NCBI GenBank assembly: GCA_002746115.1
Contig: NVXL01000028.1
Location: 1-44,908 of the forward strand
Direction: 5' to 3'
Length of the DNA stretch: 44,908 bases
Source of the DNA: Alteromonadaceae bacterium
GTDB lineage: Bacteria > Pseudomonadota > Gammaproteobacteria > Pseudomonadales > Cellvibrionaceae
Every line of letters begins with the position of its first letter. The stretch's first letter is position 1. This document shows, one piece after another, positions 1-44,908 of the stretch. Below the pieces are notes generated by a model, which was given only the letters and a program-made list of their open reading frames with translations, was not told the origin of the DNA and did not search any database. A program made the position numbers and the translations under genes.

Positions 1-303
1 ATGTTTGACGATTCACCGACTTACCTAGGGACTTTTAGTGAAATTGATACAACTTATCTGCATGTGATTAATCCAGATAGGAAGGTTTATGTCACTCGCG
101 CCCCCTCTAAACATTCTGAGGAAGAGATTACGAGCAATATCGACTAGACCAACGTTCTCTGTAGCAACTCTGGTGAACGTTACTTGTTAGCGGTGGCTGT
201 TCGCGCAAAGCCTTCGAAAAAGGCGGCAAGTAAAAAGCATCCTCTTCGTTATGCCAAAAAGACATTGAAGTTTGAAGGGCGTTATAAGCGGTTTAAAATT
301 TAG
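1..303 (+). pseudogene. Possible small gene interrupted by an in-frame TAG
   Basis: An ATG at the first base opens a 48-codon frame that stops at TAG 145-147. The same frame then continues without another stop to TAG 301-303, giving about 100 codons in all. The second half reads as plausible protein: it has a hydrophobic patch (RYLLAVAVRA) followed by a Lys/Arg-rich tail ending KRFKI. No family is recognised. The gene may also begin before the window, since its first base is the window edge. It could be a nonsense-interrupted gene, a genuine 48-residue protein followed by chance open frame, or a sequencing error. I favour a broken or decaying small gene, with low certainty. Confidence 0.35.
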
Positions 304-374
304 GTGTACCTTAGCGCTTAATCGTTGGTGGCGGTTGGGGTAATCTGCTTGATGCTTGTTTCTGTTTTTTGAAA

Positions 375-396
375 GGGCTGAGAGTTGACTCAGCCC
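375..396 (-). terminator. Hairpin downstream of the Pmp3-like gene
   Basis: A perfect 8-bp inverted repeat (GGGCTGAG, 6-nt loop, CTCAGCCC) lies 22 bases past the stop of the minus-strand Pmp3/YqaE gene. The T-run after the stem on the minus strand is short (TTTC), so this is a probable but not textbook intrinsic terminator. Confidence 0.45.
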
Positions 397-418
397 AAGA
401 TACCTTATGTATAGGTGC

Positions 419-577
419 CTATTTTGTGACAAGCCAAACCGCGTGAATAACGCCAGGTATCCAAAAGAAAAAGCATAAAACGATGTTGATGAGAAGGTCT
501 TTGCCAATACCGTTTTTCAAAAACACACCAATAGGCGGTAGGAAGAGTGCAAGGATGATTAGGACTACTTTGTTCAT
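419..577 (-). CDS. Pmp3/YqaE family small membrane protein
   Basis: This encodes a 52-residue very hydrophobic peptide beginning MNKVVLIILALFLPPIGVFL. It has two predicted membrane segments (about residues 3-20 and 29-50) joined by a short polar turn KNGIGKD. The layout and the PP-G-V-F pattern in helix 1 and the W-I-P-G pattern in helix 2 are those of the Pmp3/YqaE/UPF0057 family. These are stress-linked proteolipids of the inner membrane, implicated in membrane potential under salt stress in other organisms. The ATG at 577 is preceded by a GAGGAA ribosome site at good spacing. It stands alone, and a hairpin follows its stop. The fold call is firm; the physiological role here is inferred. 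Confidence 0.88.
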   Translation of the reverse strand: MNKVVLIILALFLPPIGVFLKNGIGKDLLINIVLCFFFWIPGVIHAVWLVTK

Positions 578-939
578 AAGGTGTTCCTCTAGTTAACATT
601 AAGGTCAAAGAGACAAAAAGGTCGTGAAGTGACGCGAAGCATAGCAGTTAAATTTGTTCACGACCAAATATTAAGGTGAAAAGAGTGTTCAGGCGGCTAT
701 TGCGAGCACTTTTCGCCTTGGTAAATTACAAGCCCCCCTTCAAATGTAAAACACTGTAAAACATCCCTTAATACGCCCCGCGGGCAATTGTATTTGTGCC
801 GCCACCGGCGTAGCATAAGAACATCAAATATTAAAAGATCAGCAGGCTTCAAAAGATCCACAAATTCAAATAAACGAATATAGCGATATTTAGTTGTTTT
901 GTTAAATTTCTACGGTATTGTTATCTGGTAGGAGGCGTT
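578..939. other. Intergenic region, no gene seen
   Basis: This is the divergent region between the Pmp3-like gene and the GNAT-like gene. It is AT-rich and holds a short direct repeat of TGTAAAACA near 744-762 and a repeated AAAAGATC near 834-857. I see no convincing ORF, RNA or strong sigma-70 promoter. Confidence 0.4.
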
Positions 940-1614
940 ATGATTAATGCAGTAATGGAAGATCTCGCGTCACGGCAACTCAATATGTCGGATATGGACG
1001 ATATAATGGCATTAATAAAACGGATGAACTGTGGGGTTTTGCAATCGGATATTGATATGAGTGATCGTCCGCAAGAGCGGATTATCGAAGGTTTAATCGC
1101 GGAGGAGGGGATTAGTTTGGGCATCTTTTCTCGCGATCAATTAATTGCCTATAGTACCTTGGGCTATGCCCCGGTGGCCGCTCCGGCCACCGTTTTTTTT
1201 GGTTTAAGCCCTCGTGTTGATCAGCGTGTTGCGGCGTTGGTTTCGTGTGTTGTGGATGCGGAATTTCAGGATGTTGGTTTACATACGTATTTTATTCGCC
1301 AACGTCAGCGTTTGGCGGTGGAACTTGGCTATACGCATATTTGTGGTTTAACCTCGGTGTATGGGGTTTCTAGTTGGAGTAGTTTGCTTGAACAGGATAT
1401 GGCGATTGCGGGCTTAAAGCGCACACCAAAATCTGGACGCTACCAGTATTTTTTATTTGGTGATTTACATTCGTCGTTTGAGTCGGAAGATGGTCAGATT
1501 GTTTATGTTGGCATTGATAATTTTGATATGCAAATAAATGTATTGGAGCACGGTTTTTTAGCGGTTAAGCGGGTAGATATTGGTGATAAAATGGTGTTGC
1601 GATTTGAGCGTTGA
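940..1614 (+). CDS. GNAT-like acetyltransferase domain protein
   Basis: A 224-residue soluble protein with no signal peptide. The central part (about residues 55-150) has the feel of a GNAT acetyl-CoA fold. It shows a strand pair (ISLGIFSRDQLIAYSTLG), then VVDAEFQDVGLHTYFIRQR, matching the strand-4/helix-3 pyrophosphate-binding region, followed by LAVELGYTHICGLT. The Gly-rich signature is weak, with only one glycine in the Q/R-x-x-G-x-G/A position, so substrate and even activity are uncertain. The ATG is preceded by a near-perfect AGGAGG at 6-nt spacing. No operon partners are present, and the next gene is convergent. A degenerate acetyltransferase is the best guess. Confidence 0.6.
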   Translation: MINAVMEDLASRQLNMSDMDDIMALIKRMNCGVLQSDIDMSDRPQERIIEGLIAEEGISLGIFSRDQLIAYSTLGYAPVAAPATVFFGLSPRVDQRVAALVSCVVDAEFQDVGLHTYFIRQRQRLAVELGYTHICGLTSVYGVSSWSSLLEQDMAIAGLKRTPKSGRYQYFLFGDLHSSFESEDGQIVYVGIDNFDMQINVLEHGFLAVKRVDIGDKMVLRFER

Positions 1615-1710
1615 GGTCATGTCAATAGCCGATTAAAAAAAGAGTTAAACCTGTCACAGTCTATATTTGAATTAGATGTGACCGATTCAACTCTTGTTAA
1701 GTGTGAATCT

Positions 1711-1743
1711 CCTTTCTCCTTTCTCCTTTCTCCTTTCTCCTTT
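1711..1743. repeat. Tandem CCTTTCT heptanucleotide repeat
   Basis: Four perfect head-to-tail copies of the 7-bp unit CCTTTCT, plus a partial fifth, lie between two convergent genes. The tract is pure pyrimidine on the plus strand and non-coding. Confidence 0.9.
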
Positions 1744-1822
1744 TAATCCATGTCTAAATCCATTTTTACAGTCCTTTGCTGTTGGCCATTTAATATTTTA
1801 AGTCCGTAATTTTCCCTATCCT

Positions 1823-1854
1823 TTTATCCCTTTATCCCTTTATCCCTTTATCCT
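1823..1854. repeat. Tandem TTTATCCC octanucleotide repeat
   Basis: Three perfect copies of TTTATCCC and a fourth ending CCT lie directly before the stop of the minus-strand TPR gene at 1863. The unit differs from the heptamer 80 bases upstream, so two separate microsatellites share this intergenic region. Confidence 0.9.
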
Positions 1855-1862
1855 TCCTTCGA

Positions 1863-3242
1863 TTATCCCTTCAACAGCAGTGCTTCTCCCATTTTATCCT
1901 GTTGCTGTTGGCGCCTTTGCTCCTGAATGGCATCCATGTCTTTTTGGCGCTGTTGATGCTCCTGATGCTCCTGCAATGTTTGCGTAATAAAATGTTTCCA
2001 GTGTTGGCAGTCTTGACCGGTGTCTTTGGCATCGCTGCAATTGTCGAAGGCTTTGAGCGCAACGGGCAGGTGGTCTTGGTAGTAGTTAGATAAGCCTAAT
2101 AAATACCATGCCATATTTTGCTCACCTGCTAGGCGACCTTTATCGAGGGCTTTTTGGCAGTAATCACGAGAGCTGATCCAGTCGTCTTCTTGCACGGAGG
2201 TTTGGCATAGTCGTAGCCAATGTTTGCCGCTGTCAGAGAGGTTTGCTGCGTGGCCCAAAGCTTGATTAGCACGCTCCCACTCTTTGGCATGTAGCCAGCT
2301 ATTGGCGTATTCTTCCCAGTGTTCCTCCTCGTTGGGAATGTGCTTGTTAGATAAGCCTTCTGCAATTACTTCTGCGCCTTTGTAGGGGTATTCAAAAAAG
2401 CGATACTGGTTGGCTAGCTGGCGCAATTCCGAAGTGCGTTTCACTAAGCCGCTTTGATAAGCGATTGAAAGTATCGCCAAGGATTCTTGACTGCGATCAA
2501 GTTGTTGGTAAACCGCTGCGAGCTGTTGAAAATAGGCGGATTTATTTGGCCACAGGCTTATTGCTTGCTCTAAGCTTACGCTGGCTTTTTGGTAGTTTGC
2601 CAATTTTAGCTGAATTGAAATTGATAGCTGATACCAGTTTTCTCTGATTTTAGTGCTGCTATCGCTATGTAGTTTTGTCATACCTTGCTCGGCGTAAACA
2701 AAGGCTTGCTCGTACTGGTCGTTAAGTGCGTATATTTGCGCTGCGGTAAAGAGTACGTGGATATCGGGATTTTCTTCTAATGTGAACCAAGTTTTTAGGG
2801 CTTTGATGGATTTTACATTCTCATCGATGAAAAAATAGAGGGTAAATAAACGCCTATAGAGTTGTTTGGTGGACTCTTGGTTAAGGCTGTCGAGTTGCAA
2901 TGCTTGCTCGGTGTAATTAGCGGCTTGGGTGTAATCTTCGGTGACGGCACTCACGCTTGAGAGCATTTCGTAAATCTTAGCTTTATCGTAAGGTTTAAGG
3001 CGTTTAGTGCTGTTTAATAACGTCAGTAATTTTTCTTGGGCTAAGGGGTAGTCCTCGTTTTGCATGGCTTTTTGAACGGCGTTCATGGGCTTGTAAATAT
3101 GCATGGATAAAACTTGGCTGCGCCGGGATGGACGTTTTTTGTCGGGCTCTTGTGCATAGGATTGCCCGGCAACTAATGCCCAGATTAAGGCTAGCGTTAA
3201 GGTAAGACGCAGAGGGTGAGTGAGTTTATTTTTGAATTTCAA
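1863..3242 (-). CDS. TPR repeat protein of the TonB2 cluster
   Basis: This is the last gene of the TonB2-type operon: a secreted, probably periplasmic, protein of about 459 residues. The N-terminus has a basic start and a hydrophobic core ending ALVAGQSYA, a good signal peptide. The rest is alpha-helical with repeated TPR-like pairs (PLAQEKLLTLLNS, DYTQAANYTEQALQLD, YQKASVSLEQAISLWP) and ends in a Gln-rich coiled tail. The start chosen is TTG at 3242. It places the signal peptide at the N-terminus, has GAGG nine bases upstream and overlaps the tonB stop by 17 nt. A longer frame from ATG 3380 would lie inside tonB and is rejected. TPR proteins close the homologous Vibrio tonB2 cluster; their exact task is unsettled. 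Confidence 0.85.
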   Translation of the reverse strand: MKFKNKLTHPLRLTLTLALIWALVAGQSYAQEPDKKRPSRRSQVLSMHIYKPMNAVQKAMQNEDYPLAQEKLLTLLNSTKRLKPYDKAKIYEMLSSVSAVTEDYTQAANYTEQALQLDSLNQESTKQLYRRLFTLYFFIDENVKSIKALKTWFTLEENPDIHVLFTAAQIYALNDQYEQAFVYAEQGMTKLHSDSSTKIRENWYQLSISIQLKLANYQKASVSLEQAISLWPNKSAYFQQLAAVYQQLDRSQESLAILSIAYQSGLVKRTSELRQLANQYRFFEYPYKGAEVIAEGLSNKHIPNEEEHWEEYANSWLHAKEWERANQALGHAANLSDSGKHWLRLCQTSVQEDDWISSRDYCQKALDKGRLAGEQNMAWYLLGLSNYYQDHLPVALKAFDNCSDAKDTGQDCQHWKHFITQTLQEHQEHQQRQKDMDAIQEQRRQQQQDKMGEALLLKG

Positions 3243-3822
3243 AACGAAATACCTCGCGCATGTTGGCTTGAGCCACGGCTTTTCCGTCGACCATTTTGGG
3301 TTGATATTTCCAGCGTTCAATGGCGCGACGTGCCGCGCGGTTAAATGTGTTGGAGGGTTCGGCATCGATGACTTTGACATCTGTGACAGTGCCGGTATGC
3401 GTAATGGTAAACGCCACGAGCACCCACCCTTCGATGTTACGCGCCAGCGGCCCTTGAGGGTATTGTGGCGGGATTCTGACTATCGGCGTTGCACGCCTGT
3501 TACCTTGGATGTTAATCAAATCGTTGCCGCTACCGAGGTCTGGGATTGCCGCCACTAGTGCATGACCGTTGTTATTCGAGCGTGCCTGAGTGGTTTGAAT
3601 TTTCGGTGGCGGAGGTGATTTTTTTTGCACCGGCTTTTTTGCAAGGCTACGGGGTTTTGGCTGTGAATTTTCATCACGTTTTTGCCTTGATATTGAGACC
3701 ATTTGGGTTTTGCTTTCTGTTTGCGGAATACCGCCTGTTGGTGTGATTAAATAGGCCATGAGTAAAAATAGCGCGACTGTAATACCGGCTGCGGTAGACG
3801 CTCCAAATATATGAGATATCAT
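3226..3822 (-). CDS. tonB2: TonB energy transducer (TonB2 type)
   Basis: A 198-residue inner-membrane-anchored protein that passes proton-motive energy from ExbB/ExbD to outer-membrane receptors. One N-terminal membrane helix (about residues 8-27) is followed by a Pro/Lys-rich periplasmic linker containing KKSPPPPKI. The C-terminal TonB domain (about 115-198) has the family pattern PPQYPQGPLARNIEGWVLVAF and, later, FNRAARRAIERWKYQP. It is short compared with classical TonB1 (about 240 residues), as is usual for TonB2. Its ATG overlaps the exbD stop by 4 nt (ATGA), so translation is probably coupled. Confidence 0.95.
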   Translation of the reverse strand: MISHIFGASTAAGITVALFLLMAYLITPTGGIPQTESKTQMVSISRQKRDENSQPKPRSLAKKPVQKKSPPPPKIQTTQARSNNNGHALVAAIPDLGSGNDLINIQGNRRATPIVRIPPQYPQGPLARNIEGWVLVAFTITHTGTVTDVKVIDAEPSNTFNRAARRAIERWKYQPKMVDGKAVAQANMREVFRFEIQK

Positions 3823-4229
3823 TGCTGAGCTCCTTCGCGTGTGGCGATTGCGACGCCTGCAATCCCAATTTGATTGAGTTGTTCGACGATGGCGACGACT
3901 AAGCCTGCGTTGGAGTCGGCATCGGCTTTGATTACGACTTTGCCCTTTGGGTTCTCCTGTTTTAATTTGGCCACAATGTAGCGCAGGTCTTCGAGTTCAA
4001 CTTGTTTTTTATTAATCCATATACTGTTGTCTTTTGCTATGCCGATCAGTGTTGAGACGCGTTTTACCGCTTGAGCGTTATTCGCCTCTGGGCGCACCAC
4101 ATCGACGCCGGGCGTCTTTACAAATACCGCTGTGACGATAAAAAATATTAGCATAATAAATACTATATCGAGCATGGGCGTCATGTTGACTTCGATCTCA
4201 TCGTCTTGTTGGGAGGGTTGTTTTCGCAT
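3819..4229 (-). CDS. exbD: ExbD/TolR biopolymer transport protein, second copy
   Basis: A 136-residue protein with a short cytoplasmic N-terminus, one membrane helix and a periplasmic domain. The motif NMTPMLDIVFIMLIFFIV carries the essential membrane Asp of the ExbD/TolR/MotB proton channel. The periplasmic half ends VKADADSNAG-like and QIGIAGVAIAT, normal for ExbD. It lies 36 nt after the other exbD and overlaps tonB by ATGA. With ExbB and the long ExbB it should form the motor that energises TonB. Having two different ExbDs in one operon suggests a mixed ExbD dimer, which is an inference. Confidence 0.94.
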   Translation of the reverse strand: MRKQPSQQDDEIEVNMTPMLDIVFIMLIFFIVTAVFVKTPGVDVVRPEANNAQAVKRVSTLIGIAKDNSIWINKKQVELEDLRYIVAKLKQENPKGKVVIKADADSNAGLVVAIVEQLNQIGIAGVAIATREGAQQ

Positions 4230-4265
4230 GGCGATTCTCCTGTTGACTAAGGTGTTTGCTGCTCA

Positions 4266-4682
4266 CTAACTGCAGTGAGTCGCTGTTGGTGAGAGTGATA
4301 TTGCTGCTTTTGCCGCTTTTGCTTGATCGATCACTTTGACCAATAAACCGGTGTTGGCATCAGCTTCGCTCTCGATTAATACAAGGGCTCGATTGTCGTC
4401 GGCTAATTTACGCTCGATATTGGCGCGTACGGAGCGCACATCAATCGCGCGCTTGTCAATAAATATGTCTCGGTTTTTGCAGACTTGCACGATAATGGCT
4501 TTGATATTTTTGGTCGCCTCGTTAGGTTTTTTGTCATTTTTATGCTGAGTTAAATCTAAACCGTCTTCGCGAATAAATGTTGATGAAACAATAAAAAATA
4601 TTAACATGATAAATACGATGTCAAGCATGGGGGTCATGTCGACATCAGCTTCATTTACTTTGCCTTTTCGTCTTTTTCTCAT
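4266..4682 (-). CDS. exbD: ExbD/TolR biopolymer transport protein, first copy
   Basis: A 138-residue ExbD paralogue. The N-terminus is basic (MRKRRKGKVNEAD). The membrane segment starts DMTPMLDIVFIMLIFFIVSS and holds the conserved Asp. The periplasmic part differs clearly from the second copy (ALVLIESEADANTGLLVKVIDQAKAAK). It overlaps the upstream exbB by 4 nt (ATGA). Standard TonB1 and TonB2 loci have one exbD, so this is a duplicated and diverged subunit. Confidence 0.94.
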   Translation of the reverse strand: MRKRRKGKVNEADVDMTPMLDIVFIMLIFFIVSSTFIREDGLDLTQHKNDKKPNEATKNIKAIIVQVCKNRDIFIDKRAIDVRSVRANIERKLADDNRALVLIESEADANTGLLVKVIDQAKAAKAAISLSPTATHCS

Positions 4683-5215
4683 GCGACATTCTCCTTGGTT
4701 AGCTGATTACTCAGGTGCTCGATACTGGTGTTAGCCTTGCGTTGTAAGCTCACGCTAAAGAGTAAGCCGGTGAGTGATACCACCATTCCTGCCATTGTCG
4801 GAATGGTCGCTTTGGATACGCCTCCGGCCATGCCGCGAGCGCTACTGCTGCCCGTGGAGGCCATGACGTCAAACACATCGATCATGCCTGTGACTGTGCC
4901 AAGTAAGCCGAGTAATGGCGCAATAATAACGACTAGTTTGATAATGTTAAGGTTATTATTCGCTTCTATTCTGGCGACGCTGAGTAAGCGTAAGCGGGTT
5001 TTATCTGCGAACCATGAGCGCTTATCACCGCGTTCGTCCCATTGATTAACTACGCGTTGGCAAGTGTTTTTTTGATCGCGGTAGAAATACATAACGCGCT
5101 CCACTATAAGTAGCCAGAGAAAAAATGTGGTGATCATGATCACCACTAAGATGACGCCTCCCTGGCTCAGAAAATTCTGTAAGTTCAACCATAAAGCGTC
5201 GATTAATTTATCCAT
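4679..5215 (-). CDS. exbB: ExbB/TolQ/MotA-type proton channel protein
   Basis: A 178-residue protein of the MotA/TolQ/ExbB family, the short ExbB2 type. There is an N-terminal membrane helix (SQGGVILVVIMITTFFLWLLI) and two further helices in the channel region: KLVVIIAPLLGLLGTVTGMIDVF and TIPTMAGMVVSLTGLLFS. The LLGTVTGM motif is diagnostic. ATG 5215 is preferred because GGAG lies seven bases before it. A GTG at 5230 would add five residues. The ATG overlaps the upstream long-ExbB stop by 8 nt, supporting coupled translation in the operon. Confidence 0.94.
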   Translation of the reverse strand: MDKLIDALWLNLQNFLSQGGVILVVIMITTFFLWLLIVERVMYFYRDQKNTCQRVVNQWDERGDKRSWFADKTRLRLLSVARIEANNNLNIIKLVVIIAPLLGLLGTVTGMIDVFDVMASTGSSSARGMAGGVSKATIPTMAGMVVSLTGLLFSVSLQRKANTSIEHLSNQLTKENVA

Positions 5216-6611
5216 GGGCACGCTCCGCACGCGCGGCGATTAAACCGGCGCTTTGCTCTTCCAGCACTTGTTGAACGACGCGAGCACGGCTATTGGCAAG
5301 GCTGTGAAGTAGCAATAGGGGGATCGCTGCTATCAGGCCCTGTACGGTTGTGACTAATGCTTGCGAGATGCCGCCAGCCATAATTTTTGGCTCTCCCGTG
5401 CCCCAAAGTGTGATGGCTTGGAAGGTTAAGATCATGCCGACAACGGTGCCTAATAAACCAATGAGTGGGGCGACGGCGGCTAATACTTTTAAAAGGTTAA
5501 GGCCTTGGTCGAGTTTAGGCAGTTCTTTCAAAATGGCGTCGTCGAGTTTTAGCTCTAGGGTTTCAACATCTAGATTTGGGTTGTCTTGATAGGTTTGTAA
5601 TACTCGTCCGAGTGGGTTGTTCTTCTTGATTTTGTCGCTGTGTATTTGGCGGCTAACGCGTAGGCTGGTAATCCAAAGAATTAATAAGCGCACTAAGCCG
5701 ATGCTGATTCCGATGACGGCCAAAACGGTAACTACGTAGCCAGGCAAGCCGCCTTGATGGAAGCGTTCAAGTAAGTTTGGGGCTTGAACAAGTAGACTTA
5801 GAATAGTACCGCTCGATGGATCAATGCTGATCTCAACAAACTTGTTTTGTGCTGCTGAGTCAGGGTTGGTTAGGGGCGGTATTGTGTTGGTGTATCGGGA
5901 TCCTGGTTGGCGTGCAAGGGGTTTTAGTTGTTTTACTTCGCTGTCGTATATTAGATATTGGCCCTCAGATACTGTGTTAAAAGAGCCTATGCGTACCACT
6001 TCTCGCTCTTCGCTAAAGCCTTTACTGCCGGCAATGGTGGTGGTAAAGCGAGCGACTTTGCCTTGTTCGGTTTGCTCTTGTAATAATACCACCCATAAAT
6101 TACGTAGTTGCTCTAAGGTCGGCAGGGTTTTACTTTGCGCGATTTCGTCGAGGGCTTTCTCGCGTCCGGGGAACTGTGCGCTAATAATGGAGTTGTTAAT
6201 TTGTCCGCGAGTATCACTAGCGACTTGGCGGGTGACGCCAAACAATTCTCCGAAATTTCCTAGGCGTTCGGTGAGCCGTGTTTCAAGAGTGGCAATATTC
6301 TGATCGCGTTCGGCAATAGACAGGTTAAGTTGCTCGCTGTCCTGTTCTAAGGATTGTGTTGTTGCTTGAGATTGACGGAATAAACTTTCCTGTTGAGTCT
6401 TGGCTCGCTCAAATTCTCGTAGGCGTTGTTGGTGTGTTTGTGTATCGCTGTTTTGGCCTGCAATAACTTTTGCTAATAGATCGTCTAAATTAGCTACTTC
6501 GGCTTGGGTGGTTTGAGCCTGTGAAAATACCGGGGCTATTAATATACAGGCGCTAAGGGCTGCGTGGCATAAACGGGATTTTACTGTTTTATAGTTTAGG
6601 ATGTTTTTCAT
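5208..6611 (-). CDS. ttpC: TtpC-type long ExbB/MotA/TolQ protein
   Basis: A 467-residue protein. A signal peptide (…ACILIAPVFSQAQ) is followed by a long periplasmic coiled coil (about residues 35-130, rich in Gln/Glu/Arg heptads) and a beta-rich segment. A C-terminal MotA/TolQ/ExbB domain has three membrane helices (near GYVVTVLAVIGISIGLV, VAPLIGLLGTVVGMILTF and TVQGLIAAIPLLLLHSLA). This is the architecture of TtpC, the extra ExbB-like protein required by the Vibrio TonB2 system. The start is ATG 6611, with GAGGAA at 8-nt spacing. A GTG at 6626 overlapping the upstream stop by 4 nt is the alternative. It sits second in the operon, as expected. Confidence 0.92.
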   Translation of the reverse strand: MKNILNYKTVKSRLCHAALSACILIAPVFSQAQTTQAEVANLDDLLAKVIAGQNSDTQTHQQRLREFERAKTQQESLFRQSQATTQSLEQDSEQLNLSIAERDQNIATLETRLTERLGNFGELFGVTRQVASDTRGQINNSIISAQFPGREKALDEIAQSKTLPTLEQLRNLWVVLLQEQTEQGKVARFTTTIAGSKGFSEEREVVRIGSFNTVSEGQYLIYDSEVKQLKPLARQPGSRYTNTIPPLTNPDSAAQNKFVEISIDPSSGTILSLLVQAPNLLERFHQGGLPGYVVTVLAVIGISIGLVRLLILWITSLRVSRQIHSDKIKKNNPLGRVLQTYQDNPNLDVETLELKLDDAILKELPKLDQGLNLLKVLAAVAPLIGLLGTVVGMILTFQAITLWGTGEPKIMAGGISQALVTTVQGLIAAIPLLLLHSLANSRARVVQQVLEEQSAGLIAARAERAHG

Positions 6612-6622
6612 GGTCAAATTCC

Positions 6623-7507
6623 TCACATGCTTACAGTAGAAGGTGTTATTGGGGTATGTAAAAGCGCGGTGTCGATGGGGATGAACATTAAATTAGATGG
6701 TATTTGCTCTCTTGCCATTTTTATCCCTGTGTCAATTTTTCTGTTGTAATGTTCGTCTAGTAGCTGCCAGATTTGCTGTTTTTGATTCCAGCGAAAGCTC
6801 TTGGATTTATCCAATGTTTGATACATGTAAGCGATGCGACCGACTTTAAAGAAGGTGACGGATTGTGTTTCTTGAGCCTTAAGCTCGCTACTGATTTCAC
6901 CAGGGTATGCTTCTATGGTGCGTCCGTAATCATTTTCTATTTGATAAGCTTCAAGGATTCGGCGGTATTTCTCAGAGTTGGAAACCTTCCCGTTGCTTAA
7001 CAATCCGCGTAATGTGGCGATACGTTCGAAGCGCTCTTGGCGTAAAAAAGGTACGTCTAGCTCAACAAATATTTTCAGGGCATCCAACATGTCGACCATT
7101 AATGGCACAATGTCCCGCTCTAAGTGTGCGATTCGCTTGATTTGATTTTGCAGTAAGTCGATTTCATCATCTTGGGATTGAATAGTTTGGCGTAACTGGC
7201 GGTTGTATTTTTCAAGGTTTGAATTTTGTTTTAACGTTTGTCGATATTCGTGGGCATATTCTTGCCGTTTTTCATCTAGTCGATTAACGTGTTTTTGGGT
7301 GGTGACGCCGTGGTTGATTTTTTCGATTTCGATCGATTTTAATTGTTCTAAAATTTTGGTGCTTGGAAGCGTGGTCGGTGTTTGGGAGTGGATTTGAGCT
7401 TGAACGCTATGAATATAAAAGACACTAATTAATAGTAAGGGTACTAGTAATATTAAAAAACCTAGGGTAGGGGCGATATGTCGGGGTTTGGCGTGCGCAT
7501 ATATCAT
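6623..7507 (-). CDS. DUF3450 family protein, first gene of the TonB2 operon
   Basis: A 294-residue exported protein. A hydrophobic segment (LGFLILLVPLLLISVFYIHSVQA, about residues 15-37) serves as signal peptide or anchor. It is followed by a coiled coil (about 50-130: NLEKYNRQLRQTIQSQDDEIDLLQNQI). The conserved block DALKIFVELDVPFLRQERFERIATLR and the later GRIAYMYQTLD are typical of DUF3450, which precedes ttpC in many gammaproteobacteria. It probably partners the periplasmic coiled coil of TtpC, which is an inference. The promoter region upstream carries three direct repeats at 7579-7631. Confidence 0.9.
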   Translation of the reverse strand: MIYAHAKPRHIAPTLGFLILLVPLLLISVFYIHSVQAQIHSQTPTTLPSTKILEQLKSIEIEKINHGVTTQKHVNRLDEKRQEYAHEYRQTLKQNSNLEKYNRQLRQTIQSQDDEIDLLQNQIKRIAHLERDIVPLMVDMLDALKIFVELDVPFLRQERFERIATLRGLLSNGKVSNSEKYRRILEAYQIENDYGRTIEAYPGEISSELKAQETQSVTFFKVGRIAYMYQTLDKSKSFRWNQKQQIWQLLDEHYNRKIDTGIKMAREQIPSNLMFIPIDTALLHTPITPSTVSM

Positions 7508-7578
7508 GAGTATCTCGCTTATTTTATATTGTTAACTGTGCAGTTTACGGCGGACATGTTGCTAAAAGTGCTAGGTGC

Positions 7579-7631
7579 TATAAAACTAACATCCTGACTT
7601 AAAGCTAACACCTGACGATTTAAAGTCAACA
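7579..7631. promoter_or_regulatory. Three direct repeats, putative operator of the TonB2 operon
   Basis: TATAAAACTAACAT (7579-7592), TTAAAGCTAACAC (centred on CTAACA 7605-7610) and TTTAAAGTCAACAT (TCAACA 7626-7631) recur in the same orientation at 19- and 21-bp steps, about two helical turns. They lie 70-125 bases before the DUF3450 start, where its promoter should be. The first copy matches the site at 7799-7812 in 13 of 14 bases. BlaI as the binder is an inference; the canonical TACA…TGTA operator is not obvious here. Confidence 0.5.
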
Positions 7632-7777
7632 TAAATGTGATGCTGTTACCTAAACTCGAAGTGTCATTGTCACCGTGTTACACTTGGTATCGAAGTGTGT
7701 ATCTGATTGATATATATCGATAATTACGTAAATGGATGAAAATATATGAACGTTTTTCTGATCATGGCAATTAGTTG

Positions 7778-7812
7778 TTGACAGATTCTTGTGGGTGTTA
7801 TAAAAGTAACAT
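7778..7812 (+). promoter_or_regulatory. Putative blaI promoter overlapped by the shared repeat
   Basis: A TTGACA -35 box (7778-7783) is followed after 15 bases by TATAAA (7799-7804). The -10 box is part of TATAAAAGTAACAT (7799-7812), the same 14-mer (one change) found on the TonB2 side. Binding there would block the promoter, consistent with autorepression by the repressor gene that follows. The spacer is shorter than the ideal 17. Confidence 0.45.
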
Positions 7813-7879
7813 GTGGTTGCGTTTGTAGCTTTGATGCGCCACACTTACTTGTGTTGAATACATTTAAAGGTGAGTAAAC

Positions 7880-8263
7880 TTGAAGAAGAACCCAATGGAG
7901 AATCTCAGTCGTCGTCAACGCCAGATTATGGATATCTTGTTCCGGGAGAGCGCTTGCTCTGCTGAGGATATTCGTGAGCATTTACCGGATGCGCCTAGCA
8001 ATTCGGCTGTTCGAGCGATGTTGTCGACGATGGTTAAAAAGGGCTACATTAAGCAGCGTGAAGAGAATTTTCGTTACGTCTACAGTGCGGCCATGAAGCA
8101 AGAAATTGCGCAAAAAACTGCGCTCGATGGTTTGATTAATACATTTTTTGCAGGTTCACCCAGTGCTGCCGTGAGTGCGTTGTTAGGTATGCAATCTGAA
8201 AAAATATCGGCAGAAGAGCTTGACGAGTTAAGTAGCTTAATTGAAAAAGCTAAGAAAAAATAA
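7880..8263 (+). CDS. blaI: BlaI/MecI/CopY family transcriptional repressor
   Basis: A 127-residue winged-helix repressor. RRQRQIMDILFRESACSAEDIREHL is the first helical part, SNSAVRAMLSTMVKKGYIKQREE is the recognition helix and wing, and the C-terminal half (from about residue 75) is the dimerisation helix region. The family represses its own gene and a neighbouring blaR1/mecR1 gene and is inactivated by proteolysis. TTG at 7880 is taken as start because AAAGGTGAG precedes it. ATG 7895 would remove five residues. The M56 gene follows 76 bases later, the classic pairing. The gene is divergent from the TonB2 operon, with shared repeats between them. No beta-lactamase gene lies in the window. 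Confidence 0.9.
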   Translation: MKKNPMENLSRRQRQIMDILFRESACSAEDIREHLPDAPSNSAVRAMLSTMVKKGYIKQREENFRYVYSAAMKQEIAQKTALDGLINTFFAGSPSAAVSALLGMQSEKISAEELDELSSLIEKAKKK

Positions 8264-8339
8264 GTTTTGATATAATAAGTTTACATATAAATAGCCCCAC
8301 TAGCTTGCGCAGTTAGTCGATTGCAGATGGAGATATATC

Positions 8340-10226
8340 ATGGCAGACATTAGTTTTATCTCATCCCCATTGTTCATGCCTCCTGTCAATTTGCTTGAAG
8401 CGGCTACCTCTGCATGGGTTCAATTTCACTTGCGTGCAAGTGTTCTCCTTATTATGTGTCTATTTGTTTTGCAGCGTCTAAAAAGCTCCGCGGCTAACCG
8501 ACATTTACTGGTATTACTTACTTTGTTTGGAACTGCAATGTTGCCGTTGTCAGCTAGCTGGTTGCCAGCCATTGATATTCCCGTCGAATCACCTGTGTCG
8601 ATTATGATCACGGAAGCCACCAGAGATGGAAGCTCAGCCTCGAGTACCACTGTCACCGTGACGGGTACAAAAAGCGACGCGAGTTTTTGGTCTAATTATT
8701 ACCCATATGCATATCTTTTTTTCGTGCTTGCTTATTTTGGTGTCGCAGCGGTTTTACTGATCAAGGTGTTTTGGAGTAACGGGAAAATATTGTTGCTAAA
8801 TACGCTGTGCAAAAATCTGGAACAAAGAGAGTGGCGAATTGCTTTGCTGCATGCGAGGGTTAAATTGCGGGTGGGACGGCGTGTACAAATCCGCCATAGT
8901 CGCTGGATTGATGCGCCTTTTACTTGGGGCTTACTTAAGCCAATTATATTTGTGCCTAGTGAGGCTAGGCATTGGTCCGAGCAGTTAATTAAAAGCACTT
9001 TGATGCATGAGGTTGGGCATATCCGGCGTCATGATTGGCTCTTTTTGCAGCTTTCGCGGGTGGGTTGCGCAGTGTGTTGGTTTAACCCGCTGTATTGGCG
9101 AGCTTATACTCACCTCAGTAATGACGCTGAAGCCGCGAGCGATGATTTGGCTATGCATACGGGGATTGCGAACACTACTTATGCGGAGGATTTATTAAAG
9201 GTGGCGCGCTCTGCGTTTTCAAAGCAAAACACTGAGCATGTTGAGGCGGGCGCGGTATTGGCGATGGCGCCAGCGGAAAGGCATAACTCGGAGTTACGTC
9301 AGCGAATTCAAGCCGTACTCGATTTGGGGCGCCAGCATCGCCCTTTGAGCCCCGTTGCGGCCTGCTTGATCAGTGCGGTGACACTTTGTTTGTTCCTACC
9401 GTTAGCGAGTATACGTACAAATTACATTGAGCCCGATCAGGGCAGGCTTGAAGTGCAATCCGTTTCGAATCGTGTTCTTGCTGGGCCCCGCGATAGGGAG
9501 CTTTTAGGAGAAAATCGTCAGCTAAAAAACGAGTTCAACGAGTCGTCGACAGTCCAGCTTAGGTTAGGGAGGGGTGAGGATGGTCTAGCTAATGAGCTCG
9601 GTCCACCAGAGAAAATGGATTTGCCTTTGTTTGCGTCTACGCACTATAACTTAAAGGTATCTAGGGTGTCCGCTGTGGAGATAATGGTGGCTGATCAGGC
9701 GCTTAAAAAGCGGGCTTTAGCGGATGCCTTTCCAGAATTATCTCTTAAGAAACCTTTGGGTGTTAGCAGTGTTCCAGAAAATGTTCGAAAAGCTGTTCCT
9801 AACGCGAGAGCCAATATTGCGGCCGCTGTAGATGTTAACGATGCAAATGATGTTAATAAGGCGGTTACCCGCGAGCTTTCCGAAAAAGCATCGGCGGTCG
9901 TTTTTAGTGCTGAGATCGAAATGCCTGCGACGACAGTTGTGAGTCCGGTGGTGAGAACACCTATGGTAAAACGTTTGGCGATTCCCAAATACCCTTTTGT
10001 TGCGCGCTCTAAGGGGATAGAGGGCGAGGTGACTGTAGCTTACGACATTGATCATAAAGGGAATGTGCTTGAGGTCGAGATTGTATCGGCGCAGCCGCGA
10101 CGAGTATTTAACCGAAGCGTTATTCGTGCGCTCAAAAAATCTGTATTTTCTCCGGCTAAAGTAAATGGTCAATCCGTTGGTGAGAAAGGCTTAACAGAAA
10201 CATTTATATTTGTTTTAGAGAGTTAG
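8340..10226 (+). CDS. BlaR1-type M56 metalloprotease with C-terminal TonB domain
   Basis: A 628-residue inner-membrane protein. It has three hydrophobic segments before the protease (near residues 28-48, 52-75 and 122-145) and a cytoplasmic peptidase region with the zinc motif HEVGH (H223, E224, H227). A fourth segment follows (about 340-358). There is then a long polar, Ala/Glu-rich region and a TonB-family domain (about 545-628: IPKYPFVARSKGIEGEVTVAYDIDHKGNVLEVEI). In BlaR1 the extracytoplasmic C-terminus is a penicillin sensor. Here a TonB domain occupies that place, so the signal may be a TonB-dependent receptor, TonB/ExbD status or an envelope ligand. Its expected target is the BlaI-type repressor just upstream. 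The fold call is secure; the signal is unknown. Confidence 0.88.
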   Translation: MADISFISSPLFMPPVNLLEAATSAWVQFHLRASVLLIMCLFVLQRLKSSAANRHLLVLLTLFGTAMLPLSASWLPAIDIPVESPVSIMITEATRDGSSASSTTVTVTGTKSDASFWSNYYPYAYLFFVLAYFGVAAVLLIKVFWSNGKILLLNTLCKNLEQREWRIALLHARVKLRVGRRVQIRHSRWIDAPFTWGLLKPIIFVPSEARHWSEQLIKSTLMHEVGHIRRHDWLFLQLSRVGCAVCWFNPLYWRAYTHLSNDAEAASDDLAMHTGIANTTYAEDLLKVARSAFSKQNTEHVEAGAVLAMAPAERHNSELRQRIQAVLDLGRQHRPLSPVAACLISAVTLCLFLPLASIRTNYIEPDQGRLEVQSVSNRVLAGPRDRELLGENRQLKNEFNESSTVQLRLGRGEDGLANELGPPEKMDLPLFASTHYNLKVSRVSAVEIMVADQALKKRALADAFPELSLKKPLGVSSVPENVRKAVPNARANIAAAVDVNDANDVNKAVTRELSEKASAVVFSAEIEMPATTVVSPVVRTPMVKRLAIPKYPFVARSKGIEGEVTVAYDIDHKGNVLEVEIVSAQPRRVFNRSVIRALKKSVFSPAKVNGQSVGEKGLTETFIFVLES

Positions 10227-10236
10227 GTCGGGGCTT

Positions 10237-10261
10237 GTTCAAATATATGATGAACTTTTTT
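10237..10261 (+). terminator. Weak terminator after the M56 gene
   Basis: GTTCA and TGAAC form a 5-bp stem with a 9-nt AT-rich loop, followed directly by six T residues, 11 bases past the stop. The T-run is good and the stem is weak. Confidence 0.35.
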
Positions 10262-10347
10262 AGTTTTAATATGACTATTAACAGGTTGCCGTGAAAATAA
10301 CGGTAAAAATAGTAGTCAACTGATGATCTATAGTGGAGTGGTAGAAA

Positions 10348-10437
10348 ATGACCGAAGTATTGCTGGAGGGCTTACTTTACGTTTTATATGTTGTAGGCTT
10401 TGTGATATTCCTACCTAATATCTTTTGCGGTGCTTGA
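10348..10437 (+). CDS. Possible 29-residue membrane peptide
   Basis: ATG at 10348 with GGAG nine bases upstream opens a 29-codon frame. It encodes an acidic N-terminus (MTEVLLEG) and one hydrophobic helix (LLYVLYVVGFVIFLPNIF) ending CGA. Single-helix peptides of this size are often real but cannot be proven from one sequence. It lies alone between the M56 gene and a convergent acyltransferase gene. No family is recognised. Confidence 0.35.
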   Translation: MTEVLLEGLLYVLYVVGFVIFLPNIFCGA

Positions 10438-10504
10438 AAAGCGAACTGCTACTGTGATTCCGTATCAGCTCGCCATTTAGCTATCCTTTATGCACCCCTA
10501 CCCC

Positions 10505-11578
10505 TTACGCACCGATTAATAAACGGGAGCGTTTTCCGAGTAGTTTCCCAATTGCTATGCTAATGACAGCTGCTCCCAGCAGTGAGCCAAGCGCTCCAGC
10601 CATCGATATTGCAAACACCATTAAGTCACTCTCCCAAGGTAAGTTTAGGGTAGATAGGCTGGCGATAATAGCAACCTGTATTACGGCATGGATAAAATAT
10701 ATCGGAAAGGCCTTATCTGCCAATACGTGCAACCATTTGGGTAGTTTTTGTTCGATTTGACCTAGCATGGTTAATAACCAAACACCGAAGCAAAGTTTTT
10801 GTATATAGAATAGCGATTCGCGTGCCGAAACAAATGCTAACTTGTCGATGCTGTGAGTATAAAAATATATTAGTACGGCTGAGCAAATAACGGTAGAGGC
10901 GAGCAGTGCCCAGCGGAAGCGGTAAAATAAGGACTGGGCGAGTTGATAATGTTCGCCAATGATTAAGCCGGCTGTATAAGCCCCGATAAAATAGAGTGGG
11001 GTTGTCACTGAAAACCCTGGCCATAACCTTGAACTTACAAGCGGCATGAATACGAGTAAGTACAATAGGATGCGCAGTTTTGGTTTGTGTAAAAGCGGCG
11101 TGATAAGGGGGGTTGATAGGTAGACCAGTATTAGGATAGGGATGTACCACATATGGTAGAACGATGTGCCCGTTAGTAAGTTTCCACCTAGCTCCACCAT
11201 GTATTCTACGAGCGTTCCCTCGAAAAACCCCATGCCGCCGTCGCGAAAGCCATATAAAGTATACCCTGCGCTAAAGAATATGTAGGGAAGAAGGACGTAG
11301 AGTATCTTGCTTTTGGCGAATGTACCCCAGCCGCGCGATTTTAAAATAAGCGAAAATAATATGCCTGATATTAGGGTAAAGTAAATTGTACCGCCGTGGC
11401 CGAATGTTTCAGCCATGGCGCTAAAGAGGCTCGTACTGGTCCAAGACGACTCGTGTCTAACGAAGTAGAACCCGCCAGAGAGCGCGTGCCCGATGATGAT
11501 GGATATAATAGCGACGCCTCGGAAAGCGTTTAAGTGTGGAATAAATGATGGTGACTTTTGGGTTTCCGATGGGCTCAT
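10505..11578 (-). CDS. Acyltransferase family 3 membrane protein
   Basis: A 357-residue integral membrane protein with about ten hydrophobic segments. The N-terminal FRGVAIISIIIGHALSGGF holds the R and H pattern of the acyltransferase_3 (OafA/NodX-like) family, where the His after helix 1 is required for acetyl transfer to surface sugars. Further helices include YMWYIPILILVYLSTPLI-like and YFIHAVIQVAIIASL segments. AAGGA lies nine bases before the ATG. It is a lone gene with no polysaccharide genes beside it, so the acceptor (O-antigen, exopolysaccharide or glucan) cannot be named. Confidence 0.88.
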   Translation of the reverse strand: MSPSETQKSPSFIPHLNAFRGVAIISIIIGHALSGGFYFVRHESSWTSTSLFSAMAETFGHGGTIYFTLISGILFSLILKSRGWGTFAKSKILYVLLPYIFFSAGYTLYGFRDGGMGFFEGTLVEYMVELGGNLLTGTSFYHMWYIPILILVYLSTPLITPLLHKPKLRILLYLLVFMPLVSSRLWPGFSVTTPLYFIGAYTAGLIIGEHYQLAQSLFYRFRWALLASTVICSAVLIYFYTHSIDKLAFVSARESLFYIQKLCFGVWLLTMLGQIEQKLPKWLHVLADKAFPIYFIHAVIQVAIIASLSTLNLPWESDLMVFAISMAGALGSLLGAAVISIAIGKLLGKRSRLLIGA

Positions 11579-12011
11579 TTAACGGCGTCCTTTAGGCTAA
11601 TTTAAGCTAATATATATGTATTGTGGGGTAGCCATTATGGTGTTAAGAGGCTCTGGAGGCGTGATCTTAGCGGTAATTAGTTTTTTTCGCAAACGTCCGT
11701 CTTAAGCTCAAATATAGTGCACCTTTGTTGTGCTCTAACATCGGCGTTTGCATTTCACTTTATCTTCACCTTGGGCTGGCGATTTTAGAAATCTCGACCA
11801 GGCTAAGGCTTTGATAGGTTTGAACTTTTGTGGCGCTTGTGTATGGAATTATGTTATAAGGTCGAGCACTAATAGGTTCACGTCCAGTGATTGATCATTT
11901 ATTAGCAACTTACAAGCAGAAAATATTCACTAGCAGTACGTTAACTAGAAGTACGTTAACTAGGTTTGTGTTAGCTAGAATTCTGTTAACTATGATATGA
12001 AGAGTATAACA
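11579..12011. other. Intergenic region with tandem repeats at one end
   Basis: This divergent spacer separates the acyltransferase gene from the hypothetical gene at 12012. Apart from the four 15-bp repeats at 11936-11995, I see no ORF or RNA with support. Confidence 0.4.
11936..11995. repeat. Four tandem 15-bp repeats before a start codon
   Basis: The units are GTACGTTAACTAGAA, GTACGTTAACTAGGT, TTGTGTTAGCTAGAA and TTCTGTTAACTATGA, in exact 15-bp register (starts 11936, 11951, 11966, 11981). The shared core GTTAACTA contains the palindrome GTTAAC in three units. A decayed fifth unit may precede them (11921-11935). The array ends 16 bases before the ATG of the next gene and so lies in its leader or promoter. 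Confidence 0.85.
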
Positions 12012-12416
12012 ATGCAAAAATACCTCGCAGTTCGCTTTAAGCGAGAAGGCGACGCCCTTTGGGGCTTACGTAGTACAACTGTTGTCGCGTCCAAAGTAGA
12101 AAGTCGAGACCCCTTTATTAAAAACATTGCCGACACCTTACATAGTAAGGGGCTTGAATTTTATGTTGATGATTGTCGGATTCTTTGGTTTTTGATTGAG
12201 GACGATTTTAGTGTTGAGCATTATCAGCGCTTTAATGAGGTCGAATATGTTTTAGATACTGAATGGGTTGACGAGCAAAAAGCTAAGATACGTGGTCTAA
12301 TTGGTATGCGCTATGTTGATGCTTGTGCCGCACTGGTGGCCGATTTCATTCCGAAAAACCAGTCACGCAGCATTAAGTATGTTGTTAATCGCGATAACTC
12401 TACAAGAGTTGCCTAA
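12012..12416 (+). CDS. Hypothetical protein of 134 residues
   Basis: A soluble protein with no signal peptide or membrane segment. It is rich in charged residues and begins MQKYLAVRFKREGDALWGLR. It contains a mixed alpha/beta pattern (VDDCRILWFLIEDDFSVEHYQRF) and an Ala/Val helix near residue 105. No family is recognised. ATG 12012 is chosen because GAAGAG lies seven bases upstream; an in-frame ATG at 11997 has no such site. It stands alone, preceded by the 15-bp repeat array and convergent with modC. Codon use matches its neighbours. Confidence 0.65.
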   Translation: MQKYLAVRFKREGDALWGLRSTTVVASKVESRDPFIKNIADTLHSKGLEFYVDDCRILWFLIEDDFSVEHYQRFNEVEYVLDTEWVDEQKAKIRGLIGMRYVDACAALVADFIPKNQSRSIKYVVNRDNSTRVA

Positions 12417-12478
12417 GCGATAAAAGCCTAAAAAGAACGGCGTCAATTGTTTTGCTGCCTTCACTTAAGGTCGACGGC

Positions 12479-13627
12479 TTAACGCACGACTGCGACAGAT
12501 TTAATTTGCGCCCAAAGCAGGTCGCCTGTTTTAATGGCAAGGCGTGCAACAGACTTTCTGGTCACGCGGGCTATAATATATTCGTCTCCGGCCTTTAAGC
12601 GAATTAAGCTCATGGCGGCGGTGTCGTCGTCATTCAATTCTGTGACTTCTACGCGTAAGCGGTTCAGTACGCTGGAATTGTCTGGGCAGCTAAGGGCTAA
12701 ACTGACATCCCTCGCTAATATTCGTACTCGGACGGACTGATCGAGTTCGTCATCGCCATCCGCAACCCAAAGTTCTCCACCGCTAAAAGCGATGCGGGTT
12801 AAATGCCATTGCTTATCTCGCTCGACCACCTTGCCCTGCAGTATTACACCTGTTTCTTCGTGAAATCGTATGGGTAAGTCAATGCGTGAAAAAACGTCGG
12901 CTAAGCTGCCTTGAGCTACGACCTTCCCTTGAGCCATTACGACGGTATGATCTGCTAGACGCGCGACCTCGTCCATTGCGTGACTGACGTAAAGAATCGG
13001 AATGTTGAAGCTTGCGTGTAGGCGTTCCAAGTAAGGCAGTATTTCTAGTTTTCGTGCAAAGTCCAACGAGGCTAAAGGCTCATCCATCAATAATAATTGG
13101 GGTTGAATTAAAAGCGCGCGGGCAATTGCAATTCGCTGCCGTTCACCGCCAGAGAGTTGGTGGGGGTTGCGAGACAATATTGGTGCTATTCCCATGATGT
13201 CGATGACGTGTTCATAAAAATCCGGGCTGGTCACTTTCCCTGAGCGTTTCATGGCATATTTAAGGTTGCCTAGTGCCGTTAGGTGTGGGAATAAACTGGA
13301 CTCTTGAAAGACGTAGCCTAAGGGGCGCTTATGGGTTGGTAGGCAGGTTTGCGCATCTTGCCAGATATCGCCGTTGACACAAAGCTCGCCTTTATCGGCA
13401 GACTCTAAACCTGCGATACAGCGCAATAAACTCGTTTTGCCTGAGCCCGAATCCCCAAATATAGCCGTAATACCAGTACCGGGTATTTTTATGTCAACAT
13501 CGAGGGTAAAAGCTTGGGGGCTGGCGGAGGGCGGTGTGAATAAAAAGCGAGCATGGATAAGCTTGTCATTGTGATTGGTGTTATTAGTCGGCATGGATCG
13601 ATTCATAGTGCTTGCGTTAGGCTCCAT
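12479..13627 (-). CDS. modC: Molybdate ABC transporter ATPase ModC
   Basis: A 382-residue ABC ATPase that powers molybdate import. Walker [10 protein letters not shown] is at about residues 58-66, the signature LSGGERQR near 158, Walker [13 protein letters not shown] near 175 and the switch His in SHAMDEV. A C-terminal TOBE/MOP-like domain (about 300-382, [21 protein letters not shown]) is the ModC-specific oxyanion-sensing part. The start at 13627 overlaps the modB stop by 11 nt. Internal ATGs at residues 8 and 12 are possible starts. It is the third gene of modABC. Confidence 0.95.
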
Positions 13628-14312
13628 ATTTCATATGGCTGGTGCCCTGAGTTCGCCGAAACCCGTAGAGTGCTAGCAGCACAAAAAAAGAAAACGCCAT
13701 CATCGAAAGAGCTAAGCTGTGAGCTTGCCCGTATTCTAGCGCCTCGACATGATCGTAAATCTGCACTGATACCACACGGGTTTCCCCCGGGATATTACCG
13801 CCAATCATCAATACAACGCCAAACTCGCCCACGGTGTGGGCAAAACCGAGAATGGCAGCGGTGATAAAGCCCGGTTTAGCCATGGGAAGTACCACCGTAA
13901 AAAAACGATCCCAAGGCCCTGCTCGCAAGGTGGCGGCTACCTCTAACGGGCGGTTACCTAAGGCCTCAATGGCGTTCTGAATCGGTTGTACGACAAAAGG
14001 CATTGAATAGAATACGGATGCAATGACTAAACCGCTGAACGTAAATGGCAGTGTGCCTAAGCCGAGGCTTTGGGTTAGCTGTCCGACCGCGCCGTTTGGC
14101 CCCATGGCGAGCAGAAGATAAAAACCCAGTACTGTGGGGGGCAATACCAGCGGCATCGCCACGAGTGCGCTAACGGGGCCTTTAAGCCACGACTGGGTTC
14201 TCGCTAACCACCAAGCGATAGGTGTGCCGATAATCAGTAAAACCACAGTGACGGTGGTGGCCAGTTGCAGTGTTAACCAGATTGCAGCGATGTCGGCGTT
14301 AGAAAAGTTCAT
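13617..14312 (-). CDS. modB: Molybdate ABC transporter permease ModB
   Basis: A 231-residue inner-membrane permease with five or six hydrophobic helices. It shows the ModB motif [23 protein letters not shown] and an EAA-type loop ([24 protein letters not shown] reduced here to its key residues A-x-L-G/R-A-x-x-W-x-x-F). It lies 18 bases after modA and overlaps modC. Together with ModA and ModC it forms the molybdate (and perhaps tungstate) importer. Confidence 0.95.
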
Positions 14313-14330
14313 TATTTGGCAGCTTACAAT

Positions 14331-15122
14331 CTAGATTTTAGCGCTTGGGATTTGATACCCGTGGGATTTAATAATGGTTTGTGCTTGTTCGCTACGGATG
14401 AACTTTAACAATTCTTGAGCAGCGCGATTTTTTTCGCCACGTTTTAGCAGCACAGCGTCTTGGCGTATTGGTTCGTGCAGGGTGGTAGGGATAATCCATA
14501 CCGAGCCTGGCGTACTTTGATTCTTCTGTCTGATTTGTGCTAGAGATATAAAGCCTAAATCTGCATTTCCGGTGCTTATAAACTGGTAGGTTTGAGCGAT
14601 ATTTTCCCCTTGCACCCATTTTGACCGGGTATTTTGTTTGAGCTTTAAGCTCTCCAGTACCTCTATTGCGGCAATGCCGTAAGGGGCAAGTTTTGGGTTG
14701 GCGAGTGCTAGCTTGTTGAAGTTACCATTTCTTAGGCGGCGGCCTTCGCTGTCGATAAAGCCCGGTTTGCTTGACCATAAGGCGAGTGCTCCAATGGCGT
14801 AGGTGAAACGTGTGCCTGAGACGCTTAGCCCCGATTTTTCGAGCGCTTTGGGTTTGGCTTGGTCCGCGGAGAAAAATATTTGAAAGGGCGCGCCATGCAT
14901 AATCTGCGCATAGAATTTACCTGATGAGCCGAAAGAGACGTGAACCTTGTGACCGGACGCTTGCTCGAACTCTGCGACTAAGGCTTTCATTGCGCCGGTA
15001 AAATTTGACGCAGCGGCGATATGGATACTTTCAGCGCGACTGACATGCGGGAGTATACTGAGCACAAGCAGACAGCTTAAACGGATAATGCTTGTGAGGG
15101 CAGGTGCAGGGTTATAGCGCAT
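14331..15122 (-). CDS. modA: Molybdate-binding periplasmic protein ModA
   Basis: A 263-residue exported solute-binding protein. The signal peptide is about residues 1-30 (SCLLVLSILPHVSRA). The mature start IHIAAASNFTGAMKAL, the following SFGSSGKFYAQI and the segment GAPFQIFFSADQAKP are the ModA oxyanion pocket motifs. The C-terminus ends in the usual AQELLKFIRSEQAQTIIKSHGY. The ATG has no strong ribosome site but fits the signal peptide exactly. It is first of modABC. No modE or molybdoenzyme gene lies in the window. Confidence 0.95.
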   Translation of the reverse strand: MRYNPAPALTSIIRLSCLLVLSILPHVSRAESIHIAAASNFTGAMKALVAEFEQASGHKVHVSFGSSGKFYAQIMHGAPFQIFFSADQAKPKALEKSGLSVSGTRFTYAIGALALWSSKPGFIDSEGRRLRNGNFNKLALANPKLAPYGIAAIEVLESLKLKQNTRSKWVQGENIAQTYQFISTGNADLGFISLAQIRQKNQSTPGSVWIIPTTLHEPIRQDAVLLKRGEKNRAAQELLKFIRSEQAQTIIKSHGYQIPSAKI

Positions 15123-15154
15123 TAATTAGCTAGCATGTTGGGTATATTTTGAAG

Positions 15155-15178
15155 CGCTATATACTGCATGATAAGACG
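15155..15178. promoter_or_regulatory. Possible ModE-like half-palindrome before modA
   Basis: CGCTATATA (15155-15163) and ATAAGACG (15171-15178) form an imperfect inverted pair 33 bases before modA. They resemble the CG-Y-TATAT…ATAACG layout of ModE operators, but the second arm has an extra base. The match is weak and no ModE gene is present here. Confidence 0.25.
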
Positions 15179-15258
15179 ATTGGTTACAAGCCTTGCAATC
15201 TTACCTTGCTTGTTTAAATCGTCTTTGATGGCCTTCGGGTGATTATGGGTTTAGGCGT

Positions 15259-16383
15259 TTAAAACAAAACGTTGTCATCGCTAATGTGGGTGCTGTTAGG
15301 AGGTAGAAAGAAGCCCTTTAACTCATCGGGAGGTGAATAGCTTTCGCCAAGTAATTGCCGAACTCTTGAGGCGTTGTGATCCATGTTGGCAAAGAAGGAC
15401 TGCAGGTCATCGCCATAGCCTGCGATAATCTTTTCAAAATCCCCTTCGTCTTGAATGTCTAAGCGTGAGATCAAACCAGAGTTGAAGAGTTGCTCTTTTA
15501 GTCCCGTTTTGTTTTTTTCTGCTTTGCTGGATAGCTTGCGTCTTAACTCGTCATTTTCGGCTTCAATGCGAACTATTTGTGCAATTAGGTTTATGTGCAT
15601 TGATTGTGCTCGAAGCGCGGTTTCGGTGGAATCCATTAGGTGGGCGAGGGTATCGATTAGGTGACCGACGTCTTTCACCAGCAGCGCAATTGACTGCCAA
15701 CTGAACACTGCACGGCCAGCGCCAAAGGAGTATATGCGCCCAAAGGATTCGGAGTTGCGTAAAATTGCCTCTTCTAATTTTGGTATTACGCCGTTACTGG
15801 AAAAAAACGAGCCATTTTCACGTAATAAAAGCGTGCCGCGTGTATTCAATTTTTTAAGGCAGTTCAAAAAAGCATGGGCAAGGGTATCCTTGTCGTGACA
15901 AAAATGACAGGCTTGAACAAATTTAGAAACGACATGCATGTCGGACGAGTCGCGCTGTAGATTTTCAAGTAATGAGCTAGTGTCTTTTGCGGCAGTTTTG
16001 ATTGCTGCACGTTCGCGCTCACAGTTGAGCATGGCTTGAACTTTTGCGTACATCTCCTGCTTGGGCGCGGATTTGCTGATGTAATCATTACCGCCTAAAT
16101 CGTAGGCTTTAAGGCGCCCTTTTAGGGAGTCCATTGTGGAATAAAATATAATAGGCGTGGTGCGAGTTTCTTCCATTTTACGAAATTCTGAGCAGGCTTC
16201 GTAGCCATCCATCTCTCCCATAACCACATCGAGGATGATGATGTCCGGGCGTAGCTCTTTGCCCATTTGCGTTCCCTGCTTGCCGTCGCATGCGACGTAG
16301 ACGTCGTACTCAGAAAAAATTTTGGCTAACAGTTTTCTGTTTACCAAGTCATCATCAACTATTAAAATTTTACTAATTGTCAT
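15259..16383 (-). CDS. Response regulator with uncharacterised C-terminal region
   Basis: A 374-residue cytoplasmic protein. Residues 1-125 form a receiver domain. The acidic pair is in ILIVDDD, the phosphoacceptor Asp in DIIILDVVMGEMDGYEACSEF (near residue 52), the Thr/Ser switch in IIFYSTMDS and the Lys in YISKSAPK. The rest has no recognised output domain. A GAF-like stretch (about 150-260) is followed by a coiled coil (about 262-295: HINLIAQIVRIEAENDELRRKL) and a polar tail. The lack of a DNA-binding domain suggests control by protein contact. No kinase gene is adjacent. An AGG motif lies eight bases before the ATG. Confidence 0.85.
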   Translation of the reverse strand: MTISKILIVDDDLVNRKLLAKIFSEYDVYVACDGKQGTQMGKELRPDIIILDVVMGEMDGYEACSEFRKMEETRTTPIIFYSTMDSLKGRLKAYDLGGNDYISKSAPKQEMYAKVQAMLNCERERAAIKTAAKDTSSLLENLQRDSSDMHVVSKFVQACHFCHDKDTLAHAFLNCLKKLNTRGTLLLRENGSFFSSNGVIPKLEEAILRNSESFGRIYSFGAGRAVFSWQSIALLVKDVGHLIDTLAHLMDSTETALRAQSMHINLIAQIVRIEAENDELRRKLSSKAEKNKTGLKEQLFNSGLISRLDIQDEGDFEKIIAGYGDDLQSFFANMDHNASRVRQLLGESYSPPDELKGFFLPPNSTHISDDNVLF

Positions 16384-16687
16384 TTAGTTTGCCTGGTTAC
16401 ATAAATAAAAACCCCCTGCGCTATTTGGGGCGTTTATAAAGCTGGGTATAGCATGGTGAAGTATAGCCTTAAAGTTGTTGGGTGCTTTGATGATTACCGC
16501 CGTTATAAAATAGAAATAGGAAATATTAAAACCGTATTTTTATTGAAATTAGTGTTAAAAAATGAACACAAAAACTTAAACTCAAGGTGTGTTTTGGTCG
16601 ATTGAGTTTAAAATGAAGGCTCCGGTGAGTGCGAAGTAATATGGATACGCTAAAATTGTACTAGTTGGGGGTACCACGGAGAATCTA
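16384..16687. other. Divergent intergenic region
   Basis: This is an AT-rich spacer between the response regulator and the zinc-ribbon gene. Near 16411-16432, short C-run and G-run arms (CCCC/GGGG) sit beside a run of T on the minus strand, a weak attenuator-like signal 28 bases before the regulator start. Nothing else is supported. Confidence 0.3.
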
Positions 16688-16906
16688 ATGTCCTATCAAT
16701 GTCTACAGTGCGGTGCTAAGATTAAAGTGACGTCGACTAGTGGGGCGTGTACAGCTTGTGGTTCACATCAGCTCAGGTCGACTGGAAACGTCAAAGAAGC
16801 GAATAAAAAATCGGAAAAACCCTCTAAGACGGCAGCTGAGTTACTGGTAATGTTCTTGCTGTGGGGCTTGTTTTTATATGGTGTTTGGGATCAGTATTTG
16901 AGCTAA
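16688..16906 (+). CDS. Small zinc-ribbon membrane protein
   Basis: A 72-residue protein. The N-terminal half is a four-cysteine zinc ribbon (CLQC at about residues 5-8 and CTAC near 21-24). It is followed by a short Lys/Ser-rich linker and one C-terminal membrane helix (LLVMFLLWGLFLYGVWDQYL). This suggests a tail-anchored or inner-membrane protein with a cytoplasmic zinc knuckle. No specific family name can be given. CGGAG lies before the ATG at good spacing. A strong hairpin follows its stop. Confidence 0.8.
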   Translation: MSYQCLQCGAKIKVTSTSGACTACGSHQLRSTGNVKEANKKSEKPSKTAAELLVMFLLWGLFLYGVWDQYLS

Positions 16907-16910
16907 ATAT

Positions 16911-16932
16911 CGCCCGATCATGGTATCGGGCG
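16911..16932. terminator. Hairpin between convergent genes
   Basis: The arms CGCCCGAT and ATCGGGCG are perfectly complementary with a 6-nt loop, four bases after the stop of the zinc-ribbon gene and 26 bases before the ppiB stop. No T-run follows on either strand, so it is probably a shared barrier hairpin rather than a classical terminator. Confidence 0.5.
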
Positions 16933-16957
16933 AGTGGGTGTTCGTGTAAGCGTCTAT

Positions 16958-17452
16958 TTATTCGTTGATTATTGCTTTTTCAACGATAACGTCGTCCACA
17001 GGTACATCTTGGTGCGCGCCGCCGCTACCGGTTTTGAGGACTTTGATTTTTTTAACAACGTCCATTCCCTCAACGACTTTACCGAATACGCAGTATCCCC
17101 AACCTTGAGAGGATTCGGACTTAAAGTTCAAGAAGTCGTTGTCGCTCACATTGATAAAAAATTGTGCTGAAGCTGAGTGAGGGTCAGCTGTACGTGCCAT
17201 GGCGAGTGTGCCGACGGCATTTTTTAGGCCGTTGTTAGCTTCATTTTTGATCGAGTCACGACTGGGTTTTTCTTTCATGCCAGGTTCGAACCCACCGCCT
17301 TGAATCATGAATCCGTCAATGACCCGGTGGAATATGGTGCCATCGTAGTGCTTGTCTTTAACGTATTGCGAAAAGTTAGCCGCCGTTTTTGGGGCTTTTT
17401 CTTCGTCGAGTTCAATCACGATGTCGCCGAAATTGGTCGTAAAAGTAATCAT
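16958..17452 (-). CDS. ppiB: Cytoplasmic peptidyl-prolyl cis-trans isomerase B (cyclophilin)
   Basis: A 164-residue cyclophilin without signal peptide, matching the length of E. coli PpiB. It catalyses proline cis-trans isomerisation during protein folding. Active-site motifs are [13 protein letters not shown] (catalytic Arg), GTLAMART (the MA-R pocket), SASAQFFIN and the later [16 protein letters not shown]. The start [15 protein letters not shown] is the usual PpiB N-terminus. It is monocistronic and divergent from the GH1 gene. Confidence 0.96.
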
Positions 17453-17554
17453 AATCTACCTTGTTTTGGAGTCGAGAGGCTTGTGAGCGCGCTATTCTAA
17501 CGTATGTCTCTAGTGCTTAACAGTCGCTCGGTGGATTTTTGATGGCGCGCTTGA

Positions 17555-17590
17555 TTTTTCTCTGTAAGATATTGATTTTACAGGGAAAAG
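17555..17590. promoter_or_regulatory. Imperfect inverted repeat upstream of the GH1 gene
   Basis: TTTTTCTCTGTAA (17555-17567) and TTACAGGGAAAAG (17578-17590) are complementary at 11 of 13 positions across a 10-base spacer. It lies 113 bases before the GH1 start in the ppiB-GH1 divergent region. It could be an operator for a sugar-responsive repressor or an RNA stem. The binder is unknown. Confidence 0.4.
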
Positions 17591-17694
17591 ATTTTATTTT
17601 TCTCTAGGGTAATTTGGCGCGTAGTTTTCCCTTAGGCCTTTTTTGTTATGCTGTTGGCGTCTGAATTGTTTGTTTGAATACCTTAACTGAGTGA

Positions 17695-19102
<1,408 letters not shown>

Positions 19103-19104
<2 letters not shown>

Positions 19105-19136
19105 GCCTTACAAACTCGGGTGAATTTGTAAGGCTT
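19103..19136. terminator. Hairpin at the end of the GH1 gene
   Basis: AAGCCTTACAAA and TTTGTAAGGCTT form a perfect 12-bp stem with a 10-base loop, starting inside the stop codon. On the minus strand ATTCTTTTG follows, so it may serve the convergent metalloprotease gene as well. No strong T-run follows on the plus strand. Confidence 0.6.
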
Positions 19137-19197
19137 AGAGTAGGCTATTTAGGAAGGCTTATTCTAGGTGAGCTATTACTGATTTATTAGCACTATT

Positions 19198-20322
19198 TTA
19201 TTGTGCTACGAGGCCTTCAGCTGGAATCTCGCCATTAGCGCAGTAACCAATGTTGGTCATTCCTTGTGGCGCCAAATTTTGATTCCATTCCAGACCAGTA
19301 ACCGTAACTGTGCCGCCGCTGGAGGTCACATTGGAGGACCAGAAAGTGTAAATATCTGGGTTACCGGCTGCGAGGTTAAGCTCCCAGTTTTCGATGGTTT
19401 CCGCGGTGTTATTGGTGATGTCTATGTGTGCGCAATAACCGCCAACCCATACGTCAGTAGTAACCGCTATTGATAGCTCGCCTAGAGTGGTCGGGCTAGG
19501 AGTTGCTGTCGGTGTTGGCGTCGGAGTTGCTGTTGGCACCGGTGTCGCTGTTGGGGTAGGTGTGGGTATTGGCGTAGGTACGCTGCTGGCATAAAGCGTG
19601 TTAACGCCTTCGACATCTAATTTACTTAACTCATGAACTACGGCAGGTCGTTCGATATTCGTGAAAATGGGGATCGCGTAGTCACGTGATGGCCCTCCGA
19701 ATTCGTTGGTTCCACATACCGGTGCGGCGCCGCCCATTATTGAATAATAATCGTATTGAGTTAATAAAATAGCGGATGGCAGTACTTGGGTATCAGGAAA
19801 AACACAAGGTTCGGGTTTGGTCACTAAAGACCAATCAATACTGTAAGCCTGCCAAATATCACCGCGAGAGGATTCGTGTGGAAAACCTAGGACATGGCCT
19901 ACTTCGTGGAGAATCACTCGTAAACCCCATATGGAGCCGTCGCTTGCGGGTTGATCATCAACAGAGCCGCCAAGAGATATTAAGGTTTCACCGGTCGCCA
20001 TACCGATACTGCCTGCGTTAGATCCGATGCCGTTAGCATCAAAAATTACGCGTTTGTAATTAGGGTAGCTTGCAGCGTTGGCTGCGGTGCGTTCGGTGAA
20101 GCGAATATTGGTTCGCGATTCATATTCATCTAGCGCGTTAAAAAACCGCTGTAAAACCACCGGTGAATCCAAAACGCTCTGATCGAGAACGTAGGGGATG
20201 TCGGCATTGGGCCAAGGTATCGCGCTTGTATGTGTCCAAGCCGCGTGAGCCTGGTTTAGGCTAAATGCAAATACAGTGGCTAAAGTAGTGGATAAAGCGA
20301 TTCTTTTAATGTTATTTACCAT
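19198..20322 (-). CDS. Secreted matrixin-like zinc protease with C-terminal CBM2-like domain
   Basis: About 374 residues. The signal peptide is MVNNIKRIALSTTLATVFAF then SLNQAHA. The catalytic domain has the full metzincin motif HEVGHVLGFPHE (three His and the catalytic Glu) and a downstream YDYYSIMGG Met-turn-like segment, as in matrixin/astacin-type proteases. A Pro-Thr linker (coded by 19485-19581) leads to a C-terminal domain with W-V-G-G-Y-C, ITNNTAETIENWELNL and LEWNQNLAPQG, typical of cellulose-binding CBM2. It ends shortly after a last Cys. The start is uncertain: ATG 20322 gives the cleanest signal peptide, while ATGs at 20340 and 20424 extend it. A protease bound to cellulose may target plant or algal wall glycoproteins, which is an inference. 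Confidence 0.88.
   Translation of the reverse strand: MVNNIKRIALSTTLATVFAFSLNQAHAAWTHTSAIPWPNADIPYVLDQSVLDSPVVLQRFFNALDEYESRTNIRFTERTAANAASYPNYKRVIFDANGIGSNAGSIGMATGETLISLGGSVDDQPASDGSIWGLRVILHEVGHVLGFPHESSRGDIWQAYSIDWSLVTKPEPCVFPDTQVLPSAILLTQYDYYSIMGGAAPVCGTNEFGGPSRDYAIPIFTNIERPAVVHELSKLDVEGVNTLYASSVPTPIPTPTPTATPVPTATPTPTPTATPSPTTLGELSIAVTTDVWVGGYCAHIDITNNTAETIENWELNLAAGNPDIYTFWSSNVTSSGGTVTVTGLEWNQNLAPQGMTNIGYCANGEIPAEGLVAQ
19485..19581. repeat. Degenerate Pro-Thr linker-coding repeat
   Basis: GGTGTTGGCGT-like hexamer and dodecamer repeats encode alternating Pro-Thr/Ala-Thr residues joining the protease and CBM2 domains. Such linkers are common in secreted cellulose-degradation proteins of Cellvibrionaceae. 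Confidence 0.8.
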
Positions 20323-20720
20323 GGGTGTCGTCAGTCTCATTTTTATATGGCTTAATAAGCCGTTTATTATGTTTAAACTTTTGGATGCTTGGATTCCCTT
20401 CGTGACACTTAATGCGTGGCACATAAAATGATATGTTATCAGATGCCTTTGCTTCTGAGAAGCGTTTGGTATAAAAACATTTCACTCTAATAATTAAATG
20501 TTATAGCTGGTAGGGAAATAAAGCTTGATCGTCATGCTTGGCTTTGCCTGAGAAACGCTTAGGTGCTTGTTTTAAAGGGGGTTTTTGAGGTCGTCGGGGG
20601 CACAAAGGTATATTCCGTAAAAGTATTTTAAACCAATAAAAAGGAAATAAATAAAAACCCCAAAAAAAATGCTATTTTTTGGGGTTTTATCAGAAATATT
20701 AAATTAATTGGCTCTTGTGC
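20323..20720. other. Spacer upstream of the metalloprotease gene
   Basis: It contains the terminator at 20654-20688, a small perfect palindrome (GCTTCT, one base, AGAAGC, 20451-20463) and two related copies of CTGAGAARCGYTT at 20455 and 20548. These may be promoter elements, but the similarity is partial. No gene is seen, unless the protease starts at the upstream ATG 20424. Confidence 0.35.
20654..20688 (-). terminator. Strong bidirectional-type intrinsic terminator
   Basis: A 14-bp perfect stem (AAAACCCCAAAAAA with TTTTTTGGGGTTTT) encloses a 7-base loop. It has T-runs on both strands and lies 32 bases after the stop of the choice-of-anchor-A gene. This is the clearest intrinsic terminator in the window. 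Confidence 0.88.
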
Positions 20721-21881
20721 TTATGGTGCAGGCTTAACGGTTATGTCGAACCCAAGCTTAGTGAATCCGCCATTGTTATCTTGGACGATTACGTAAAGGT
20801 GGTAAGTGCCTTCGTCGCCGGGCATTGGATTCCAGGTAACTAAGCCGGTTTCACGGTCGATATCTAAGCCGGGAGCGCTTGGTTCGATCCAGGTATTATG
20901 ACGGAGGACGTCACCATCTGGGTCGATAGTTTTTGGGTCGTAGGTGTAGGTTTCACCAATAGTCACCATGGCTGGCGGCTCTTGGTTGGTTATGATTGGG
21001 TCATGGTTAACCGGTGTAATATTGAGGCAGCCTTCGAACGGTACATGATGAAGTTCCATGGGGCCTGCCCATGATTTGGCGATAACGGTTCCGTTAACAA
21101 AGCCCCAAGATACTTCTATGTCGGCTTTAGGCGCTAAAATACTTCCCTGCATACCAATGCTTGTGAAGTACAAAGACGTAGCTTCATAAAAGTTGTAAAT
21201 AATATTTTCAGCTTGAGGGTAAAGGTGGCTCAGCTCCATATCGCGAGCACCACCAGATTCACCATCTATGTTAAATACGACGGTTGCATCGCTTGGTATA
21301 CATTCAAGCATAAAGACGTTAGCGGCTAAAAATGCGTCGCCGTCGATATTGAAAACCTGAAGATCGCTTTCACAGTCACCGTGTAAAGACACGCCGTAAG
21401 AAAGGTAGTCGATTGTAGTATTGGCTTCTAAAGTACTTAAAGACTCGGAGAATGCATTTAGTCCATCAAACTGAGCATCGAAGTCAACACTGATAGGTCC
21501 GTTACTGCTGACTGTTGCGCCAGGCGCTAAACCGATCAGTTGGCTGAAGCCTGCGGTACTGCCACCAGCTTCGACACTGCCGCTATATACTTGGCCTTCG
21601 GTAAAGTTGATGTCGCCGCCGGCGACAAAGGAGATTTCTTCTGACGCGAGTGTCAAAGTAGAGGCAAGCCCGTAGTTTTGTAGGTCGACGTTACCCCCGG
21701 CTGCGAGGCGGCCTTGGATGTCGGTATATTGTGCGGTGAAATCGCCCTGAACAAAAGCGTTAAAGCCTTGAGCTACGTCCAAGCATTCCTCGACCGGTGT
21801 CGGGGTTAACGCAAAAGATATAGATGAAAGAGTGAGCGGGGCAATAGCGGTTAATATTTTGAATTTACTGATTGTTTTCAA
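20721..21881 (-). CDS. Secreted choice-of-anchor-A protein with Ig-like C-terminal domain
   Basis: A 386-residue exported protein. The signal peptide is about residues 1-24 (LTAIAPLTLSSISFA). Residues 30-290 match the choice-of-anchor-A domain: ECLDVAQGFNAFVQGDF, then AGGNVDLQNYGLA, and later MQGSILAPKADIEVSWGFVNG and GTVIAKSWAGPMELHHVPF. A putative Ig/cadherin-like (He_PIG-type) domain follows (about 297-386: NHDPIITNQEPP … DPDGDVL … GLVTWNPMPGDEGTYHLYV). Despite the family name, the C-terminus (VKPAP) shows no PEP-CTERM, LPXTG or membrane anchor. Such proteins are surface or matrix components of unknown function. It is a lone gene with its own terminator. Confidence 0.85.
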   Translation of the reverse strand: MKTISKFKILTAIAPLTLSSISFALTPTPVEECLDVAQGFNAFVQGDFTAQYTDIQGRLAAGGNVDLQNYGLASTLTLASEEISFVAGGDINFTEGQVYSGSVEAGGSTAGFSQLIGLAPGATVSSNGPISVDFDAQFDGLNAFSESLSTLEANTTIDYLSYGVSLHGDCESDLQVFNIDGDAFLAANVFMLECIPSDATVVFNIDGESGGARDMELSHLYPQAENIIYNFYEATSLYFTSIGMQGSILAPKADIEVSWGFVNGTVIAKSWAGPMELHHVPFEGCLNITPVNHDPIITNQEPPAMVTIGETYTYDPKTIDPDGDVLRHNTWIEPSAPGLDIDRETGLVTWNPMPGDEGTYHLYVIVQDNNGGFTKLGFDITVKPAP

Positions 21882-22068
21882 TGTCTCTACCTAAGTTATA
21901 GATTGTGTGGGATTTAATTAGCAGGTCTTGGCTTTAGCGTGCCCGCTGTAGTTAAGGGTGTGGTTAAGCGCTTGCTGTCACTTAAGCAATAAATAGACCA
22001 TGTTGGCGATTTTTTGTTGTATTTTGTTTTCAGGGTGAATATTGCGTGAGTTTTGCTTGAATTGGAGG

Positions 22069-22140
22069 CCAAAGGTTTAATGTTTAAGTCGGTTCGATGT
22101 GTGACACAAGTCGAAGAATGGCTTAAACCTTGGGTTTTTT
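22069..22140 (+). ncRNA. Nested hairpin with T-run: small RNA 3' end or attenuator candidate
   Basis: The outer arms at 22069-22080 and 22123-22134 pair at 11 of 12 positions (core AAGGTTTAA with TTAAACCTT). Inside, TTCGATGTG (22093-22101) pairs with CACA plus TCGAA (22105-22115, 2-nt bulge) across a TGA loop. Six T residues follow the outer stem at once (22135-22140). This is a plus-strand intrinsic-terminator shape with no plus-strand gene before it. It could end a small RNA transcribed from about 21.9 kb or be a leader attenuator 445 bases before hppD. No known RNA family is recognised. Confidence 0.4.
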
Positions 22141-22541
22141 CTTATGCATAATAGTTCTGTAAAAATATCTGACATGTGAAAAATATTATAAGTTCGCGAC
22201 TTCTTGGCATCTTGCTGCCGTGTTTTTTTGATCGGTAGCTTGCGTTGGGGTATCTACGTAAGGCTTGGTCGTGTTGTTCGTTGTCACCGTTCGGCCTCCT
22301 GATGTACTGGAGATAAGTGGGGAGCCATGTAAGATTTCCCGACATGAGCGCAGCTTGATTTAATAGAGTAGGGCTTAGTGGCCGGAGTGATAATTAATCG
22401 AATTGAGCATATAACAATCAATTGTATCGCTTCTCTAGGTTGATACCTATTTTATTGACGTGTTTTTTGTGGTGTGGTATTTGCATTAGTAGTGAGCGGG
22501 CGGTGCCATGTTTTGCTCGGTATCTTGCTAAAGTATTAGCC

Positions 22542-22563
22542 TTAATTGGCTGACCAATATTAA
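22542..22563. promoter_or_regulatory. Palindrome just upstream of hppD
   Basis: TTAATTGG and CCAATATTAA flank a 4-base CTGA centre; the inner ATTGG/CCAAT arms are perfect. It ends 21 bases before the GTG start, in the promoter or leader, and suits a repressor site or a translation-affecting hairpin. It does not match the TyrR box consensus. Confidence 0.35.
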
Positions 22564-22584
22564 TAATAGTTAGGGATATTCGCT

Positions 22585-23643
22585 GTGAATTATCAAGTCA
22601 AGGATATAAAACGAGCAGATTATGTTAAAACGTGCGGTTTAGCCTTTATTGAGTTTTCTGGGCCGAGACCCGAATTATTGTCAGATCAGTTTTTCCGGAT
22701 GGGTTTTGCAAAAACGGCAATTCATAAAACGCGCAGTATTTGCTTATATACGCAAGGCGACGTTCGTTTTATTTCAAATACGGAGACGGGCGGTCATACT
22801 GAAGCTTTTCGTCGTCAACATACGCGAGGTGTTAGTGCTCTAGGTTTTCGTGTTAAAGATGCAGCCGGGGCTTTTAAGCAAGCTATTGCTTTAGGAGCAA
22901 AAGAAGCTAAGTTAAGAGAGTATGACATTCCGGCCATCGAAGGCGTGGGTAGGTCAATTATTTATTTGGTTGATCAAAAATGCCAAAGTGCTCTTGATAG
23001 GGGCTTTGATTTTAGTCAATTCACCGCGTCCTGCGGTACTGGCCTTCATCGAGTGGATCATCTGACTCATAATTTAAAACGCGGTAATCTCAGTGTCTGG
23101 GTGTCTTTTTATGAAACGATCTTTGGCTTTAATGAAGTTCGCTCATTTGATATCGAAGGTAAAGCCACGGGCTTATTCAGTAAAGTTGTCGCAAGTCCCG
23201 ATGGGCAGCTAATTATCCCGCTTAATGAGTCTAAGGATGAGCACTCTCAAATAGAGGAGTTCCTCAACGACTACAATGGCGAAGGCGTCCAGCATATCGC
23301 TCTAACTAGTGATGACCTGTATAAATCTGTGAGCCAAATTAGTGATAATGGCATTGAGCTTCAAAATACACCTGATGCTTATTATGAGTTGGTTGACAAG
23401 CGTATTCCGGGGCATGGTGAGGACTTGGGTAAATTAAAAGAGCTAGGTATTTTAATCGATGGTGGTGAGGCTCAAGGTGGCGGTAAATTGCTGCAGATTT
23501 TTACCAAAAAAAGTATTGGCCCAATATTCTTCGAGTTTATTCAGCGCAAAGGTAACGAGGGTTTTGGCGAGGGTAACTTCCAGGCTTTGTTTGAGTCTAT
23601 CGAGCTGGATCAATTTCGTCGCGGCGTAATTGGGCTCGTTTAG
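22585..23643 (+). CDS. hppD: 4-hydroxyphenylpyruvate dioxygenase
   Basis: A 352-residue non-haem iron dioxygenase that converts 4-hydroxyphenylpyruvate to homogentisate in tyrosine breakdown, and on to pyomelanin in some marine bacteria. There are two VOC-type halves. Iron ligands are visible as H about 158 in VDHLTHNL, H about 237 in VQHIALT and E about 316 in FFEFIQRKG. The C-terminal GFGEGNFQALFESIELDQ is typical. The GTG start has AGGGAT eight bases upstream. No homogentisate pathway gene is adjacent, so it stands as a single-gene unit. Confidence 0.96.
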   Translation: MNYQVKDIKRADYVKTCGLAFIEFSGPRPELLSDQFFRMGFAKTAIHKTRSICLYTQGDVRFISNTETGGHTEAFRRQHTRGVSALGFRVKDAAGAFKQAIALGAKEAKLREYDIPAIEGVGRSIIYLVDQKCQSALDRGFDFSQFTASCGTGLHRVDHLTHNLKRGNLSVWVSFYETIFGFNEVRSFDIEGKATGLFSKVVASPDGQLIIPLNESKDEHSQIEEFLNDYNGEGVQHIALTSDDLYKSVSQISDNGIELQNTPDAYYELVDKRIPGHGEDLGKLKELGILIDGGEAQGGGKLLQIFTKKSIGPIFFEFIQRKGNEGFGEGNFQALFESIELDQFRRGVIGLV

Positions 23644-23653
23644 GTTTTGCTTG

Positions 23654-25057
23654 TTATCGTAACAGTGCTTCGATCAGTGTTTGCAGTTGCCCGCGCTTGG
23701 TTTCGTTTAAGCCTTTCGCGGATTTTTGCAGCAAACGGGTTAATTGTAATTGACGCGTTTTACTTAGATTCTCTAGCCAGTGTTTCTGGTCATTTTCCGT
23801 AACTACCATAATGCTTTTATCTGCGTGTACGCGGGCGGCAACGGCATGCTGATAACTCAGTGCGCGACCAAGAATCACAAAAGCAAACTGTAGGTTTTTA
23901 ACCGGACCTGCGTTTATTTTTTTCCCCCCAAGTGGTACACCCTTTATCTGGATATTCTCGGGCTTGGCGCTCGCAAATAATGACGCTGATGCGCTGAGTA
24001 GCCCACCCGCTAGCGCGCCGAGCATAAGTGAGGCGCCACCGACACTTGCATCTATAACAGCACCTGCTGCGCTGCCCGCAGAGGTCGATAAAATCACTAA
24101 GCTTTTGCGGCTTAAGCCAAAGAGGTACCAATGTGATTGATCGAATAAATCGTGATGCTCAGCATTTAGTGTATTTTCTTGGATGTCTAGACGCTGGAAA
24201 GCGTATAGGGTTTTAATTCGCTCACGTAGCGATTGCTCACGCTTGCGCAAAGATTTTTGATAGCTCGCGGTAATCTGTTCTCGAAGTTGCTGTGTCACGC
24301 TTTCGGGGGCGCTGGGGGGGACGGGGAGTGACTGTTGGTGGCTGAGGATGTCCGCGAGCGTCTCGGCAATAACGTAGGCGGTTTGTTGGCGGCAATGCGT
24401 GTTTTGCTGTCGAATTACGGCGATTGTGTCTTTTAGGACGCTCTGCCATTCCTCTTTAAGTTCTGCGAAGCTTGAAAGTATCGAGATCTGTTTGTCTAGA
24501 TCGGCGCTCATTGGGTTAAATACACGCACAATACTAAAATATTGTCCAAGGGCTTGCTGCCACTGTTCTACGTAGGTTTCACCGCCAATTGGGTTGATTA
24601 ATGCCATTCGTGGTTGCCCTGTCCACTGGAGGATGCTCATTTCCGCTTCGTAGCTTGGGTTATAAGGTTGCGAGCCGTCTACGACATAAATGATGCCTGT
24701 GTCTTTGTTTTTCACAATTGGGCGCAGTAGTTCTACTTCGTCCTTGAAGCGGCCGTTTTCTTGCGCGCAACTTTGATGCTGATCCACAAATGCCTGGACG
24801 GCGGCTGTGCGCATCGACGCATCTTTTGCGTAGTTTTGCAGCCACTCCAGTGCCTGCCTTGGCCTTTGGAAGCCAGGGGTGTCGTAGAGTGTGTAAAGGA
24901 TTTTTCCGTTAATATTAAATGGATACGCTTCGGACACCAGTGTGGTGCCCGAAGCGGCTGATATCGCGATACCGTCATGATGGGCGAGGGTCGCGACAAT
25001 GCTCGATTTCCCCTTGTTTGGGTGACCTACGACTGCAAATTGCGGTGCATCACTCAT
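23654..25057 (-). CDS. DUF3482-containing GTPase
   Basis: A 467-residue protein. The N-terminal G domain has the P-loop GHPNKGKSS (residues 11-19), a Thr-rich switch I (SGTTLVSEAYPF) and DTPG (about 59-62). NPIGGE appears where NKxD is expected, so the guanine-specificity motif is not standard. The C-terminal half carries DUF3482. It includes a helical region, a Gly/Ala-rich hydrophobic stretch (about 335-375, STSAGSAAGAVIDASVGG then LMLGALAGGLLSASASLF) that may insert in a membrane, and a basic tail. Its ATG overlaps the DUF2868 stop by 8 nt. The DUF2868/DUF3482 pairing recurs in proteobacteria; its role is unknown. Confidence 0.88.
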   Translation of the reverse strand: MSDAPQFAVVGHPNKGKSSIVATLAHHDGIAISAASGTTLVSEAYPFNINGKILYTLYDTPGFQRPRQALEWLQNYAKDASMRTAAVQAFVDQHQSCAQENGRFKDEVELLRPIVKNKDTGIIYVVDGSQPYNPSYEAEMSILQWTGQPRMALINPIGGETYVEQWQQALGQYFSIVRVFNPMSADLDKQISILSSFAELKEEWQSVLKDTIAVIRQQNTHCRQQTAYVIAETLADILSHQQSLPVPPSAPESVTQQLREQITASYQKSLRKREQSLRERIKTLYAFQRLDIQENTLNAEHHDLFDQSHWYLFGLSRKSLVILSTSAGSAAGAVIDASVGGASLMLGALAGGLLSASASLFASAKPENIQIKGVPLGGKKINAGPVKNLQFAFVILGRALSYQHAVAARVHADKSIMVVTENDQKHWLENLSKTRQLQLTRLLQKSAKGLNETKRGQLQTLIEALLR

Positions 25058-26603
25058 GCTCGATCTTTCCCTGGGTTTTTCTGGCTTTCTCTGGATTTTC
25101 GGGGGAGCTTGTCAAATTAAACTTGTATTGCTCGCAAAAGTATTTCCATGAGTCACGTTGACCTTGCCTTAACTCGATGTTTTTATTGATCTCGCTCGTG
25201 AGTAGCAGTATTTCTATGTAGAGTGCTTTGTTGTTTGACTGGGCGAGTATTAATAAATCTGCGAGTTCTGCTGTTGGGGTTTGAGCTTGCTTAGCGACTA
25301 GGCACAGTGGTTTTTGCCATAAAGGGCTGCTGTCGGTAATCCAAGATTCGTCTTGTTGCCAGCTGGCATTGCCAATAGTGTGCTCGCAATTTACTGGGCT
25401 GTGAATGTTTTCTTGCCAAGCAATATAATGGCGATCAGCTGAACTGTTTTGCTGGTTTGGAATAGGCGATTTTGACGTTAGGTTACTTGACTTGTTATGG
25501 TTGTCGTTGCTGTTATTTTTGGCGTCGTCAATGAATGTTTCTGCACTGGTTTCGGTGTGGTTTTTGGCTTTGTCATGGCCTTGAGGGGTGAGCGCTGCCG
25601 AGGGGCCTGGAACTGTGAGGCGAAGTGCTTGAATAAAGCGCTCGACTTCGCCGCTATTATGTATTTCGCGTGTTAAACGCTTTTGAATGGTGAGCCGTAT
25701 CCATAAGGTAACGAGTAGTCTAGGGATTAGCCCGTACACTGTCATTGCCAGAGCGAGGTAGGACCACCATGCGCCTGAAGCATTAGCATCATATTGAGAG
25801 TTGTCTAAAGTAAAGCGGCTTGTTGTAATAAATTCTGGAGTCGGTGCGGGTAGTGCCCACTGCCAAGGTAAGCTCAGGCTTTGCAATAAGTCGATAATGT
25901 AGTTACCTTGTTCAATATTGGTTGAAAACCAAGCGAAACTATACTGTTGAAAGGTGACCATGGTGATAAAAGCCACAATCGCACTAAGTTGAAAAGCTAA
26001 GGCAAACCACTGTAATTTCCAAAGTAACCAGGCTTTGATCAGGCGATTTTGGGTGTACTCTGTCTCGTTGTTAGCTTCATATTGAAGGGGGTTAAATTGT
26101 TTTAGAGTGGAATTTAACCAAGGCTTTAACGCGTTCAATATCCAGTGATGGTCGTGCGTATCTGGGCGAATCAGAAACGTGGCAAGGCTAAGCATACTCA
26201 TCGCTAAAGGGAGTAAGGAAAATATCCCAAGAAGTACCCATAAATTGACAGGGCGTTCGCCGGTATACGCGAGTGCGGTGCCCATTGTGGAAAACCCAAG
26301 CAATAACCCGGCGAATATCAGCCATTGGCCACCGCCGTATTCTGCAAACGCATAACCCTGTTGTTTCGGGAGCCATGAGTCGAGTAGCTGATCGTCGGTA
26401 TAGTTGGCGGTATGGTTGGGGAGGGTATTTTGTGGTGTTTTACCCAGCTGTGCGTTTGCAATGTTCTCACGAGCACTTTGCGCCCATTGGGGTTGGCAGA
26501 GGGATTGCCGAAATAGCAACCAAAATAGCAAGCTGCGTGATACGCCGTGCCGAAAGAAATAGGCTGTATGCGGATGGGGCTTATTGGGGGCGTAATTAAA
26601 CAC
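25050..26603 (-). CDS. DUF2868 family membrane protein
   Basis: A 517-residue inner-membrane protein with about four or five hydrophobic segments: near residues 95-115 (QWLIFAGLLLGFSTMGTALAY), 120-145, 200-225 (LQWFALAFQLSAIVAFITMVTF) and 285-310. These are followed by a soluble Asn/Ser-rich loop and a cytoplasmic alpha/beta C-terminus (PTAELADLLILAQSNNKALYIEILLL). The layout and its coupling to the DUF3482 GTPase identify DUF2868. The start is GTG 26603 with GAGAG upstream. The GTPase probably acts with it at the membrane, which is an inference. It lies 102 bases after the giant kinase gene on the same strand. Confidence 0.85.
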   Translation of the reverse strand: MFNYAPNKPHPHTAYFFRHGVSRSLLFWLLFRQSLCQPQWAQSARENIANAQLGKTPQNTLPNHTANYTDDQLLDSWLPKQQGYAFAEYGGGQWLIFAGLLLGFSTMGTALAYTGERPVNLWVLLGIFSLLPLAMSMLSLATFLIRPDTHDHHWILNALKPWLNSTLKQFNPLQYEANNETEYTQNRLIKAWLLWKLQWFALAFQLSAIVAFITMVTFQQYSFAWFSTNIEQGNYIIDLLQSLSLPWQWALPAPTPEFITTSRFTLDNSQYDANASGAWWSYLALAMTVYGLIPRLLVTLWIRLTIQKRLTREIHNSGEVERFIQALRLTVPGPSAALTPQGHDKAKNHTETSAETFIDDAKNNSNDNHNKSSNLTSKSPIPNQQNSSADRHYIAWQENIHSPVNCEHTIGNASWQQDESWITDSSPLWQKPLCLVAKQAQTPTAELADLLILAQSNNKALYIEILLLTSEINKNIELRQGQRDSWKYFCEQYKFNLTSSPENPEKARKTQGKIEHE

Positions 26604-26705
26604 TTGAACTCTCTATGCTCGGATATCTCGTATCATTAATGACTGTCAGCTGTTAATTATAACAAGTCGATGGTGAGGCTAGGGTTGAGTAGCGTGAATT
26701 AAAAG

Positions 26706-29700
26706 CTACTCTTTGTCCTCTTGTAACGGTAGCAGTATGGTGACGGTAGTGCCGTGGTTAAGTTGACTGCTAATCTCGATTAGCCCTTGATGGTGATCGA
26801 TAATTGAATACGCAGTCGCCAAACCTAGGCCGTTACCTTCTCCTAGGCCTCTAGTGGTGAAAAATGGATCAAATACTTGTTTTAACGTGTCATCGCTCAT
26901 GCCTGAACCCGTATCTTTAATGATAATGGATAAGTGCTTGCCATTGGCATCGAGGGTAAGGTTGATAGGGTTTTCACTTGTTTCAACACATCTGTCGTGT
27001 ACCTGAAGATCTTCAATGTTATTAATGTCTTCGGAGTTTGTAGCGGTATTTTGTTTGTCTTGCACCGCCTGGCAGGCATTAATAAGTACGTTAATGAATA
27101 CTTGGTTTAATTGTGCCGTTTGTGCATAGATTGTCGGGTTTTGTTTGACTGTGTAATTAAAGCGTATTTTACCTTGGTATTTAGCCTCTACCAGAGTAAT
27201 GCATGCGTCTATGCTGGCTCCGATGTTGGTTTGGCGAAAGGTTTCTTTTTCAGCTTGTGAAAATAAGCTAAAGCTCTGAGCTAGTTGGGCAACGCGACTA
27301 TTGCCTTCTTTTAGCGCGCTAAGTTGAGAGAATAAGCGGTTAAATTGAGCATCGAAATATTCGGTTATGGCAGTGTCGGCAGATTCTTCACTTAGTTCGA
27401 TTAAGGTTTTTCGAAATTTGGTCAGTGTTTTTTCGATATTGTGAGTGCCAACTTGGCTCATATTGATGGGGTTGTTCATCGCATGTGCTAAGCCACCGAT
27501 AAGCGTTCCCAAGCTGGACATCTTTTCAGCTTGGATAAGTTGGCTTTGGGTGTGTTTTAAGGTATTGACATTGTCTTGTAGGTGGCGATGAGTGCTTAGT
27601 AGCTGCAGTTGAGTCTCCACCCGTGCGAAGAGCTCTTTTTTCTCGATAGGTTTGGTTAAATAATCGTTGCCGCCGACCTCATAGCCCCGAGCTAAATCGT
27701 CGCTTTGAGTTTTCGCGGTTAGAAATAATACCGGGAGCTCTAGGTTGGACTTACTTTCGCGTATGCGTTGGCAGACCTCATAACCGGACATGCCAGGCAT
27801 CATGACATCGAGTATTACCAAGTTTATAGTCTTGTTTTCGGTATAGCTTCTTTGTAAAAATTCGAGTGCTTGTATGCCGTCAGCACACTCGCTTACTTCG
27901 TAATGTTTTATCGTGAGCAGGTTTAGCAATACTTGACGGTTAACCGGTTCGTCATCAACAACGAGAATGTGAACGTTACTTGTTTGGTTTGTCGATCGTG
28001 AGGGTGTGTAGGTATTAACTTGCTTGCTATCTGCTTGATACTGAATGGGTTCAAGGTTCTCGACAAGGCCGTTTTGGTCGTCGTTTGAGGTGGAATTGAT
28101 CTCGTTTAATCCTGGCGCCTCTGAGGCAATATCACCTGCGAGCGGAAGGGATACACTAAATACGCTGCCTTTATCAACCGTTGAATTTAGCCGAATTTCA
28201 CCCGCGTGTAAGTCAACCAACTGGCGTGTGACTGCGAGGCCAAGCCCTGAGCCCCCGAAGCGCCGTATGGTCGAACTGTCGGTTTGTTCAAACGCTTCAA
28301 ATATTTTTTCTTGTTGATGTTTGGCGATACCTATACCGGTATCACTTACTTTTAGCCACAACATATGGCCGCTAACCTTTGCGTCAACGGTGACTTCGCC
28401 CTCAAGGGTAAACTTGATCGCGTTGCCAACGAGGTTGTATAGAATCTGCTGCAAACGGTTTTCGTCGGCCCAAACTCTGGGAAGATTTTGGCTGACGCTA
28501 CTACTAAGTGTCACAGGTTTTTGTTTAATTAGGGTGGCCGATAGACTAAGAACGAGATCAACAATGCTATAAACATCGACCGGTTTGCAGTGCAGGACAA
28601 GCGTATCTTCTTTGAGTTTAGAGAAATCCAAAATATCATTAACGAGGTGAGCAAGGCGTTTGCCGCTATCAATAATGAGTTTCAAATTATCATTGGCTGC
28701 TTGGGGGAGCTCGCCTGATACGCCCTCCATCAATGACTCAGATAGGCCAATGATGCCATTTAGCGGTGTCCGTAACTCATGTGAGGTATTGGCTAGAAAG
28801 GTATCCTTAATTTTATCCACTTGGCGCAAACGTAGATTTAATTTACGTTCACTCTCGACTCGCCGTTTTTGGAGATAGGTATAGATTATGAGCCATAATA
28901 ATGCAGAAAATAGCAAAGCATAAGTGACTTTTGCCCAGTTATTTAACCACCAAGGGGGCAAGATTTTGATGTCTATTGAAATGCCTTTTTCGTTCCAGGT
29001 GCCTTCGCTGTTAGCCGCCTTAACCTTGAAAGTATAGTGTCCGGGGTCAAGGTTTGTGTAAGTAGCTAAGCGGCGTTTGCCGACAAAATTCCAGTTTTCA
29101 TCAAAGCCCACGAGGCGGTACGCATAAATAGTCTCTTCGGGCAGGTGGTAGCTGAGTGCAGCATAGGCAAAGGAGAATACCGTGTGCTCATGGCCAAGGG
29201 TGATGGAATCTGCGTGTGAGATGGATTGTTTTAACGGGGAGTCGGCTTGCCTGATGTCGACACTTTGACCCGCAATTTTGAAGTCAGTGAAGACAATTGG
29301 CGGCGCGAGGGGGTTCGAGTGTAAATCTTTAGGCTTAAAAATAGTTAAGCCCTTGGTGCTACCAAGCACGAGTTCACCATGAGAGGTTATTAAACTGGCG
29401 ACTTTTGAATGCGAGCTTCCGGCCAGCCCGTGAGACTGGTGGTAATTTTTAACTTCATGAGTGTTCGGGTTAAAACGTGAGAGGCCGTTGTGGGTCGCGA
29501 TCCACAAGTTTGCTTGCTGACCTTCTTTCGAAAGGTTAGCCTTAGCTTGCATGATGCCGGTAACGGAATTGTCGGAGAGTCCGTGTTTTACCCAAAATGC
29601 CTCAACGCTAGGCGGGTTTGTGTTAAATCGAGTGATCCCGTCACCGCGAGAGCCGAACCAAATATAGCCCTGTTGATCCTGAAACATTCCACTGACAAAT

Positions 29701-31448
29701 CTTTGGTCTCTTATGCCCTTAAGTGGAATAAGCTCGCTTGCATGCTTTACTTGATCGCTGCCGGGCAACAGTACGTACAAACCAGACGACGCGCCAAACC
29801 AAAGCCGGTGCTGTCGATCCTCGAATATGCTCATAATACGGCCGTAACTGCCATTGTCGGCAAGGTCATCTAAGGCGTAGGTAATAAAGTTGTCGGTTTC
29901 AGGGAGGTAGCGTTGAATGCCGTCGTCGTACGTGCCAAGCCAGAGGCGGTTTAGGTGATCTTCATAAAGTGACCATACTTCGCCGTCGTGCAGGCTGTCG
30001 GCTTGGGTTGAATTCGACAGGTAGTGTTTAAACTTCCCTGTGCTGCGATCAAGACGGTTAAGCCCTCCCCGCCAAGTGCCTGCCCACACCGTGCCTTGGT
30101 GATCTTCTATAACGCTTAAGACCGCTTTAGCTGAAAGGCTATCGGGGTCGTTAGTGTCGTGTTGGTAGCGTACGACGTTTTTGCGATCAGCGTCTAAATA
30201 GTTTAGGCCCAGTTCGGTACCTATCCAGAGGCCACCGTCGTTACTTTCTGCTACCGACAATATAGCATTGTGGTCAATGCTGTTGGTGTTATATTGTTGG
30301 TGGCGGAACACCTTAAAACCCGAGGCGTAAGGGTCGAGCAATGCGACACCTGCGGGGTATAGCCCGACCCATAGGTAGTTGTTTTTATCGCGATAGAGGC
30401 TCCGAATAGAATCGAAATGCTGCCCGCCGGGGTCTGAATGGCGTGCAAGAAAGTGCTCGAAATAATGCTTCCCAGTCTCGGCGTCAGTGCGAAGCACATT
30501 CAGCCCTTTGTCTGTACCTACCCACAGATTGCCCTCTGCATCTGAATTAATTGCCCATACGATGTTGTTGCTGATACTTCCTTCGTTATCAGGGTTGTGT
30601 AAGAAGTGTTGCACTTCACCACTGGTAAGATCAACACGGTTCAGGCCGCCTGATGAGGTACCAACCCAAAGTATATTGCGATCGCTTTGGTGGACACTAT
30701 AAACGTTGTTACTGCTCAAGTGCTTTTTGCTAATTCGGTAATCGCTCTGAAACCGAATATGTCTCACGATGGTTTGCTGCTCAATATCGACTTGATATAA
30801 GCCGTGCTTTTCAGTACCTACCCAAAAATTTCCGTTGGGAGCCTCATTGACGACTCGAATACTGGATTGGCTAATTACCTCATTTAGTTTACTTAACGGT
30901 GTAAACGTTTTAGTTTTTGTATTAAAAAGCTGAAGGCCATCTAAGCTCTTAGCAAGCAGTAAAGTATTCTCCGCGATTTGCAGCGCGTAACTATAACTGT
31001 AGTTTTCTATGTTGACGGGGTTTCCACCGGTAGGGGGCAAGTAGCGCGTAAAGTCATCCGTTTTTGGGTTGTAGCGGCTGAGCCCTTCATAGGTAATGAG
31101 CCAAAGCTCACCGTCGGTGGTAGCGATTACTTTACGGATGTTCCCGTGACTTATACTGTTTTGTTGATCCGGCTGATGCTGATATAGTCGAAAGCTGTAG
31201 CCGTCGTAACGAACCATGCCGTTGGAGCCTGCCAGCCAAGTGAACCCTGTGGCGTCTTGCGCGATATCATTGTGATAACCCACAACGTTTAGTTCCGGTG
31301 CTTCGATGATTTTAAAACGAAACTGTGCGTGGCTGAGATGAGGTTTAGGTGCGCCAGCAGCACCGTTTGCCATTAATAGGAGCAGCAGTAAGCTCACGTA
31401 AATCGCTAAATAAGGGTGACGAATAGCTGGGGTGGAGATTATCGTCAT
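26706..31448 (-). CDS. Giant hybrid sensor kinase A (propeller, Y_Y_Y, two kinase modules, receiver)
   Basis: 1580 residues. The signal/anchor is about 14-33. Two seven-bladed-type beta-propellers are made of Reg_prop repeats (GxLWxGTxxGLNRxD, about 45-720), followed by a Y_Y_Y domain (about 745-830, YAYRLVGFDENWNFVGKR … NLDPGHYTFKVKA) and one membrane helix (about 835-855). HisKA has its H in NTSHELRTPLNG (about 889). The HATPase follows with NLVGNAIKF and GSGLGLAV. The receiver Asp is in LVILDVMMPGMSG (about 1213). A second kinase-like module has GGLAHAMNNPIN (about 1321) and an HATPase with NACQAV, DTGSGMS and GNGLGLATAYSI. The periplasmic propeller should bind an oligosaccharide-like ligand, by analogy to Bacteroides HTCS; there is no DNA-binding domain. 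It is divergent from a paralogue. Confidence 0.93.
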   Translation of the reverse strand: MTIISTPAIRHPYLAIYVSLLLLLLMANGAAGAPKPHLSHAQFRFKIIEAPELNVVGYHNDIAQDATGFTWLAGSNGMVRYDGYSFRLYQHQPDQQNSISHGNIRKVIATTDGELWLITYEGLSRYNPKTDDFTRYLPPTGGNPVNIENYSYSYALQIAENTLLLAKSLDGLQLFNTKTKTFTPLSKLNEVISQSSIRVVNEAPNGNFWVGTEKHGLYQVDIEQQTIVRHIRFQSDYRISKKHLSSNNVYSVHQSDRNILWVGTSSGGLNRVDLTSGEVQHFLHNPDNEGSISNNIVWAINSDAEGNLWVGTDKGLNVLRTDAETGKHYFEHFLARHSDPGGQHFDSIRSLYRDKNNYLWVGLYPAGVALLDPYASGFKVFRHQQYNTNSIDHNAILSVAESNDGGLWIGTELGLNYLDADRKNVVRYQHDTNDPDSLSAKAVLSVIEDHQGTVWAGTWRGGLNRLDRSTGKFKHYLSNSTQADSLHDGEVWSLYEDHLNRLWLGTYDDGIQRYLPETDNFITYALDDLADNGSYGRIMSIFEDRQHRLWFGASSGLYVLLPGSDQVKHASELIPLKGIRDQRFVSGMFQDQQGYIWFGSRGDGITRFNTNPPSVEAFWVKHGLSDNSVTGIMQAKANLSKEGQQANLWIATHNGLSRFNPNTHEVKNYHQSHGLAGSSHSKVASLITSHGELVLGSTKGLTIFKPKDLHSNPLAPPIVFTDFKIAGQSVDIRQADSPLKQSISHADSITLGHEHTVFSFAYAALSYHLPEETIYAYRLVGFDENWNFVGKRRLATYTNLDPGHYTFKVKAANSEGTWNEKGISIDIKILPPWWLNNWAKVTYALLFSALLWLIIYTYLQKRRVESERKLNLRLRQVDKIKDTFLANTSHELRTPLNGIIGLSESLMEGVSGELPQAANDNLKLIIDSGKRLAHLVNDILDFSKLKEDTLVLHCKPVDVYSIVDLVLSLSATLIKQKPVTLSSSVSQNLPRVWADENRLQQILYNLVGNAIKFTLEGEVTVDAKVSGHMLWLKVSDTGIGIAKHQQEKIFEAFEQTDSSTIRRFGGSGLGLAVTRQLVDLHAGEIRLNSTVDKGSVFSVSLPLAGDIASEAPGLNEINSTSNDDQNGLVENLEPIQYQADSKQVNTYTPSRSTNQTSNVHILVVDDEPVNRQVLLNLLTIKHYEVSECADGIQALEFLQRSYTENKTINLVILDVMMPGMSGYEVCQRIRESKSNLELPVLFLTAKTQSDDLARGYEVGGNDYLTKPIEKKELFARVETQLQLLSTHRHLQDNVNTLKHTQSQLIQAEKMSSLGTLIGGLAHAMNNPINMSQVGTHNIEKTLTKFRKTLIELSEESADTAITEYFDAQFNRLFSQLSALKEGNSRVAQLAQSFSLFSQAEKETFRQTNIGASIDACITLVEAKYQGKIRFNYTVKQNPTIYAQTAQLNQVFINVLINACQAVQDKQNTATNSEDINNIEDLQVHDRCVETSENPINLTLDANGKHLSIIIKDTGSGMSDDTLKQVFDPFFTTRGLGEGNGLGLATAYSIIDHHQGLIEISSQLNHGTTVTILLPLQEDKE

Positions 31449-32000
31449 AATCTATGATATGTAGGTATGCACCTAGATGCGTTGAATTACGAAACTACCA
31501 TAAATGCCCTGAAGCAACTTAGGTGATTCATCTTAGTATAGCGGCTTTGCTCGCGAATAGTGAATTCTTGGTGTGATAAACATCAGGTCGCTATGATGAA
31601 TTATTAGCATGTTATGATATTACTGTGATACGCCATATTTTTTTGACGGAAAAACCTGCTTGGTTAAGTTTGACAAAGAAAGGTTTGATTAAAGAAAAAA
31701 GATGGGTATTCGATAGTGCTTCGACTTGACTTTCTTGCAGCGCTAAGCCTGCTCTGTGAGGAGTGCGTAAATTCGCTTCGGTGCTAATTGATTCGATGCT
31801 ATATTAAATAGGAGCTACTGCTGTCGCTTAAAAACACATACGGTATTTGAATTATAATTAAGCGTTGTAGAGTGTGCTTGTCCAAGACTCACAACATGTG
31901 CTTGGAGGTAATATGTAAGGCCGTTTAGCGTTGCGCTACCGTTAATAACTGAATGAGATACGATATCGGGATTGTGAATCGACTTACACAAAAGGGTCAA
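31449..32000. other. Divergent promoter region of the twin kinases
   Basis: 550 bases, AT-rich. A CRP-like half site (TGTGA with partly matching TCAGG, near 31572-31587) is the only regulatory hint. No ORF of substance is seen except an in-frame upstream extension of kinase B from ATG 31953. Confidence 0.35.
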
Positions 32001-35000
32001 ATGAAGCGCCCTAGGCAAAAGCTACTATTTAACAGCATGGCAGCAAAGGCATGGCAGATCTTTCTGTTGTCCCTCAGTGTTGCGCTCGTACTGCGATTTG
32101 TTCCAATTTCTGCGTATGCACTTGCTGATCAAACAAACCAAACAAACGCGCTTCGCTTTACTCACTTAAGAGATAAGCAGTTGGATTCTGTCGGGTTTCA
32201 GTGGGTGAGCCTTCAGGACGAGCAGGGATTTATGTGGTTTGGCGGCGAACACGGCTTGGTTCGCTATGATGCCTACAAATTTAAGCTCTATCAAAATGAC
32301 GCTGATAACCCCAATAGTTTAAGCGGTAACAACGTCTTTGCCCTAGAAGTAGACGCGCAGGGCAATATGTGGGTCGGAACTCTAAAAGGTGCCAACCGTT
32401 ATAACGCTGCAACCGATAGCTTTACGCGCTTTGTTCACAACCCTTCAGACCCTTCCAGTATCGGCGCTTCCGATATTTCCAACATACTTAAGGACAGCCG
32501 TGGTCACCTCTGGTTTGCCACCAACGGCGGCGGTTTGAATCGTTTTTTACCAAGTACGGAAGAGTTTGAGCGTGTCGAGTTGCGTGCCAATGGAAAAATC
32601 ATTGGCGGCGTCGCCAGTCTTATTGAAGATCGCCAAGGCAGCCTTTGGATGGCTTGCACCATTGACCAATGGAAAACCTTTGGTCTGTGCGTATTACCTC
32701 GCGCCAAATTCGGCGCGCTGAAAGCCGATGTGAGCTTTTACCCTTATGATACGGCAACGCTATTAAGTCTTGTGCATCGCGATCTCCAGGTTTATGAGGA
32801 CAGTGAGGGGCAACTTTGGGTTGCCGTAATGGGAGACGGACTTAGCCATTTTAATCGGGTGACAACGTCGTTTGTTCATTATCGTCATCAACCTCTGGTC
32901 AGTGAGAGTCTTGGGCATAACGAGGTTAATCATATCTTTGAAGATAGCCACCGTAACTTTTGGGTCGGCACTGACAAAGCCGGACTTAACCGCCTAAATC
33001 GCGACACTAAGCAGTTTGAGCACTTCTCGCACCGAGCTCGCGACCCCTATAGTGTGGCTAGCGATAAAATTCATTCTATTTATGAGAATCGCTTTGGTGA
33101 CCTTTGGCTGGGCTATTTCCCAGTGGGTTTGTCGATACGGAATAATTACGCAGGTGTGTTTCTTAATTATTGGAATCGTGATGATAGTGCCACCAGTTTG
33201 AGTGATAGCGCTGTGAACGCCATCGTCGAAACCGCAGAGGGGAACTTATGGGTAGGGACCGAAAAAGGGCTCAACCATATTAACCGCAGTAGCGGTGAGC
33301 TTACCCAGTATGTGCATGACCCGGCACAAGCGCTGAGCACAAGCGGTTTGACCGCTGACGCCGTGCTTTCCTTGTTAATCGATTCCGACGGTGTACTGTG
33401 GGTTGGTACATGGTTAGGTGGTCTGAGTCGGTTCAATCAATCCGAAGACGAAAATATCGGGACTTTCACGCATTTTGGGCCTCAGTTAAACCGTAGCGAC
33501 AGCTTAAATGATAGCGTAGTGTTAGGGCTTTTCGAGGATAGTGATAAGCGTTTGTGGATTGGCACCCGTAACGGCTTAAATCAATTTCAGCCAGAAACCT
33601 CGACGTTTTTACGTTACGAGCACGACGACTCGAATCCCGATAGTATTATGTCCGGTGAGATCTTGAGTATGTTCGAAGACAGCCGTGGTAATTTTTGGCT
33701 GGGCTCTGAGGCCGGGGTAGAGTTGATGGACCTTGAGCACGGTACATTCAAACATTACCAGCATAACAAAACCCCTCATAGCATTGACGAGGGTTACGTT
33801 AGCGCTATACACGAGGATAAAAAAGGTCGTTTATGGTTCGGTATTGTGGGCGCTGGACTTAATCTTTTTGATCCCGATACCGGCAAGGTTATTAAAAAAT
33901 ATCATCGCGAAGACGGTTTGCCCGATACTTCCGTAAAAAGTATTTTGGAAGATAATAGGGGTGGTTTGTGGTTGAGCACGGGTTATGGTTTGTCACACTT
34001 CCAGCCTGACACCGCGCTCTTTCGAAACTATACAGTGGATCATGGTTTAGCCGGAAATATCTATAATCACGCTGCATACCTCAAAACCAGCTCTGGCGAA
34101 TTGGCCTTCGGTAGCAGTGAGGGTTTAACTTTATTTAACCCAGAAAATATTTTTAAAAATAATGTAGTCCCCCCAATAGTTATTACTGATTTTCATCTTT
34201 TTCATAAGCCAGTTGAAGTTGGGGTGAAAAACTCTCCCTTACAGCAGTCTATTACCTACATGGCGAGATCGGCAGATAATGTACTCACCTTAAATCATGA
34301 GCAGTCCGTATTTTCATTCGAATTCGCTGCTTTAAACTACCAGCTTCCACACCTGAATCAATATGCTTATAAGCTTGATGGCTTTGATAAACAATGGGTT
34401 CAATCTGGCACCATACGCAGTGCGACCTATACCAACTTAGATCCCGGCGATTACGTATTTCGTGTTAAAGGCTCTAATAACGATGGTTTGTGGAACGAAC
34501 TCGGTACGGCAATTAACATTCGGATTATTCCGCCTTGGTGGCGTAGTTGGTGGGCGCTTTCGTTTTACATTTTAAGTTTGTTGTTGTTCTTCGGGCTGAT
34601 AATATATTCCTATATTCAGCGGAGACGGGCGAAAGTTGAACAGCGGGTTATCGAAAAATTACAGCATTTAGACCGAGTCAAAGACACCTTCCTCGCCAAC
34701 ACCTCGCACGAATTACGAACACCGCTTAACGGTATTATTGGTCTATCGGACTCGCTTATTGAAGGCGTCGCGGGGCCATTACCGCAAAATGCGCAAAACT
34801 ATTTACATATGATAGTGAATAGCAGTAAACGCCTATCTCACCTTATTAACGATATTTTAGACTTTACCAAATTAAAGCAAGAAACCATCAATCTTGACCT
34901 CAAAAATTTGGATCTATATAGCCAAGCGAGCATGGTGATGGGAATCGCCAATGGCTTGATTGGCGCCAAACCATTAGAGCTGTTCAATTATGTCGATCGG

Positions 35001-36959
35001 ACGCTACCCCCTGTGTTAGCCGACGATAATCGAGTCCAGCAGATATTGTACAACTTGGTTGGCAACGCAATTAAATTTACTGAAGAAGGTAAGGTCACAG
35101 TGTCGGCGACCTTAAGTGGGTCTTTTATGTGGGTTTCTGTCGCCGATACCGGTATTGGCATCGAACGGACCCAGAGAAAGAAAATATTTGATGCGTTTGA
35201 ACAAGCGGATAGCTCCGAAGAGAGGCGTTACAGCGGTACAGGTCTCGGTCTTGCTGTTACTAAACAACTGGTTGAGCTACATGGTGGTCAAATTAAAATG
35301 GATTCGACTATTGGTGAGGGCAGTGTTTTTCGTTTTAGTTTACCCTTGGCGAGTGCGGAGCCGTCTGTTAAACCGCAAGCCGGTTCGGGGCATACTGAAT
35401 ATTCGGACGACATCGGAAATATCGATAGTCGCGCAAACGCCCCTCATAATGCCTCTCATAATGAAAGTCTTCAACAAGCCGAATCGTTCAAACATGCACT
35501 TGGTCCTAGTCAAGAAATGGCAATCGCAGGAATCGACGGGGACATGCTTGCACAAACCGGCAATAAGGTGGTCGACAATGAGCACAAGCTACCTATTATG
35601 CTTGAGGCTGGTGGTGTCAGTGGTCAATTCCATATCTTGGTGGTAGATGATGAGCACGTTAATCGTCAGGTGTTGATAAATTTATTGTCTGTTAGGAATT
35701 ATCGTGTGTCGGAGTGCGAAAACGGAGTTGAAGCATTGGCGTTGATTAATAATGATAATTTTTATGGCAATACAAGCGTTAAAACTGAAGTCGACTTCGC
35801 TAATAAAATCGATTTAATTTTGCTTGATGTTATGATGCCTGGATTGTCTGGTTTCGAGGTGTGCCGACGAATTCGGGAAACATACACCTCAAGCGAATTA
35901 CCTATCCTATTTCTTACCGCTAAAACCCAAGTGGATGATTTAGCCAAAGGTTACGAAGTCGGTGCGAATGATTTTTTAAGCAAACCTGTTGAGAAAAAGG
36001 AGCTGTTCGCTCGTGTAAATAAAGAATTAAAATTACTGCACACCCATCGGCAGCTACACGAAAAACATGTAGAGTTAAAACATACGCAAACCCAGCTAAT
36101 ACACGCCGAGAAAATGACCGGCCTTAGCACACTCGTGGCGGGCATGGCACATGCGATTAATAACCCTACCAATATGGCTCTGGTAGGCGCTTATAATGTG
36201 GACAATAAAGTTAACCGTTTAAAAGAATACATGTTTGATTATATTGCTCAACAGGAGAGTCACGATGACGAGACCGCAAAACTATTTGAATCGTTATTTA
36301 ATGACCTATCGGCATCGTTAGGCGCTATTAACGAGGGTTCGAGGCGAATAAAGTCTTTAGTCGAAGGTTTTCGCTTGTTTTCTCACTTAAACGAAAGCGA
36401 CTATAGCGATGTTTGCCTAGCGGCTGATATTCAGTCATGTATTACAATATTGGAGGCAACTTACGGTGATACCGTCGAGTTCGTTTGTGATATACATGAC
36501 GACCCTAAAGTGAATGTGCAGGCAGGCCAGCTCAACCAAGTATTTGTTAACGTAATTCGCAATGCTTGTCAGGCCATTGCAGATAAACAGCAGTTACTTG
36601 CCCACGAAGCAGAGAAGAGCAAGCTTAATCTAGGTTATAAACCACATGACGATAAGATTAAGCTTCAGGTCAACACCGAGCCCTTGCCCAAAGGGCTGGT
36701 GTCGGTCCGCTTATATATCGATAGCGATAAGCTTAGTGAACTTGTTGTCTGCGTGAGCGATGACGGGGTTGGTATGCCCGATGAGGTTGTTGGGCGTATC
36801 TTCGAGCCGTTCTTCACAACCCGTGCAGTGGGCGAGGGCACGGGCTTAGGTATGGCCGTAGCTTTTGGTATCGTTGAGCAACACAAGGGGCGGGTTGAGA
36901 TAAGTTCCCGCCCAGGGGGCGGAACAAAGGTGTGGGTGCATTTACCACTTAAGCAGTAA
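32001..36959 (+). CDS. Giant hybrid sensor kinase B, paralogue of kinase A
   Basis: 1652 residues, with the same order as kinase A: signal segment (about 18-40), Reg_prop propellers (GNMWVGTLKGANRY and many more, to about 725), Y_Y_Y domain (about 760-845), membrane helix, HisKA (H about 903 in NTSHELRTPLNG), HATPase, receiver (ILVVDDEHVNRQ at about 1212, Asp about 1275 in LLDVMMPGLSG) and a second H-box GMAHAINNPTN (about 1383) with its HATPase (GTGLGMAVAFGIVEQHKG). A longer linker (about 1115-1205) separates the first HATPase and the receiver. ATG 32001 is preferred (AAAGGG close upstream); ATG 31953 would add 16 residues without a ribosome site. The aldose epimerase gene is convergent downstream. 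The target regulator is not in the window. Confidence 0.93.
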   Translation: MKRPRQKLLFNSMAAKAWQIFLLSLSVALVLRFVPISAYALADQTNQTNALRFTHLRDKQLDSVGFQWVSLQDEQGFMWFGGEHGLVRYDAYKFKLYQNDADNPNSLSGNNVFALEVDAQGNMWVGTLKGANRYNAATDSFTRFVHNPSDPSSIGASDISNILKDSRGHLWFATNGGGLNRFLPSTEEFERVELRANGKIIGGVASLIEDRQGSLWMACTIDQWKTFGLCVLPRAKFGALKADVSFYPYDTATLLSLVHRDLQVYEDSEGQLWVAVMGDGLSHFNRVTTSFVHYRHQPLVSESLGHNEVNHIFEDSHRNFWVGTDKAGLNRLNRDTKQFEHFSHRARDPYSVASDKIHSIYENRFGDLWLGYFPVGLSIRNNYAGVFLNYWNRDDSATSLSDSAVNAIVETAEGNLWVGTEKGLNHINRSSGELTQYVHDPAQALSTSGLTADAVLSLLIDSDGVLWVGTWLGGLSRFNQSEDENIGTFTHFGPQLNRSDSLNDSVVLGLFEDSDKRLWIGTRNGLNQFQPETSTFLRYEHDDSNPDSIMSGEILSMFEDSRGNFWLGSEAGVELMDLEHGTFKHYQHNKTPHSIDEGYVSAIHEDKKGRLWFGIVGAGLNLFDPDTGKVIKKYHREDGLPDTSVKSILEDNRGGLWLSTGYGLSHFQPDTALFRNYTVDHGLAGNIYNHAAYLKTSSGELAFGSSEGLTLFNPENIFKNNVVPPIVITDFHLFHKPVEVGVKNSPLQQSITYMARSADNVLTLNHEQSVFSFEFAALNYQLPHLNQYAYKLDGFDKQWVQSGTIRSATYTNLDPGDYVFRVKGSNNDGLWNELGTAINIRIIPPWWRSWWALSFYILSLLLFFGLIIYSYIQRRRAKVEQRVIEKLQHLDRVKDTFLANTSHELRTPLNGIIGLSDSLIEGVAGPLPQNAQNYLHMIVNSSKRLSHLINDILDFTKLKQETINLDLKNLDLYSQASMVMGIANGLIGAKPLELFNYVDRTLPPVLADDNRVQQILYNLVGNAIKFTEEGKVTVSATLSGSFMWVSVADTGIGIERTQRKKIFDAFEQADSSEERRYSGTGLGLAVTKQLVELHGGQIKMDSTIGEGSVFRFSLPLASAEPSVKPQAGSGHTEYSDDIGNIDSRANAPHNASHNESLQQAESFKHALGPSQEMAIAGIDGDMLAQTGNKVVDNEHKLPIMLEAGGVSGQFHILVVDDEHVNRQVLINLLSVRNYRVSECENGVEALALINNDNFYGNTSVKTEVDFANKIDLILLDVMMPGLSGFEVCRRIRETYTSSELPILFLTAKTQVDDLAKGYEVGANDFLSKPVEKKELFARVNKELKLLHTHRQLHEKHVELKHTQTQLIHAEKMTGLSTLVAGMAHAINNPTNMALVGAYNVDNKVNRLKEYMFDYIAQQESHDDETAKLFESLFNDLSASLGAINEGSRRIKSLVEGFRLFSHLNESDYSDVCLAADIQSCITILEATYGDTVEFVCDIHDDPKVNVQAGQLNQVFVNVIRNACQAIADKQQLLAHEAEKSKLNLGYKPHDDKIKLQVNTEPLPKGLVSVRLYIDSDKLSELVVCVSDDGVGMPDEVVGRIFEPFFTTRAVGEGTGLGMAVAFGIVEQHKGRVEISSRPGGGTKVWVHLPLKQ

Positions 36960-37025
36960 GGCTCATAGTCGTAAAGTGGCTCCGCTATATTCTAACTTCT
37001 AAGGTGCAGCTTCTAATGTGGAGCT

Positions 37026-38072
37026 TTAATGTGCCGCTTCGTTAGCAAATCGATATAAAGTTTTATGCTTTAGCGTTTCACCTGCTCGTAATACCGCGCT
37101 GGGGAAGCTTGGCTGGTTGGGGCTGTCCGGAAAATACTGCGACTCCAAGCAAATGCCAGCATACTGCTTAAAGGGGGTGTCCTTATGCAAGTGGTTACCG
37201 GTGTAACACTGCAAGCCGGGAAGGGTGCTTAAGGCCTGCAAGCTCAGCCCGCTTTTAGGGCAAAATAATTCTGCTTGTAAAACGGGGTGCGGGCTTATTT
37301 CCGTGTCGTTGTGTGTCCAATTGTGGTTTAAGCCAAGGGATTCCACCAGCTCGGGGTGGGTAAGCTTGGGCGGCACACTCGGGTAGATCTCTCGTAGGGG
37401 CTTGGCTTTGGTAAAATCAAAAACGGTGCCATCAACTCGCGCAATCTTGCCAGTTGGTGCGCCCTCGTCAGTTTGTGGCGTGTAATGTGTGCAAGGGATT
37501 CTCAGTGTGTGATCAACAATGTTGGCGTCGCCAGAAAGGTTGAAGTAGGTATGGTTAGTTAAACTTACCACCGTGTCCTTGTCACTATGCGCTCTCCAGT
37601 TGAACGACAGGGTGTTGTCCTCGTCAAGATGGTAGCTGACTTGCGCTGTCAGTTCTCCCGGGAAGCCCTGGTCGCCATCCTCAGAGACAAGCTTTAACGT
37701 AATGCTGACCGGACCCACTTGGGAGATCTCCCAAGTGCGTTTATTAAAACCGATAGGGCCGCTGTGAATATTATCATCGTCGCAATTGTCGGCTAAGGGG
37801 TAACGTTCATTGTTCAGTTTAAACTCAGCGTTAACAATCCGATTACAGTAGCGACCACAAACCGCGCCGATAGACTGAGTATCGGCCAAGTAATCGCTCA
37901 GACGGTTAAAGTTAAGAACCGTATTAATGGCGCCCATATGCTTACTCGGGGCGACGATTTGCTGAATAATAGCGCCGTAGTTACATATCACCACCCGCAT
38001 GCCGTTGGCGTTGCTTAAAGTATGTCGGTATACGTTGTTACCTTGCTTGTCTTGCCCCCAAAGAGTTGGCAT
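37026..38072 (-). CDS. galM: Aldose 1-epimerase (galactose mutarotase)
   Basis: A 348-residue cytoplasmic beta-sandwich enzyme that interconverts alpha and beta anomers of galactose and glucose. Motifs are GRYCNRI (Arg-binding loop), DNIHSGPIGFNKRTW (first catalytic-site His), TNHTYFNLSG (acid His) and GICLESQYFPDSPNQP (base Glu). The length fits GalM. GGAAAC precedes the ATG at seven bases. No galK/galT neighbours are present. It may support sugar use together with the nearby sugar-sensing kinases, which is an inference. Confidence 0.95.
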   Translation of the reverse strand: MPTLWGQDKQGNNVYRHTLSNANGMRVVICNYGAIIQQIVAPSKHMGAINTVLNFNRLSDYLADTQSIGAVCGRYCNRIVNAEFKLNNERYPLADNCDDDNIHSGPIGFNKRTWEISQVGPVSITLKLVSEDGDQGFPGELTAQVSYHLDEDNTLSFNWRAHSDKDTVVSLTNHTYFNLSGDANIVDHTLRIPCTHYTPQTDEGAPTGKIARVDGTVFDFTKAKPLREIYPSVPPKLTHPELVESLGLNHNWTHNDTEISPHPVLQAELFCPKSGLSLQALSTLPGLQCYTGNHLHKDTPFKQYAGICLESQYFPDSPNQPSFPSAVLRAGETLKHKTLYRFANEAAH

Positions 38073-38109
38073 ATAGTGTTTCCTCGAACGGATAAGTCAA
38101 AAATCAAAG

Positions 38110-38160
38110 TATAAATAAATAAATAGATGAATGGATAGATAAATGAATGAATGATGAATA
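38110..38160. repeat. Degenerate tetranucleotide repeat (RATA/GAAT type)
   Basis: AAAT, AGAT, GAAT and GGAT units in 4-bp register run for about 50 bases between the LytS-type kinase stop and the galM start. It is a decayed microsatellite within the galM upstream region. Confidence 0.7.
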
Positions 38161-38193
38161 ATTGATTTGTTTACTTATTGATTGAGCGAATGC

Positions 38194-39297
38194 TTATAGA
38201 TGGCTTTCGTCCGTAAACTCGCAGGGAATTTGGATTAACACAGTCACCCCTGCAGGTCTATTGTACAAGAATTCCAAACGGCCTTTGTCGCCATAGTGAG
38301 TATCCAGGCGCTCCCGAGTATTGCTAAGGCCAACACCGCGACTCTGACGGTACTCGGCGTCTTCGCTCTGGTTGGCGGCAGCACCGTAATCGGTAACGCG
38401 GATAATTAAAATATTATCGATACTTTTAGCTGAAACATTAATACTGCCCCCAAACTCACTGCGGCTGATAGCATACTTTATTGAGTTCTCAACCAATGGC
38501 TGTAGCAGCATGCTCGGAATCAATGCATCTTTCACATCTTTATCCATGCGCACAAAAAAACGCAATCGGTCGCTAAACCGAGTGCGCTCGATACCAATAA
38601 ACTGTTCCAAAGCGTGTATCTCGCTCTCAAGTGTGACCTTCTCTTCAATGTCTCGGTCTAGCGAGTAGCTCAAAAACTCACTGAGCTTTTCCACCATGTC
38701 GAATGCAGTTTCATTGTCGCGCTTCAATATCAAAGTTGAAATTGCGTTCATCGTATTGAGCATAAAGTGAGGGTTGAGCTGGTAGCGCAGCATTTTCAAC
38801 TGCGCCTCTTTTGACTGCGCTTGCGAGATCAGGTGTTTTTCTCGTTCGGCAACTAAAAGTAAGTGATAGTGCACGCCATAATATATCATCAAACAGACCG
38901 ACATGACCGACAGAGAGAACAAATACCATTCACCAAACTCTTTCACCGTCGGTAGCTGTATGACTCTGTCCATCGCCCAGCGAAAAGTAACCCATTTGTA
39001 TTCAGTCCATAGCCCTGCGGTAATCGCAACGGTAACGAAGCTCGTAGTCGCTTGTTTGATGACAGAGTCTGTCTTAATACGATTAAATACGACCCAGAGT
39101 AGTACCGCTAAAAGCAAACCCGATACGGTTTCAGATAGTAGATGTAGGACGCCTAGGTAAAACTTCTCGGCTCCACGGGCAACCACGAGCGACACTAAAA
39201 CAATTAGAAAATACCACGTCCATAGGGCAATTTGTAATACCCAAAACCGGCGTCTGGGGGAATTAATATACAAGGTAAAAAGTCGGAAGACCGGCAC
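38194..39297 (-). CDS. LytS/YehU-type sensor histidine kinase
   Basis: A 367-residue membrane kinase with four N-terminal hydrophobic segments (about 18-38, 48-72, 82-105 and 125-145), then a coiled linker. The His_kinase domain has QLNPHFMLNTMNAISTLI (phosphorylated His) and a GHKL ATPase with LQPLVENSIKYAI (N-box), RVTDYGA and GVGLSNTRERL. The start is GTG 39297, with AAGGAT eight bases upstream. This family normally signals to a LytTR-type regulator encoded next to it; none is present here. It precedes galM on the same strand, separated by the tetranucleotide tract. Confidence 0.92.
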   Translation of the reverse strand: MPVFRLFTLYINSPRRRFWVLQIALWTWYFLIVLVSLVVARGAEKFYLGVLHLLSETVSGLLLAVLLWVVFNRIKTDSVIKQATTSFVTVAITAGLWTEYKWVTFRWAMDRVIQLPTVKEFGEWYLFSLSVMSVCLMIYYGVHYHLLLVAEREKHLISQAQSKEAQLKMLRYQLNPHFMLNTMNAISTLILKRDNETAFDMVEKLSEFLSYSLDRDIEEKVTLESEIHALEQFIGIERTRFSDRLRFFVRMDKDVKDALIPSMLLQPLVENSIKYAISRSEFGGSINVSAKSIDNILIIRVTDYGAAANQSEDAEYRQSRGVGLSNTRERLDTHYGDKGRLEFLYNRPAGVTVLIQIPCEFTDESHL

Positions 39298-39563
39298 AGA
39301 CGCAATCCTTTAGAGAATTGAACTAACTCACATTATCATAGCAGGGCTTAGGTCTCGCTGGTAGTCATTCACGGTGCTAGTGGCACGCTATACCCCGTCT
39401 AACTTTAGCCTTATTTCAAAATCAGCTAATTACCAAGCAAAAGGTCACTTTTGTTTTGGGTCGCGTGCTTATATCCGTTACCATGACCGACTTTTGCGCG
39501 CCATTCCTCTGCGGGCACTTATGAACATCGTTATGCCCGATTTGGGCAGGTCAAAGCAGAAGT

Positions 39564-40499
39564 ATGAAAGAAATAGATTCCGAAGTAAGCCAGGTAAAGG
39601 CGCCATCCGGTAAGGCGCCTCTTAACCGTATGCCAAGCGGCGACAAAACACCGTTCAAAATCACCTACTCAAAAGTAACTATCTTAATGGCAGGCATCGT
39701 GACCACGGCACTCTTGATTTTCATAGCCAAATCTCACCAGCCTTCACCAGACCTTCCATTAGCCTCAGAAGAGCCACCGATGCTTTCTGAGCAGATCGGA
39801 ACACAAGATTCGCAGAGTTACCTATCGAGCGATGACATTGCCTTGCCCGACTTTGCCGCCATCACCGACGTCAAACTCAAAAAGCAGGCCTTCTTCGACT
39901 ACCTACGACCGATTGTTGCGCAAGCAAACAATGAGGTATTGCTCTCGCGGGTGCAGGTTTTGACGCTCAGCCAAAAAAGCGAATTAAGTCAGGACGAGGC
40001 GGGATATCTGTTAACGCTTGCCAAGCGTTATAGAGTAAAGGGCTTGCCCGAGATCAGTGACACATTTTATCAAGCACTACTGACTCGCGTCGATAAAGTA
40101 CCCGTCGCGCTAGCCTTGGCGCAAGCGGCTAATGAGTCCGCATGGGGAACCTCACGTTTTGCACTCGAGGCGAATAACCTATTTGGTCAGTGGTGTTTTA
40201 CCAAAGGTTGCGGTGTCGTGCCCAGGTCTCGGGATGAAGGTAAAGTACACGAGGTCGCGCGTTTTGAGTCAGTCCCTAATGCCGTCAAGGCATACATGAA
40301 AAACATTAATTCTGGTAGCGCCTATCAGTTATTAAGGGAGCTAAGATCTGAGATGCGAAAAAACTCAGAACAAATCACCGCGAGCGTGCTTGCTCAAGGC
40401 TTATCTAAGTACTCCTGGCGTGGCGATGAATATATTAAGGAGATTCGTGCGATTATTCGGGTCAATAAACTAGAGCAGTATGATGTTGTAGCAAATTGA
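39564..40499 (+). CDS. Bax-like glucosaminidase domain protein
   Basis: A 311-residue envelope protein. It has a cytoplasmic N-terminus, one membrane anchor (about 38-57, VTILMAGIVTTALLIFIA), a Pro/Ser-rich linker and a C-terminal glucosaminidase (GH73-like) domain (about 165-300). The segment LALAQAANESAWGTSRFALEAN holds the putative catalytic Glu; NLFGQWCF, CGVVPR and VARFESVPNAVKAYMKNIN follow, as in E. coli Bax. It probably cleaves peptidoglycan glycan strands near the inner membrane. The ribosome site is weak. It is divergent from the LytS-type kinase. Confidence 0.9.
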   Translation: MKEIDSEVSQVKAPSGKAPLNRMPSGDKTPFKITYSKVTILMAGIVTTALLIFIAKSHQPSPDLPLASEEPPMLSEQIGTQDSQSYLSSDDIALPDFAAITDVKLKKQAFFDYLRPIVAQANNEVLLSRVQVLTLSQKSELSQDEAGYLLTLAKRYRVKGLPEISDTFYQALLTRVDKVPVALALAQAANESAWGTSRFALEANNLFGQWCFTKGCGVVPRSRDEGKVHEVARFESVPNAVKAYMKNINSGSAYQLLRELRSEMRKNSEQITASVLAQGLSKYSWRGDEYIKEIRAIIRVNKLEQYDVVAN

Positions 40500-40529
40500 T
40501 TTAGTTTAAACTTGTTTTATATTTTCTCG

Positions 40530-40766
40530 ATGGACTACTTAAAGTTAGTCATGGTGTCGGTTCAAATCACACGCGGCAATACTCGTTACCGCAATGAGCG
40601 GCAGGTGATGACGGTTGTGACCCGTAAAAAAGGCGAGGCCGCGCTACAGTGGCAAGGTGCGGGAATGTATGTGTTAGAGGCTCAGGTTGAACGCTCGATC
40701 GAGGGTGCAGCGCATAGTAAACAGCTGAATACCTTGTATGTTACTTTAGCGATGTTTGCCGAATAG
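40530..40766 (+). CDS. Small hypothetical protein
   Basis: A 78-residue frame from ATG 40530 (MDYLKLVMVSVQITRG…LYVTLAMFAE) with mixed charge and some beta-like alternation. There is no signal peptide, membrane helix or recognised family. It follows the Bax-like gene by about 30 bases, and a strong hairpin starts four bases after its stop, which supports real coding. No clear ribosome site is seen; TTG 40512 or a later ATG could be the start. Confidence 0.45.
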   Translation: MDYLKLVMVSVQITRGNTRYRNERQVMTVVTRKKGEAALQWQGAGMYVLEAQVERSIEGAAHSKQLNTLYVTLAMFAE

Positions 40767-40769
40767 GCT

Positions 40770-40815
40770 TAGTGAGAACATGGCGAGTTTATATTGCTCT
40801 CTCCAGTTCTCACTA
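40770..40815. terminator. Long hairpin between convergent genes
   Basis: TAGTGAGAAC and GTTCTCACTA are perfect 10-bp arms. An inner TGGCGAG/CTCTCCA stem (one mismatch, one bulge) extends the helix to about 16 pairs with an 11-base loop. It lies between the small hypothetical gene and the cytochrome gene. No T-run follows. Confidence 0.5.
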
Positions 40816-40875
40816 GGCGCTTGCTGTGTCACAACTTAGGGTGTGATCTTCCCCCGATAAAATGGATATCCTTTG

Positions 40876-41184
40876 TTATTTTTGCGAAGAAAAGAATGCA
40901 GCAATATTTATCATATCTTGCTCAGATAATGCGGCAGCCATACCTTGCATAATCGGATCTTTACGCGCACCTGATTTAAAGTCTTTCAGTTGTTTTACAA
41001 GATAAGATTTCTTTTGCCCTGCAAGGTTTGGAAAGTTCTCACTGAGGCTAATGCCTGGCTTACCGCTGCCGCTGTGACACCCTGCGCAGCTCATTGCTTT
41101 GGCTTTGCCTGCATTGATATCTGCTGCCAGCGCATGTGTGCTCGCAATTAGAGTAACAATAGAAATAAGTATTAATTTTTTCAT
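40876..41184 (-). CDS. Small periplasmic c-type cytochrome (class I)
   Basis: A 102-residue exported monohaem cytochrome. The signal peptide is about 1-20 (LISIVTLIASTHALA). Haem attachment is by CAGCH (about 33-37), the probable axial Met is in DPIMQGMAAALS, and the C-terminal helix is DMINIAAFFSSQK. The pattern NLAGQKKSYLVKQLKDFKSGAR is that of cytochrome c553/c4-like electron shuttles. It lies 38 bases after the toroid-cytochrome fusion gene on the same strand, so it is likely the last gene of that operon and could exchange electrons with it. Confidence 0.93.
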   Translation of the reverse strand: MKKLILISIVTLIASTHALAADINAGKAKAMSCAGCHSGSGKPGISLSENFPNLAGQKKSYLVKQLKDFKSGARKDPIMQGMAAALSEQDMINIAAFFSSQK

Positions 41185-41222
41185 AATTAGTTCCTGCTAT
41201 CGCATGTTTTTGGTTTGTATGC

Positions 41223-43970
41223 TCATTGTGTTATTGACCAAGGTGCTGAACGCTTTACATTTTCCGTATCGTCAGCGTTTACCTTTGCAGGGTCAGCCAT
41301 CTTGTTTATATACTGGGTCGCAATACTTGCATCGATTGGTTTTTTTCCTTGATGCTTAATGTTATAGCGAGACAGGTAAAACCATATATCTTTAGCCTGA
41401 AAACCATCAATTACTTCACCATCTTGAGAGCGTTTATAATTGCCTTTAAACTCCTTACTTTGCACGTAGCTCACAACACGCTTGATCTCATCTTGAGTTA
41501 ATGTACCACCCACATGATCGCCATTGCCGACCCCAAAGGCGGGCATTGAGGCAATCGGGTTACCGGCATAAACAAATGCTTCCATCGCGGCGGCGGGGTA
41601 GCCCATCATTTTCTCTAGCGGCTTGCCGTCAATACCTTCTCCGTTTTGTCCGTGGCATAACATGCAATTAGCTTCAAAAATTTGTTTACCACTAAAGTTA
41701 TGCTGAGTTCCCAAGCCGACAGTTAAAGATTTTGATGGCGGTAAGGGAATCGTAGTTCCGTCGGTTCGGATCATGTCGGGCCGCTCTTTGATATCCGCAC
41801 TCACTGCATTACGTAAGCTAACTGTGGGTGCTTGTACTAATGATGGGTGGTCGGACAAATTAAAATTATTTCTAACCGTAACCAATTGATTAGCCTGATG
41901 GATGTCGCCTTTAATCGCTGAAAAGTCGGAGTTATTGTTAGCGGGAAAATTGTTATCGGAGCCGTTGTTTTCTGAGCTTTTGTTTTCGGATAAGTTAATC
42001 GCGACTTTAGCGGCCATCACCGGTGCAGCACCAAATTTACCATGAGCCTTGCTTACATAGGGAATGCCATCAGCATCGTCATCTCCTGTTCCGTATCCTG
42101 TAAAAACTTCTCCTGTCGATTGGTGTTCAGATAACAGCAAGCCACTTTGGTTGACGGTTTGTATCCACCAGCGTGTCATATGCTCGGCTTGATCTTCGAG
42201 TAGGTAGGCAGGCGTTGTGAACATAATCTCACGTAGTGCAGCCATGGTAATACCCACCGAGTAAGGCGTTACTATTGCAACATCACTATTTAGCTCACTG
42301 TGATAGGTGCCGTGGGCTACCGACCAGAAATTATTGTTGGCATAGTTATAGGCCTTACGGGCGGCCACTAAATAGCTGTCGTTTCGGCTTGAATAGTAAG
42401 CGGAAATTAAGGCTCTTATTGCCTCCCACTGGGAGGTAAGAACACCTTCTTGGCCGATTGCAAGACCTTCGGAGGTATAATCAGAGTTAAAACTACCTAT
42501 GCTACTTTGGGCCTTAACAAGAAAGTCGGCATTTTTAAGCAATAGAGTTTCAGATTTTTCGATTAAATCGGTATGGCGGCCTAAACTTTTCCAAGATTGC
42601 GCCATATCATTCACCGCAACCATCGTCATCGCCATATCTTTTAAACTAACAGTTGAACCCATGCCTTTTTTAGGGTGCCACTCGGACACCAAAATTCCCT
42701 TGTCGGTGTGCATAGAAAAAATATTTTTAAGAATGGCATTACCTAGAGATTCAGCAAGTAAACCCGTACGTTTCTCGATTAGGCCGCCATCAACGGGAGG
42801 ATTATCGGTGAAAAATGTATCACGTCGATTAGCCGCAATAGCAAAGGCCGAGGTGGCCCAGACCCAAGAAGCCTGATCCCACAATTGACTACTGGAATCT
42901 TTTATATCCATTGACCACACGCGCTCTGGAATATCGCCTACCCACAATAGATTAGGTTTTATTTCGTGAGGTAAATACTTAAAGCCATGGTCTGGGTTGT
43001 AGGCATCTGTATTCAGACCCAACAGATGCTTGCCGTCAGTAAACATCGAGGCTTTAACTTGTAGCATGGTGTTAATAGCGCTCATCGCCAGCCCCCAACC
43101 ACGCAAACCTTCTTCAGCATCATTGCCGAGCAGCGGCACTTCTTTATCTCGTGAAATATGAGTTGTGCCCGTATGAGTGGATTGAAAAAAGCGATCCATC
43201 CACTGTGAGCGGCGTTTTACAAATTGGCCCATCGCACCTAGATCAAGTGTTGTGTCCATTTTGTCGTGGTCAAAAACCTGAGCTTCGTTGGTTAAATACG
43301 TTGTAGGCACACCCCAGCCCCCATTTTTACCACTCATAGGATCGTTAAAACTATCGGTGTTATCCAACTTGCCCGTAAAAAATGGCTGTACTGATTTGTA
43401 TTGTAAGTACGTGGGCTGGATACCATCAAATACACGGGGGAAACCGGTGCGCTGATAGACAATGGGTAACTCAATACCGAGTAACACATCTTTATTCGAG
43501 AAATTACGCTCACCGCGATCACGTAACAAACGGTTAAATTGGCTGGCTTTATCCGCTTTCATGCTCAAGTATGGGCCGTGCACCATATGCACACCGGAGT
43601 GGCTACGACCGCCAATATAATCAAGTAAGTAACGTGCGTAAAAATACATTTCCCGAGCGGTCACCCACTGAAAGGCGCGTTTATAGGCGACAGGAAAGCT
43701 CGCCTTAACCATGTCATTATATCCCTCAATACCTGTTTTATAGCCTTCGTTGGCCATAAATGTAGCCTCATTGGTATAAAATCTACGGTCGATGACTTTG
43801 CTTTCTATGCTTGATCGATATTCGGAAAGATCCGGCTGAGAAAAACCGCCTTTAATTGCAACGCTACGATTATCTGGCGTTAAAATATAATTTTTGGCAT
43901 AACTTTGCATAACAACTGCAGAGGCAATTGTGATTGCCAAAGCTTTTATGAATAAACTTTTCTTTTTCAT
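41223..43970 (-). CDS. Secreted helical-toroid-like protein fused to a cytochrome c domain
   Basis: 915 residues from ATG 43970 (GGAA seven bases upstream; TTG 43982 would add four). The signal peptide is about 1-25 (ALAITIASAVVMQSYA). Residues about 60-650 are mainly helical with repeated Trp-rich hairpins, such as LWDQASWVWATSAFAIAAN and SQWEAIRALISAYYSSRND. This resembles (alpha/alpha)n toroid glycosidase-like folds, though no family could be named. An Asn/Ser-rich linker (about 665-695) leads to a monohaem cytochrome c: CMLCH (H about 772) and axial Met in SMPAFG (about 807). A further 80-residue tail has FYLSRYNIKHQGKKP. An Asp/Gly stretch (TGDDDADGIPY) may bind calcium. It lies 17 bases after an outer-membrane barrel gene and before a small cytochrome, so a redox enzyme or electron relay at the envelope is likely. 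Confidence 0.75.
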   Translation of the reverse strand: MKKKSLFIKALAITIASAVVMQSYAKNYILTPDNRSVAIKGGFSQPDLSEYRSSIESKVIDRRFYTNEATFMANEGYKTGIEGYNDMVKASFPVAYKRAFQWVTAREMYFYARYLLDYIGGRSHSGVHMVHGPYLSMKADKASQFNRLLRDRGERNFSNKDVLLGIELPIVYQRTGFPRVFDGIQPTYLQYKSVQPFFTGKLDNTDSFNDPMSGKNGGWGVPTTYLTNEAQVFDHDKMDTTLDLGAMGQFVKRRSQWMDRFFQSTHTGTTHISRDKEVPLLGNDAEEGLRGWGLAMSAINTMLQVKASMFTDGKHLLGLNTDAYNPDHGFKYLPHEIKPNLLWVGDIPERVWSMDIKDSSSQLWDQASWVWATSAFAIAANRRDTFFTDNPPVDGGLIEKRTGLLAESLGNAILKNIFSMHTDKGILVSEWHPKKGMGSTVSLKDMAMTMVAVNDMAQSWKSLGRHTDLIEKSETLLLKNADFLVKAQSSIGSFNSDYTSEGLAIGQEGVLTSQWEAIRALISAYYSSRNDSYLVAARKAYNYANNNFWSVAHGTYHSELNSDVAIVTPYSVGITMAALREIMFTTPAYLLEDQAEHMTRWWIQTVNQSGLLLSEHQSTGEVFTGYGTGDDDADGIPYVSKAHGKFGAAPVMAAKVAINLSENKSSENNGSDNNFPANNNSDFSAIKGDIHQANQLVTVRNNFNLSDHPSLVQAPTVSLRNAVSADIKERPDMIRTDGTTIPLPPSKSLTVGLGTQHNFSGKQIFEANCMLCHGQNGEGIDGKPLEKMMGYPAAAMEAFVYAGNPIASMPAFGVGNGDHVGGTLTQDEIKRVVSYVQSKEFKGNYKRSQDGEVIDGFQAKDIWFYLSRYNIKHQGKKPIDASIATQYINKMADPAKVNADDTENVKRSAPWSITQ

Positions 43971-43987
43971 GGTCAATTCCAATTCGG

Positions 43988-44908
43988 TTACAGTATGGTG
44001 CTTATAGAAAAACGGAAAACAGATTCAGGCGCGGGGCCTAGATCGGGCTCAATAACGCGAATCAGTGTTGACAGCGTTAAACGCAATTGTGGGTTGGGGC
44101 TAATTATTAGCGAGGGCGCAAAAAAACCGGTTAACCCCCCCGAAAAAGAAGGCCTATCATGAAGTTCAAACAAAAATGCTTGGTCACCGGGTGCGTTACA
44201 GTTGCTTACAAGCGCAACATCTGCTGCGGTACAGGTGTGAATTTCGGGTTCAGGGATTCGGCCTGCGTAGGAGTCTTTTTCTCGATCAAAGGCAATTAAA
44301 CTAAGATCCAGAGAAACAAAGTCTTTGTAGATAGGTTTTACATAGGATGCAAAATAAGTACTTAGATCTCCTGGATCAATCCCATCATCTGCTGAAACAA
44401 ATTTGTGGCTGAAGCCAAGGTGAAATGCAGAGCGCCCTAATATACTGTTGGCATCAAATTGACGTGTGCCAAATAAACCAAAAAGAAAACTAGTGGAACC
44501 TGTGCCTGATTGTAAAATAGAAGGCAGGCGACCGTCGTCGGAAAATCGACCAAAAACGCCATTATTAAATGGGAAATCACCTACATGTGAATTATTAAAG
44601 TTGGGGCCAGCTGGGTTACCATTTCTAGGCTCTGAGAAGGTAAGTACCCCCGGTATGGAGCCATCAGCGGCGCCTGCGGGAGCACTAAAGGCCGGAGCAT
44701 TGTTACATAGGCCTCGGTTATCTTCGTTAAAGTTTAAGAAAAAACAGCGTGGATCCCCCCAAACACCATCGGCCACATTTTGGCGTTGCAAGGCATCAAA
44801 GCCCTGTGCAACGGTTAGATTAGGTGCTGCCGGACGCGTTGCGCTGATGCGGCCGTTACTACCAAATGTTCCTTCATTACTGCCCGTGGGTAAAAACACG
44901 GCAACAGC
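43988..44908 (-). CDS. Outer-membrane beta-barrel-like protein, N-terminus cut by window edge
   Basis: At least 306 residues; the frame is open at the window end, so the true start lies outside. The visible part starts AVAVFLPTGSNEG, recalling the LPTG strand of transporter-type barrels of the MetA/phenol-degradation class. It continues with Gly/Phe/Asn-rich loops and alternating hydrophobic strands (SYVKPIYKDFVSLDLSLIAFD, GGLTGFFAPSLIISPN, LRLTLSTLIRVI) and ends in a C-terminal strand VFRFSISTIL. Five Cys, some in pairs, occur in loops. It is probably the first visible gene of the cytochrome operon. Barrel topology is inferred from strand pattern only; the family is uncertain. Confidence 0.55.
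   Translation of the reverse strand, partial: AVAVFLPTGSNEGTFGSNGRISATRPAAPNLTVAQGFDALQRQNVADGVWGDPRCFFLNFNEDNRGLCNNAPAFSAPAGAADGSIPGVLTFSEPRNGNPAGPNFNNSHVGDFPFNNGVFGRFSDDGRLPSILQSGTGSTSFLFGLFGTRQFDANSILGRSAFHLGFSHKFVSADDGIDPGDLSTYFASYVKPIYKDFVSLDLSLIAFDREKDSYAGRIPEPEIHTCTAADVALVSNCNAPGDQAFLFELHDRPSFSGGLTGFFAPSLIISPNPQLRLTLSTLIRVIEPDLGPAPESVFRFSISTIL

Follow-up and report, generated by a model that had tools for sequence, protein, structure and literature searches.

A conserved gene pair encoding a probable outer-membrane barrel and a toroid–cytochrome c fusion, a candidate envelope redox module

Described systems closest to the locus

FTR1-type permeases pair with a periplasmic protein which binds or oxidises iron, including EfeO/EfeB, P19 and Fet3p (excerpts of PMC9174327), and the eighth gene of the P19 cluster encodes a cytochrome or a hypothetical protein in some bacteria (excerpts of PMC6083913). 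Cbp2D of Cellvibrio japonicus carries CjX183, a small c-type cytochrome domain which is joined to other domains and can reduce an LPMO, according to excerpts of PMC8981238. In porin-cytochrome conduits (Mtr/Pcc and Geobacter Ext, with a wider set described in excerpts of PMC6148476) the cytochromes form multihaem chains, and the ExtKL cluster of Geobacter includes a porin-like protein and cytochromes (excerpts of PMC5877670). GlcNAc/cellobiose 2-epimerases (PF07221) and the GH76 and GH105 enzymes are (alpha/alpha)6 toroids.

We compared these systems to a locus in which a probable outer-membrane barrel gene is directly followed by a gene encoding a large toroid-like domain fused to a cytochrome c. 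It lies within a stretch of 44,908 nucleotides, called the window here, from Alteromonadaceae bacterium GCA_002746115.1 (contig NVXL01000028.1, positions 1–44,908), and window numbering is used for coordinates. The C-terminal half of the large domain aligns with the PF07221 epimerases and its best structural matches are found among these enzymes and the GH76 and GH105 toroids; however, compared with the PF07221 family the window toroid has Asp in place of an invariant His, approximately 350 residues before the aligned part, and cytochrome partners. As in EfeUOB, FtrABCD and P19-FTR1, 12 unfused relatives of the toroid are encoded with an FTR1 permease, together with a membrane protein that could carry electrons, but no EfeO, cupredoxin or P19 model was found by Pfam among the neighbours at the one such locus searched (L107), and in the fusion loci, which have no FTR1, electrons would go to the cytochrome. 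The locus resembles Cbp2D in that a small c-type cytochrome domain is joined to another domain, whereas here that domain is a toroid, the gene is paired with a barrel and no LPMO link was seen (the comparison being with excerpts of PMC8981238). A probable barrel and a c-type cytochrome are encoded together, as in the conduits, and a partner of one relative resembles ExtKL below the cut-off; in contrast to the multihaem conduits the fusion and a neighbouring small cytochrome have a single CxxCH each, the barrel belongs to no matched family and a large toroid domain is present. The preliminary description of this DNA knew of no system with such a layout, and we likewise found no open PubMed Central paper whose title or abstract describes a barrel with a toroid–cytochrome fusion.

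Gene layout and conservation of the pair

Three minus-strand genes lie at the end of the window; with the large gene read from its ATG, they are 17 and 38 bases apart, as had been described. They encode the probable barrel (43988–44908, the C-terminal 306 residues), the toroid–cytochrome c fusion (41223–43970) and a small class I cytochrome c of 102 aa (40876–41184). The large gene may start at the ATG at 43970 (915 aa), as in the preliminary description, or at a TTG at 43982 (919 aa). The complete barrel gene encodes 514 aa and extends to L011 10533 (window-equivalent 45532), beyond the window end, on a contig which extends to 48392; 16 scattered single ambiguous bases were found in this gene just past the window end (L011 9910–10435), and the window ends one base short of the first of these. 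The upstream sequence, suggested earlier as a place to look for more operon members, showed none among genes of at least 100 aa, the next of which is a divergent JmjC/cupin gene. Promoter-like sites were as frequent as in shuffled sequence (14 vs 13.0) and terminator-like sites slightly more frequent (9 vs 5.9, sd 2.3). An aldose 1-epimerase gene lies 3 kb from the fusion locus, and positions 31953–36959 of the window encode a 1668-aa protein which, by eye, resembles a large hybrid sensor kinase whose sensor region is periplasmic.

The barrel gene was found directly upstream of the fusion gene, at a distance of 16–30 bases, in 5/5 fusion loci. Full-length fusion orthologues with 64–73% identity occur in Shewanella hanedai, an uncultured Saccharophagus and Pseudocolwellia agarivorans, listed in the tree under Shewanellaceae, Cellvibrionaceae (the family of the window and of Cellvibrio) and Colwelliaceae, respectively, and a fifth locus (G845, 73% identical) came from the family search. 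When frames of at least 100 aa in the flanks of the five loci were compared, only the barrel and the fusion recurred in every locus. A kinase pair and a LysR-like pair were each shared by two loci, the remaining matches were frames antisense to the barrel, and no carbohydrate gene was common to the five loci. The small cytochrome, proposed earlier as the third member of the system, was present at 1 of the 5 loci, and tblastn gave no match in the other 4. The three-gene operon was therefore dropped: it is the third gene alone that lacks a conserved association, and the linkage of barrel and fusion stands.

One copy of the barrel was present in each of the 5 fusion genomes and none in the 4 unfused-toroid genomes tested alongside. 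In the family of G838, 2 of 147 genomes have the barrel, and these same 2 carry the fusion. Searches for the fusion or toroid matched 1/369 genomes of the class and 1/398 of the phylum, in each case the window's own genome, and 32/394 genomes of the order of G838; where 10/97 genomes matched, 7 were left out because the match was to the cytochrome domain only. No relative was found in the viral contigs and phages searched. The S. hanedai fusion is 87% identical to that of G845 and 68% identical to that of P. agarivorans, with G845 and P. agarivorans drawn as one family. The closer identity of the G845 fusion to that of S. hanedai than to that of P. agarivorans, together with the isolated conservation of the pair, suggests that the pair may have been transferred horizontally.

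Two repeat structures were seen beside the pair. In G845 three direct repeats of 75–100 bases, 93–95% identical and approximately 9 kb apart, flank the pair (L032 4116–4383 and 13140–13504) and are possibly the trace of a mobile or duplicated element, and in S. hanedai a 16-base unit is repeated in a long tandem array just downstream of the fusion gene (L012 12840–13405).

The fusion protein begins with a likely signal peptide (MKKKSLFI...QSYA, 43896–43970, read by eye), followed by the large conserved domain (42000–43892), a linker (41694–41999) and a class I cytochrome c domain (41457–41693), all on the minus strand. The Asn-rich stretch reported in the linker is real and is itself longer here than in the relatives, as the 3 other rows of the orthologue alignment lack 11–15 of its residues. 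Pfam places the cytochrome c at the C-terminus, residues 764–842 of 919, where Cytochrom_C (33.2 bits) and Cytochrome_CBB3 (32.9 bits) both score above the cut-off. The protein contains one CxxCH and has no Cys outside it, and this motif is invariant across the 4 rows of the fusion alignment, as is a Met (ASMP) which is a candidate sixth ligand. The small cytochrome scores 32.9 bits against Cytochrom_C (PF00034; cut-off 21.3), so that both proteins qualify as class I cytochromes c by this model. It is 43% identical over 77 aa to half of a dihaem cytochrome near the toroid of G066, and would be accessory at most.

An outer-membrane barrel, as had been proposed, is plausible rather than proven for the upstream protein. 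Pfam gave no match near a cut-off, and a sequence comparison with the PDB gave none at E 10. A weak match was found to a Sulfurimonas protein (26% over 138 aa, E 6e-3) which itself scores above the Pfam Phenol_MetA_deg cut-off. The excess of amphipathic strands, by a home-made score, was z 2.4, 2.4 and 1.5 in three barrel orthologues compared with −0.7 to 1.2 in three controls, a weak barrel signal. The AlphaFold model, from 4 alignment rows, was poor (mean pLDDT 28.0), and no CxxCH was found in the four barrels checked.

The toroid domain and its unfused relatives

Neither Pfam nor NCBIfam has a dedicated model for the large domain, and no NCBIfam model scored above its cut-off. We compared its C-terminal half to a profile of ten GlcNAc 2-epimerases using hhalign and obtained a probability of 92% (E 5.6e-7, 192 columns); a control of the toroid against the propeller alignment gave 1% (E 0.05). 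Scores for PF07221 itself (cut-off 23.4) were 13.6–15.0 bits for the window toroid, 19.1 for L012 and 16.9 for L032. Only the Saccharophagus toroid (L013) exceeded the cut-off, by 0.1 (23.5 bits), the other scored toroids being below it or unmatched (no match at E 0.1 in L014, L017, L023, L030, L031 and L107), so membership of a known enzyme family with an established pathway is not clear. Among 11 toroids compared with Pfam at E ≤ 0.1, C5-epim_C matched 6 and GlcNAc_2-epim 4.

Structure prediction and fold search, which had been suggested for this domain, gave models too poor for the active site and matches which lend weak support to the toroid family. The AlphaFold model of the fusion, from 4 alignment rows, had a mean pLDDT of 31.9 and was usable only around residues 361–547. 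With this poor model, Foldseek matched 6f04 (E 5.4e-4) and VIA matched 3vw5 with Z 16.3 (rmsd 4.1, 256 aligned), against a helical background near 14; fold matches to epimerases, GH76 and GH105 were all above but near that background. The description of the domain as toroid-like is supported for the C-terminal half only. In the consensus lines of one hhalign alignment, the His of the epimerase EPGH motif, invariant in 10 epimerase rows, aligns to Asp, and Asp occupies this position in 41/42 toroids. Because of these profile and fold matches and the replacement of the epimerase His, the domain is probably a toroid, with sequence pointing to a chemistry that is probably other than epimerisation.

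The 42 toroid domains collected comprise 5 fused and 37 unfused members, including all 31 unfused matches from the order of G838 and two (L015, L016) of the seven plasmid records matched. It should be noted that the genome counts are not independent: 11 of 12 FTR1 toroids share an identity of at least 92%, and 19 toroids without neighbours of the types described below are 84–99% identical. Fused and unfused toroids split with full support in an 11-member tree and share an identity of only 22–28%, though 70 columns are conserved in at least 41/42 toroids. Four near-invariant His are among these columns, which is no striking excess given 17 His in 631 residues. No redox cofactor site was found in the toroid, and Cys is absent from all 42; a Cys-based or Cys-Trp cofactor was dropped for this reason.

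We also examined the gene neighbours of the 37 unfused toroids and found a propeller c-type cytochrome with 18, a gene for a cytochrome-b-like membrane protein with 17 and FTR1 with 12. The label "b-like" rests on helices and His read by eye; Pfam gave no significant match, with one sub-threshold hit to Cytochrom_B561 (E 0.022). In one context (G066, G462, G894, G956 and L101) the toroid gene is followed by the b-like gene and then by the propeller protein, which is split across two frames in L101 and has six CxxCH in each of G894 and G956. On an Anoxybacillus plasmid the propeller protein comes immediately after the toroid, is above the Pfam Cytochrom_C cut-off and shares 32% identity with the G066 protein over 536 aa. 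On this Bacillota plasmid (L016 9737–13835) the toroid has a lipoprotein-like start, and the propeller cytochrome beside it resembles, below the cut-offs, the models for hydrazine synthase beta-gamma, MbnH and MauG; a hydrazine-synthase-like role was set aside, since the NCBIfam matches of the Anoxybacillus propeller were far below the model cut-offs. Propeller-type proteins also occur without a toroid: 9 of the 147 genomes of the G838 family match the propeller alignment, 2 of which have the toroid, and the other 7 match part of the alignment.

The second context, with FTR1, was found at 12 loci of two lineages (11 loci with toroids at least 92% alike, and L094 at 72%), in the order toroid, b-like gene, FTR1. 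The gap between b-like gene and FTR1 was 1–4 bases, or the called frames overlapped, in 11/12 loci and was 46 bases in L094. FTR1 scored 161.8 bits by Pfam in L107, and the other 11 were identified by tblastn against the L107 protein (62–96%). In all 12 loci a single open frame approximately 5 kb past the toroid encodes a propeller protein with 6 CxxCH and 57–70% identity to that of G894. At the two loci which were read (L094 and L107), FTR1 is followed by a flavin amine-oxidase-like gene, a gene of 202–218 aa and a membrane protein gene. The conserved run of toroid, b-like protein, FTR1, amine-oxidase-like flavoprotein, small secreted-looking protein, membrane protein and six-CxxCH propeller protein (L107 5944–13955, and L119–L130) is a candidate iron-redox operon. 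With tblastn no FTR1 was found at the five fusion loci, at L101 or at five further propeller loci.

The remaining 19/37 unfused toroids, Aeromonas-like and 84–99% alike, had no b-like, FTR1, propeller or dihaem gene (mostly within 6 kb on each side) and no secreted-looking CxxCH protein in the stretches searched, and extending the flanks of five of these loci by approximately 11 kb in both directions added nothing. Not every toroid, then, has a haem partner within the stretches covered. At three of these loci, which were read, a small lipoprotein-like gene adjoins the toroid, and two have a glgC-like gene on the other side; an Aeromonas plasmid record names glgC. Two Aeromonas caviae plasmids (NZ_AP026376.1 and NZ_AP024941.1) carry only an 11% fragment of the toroid gene, and L015 has the whole gene near insertion sequences.

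Proposed mechanism, alternatives and significance

We favour, with a probability of roughly 0.55, a reading in which the barrel and the toroid–cytochrome fusion form a two-gene envelope redox module, the toroid passing electrons to its own cytochrome. The barrel would admit a small substrate or metal ion across the outer membrane, the secreted toroid would bind and oxidise it in the periplasm, and an electron would be handed to the cytochrome c domain tethered at the toroid's own C-terminus, then to soluble periplasmic cytochromes (possibly the adjoining small cytochrome) and a terminal oxidase. In the relatives the toroid is a separate protein, and its electron partner would be the propeller protein with c-type haem motifs encoded alongside, usually with the b-like membrane protein and in one group with the FTR1 iron permease. 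The toroid is fused to (n = 5) or encoded with (n = 18) a c-type cytochrome in 23/42 cases, a gene context which argues that it exchanges electrons with c-type haem. If so, the substrate would enter through the barrel and electrons would leave through the tethered cytochrome. The six-CxxCH propeller protein found in all 12 FTR1 loci raises our confidence in the redox module. The envelope redox system of the preliminary description is supported for the barrel and the fusion and not for the small cytochrome as a member.

The carbohydrate-like or phenolic substrate first proposed is weakened by the lack of any other shared flank gene, by the Asp in place of the epimerase His and by FTR1 at 12/37 unfused loci. 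We would guess iron before sugars or phenols, because no functional clue to the substrate was seen other than the neighbouring FTR1 genes. An iron or metal system in the stricter sense, in which a putative periplasmic iron-binding oxidase or reductase toroid works with FTR1 in one group, and the cytochrome of the window takes the electron and the barrel imports metal for iron acquisition or metal oxidation, is possible though on balance doubtful. It fits the FTR1 and b-like genes directly after the toroid with the six-CxxCH propeller in the same run (12/37 unfused), the periplasmic partners of known FTR1 permeases, by analogy with which the toroid could be the iron-binding or iron-oxidising partner, and the cytochrome encoded in some P19 clusters. 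However, FTR1 comes from two lineages only and is absent at five fusion and six propeller loci, and the gene run also holds flavin amine-oxidase-like and membrane protein genes without a known iron role. We consider it rather unlikely that the whole toroid family is a new periplasmic metal-redox class, that is, a sugar-enzyme ring turned iron or metal oxidase or reductase with propeller cytochromes, a b-like carrier and, in one group, FTR1 as partners, which in the window lineage has become a single polypeptide with its own cytochrome and a dedicated outer-membrane channel.

The fold and sequence relatives of the toroid are mostly sugar enzymes, the Saccharophagus toroid just passes the GlcNAc 2-epimerase cut-off, an aldose 1-epimerase gene is nearby and CjX183 offers a precedent for reducing an LPMO; a toroid which oxidises or binds a polysaccharide-derived sugar or uronate, its cytochrome carrying electrons or activating a secreted oxidase such as an LPMO, would accommodate these points. 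We nevertheless regard this as improbable, given the Asp aligned to the epimerase His, the relatives encoded with propeller cytochromes and FTR1, the five loci without a common carbohydrate gene and a window protein in which no carbohydrate-binding or other CAZyme model scored above its cut-off. It is very improbable that the tethered cytochrome and the barrel form a small conduit or shuttle which reduces an outside acceptor, the toroid serving for docking or structure: Geobacter ExtKL, whose cluster has a porin-like protein and cytochromes, is similar to the C-terminal part of the G066 propeller (NCBIfam E 1.4e-15, 56.8 bits vs a cut-off of 250), but a fusion with a single CxxCH and four barrels lacking the motif compare poorly with the multihaem chains of known conduits, and the 70 near-invariant columns exceed the needs of a spacer.

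The toroid family described here, which lacks a dedicated database model and occurs both in Pseudomonadota and on a plasmid of Bacillota, meets c-type cytochromes in differing layouts, either fused to one or beside a propeller cytochrome, and its two-gene form, carried by some marine bacteria, is small enough for direct testing. If the toroid is the redox partner of FTR1, it would represent a new solution to the coupling of bacterial electron transfer with iron transport, and if it oxidises organic substrates, a fold familiar from sugar chemistry would here serve a redox function.
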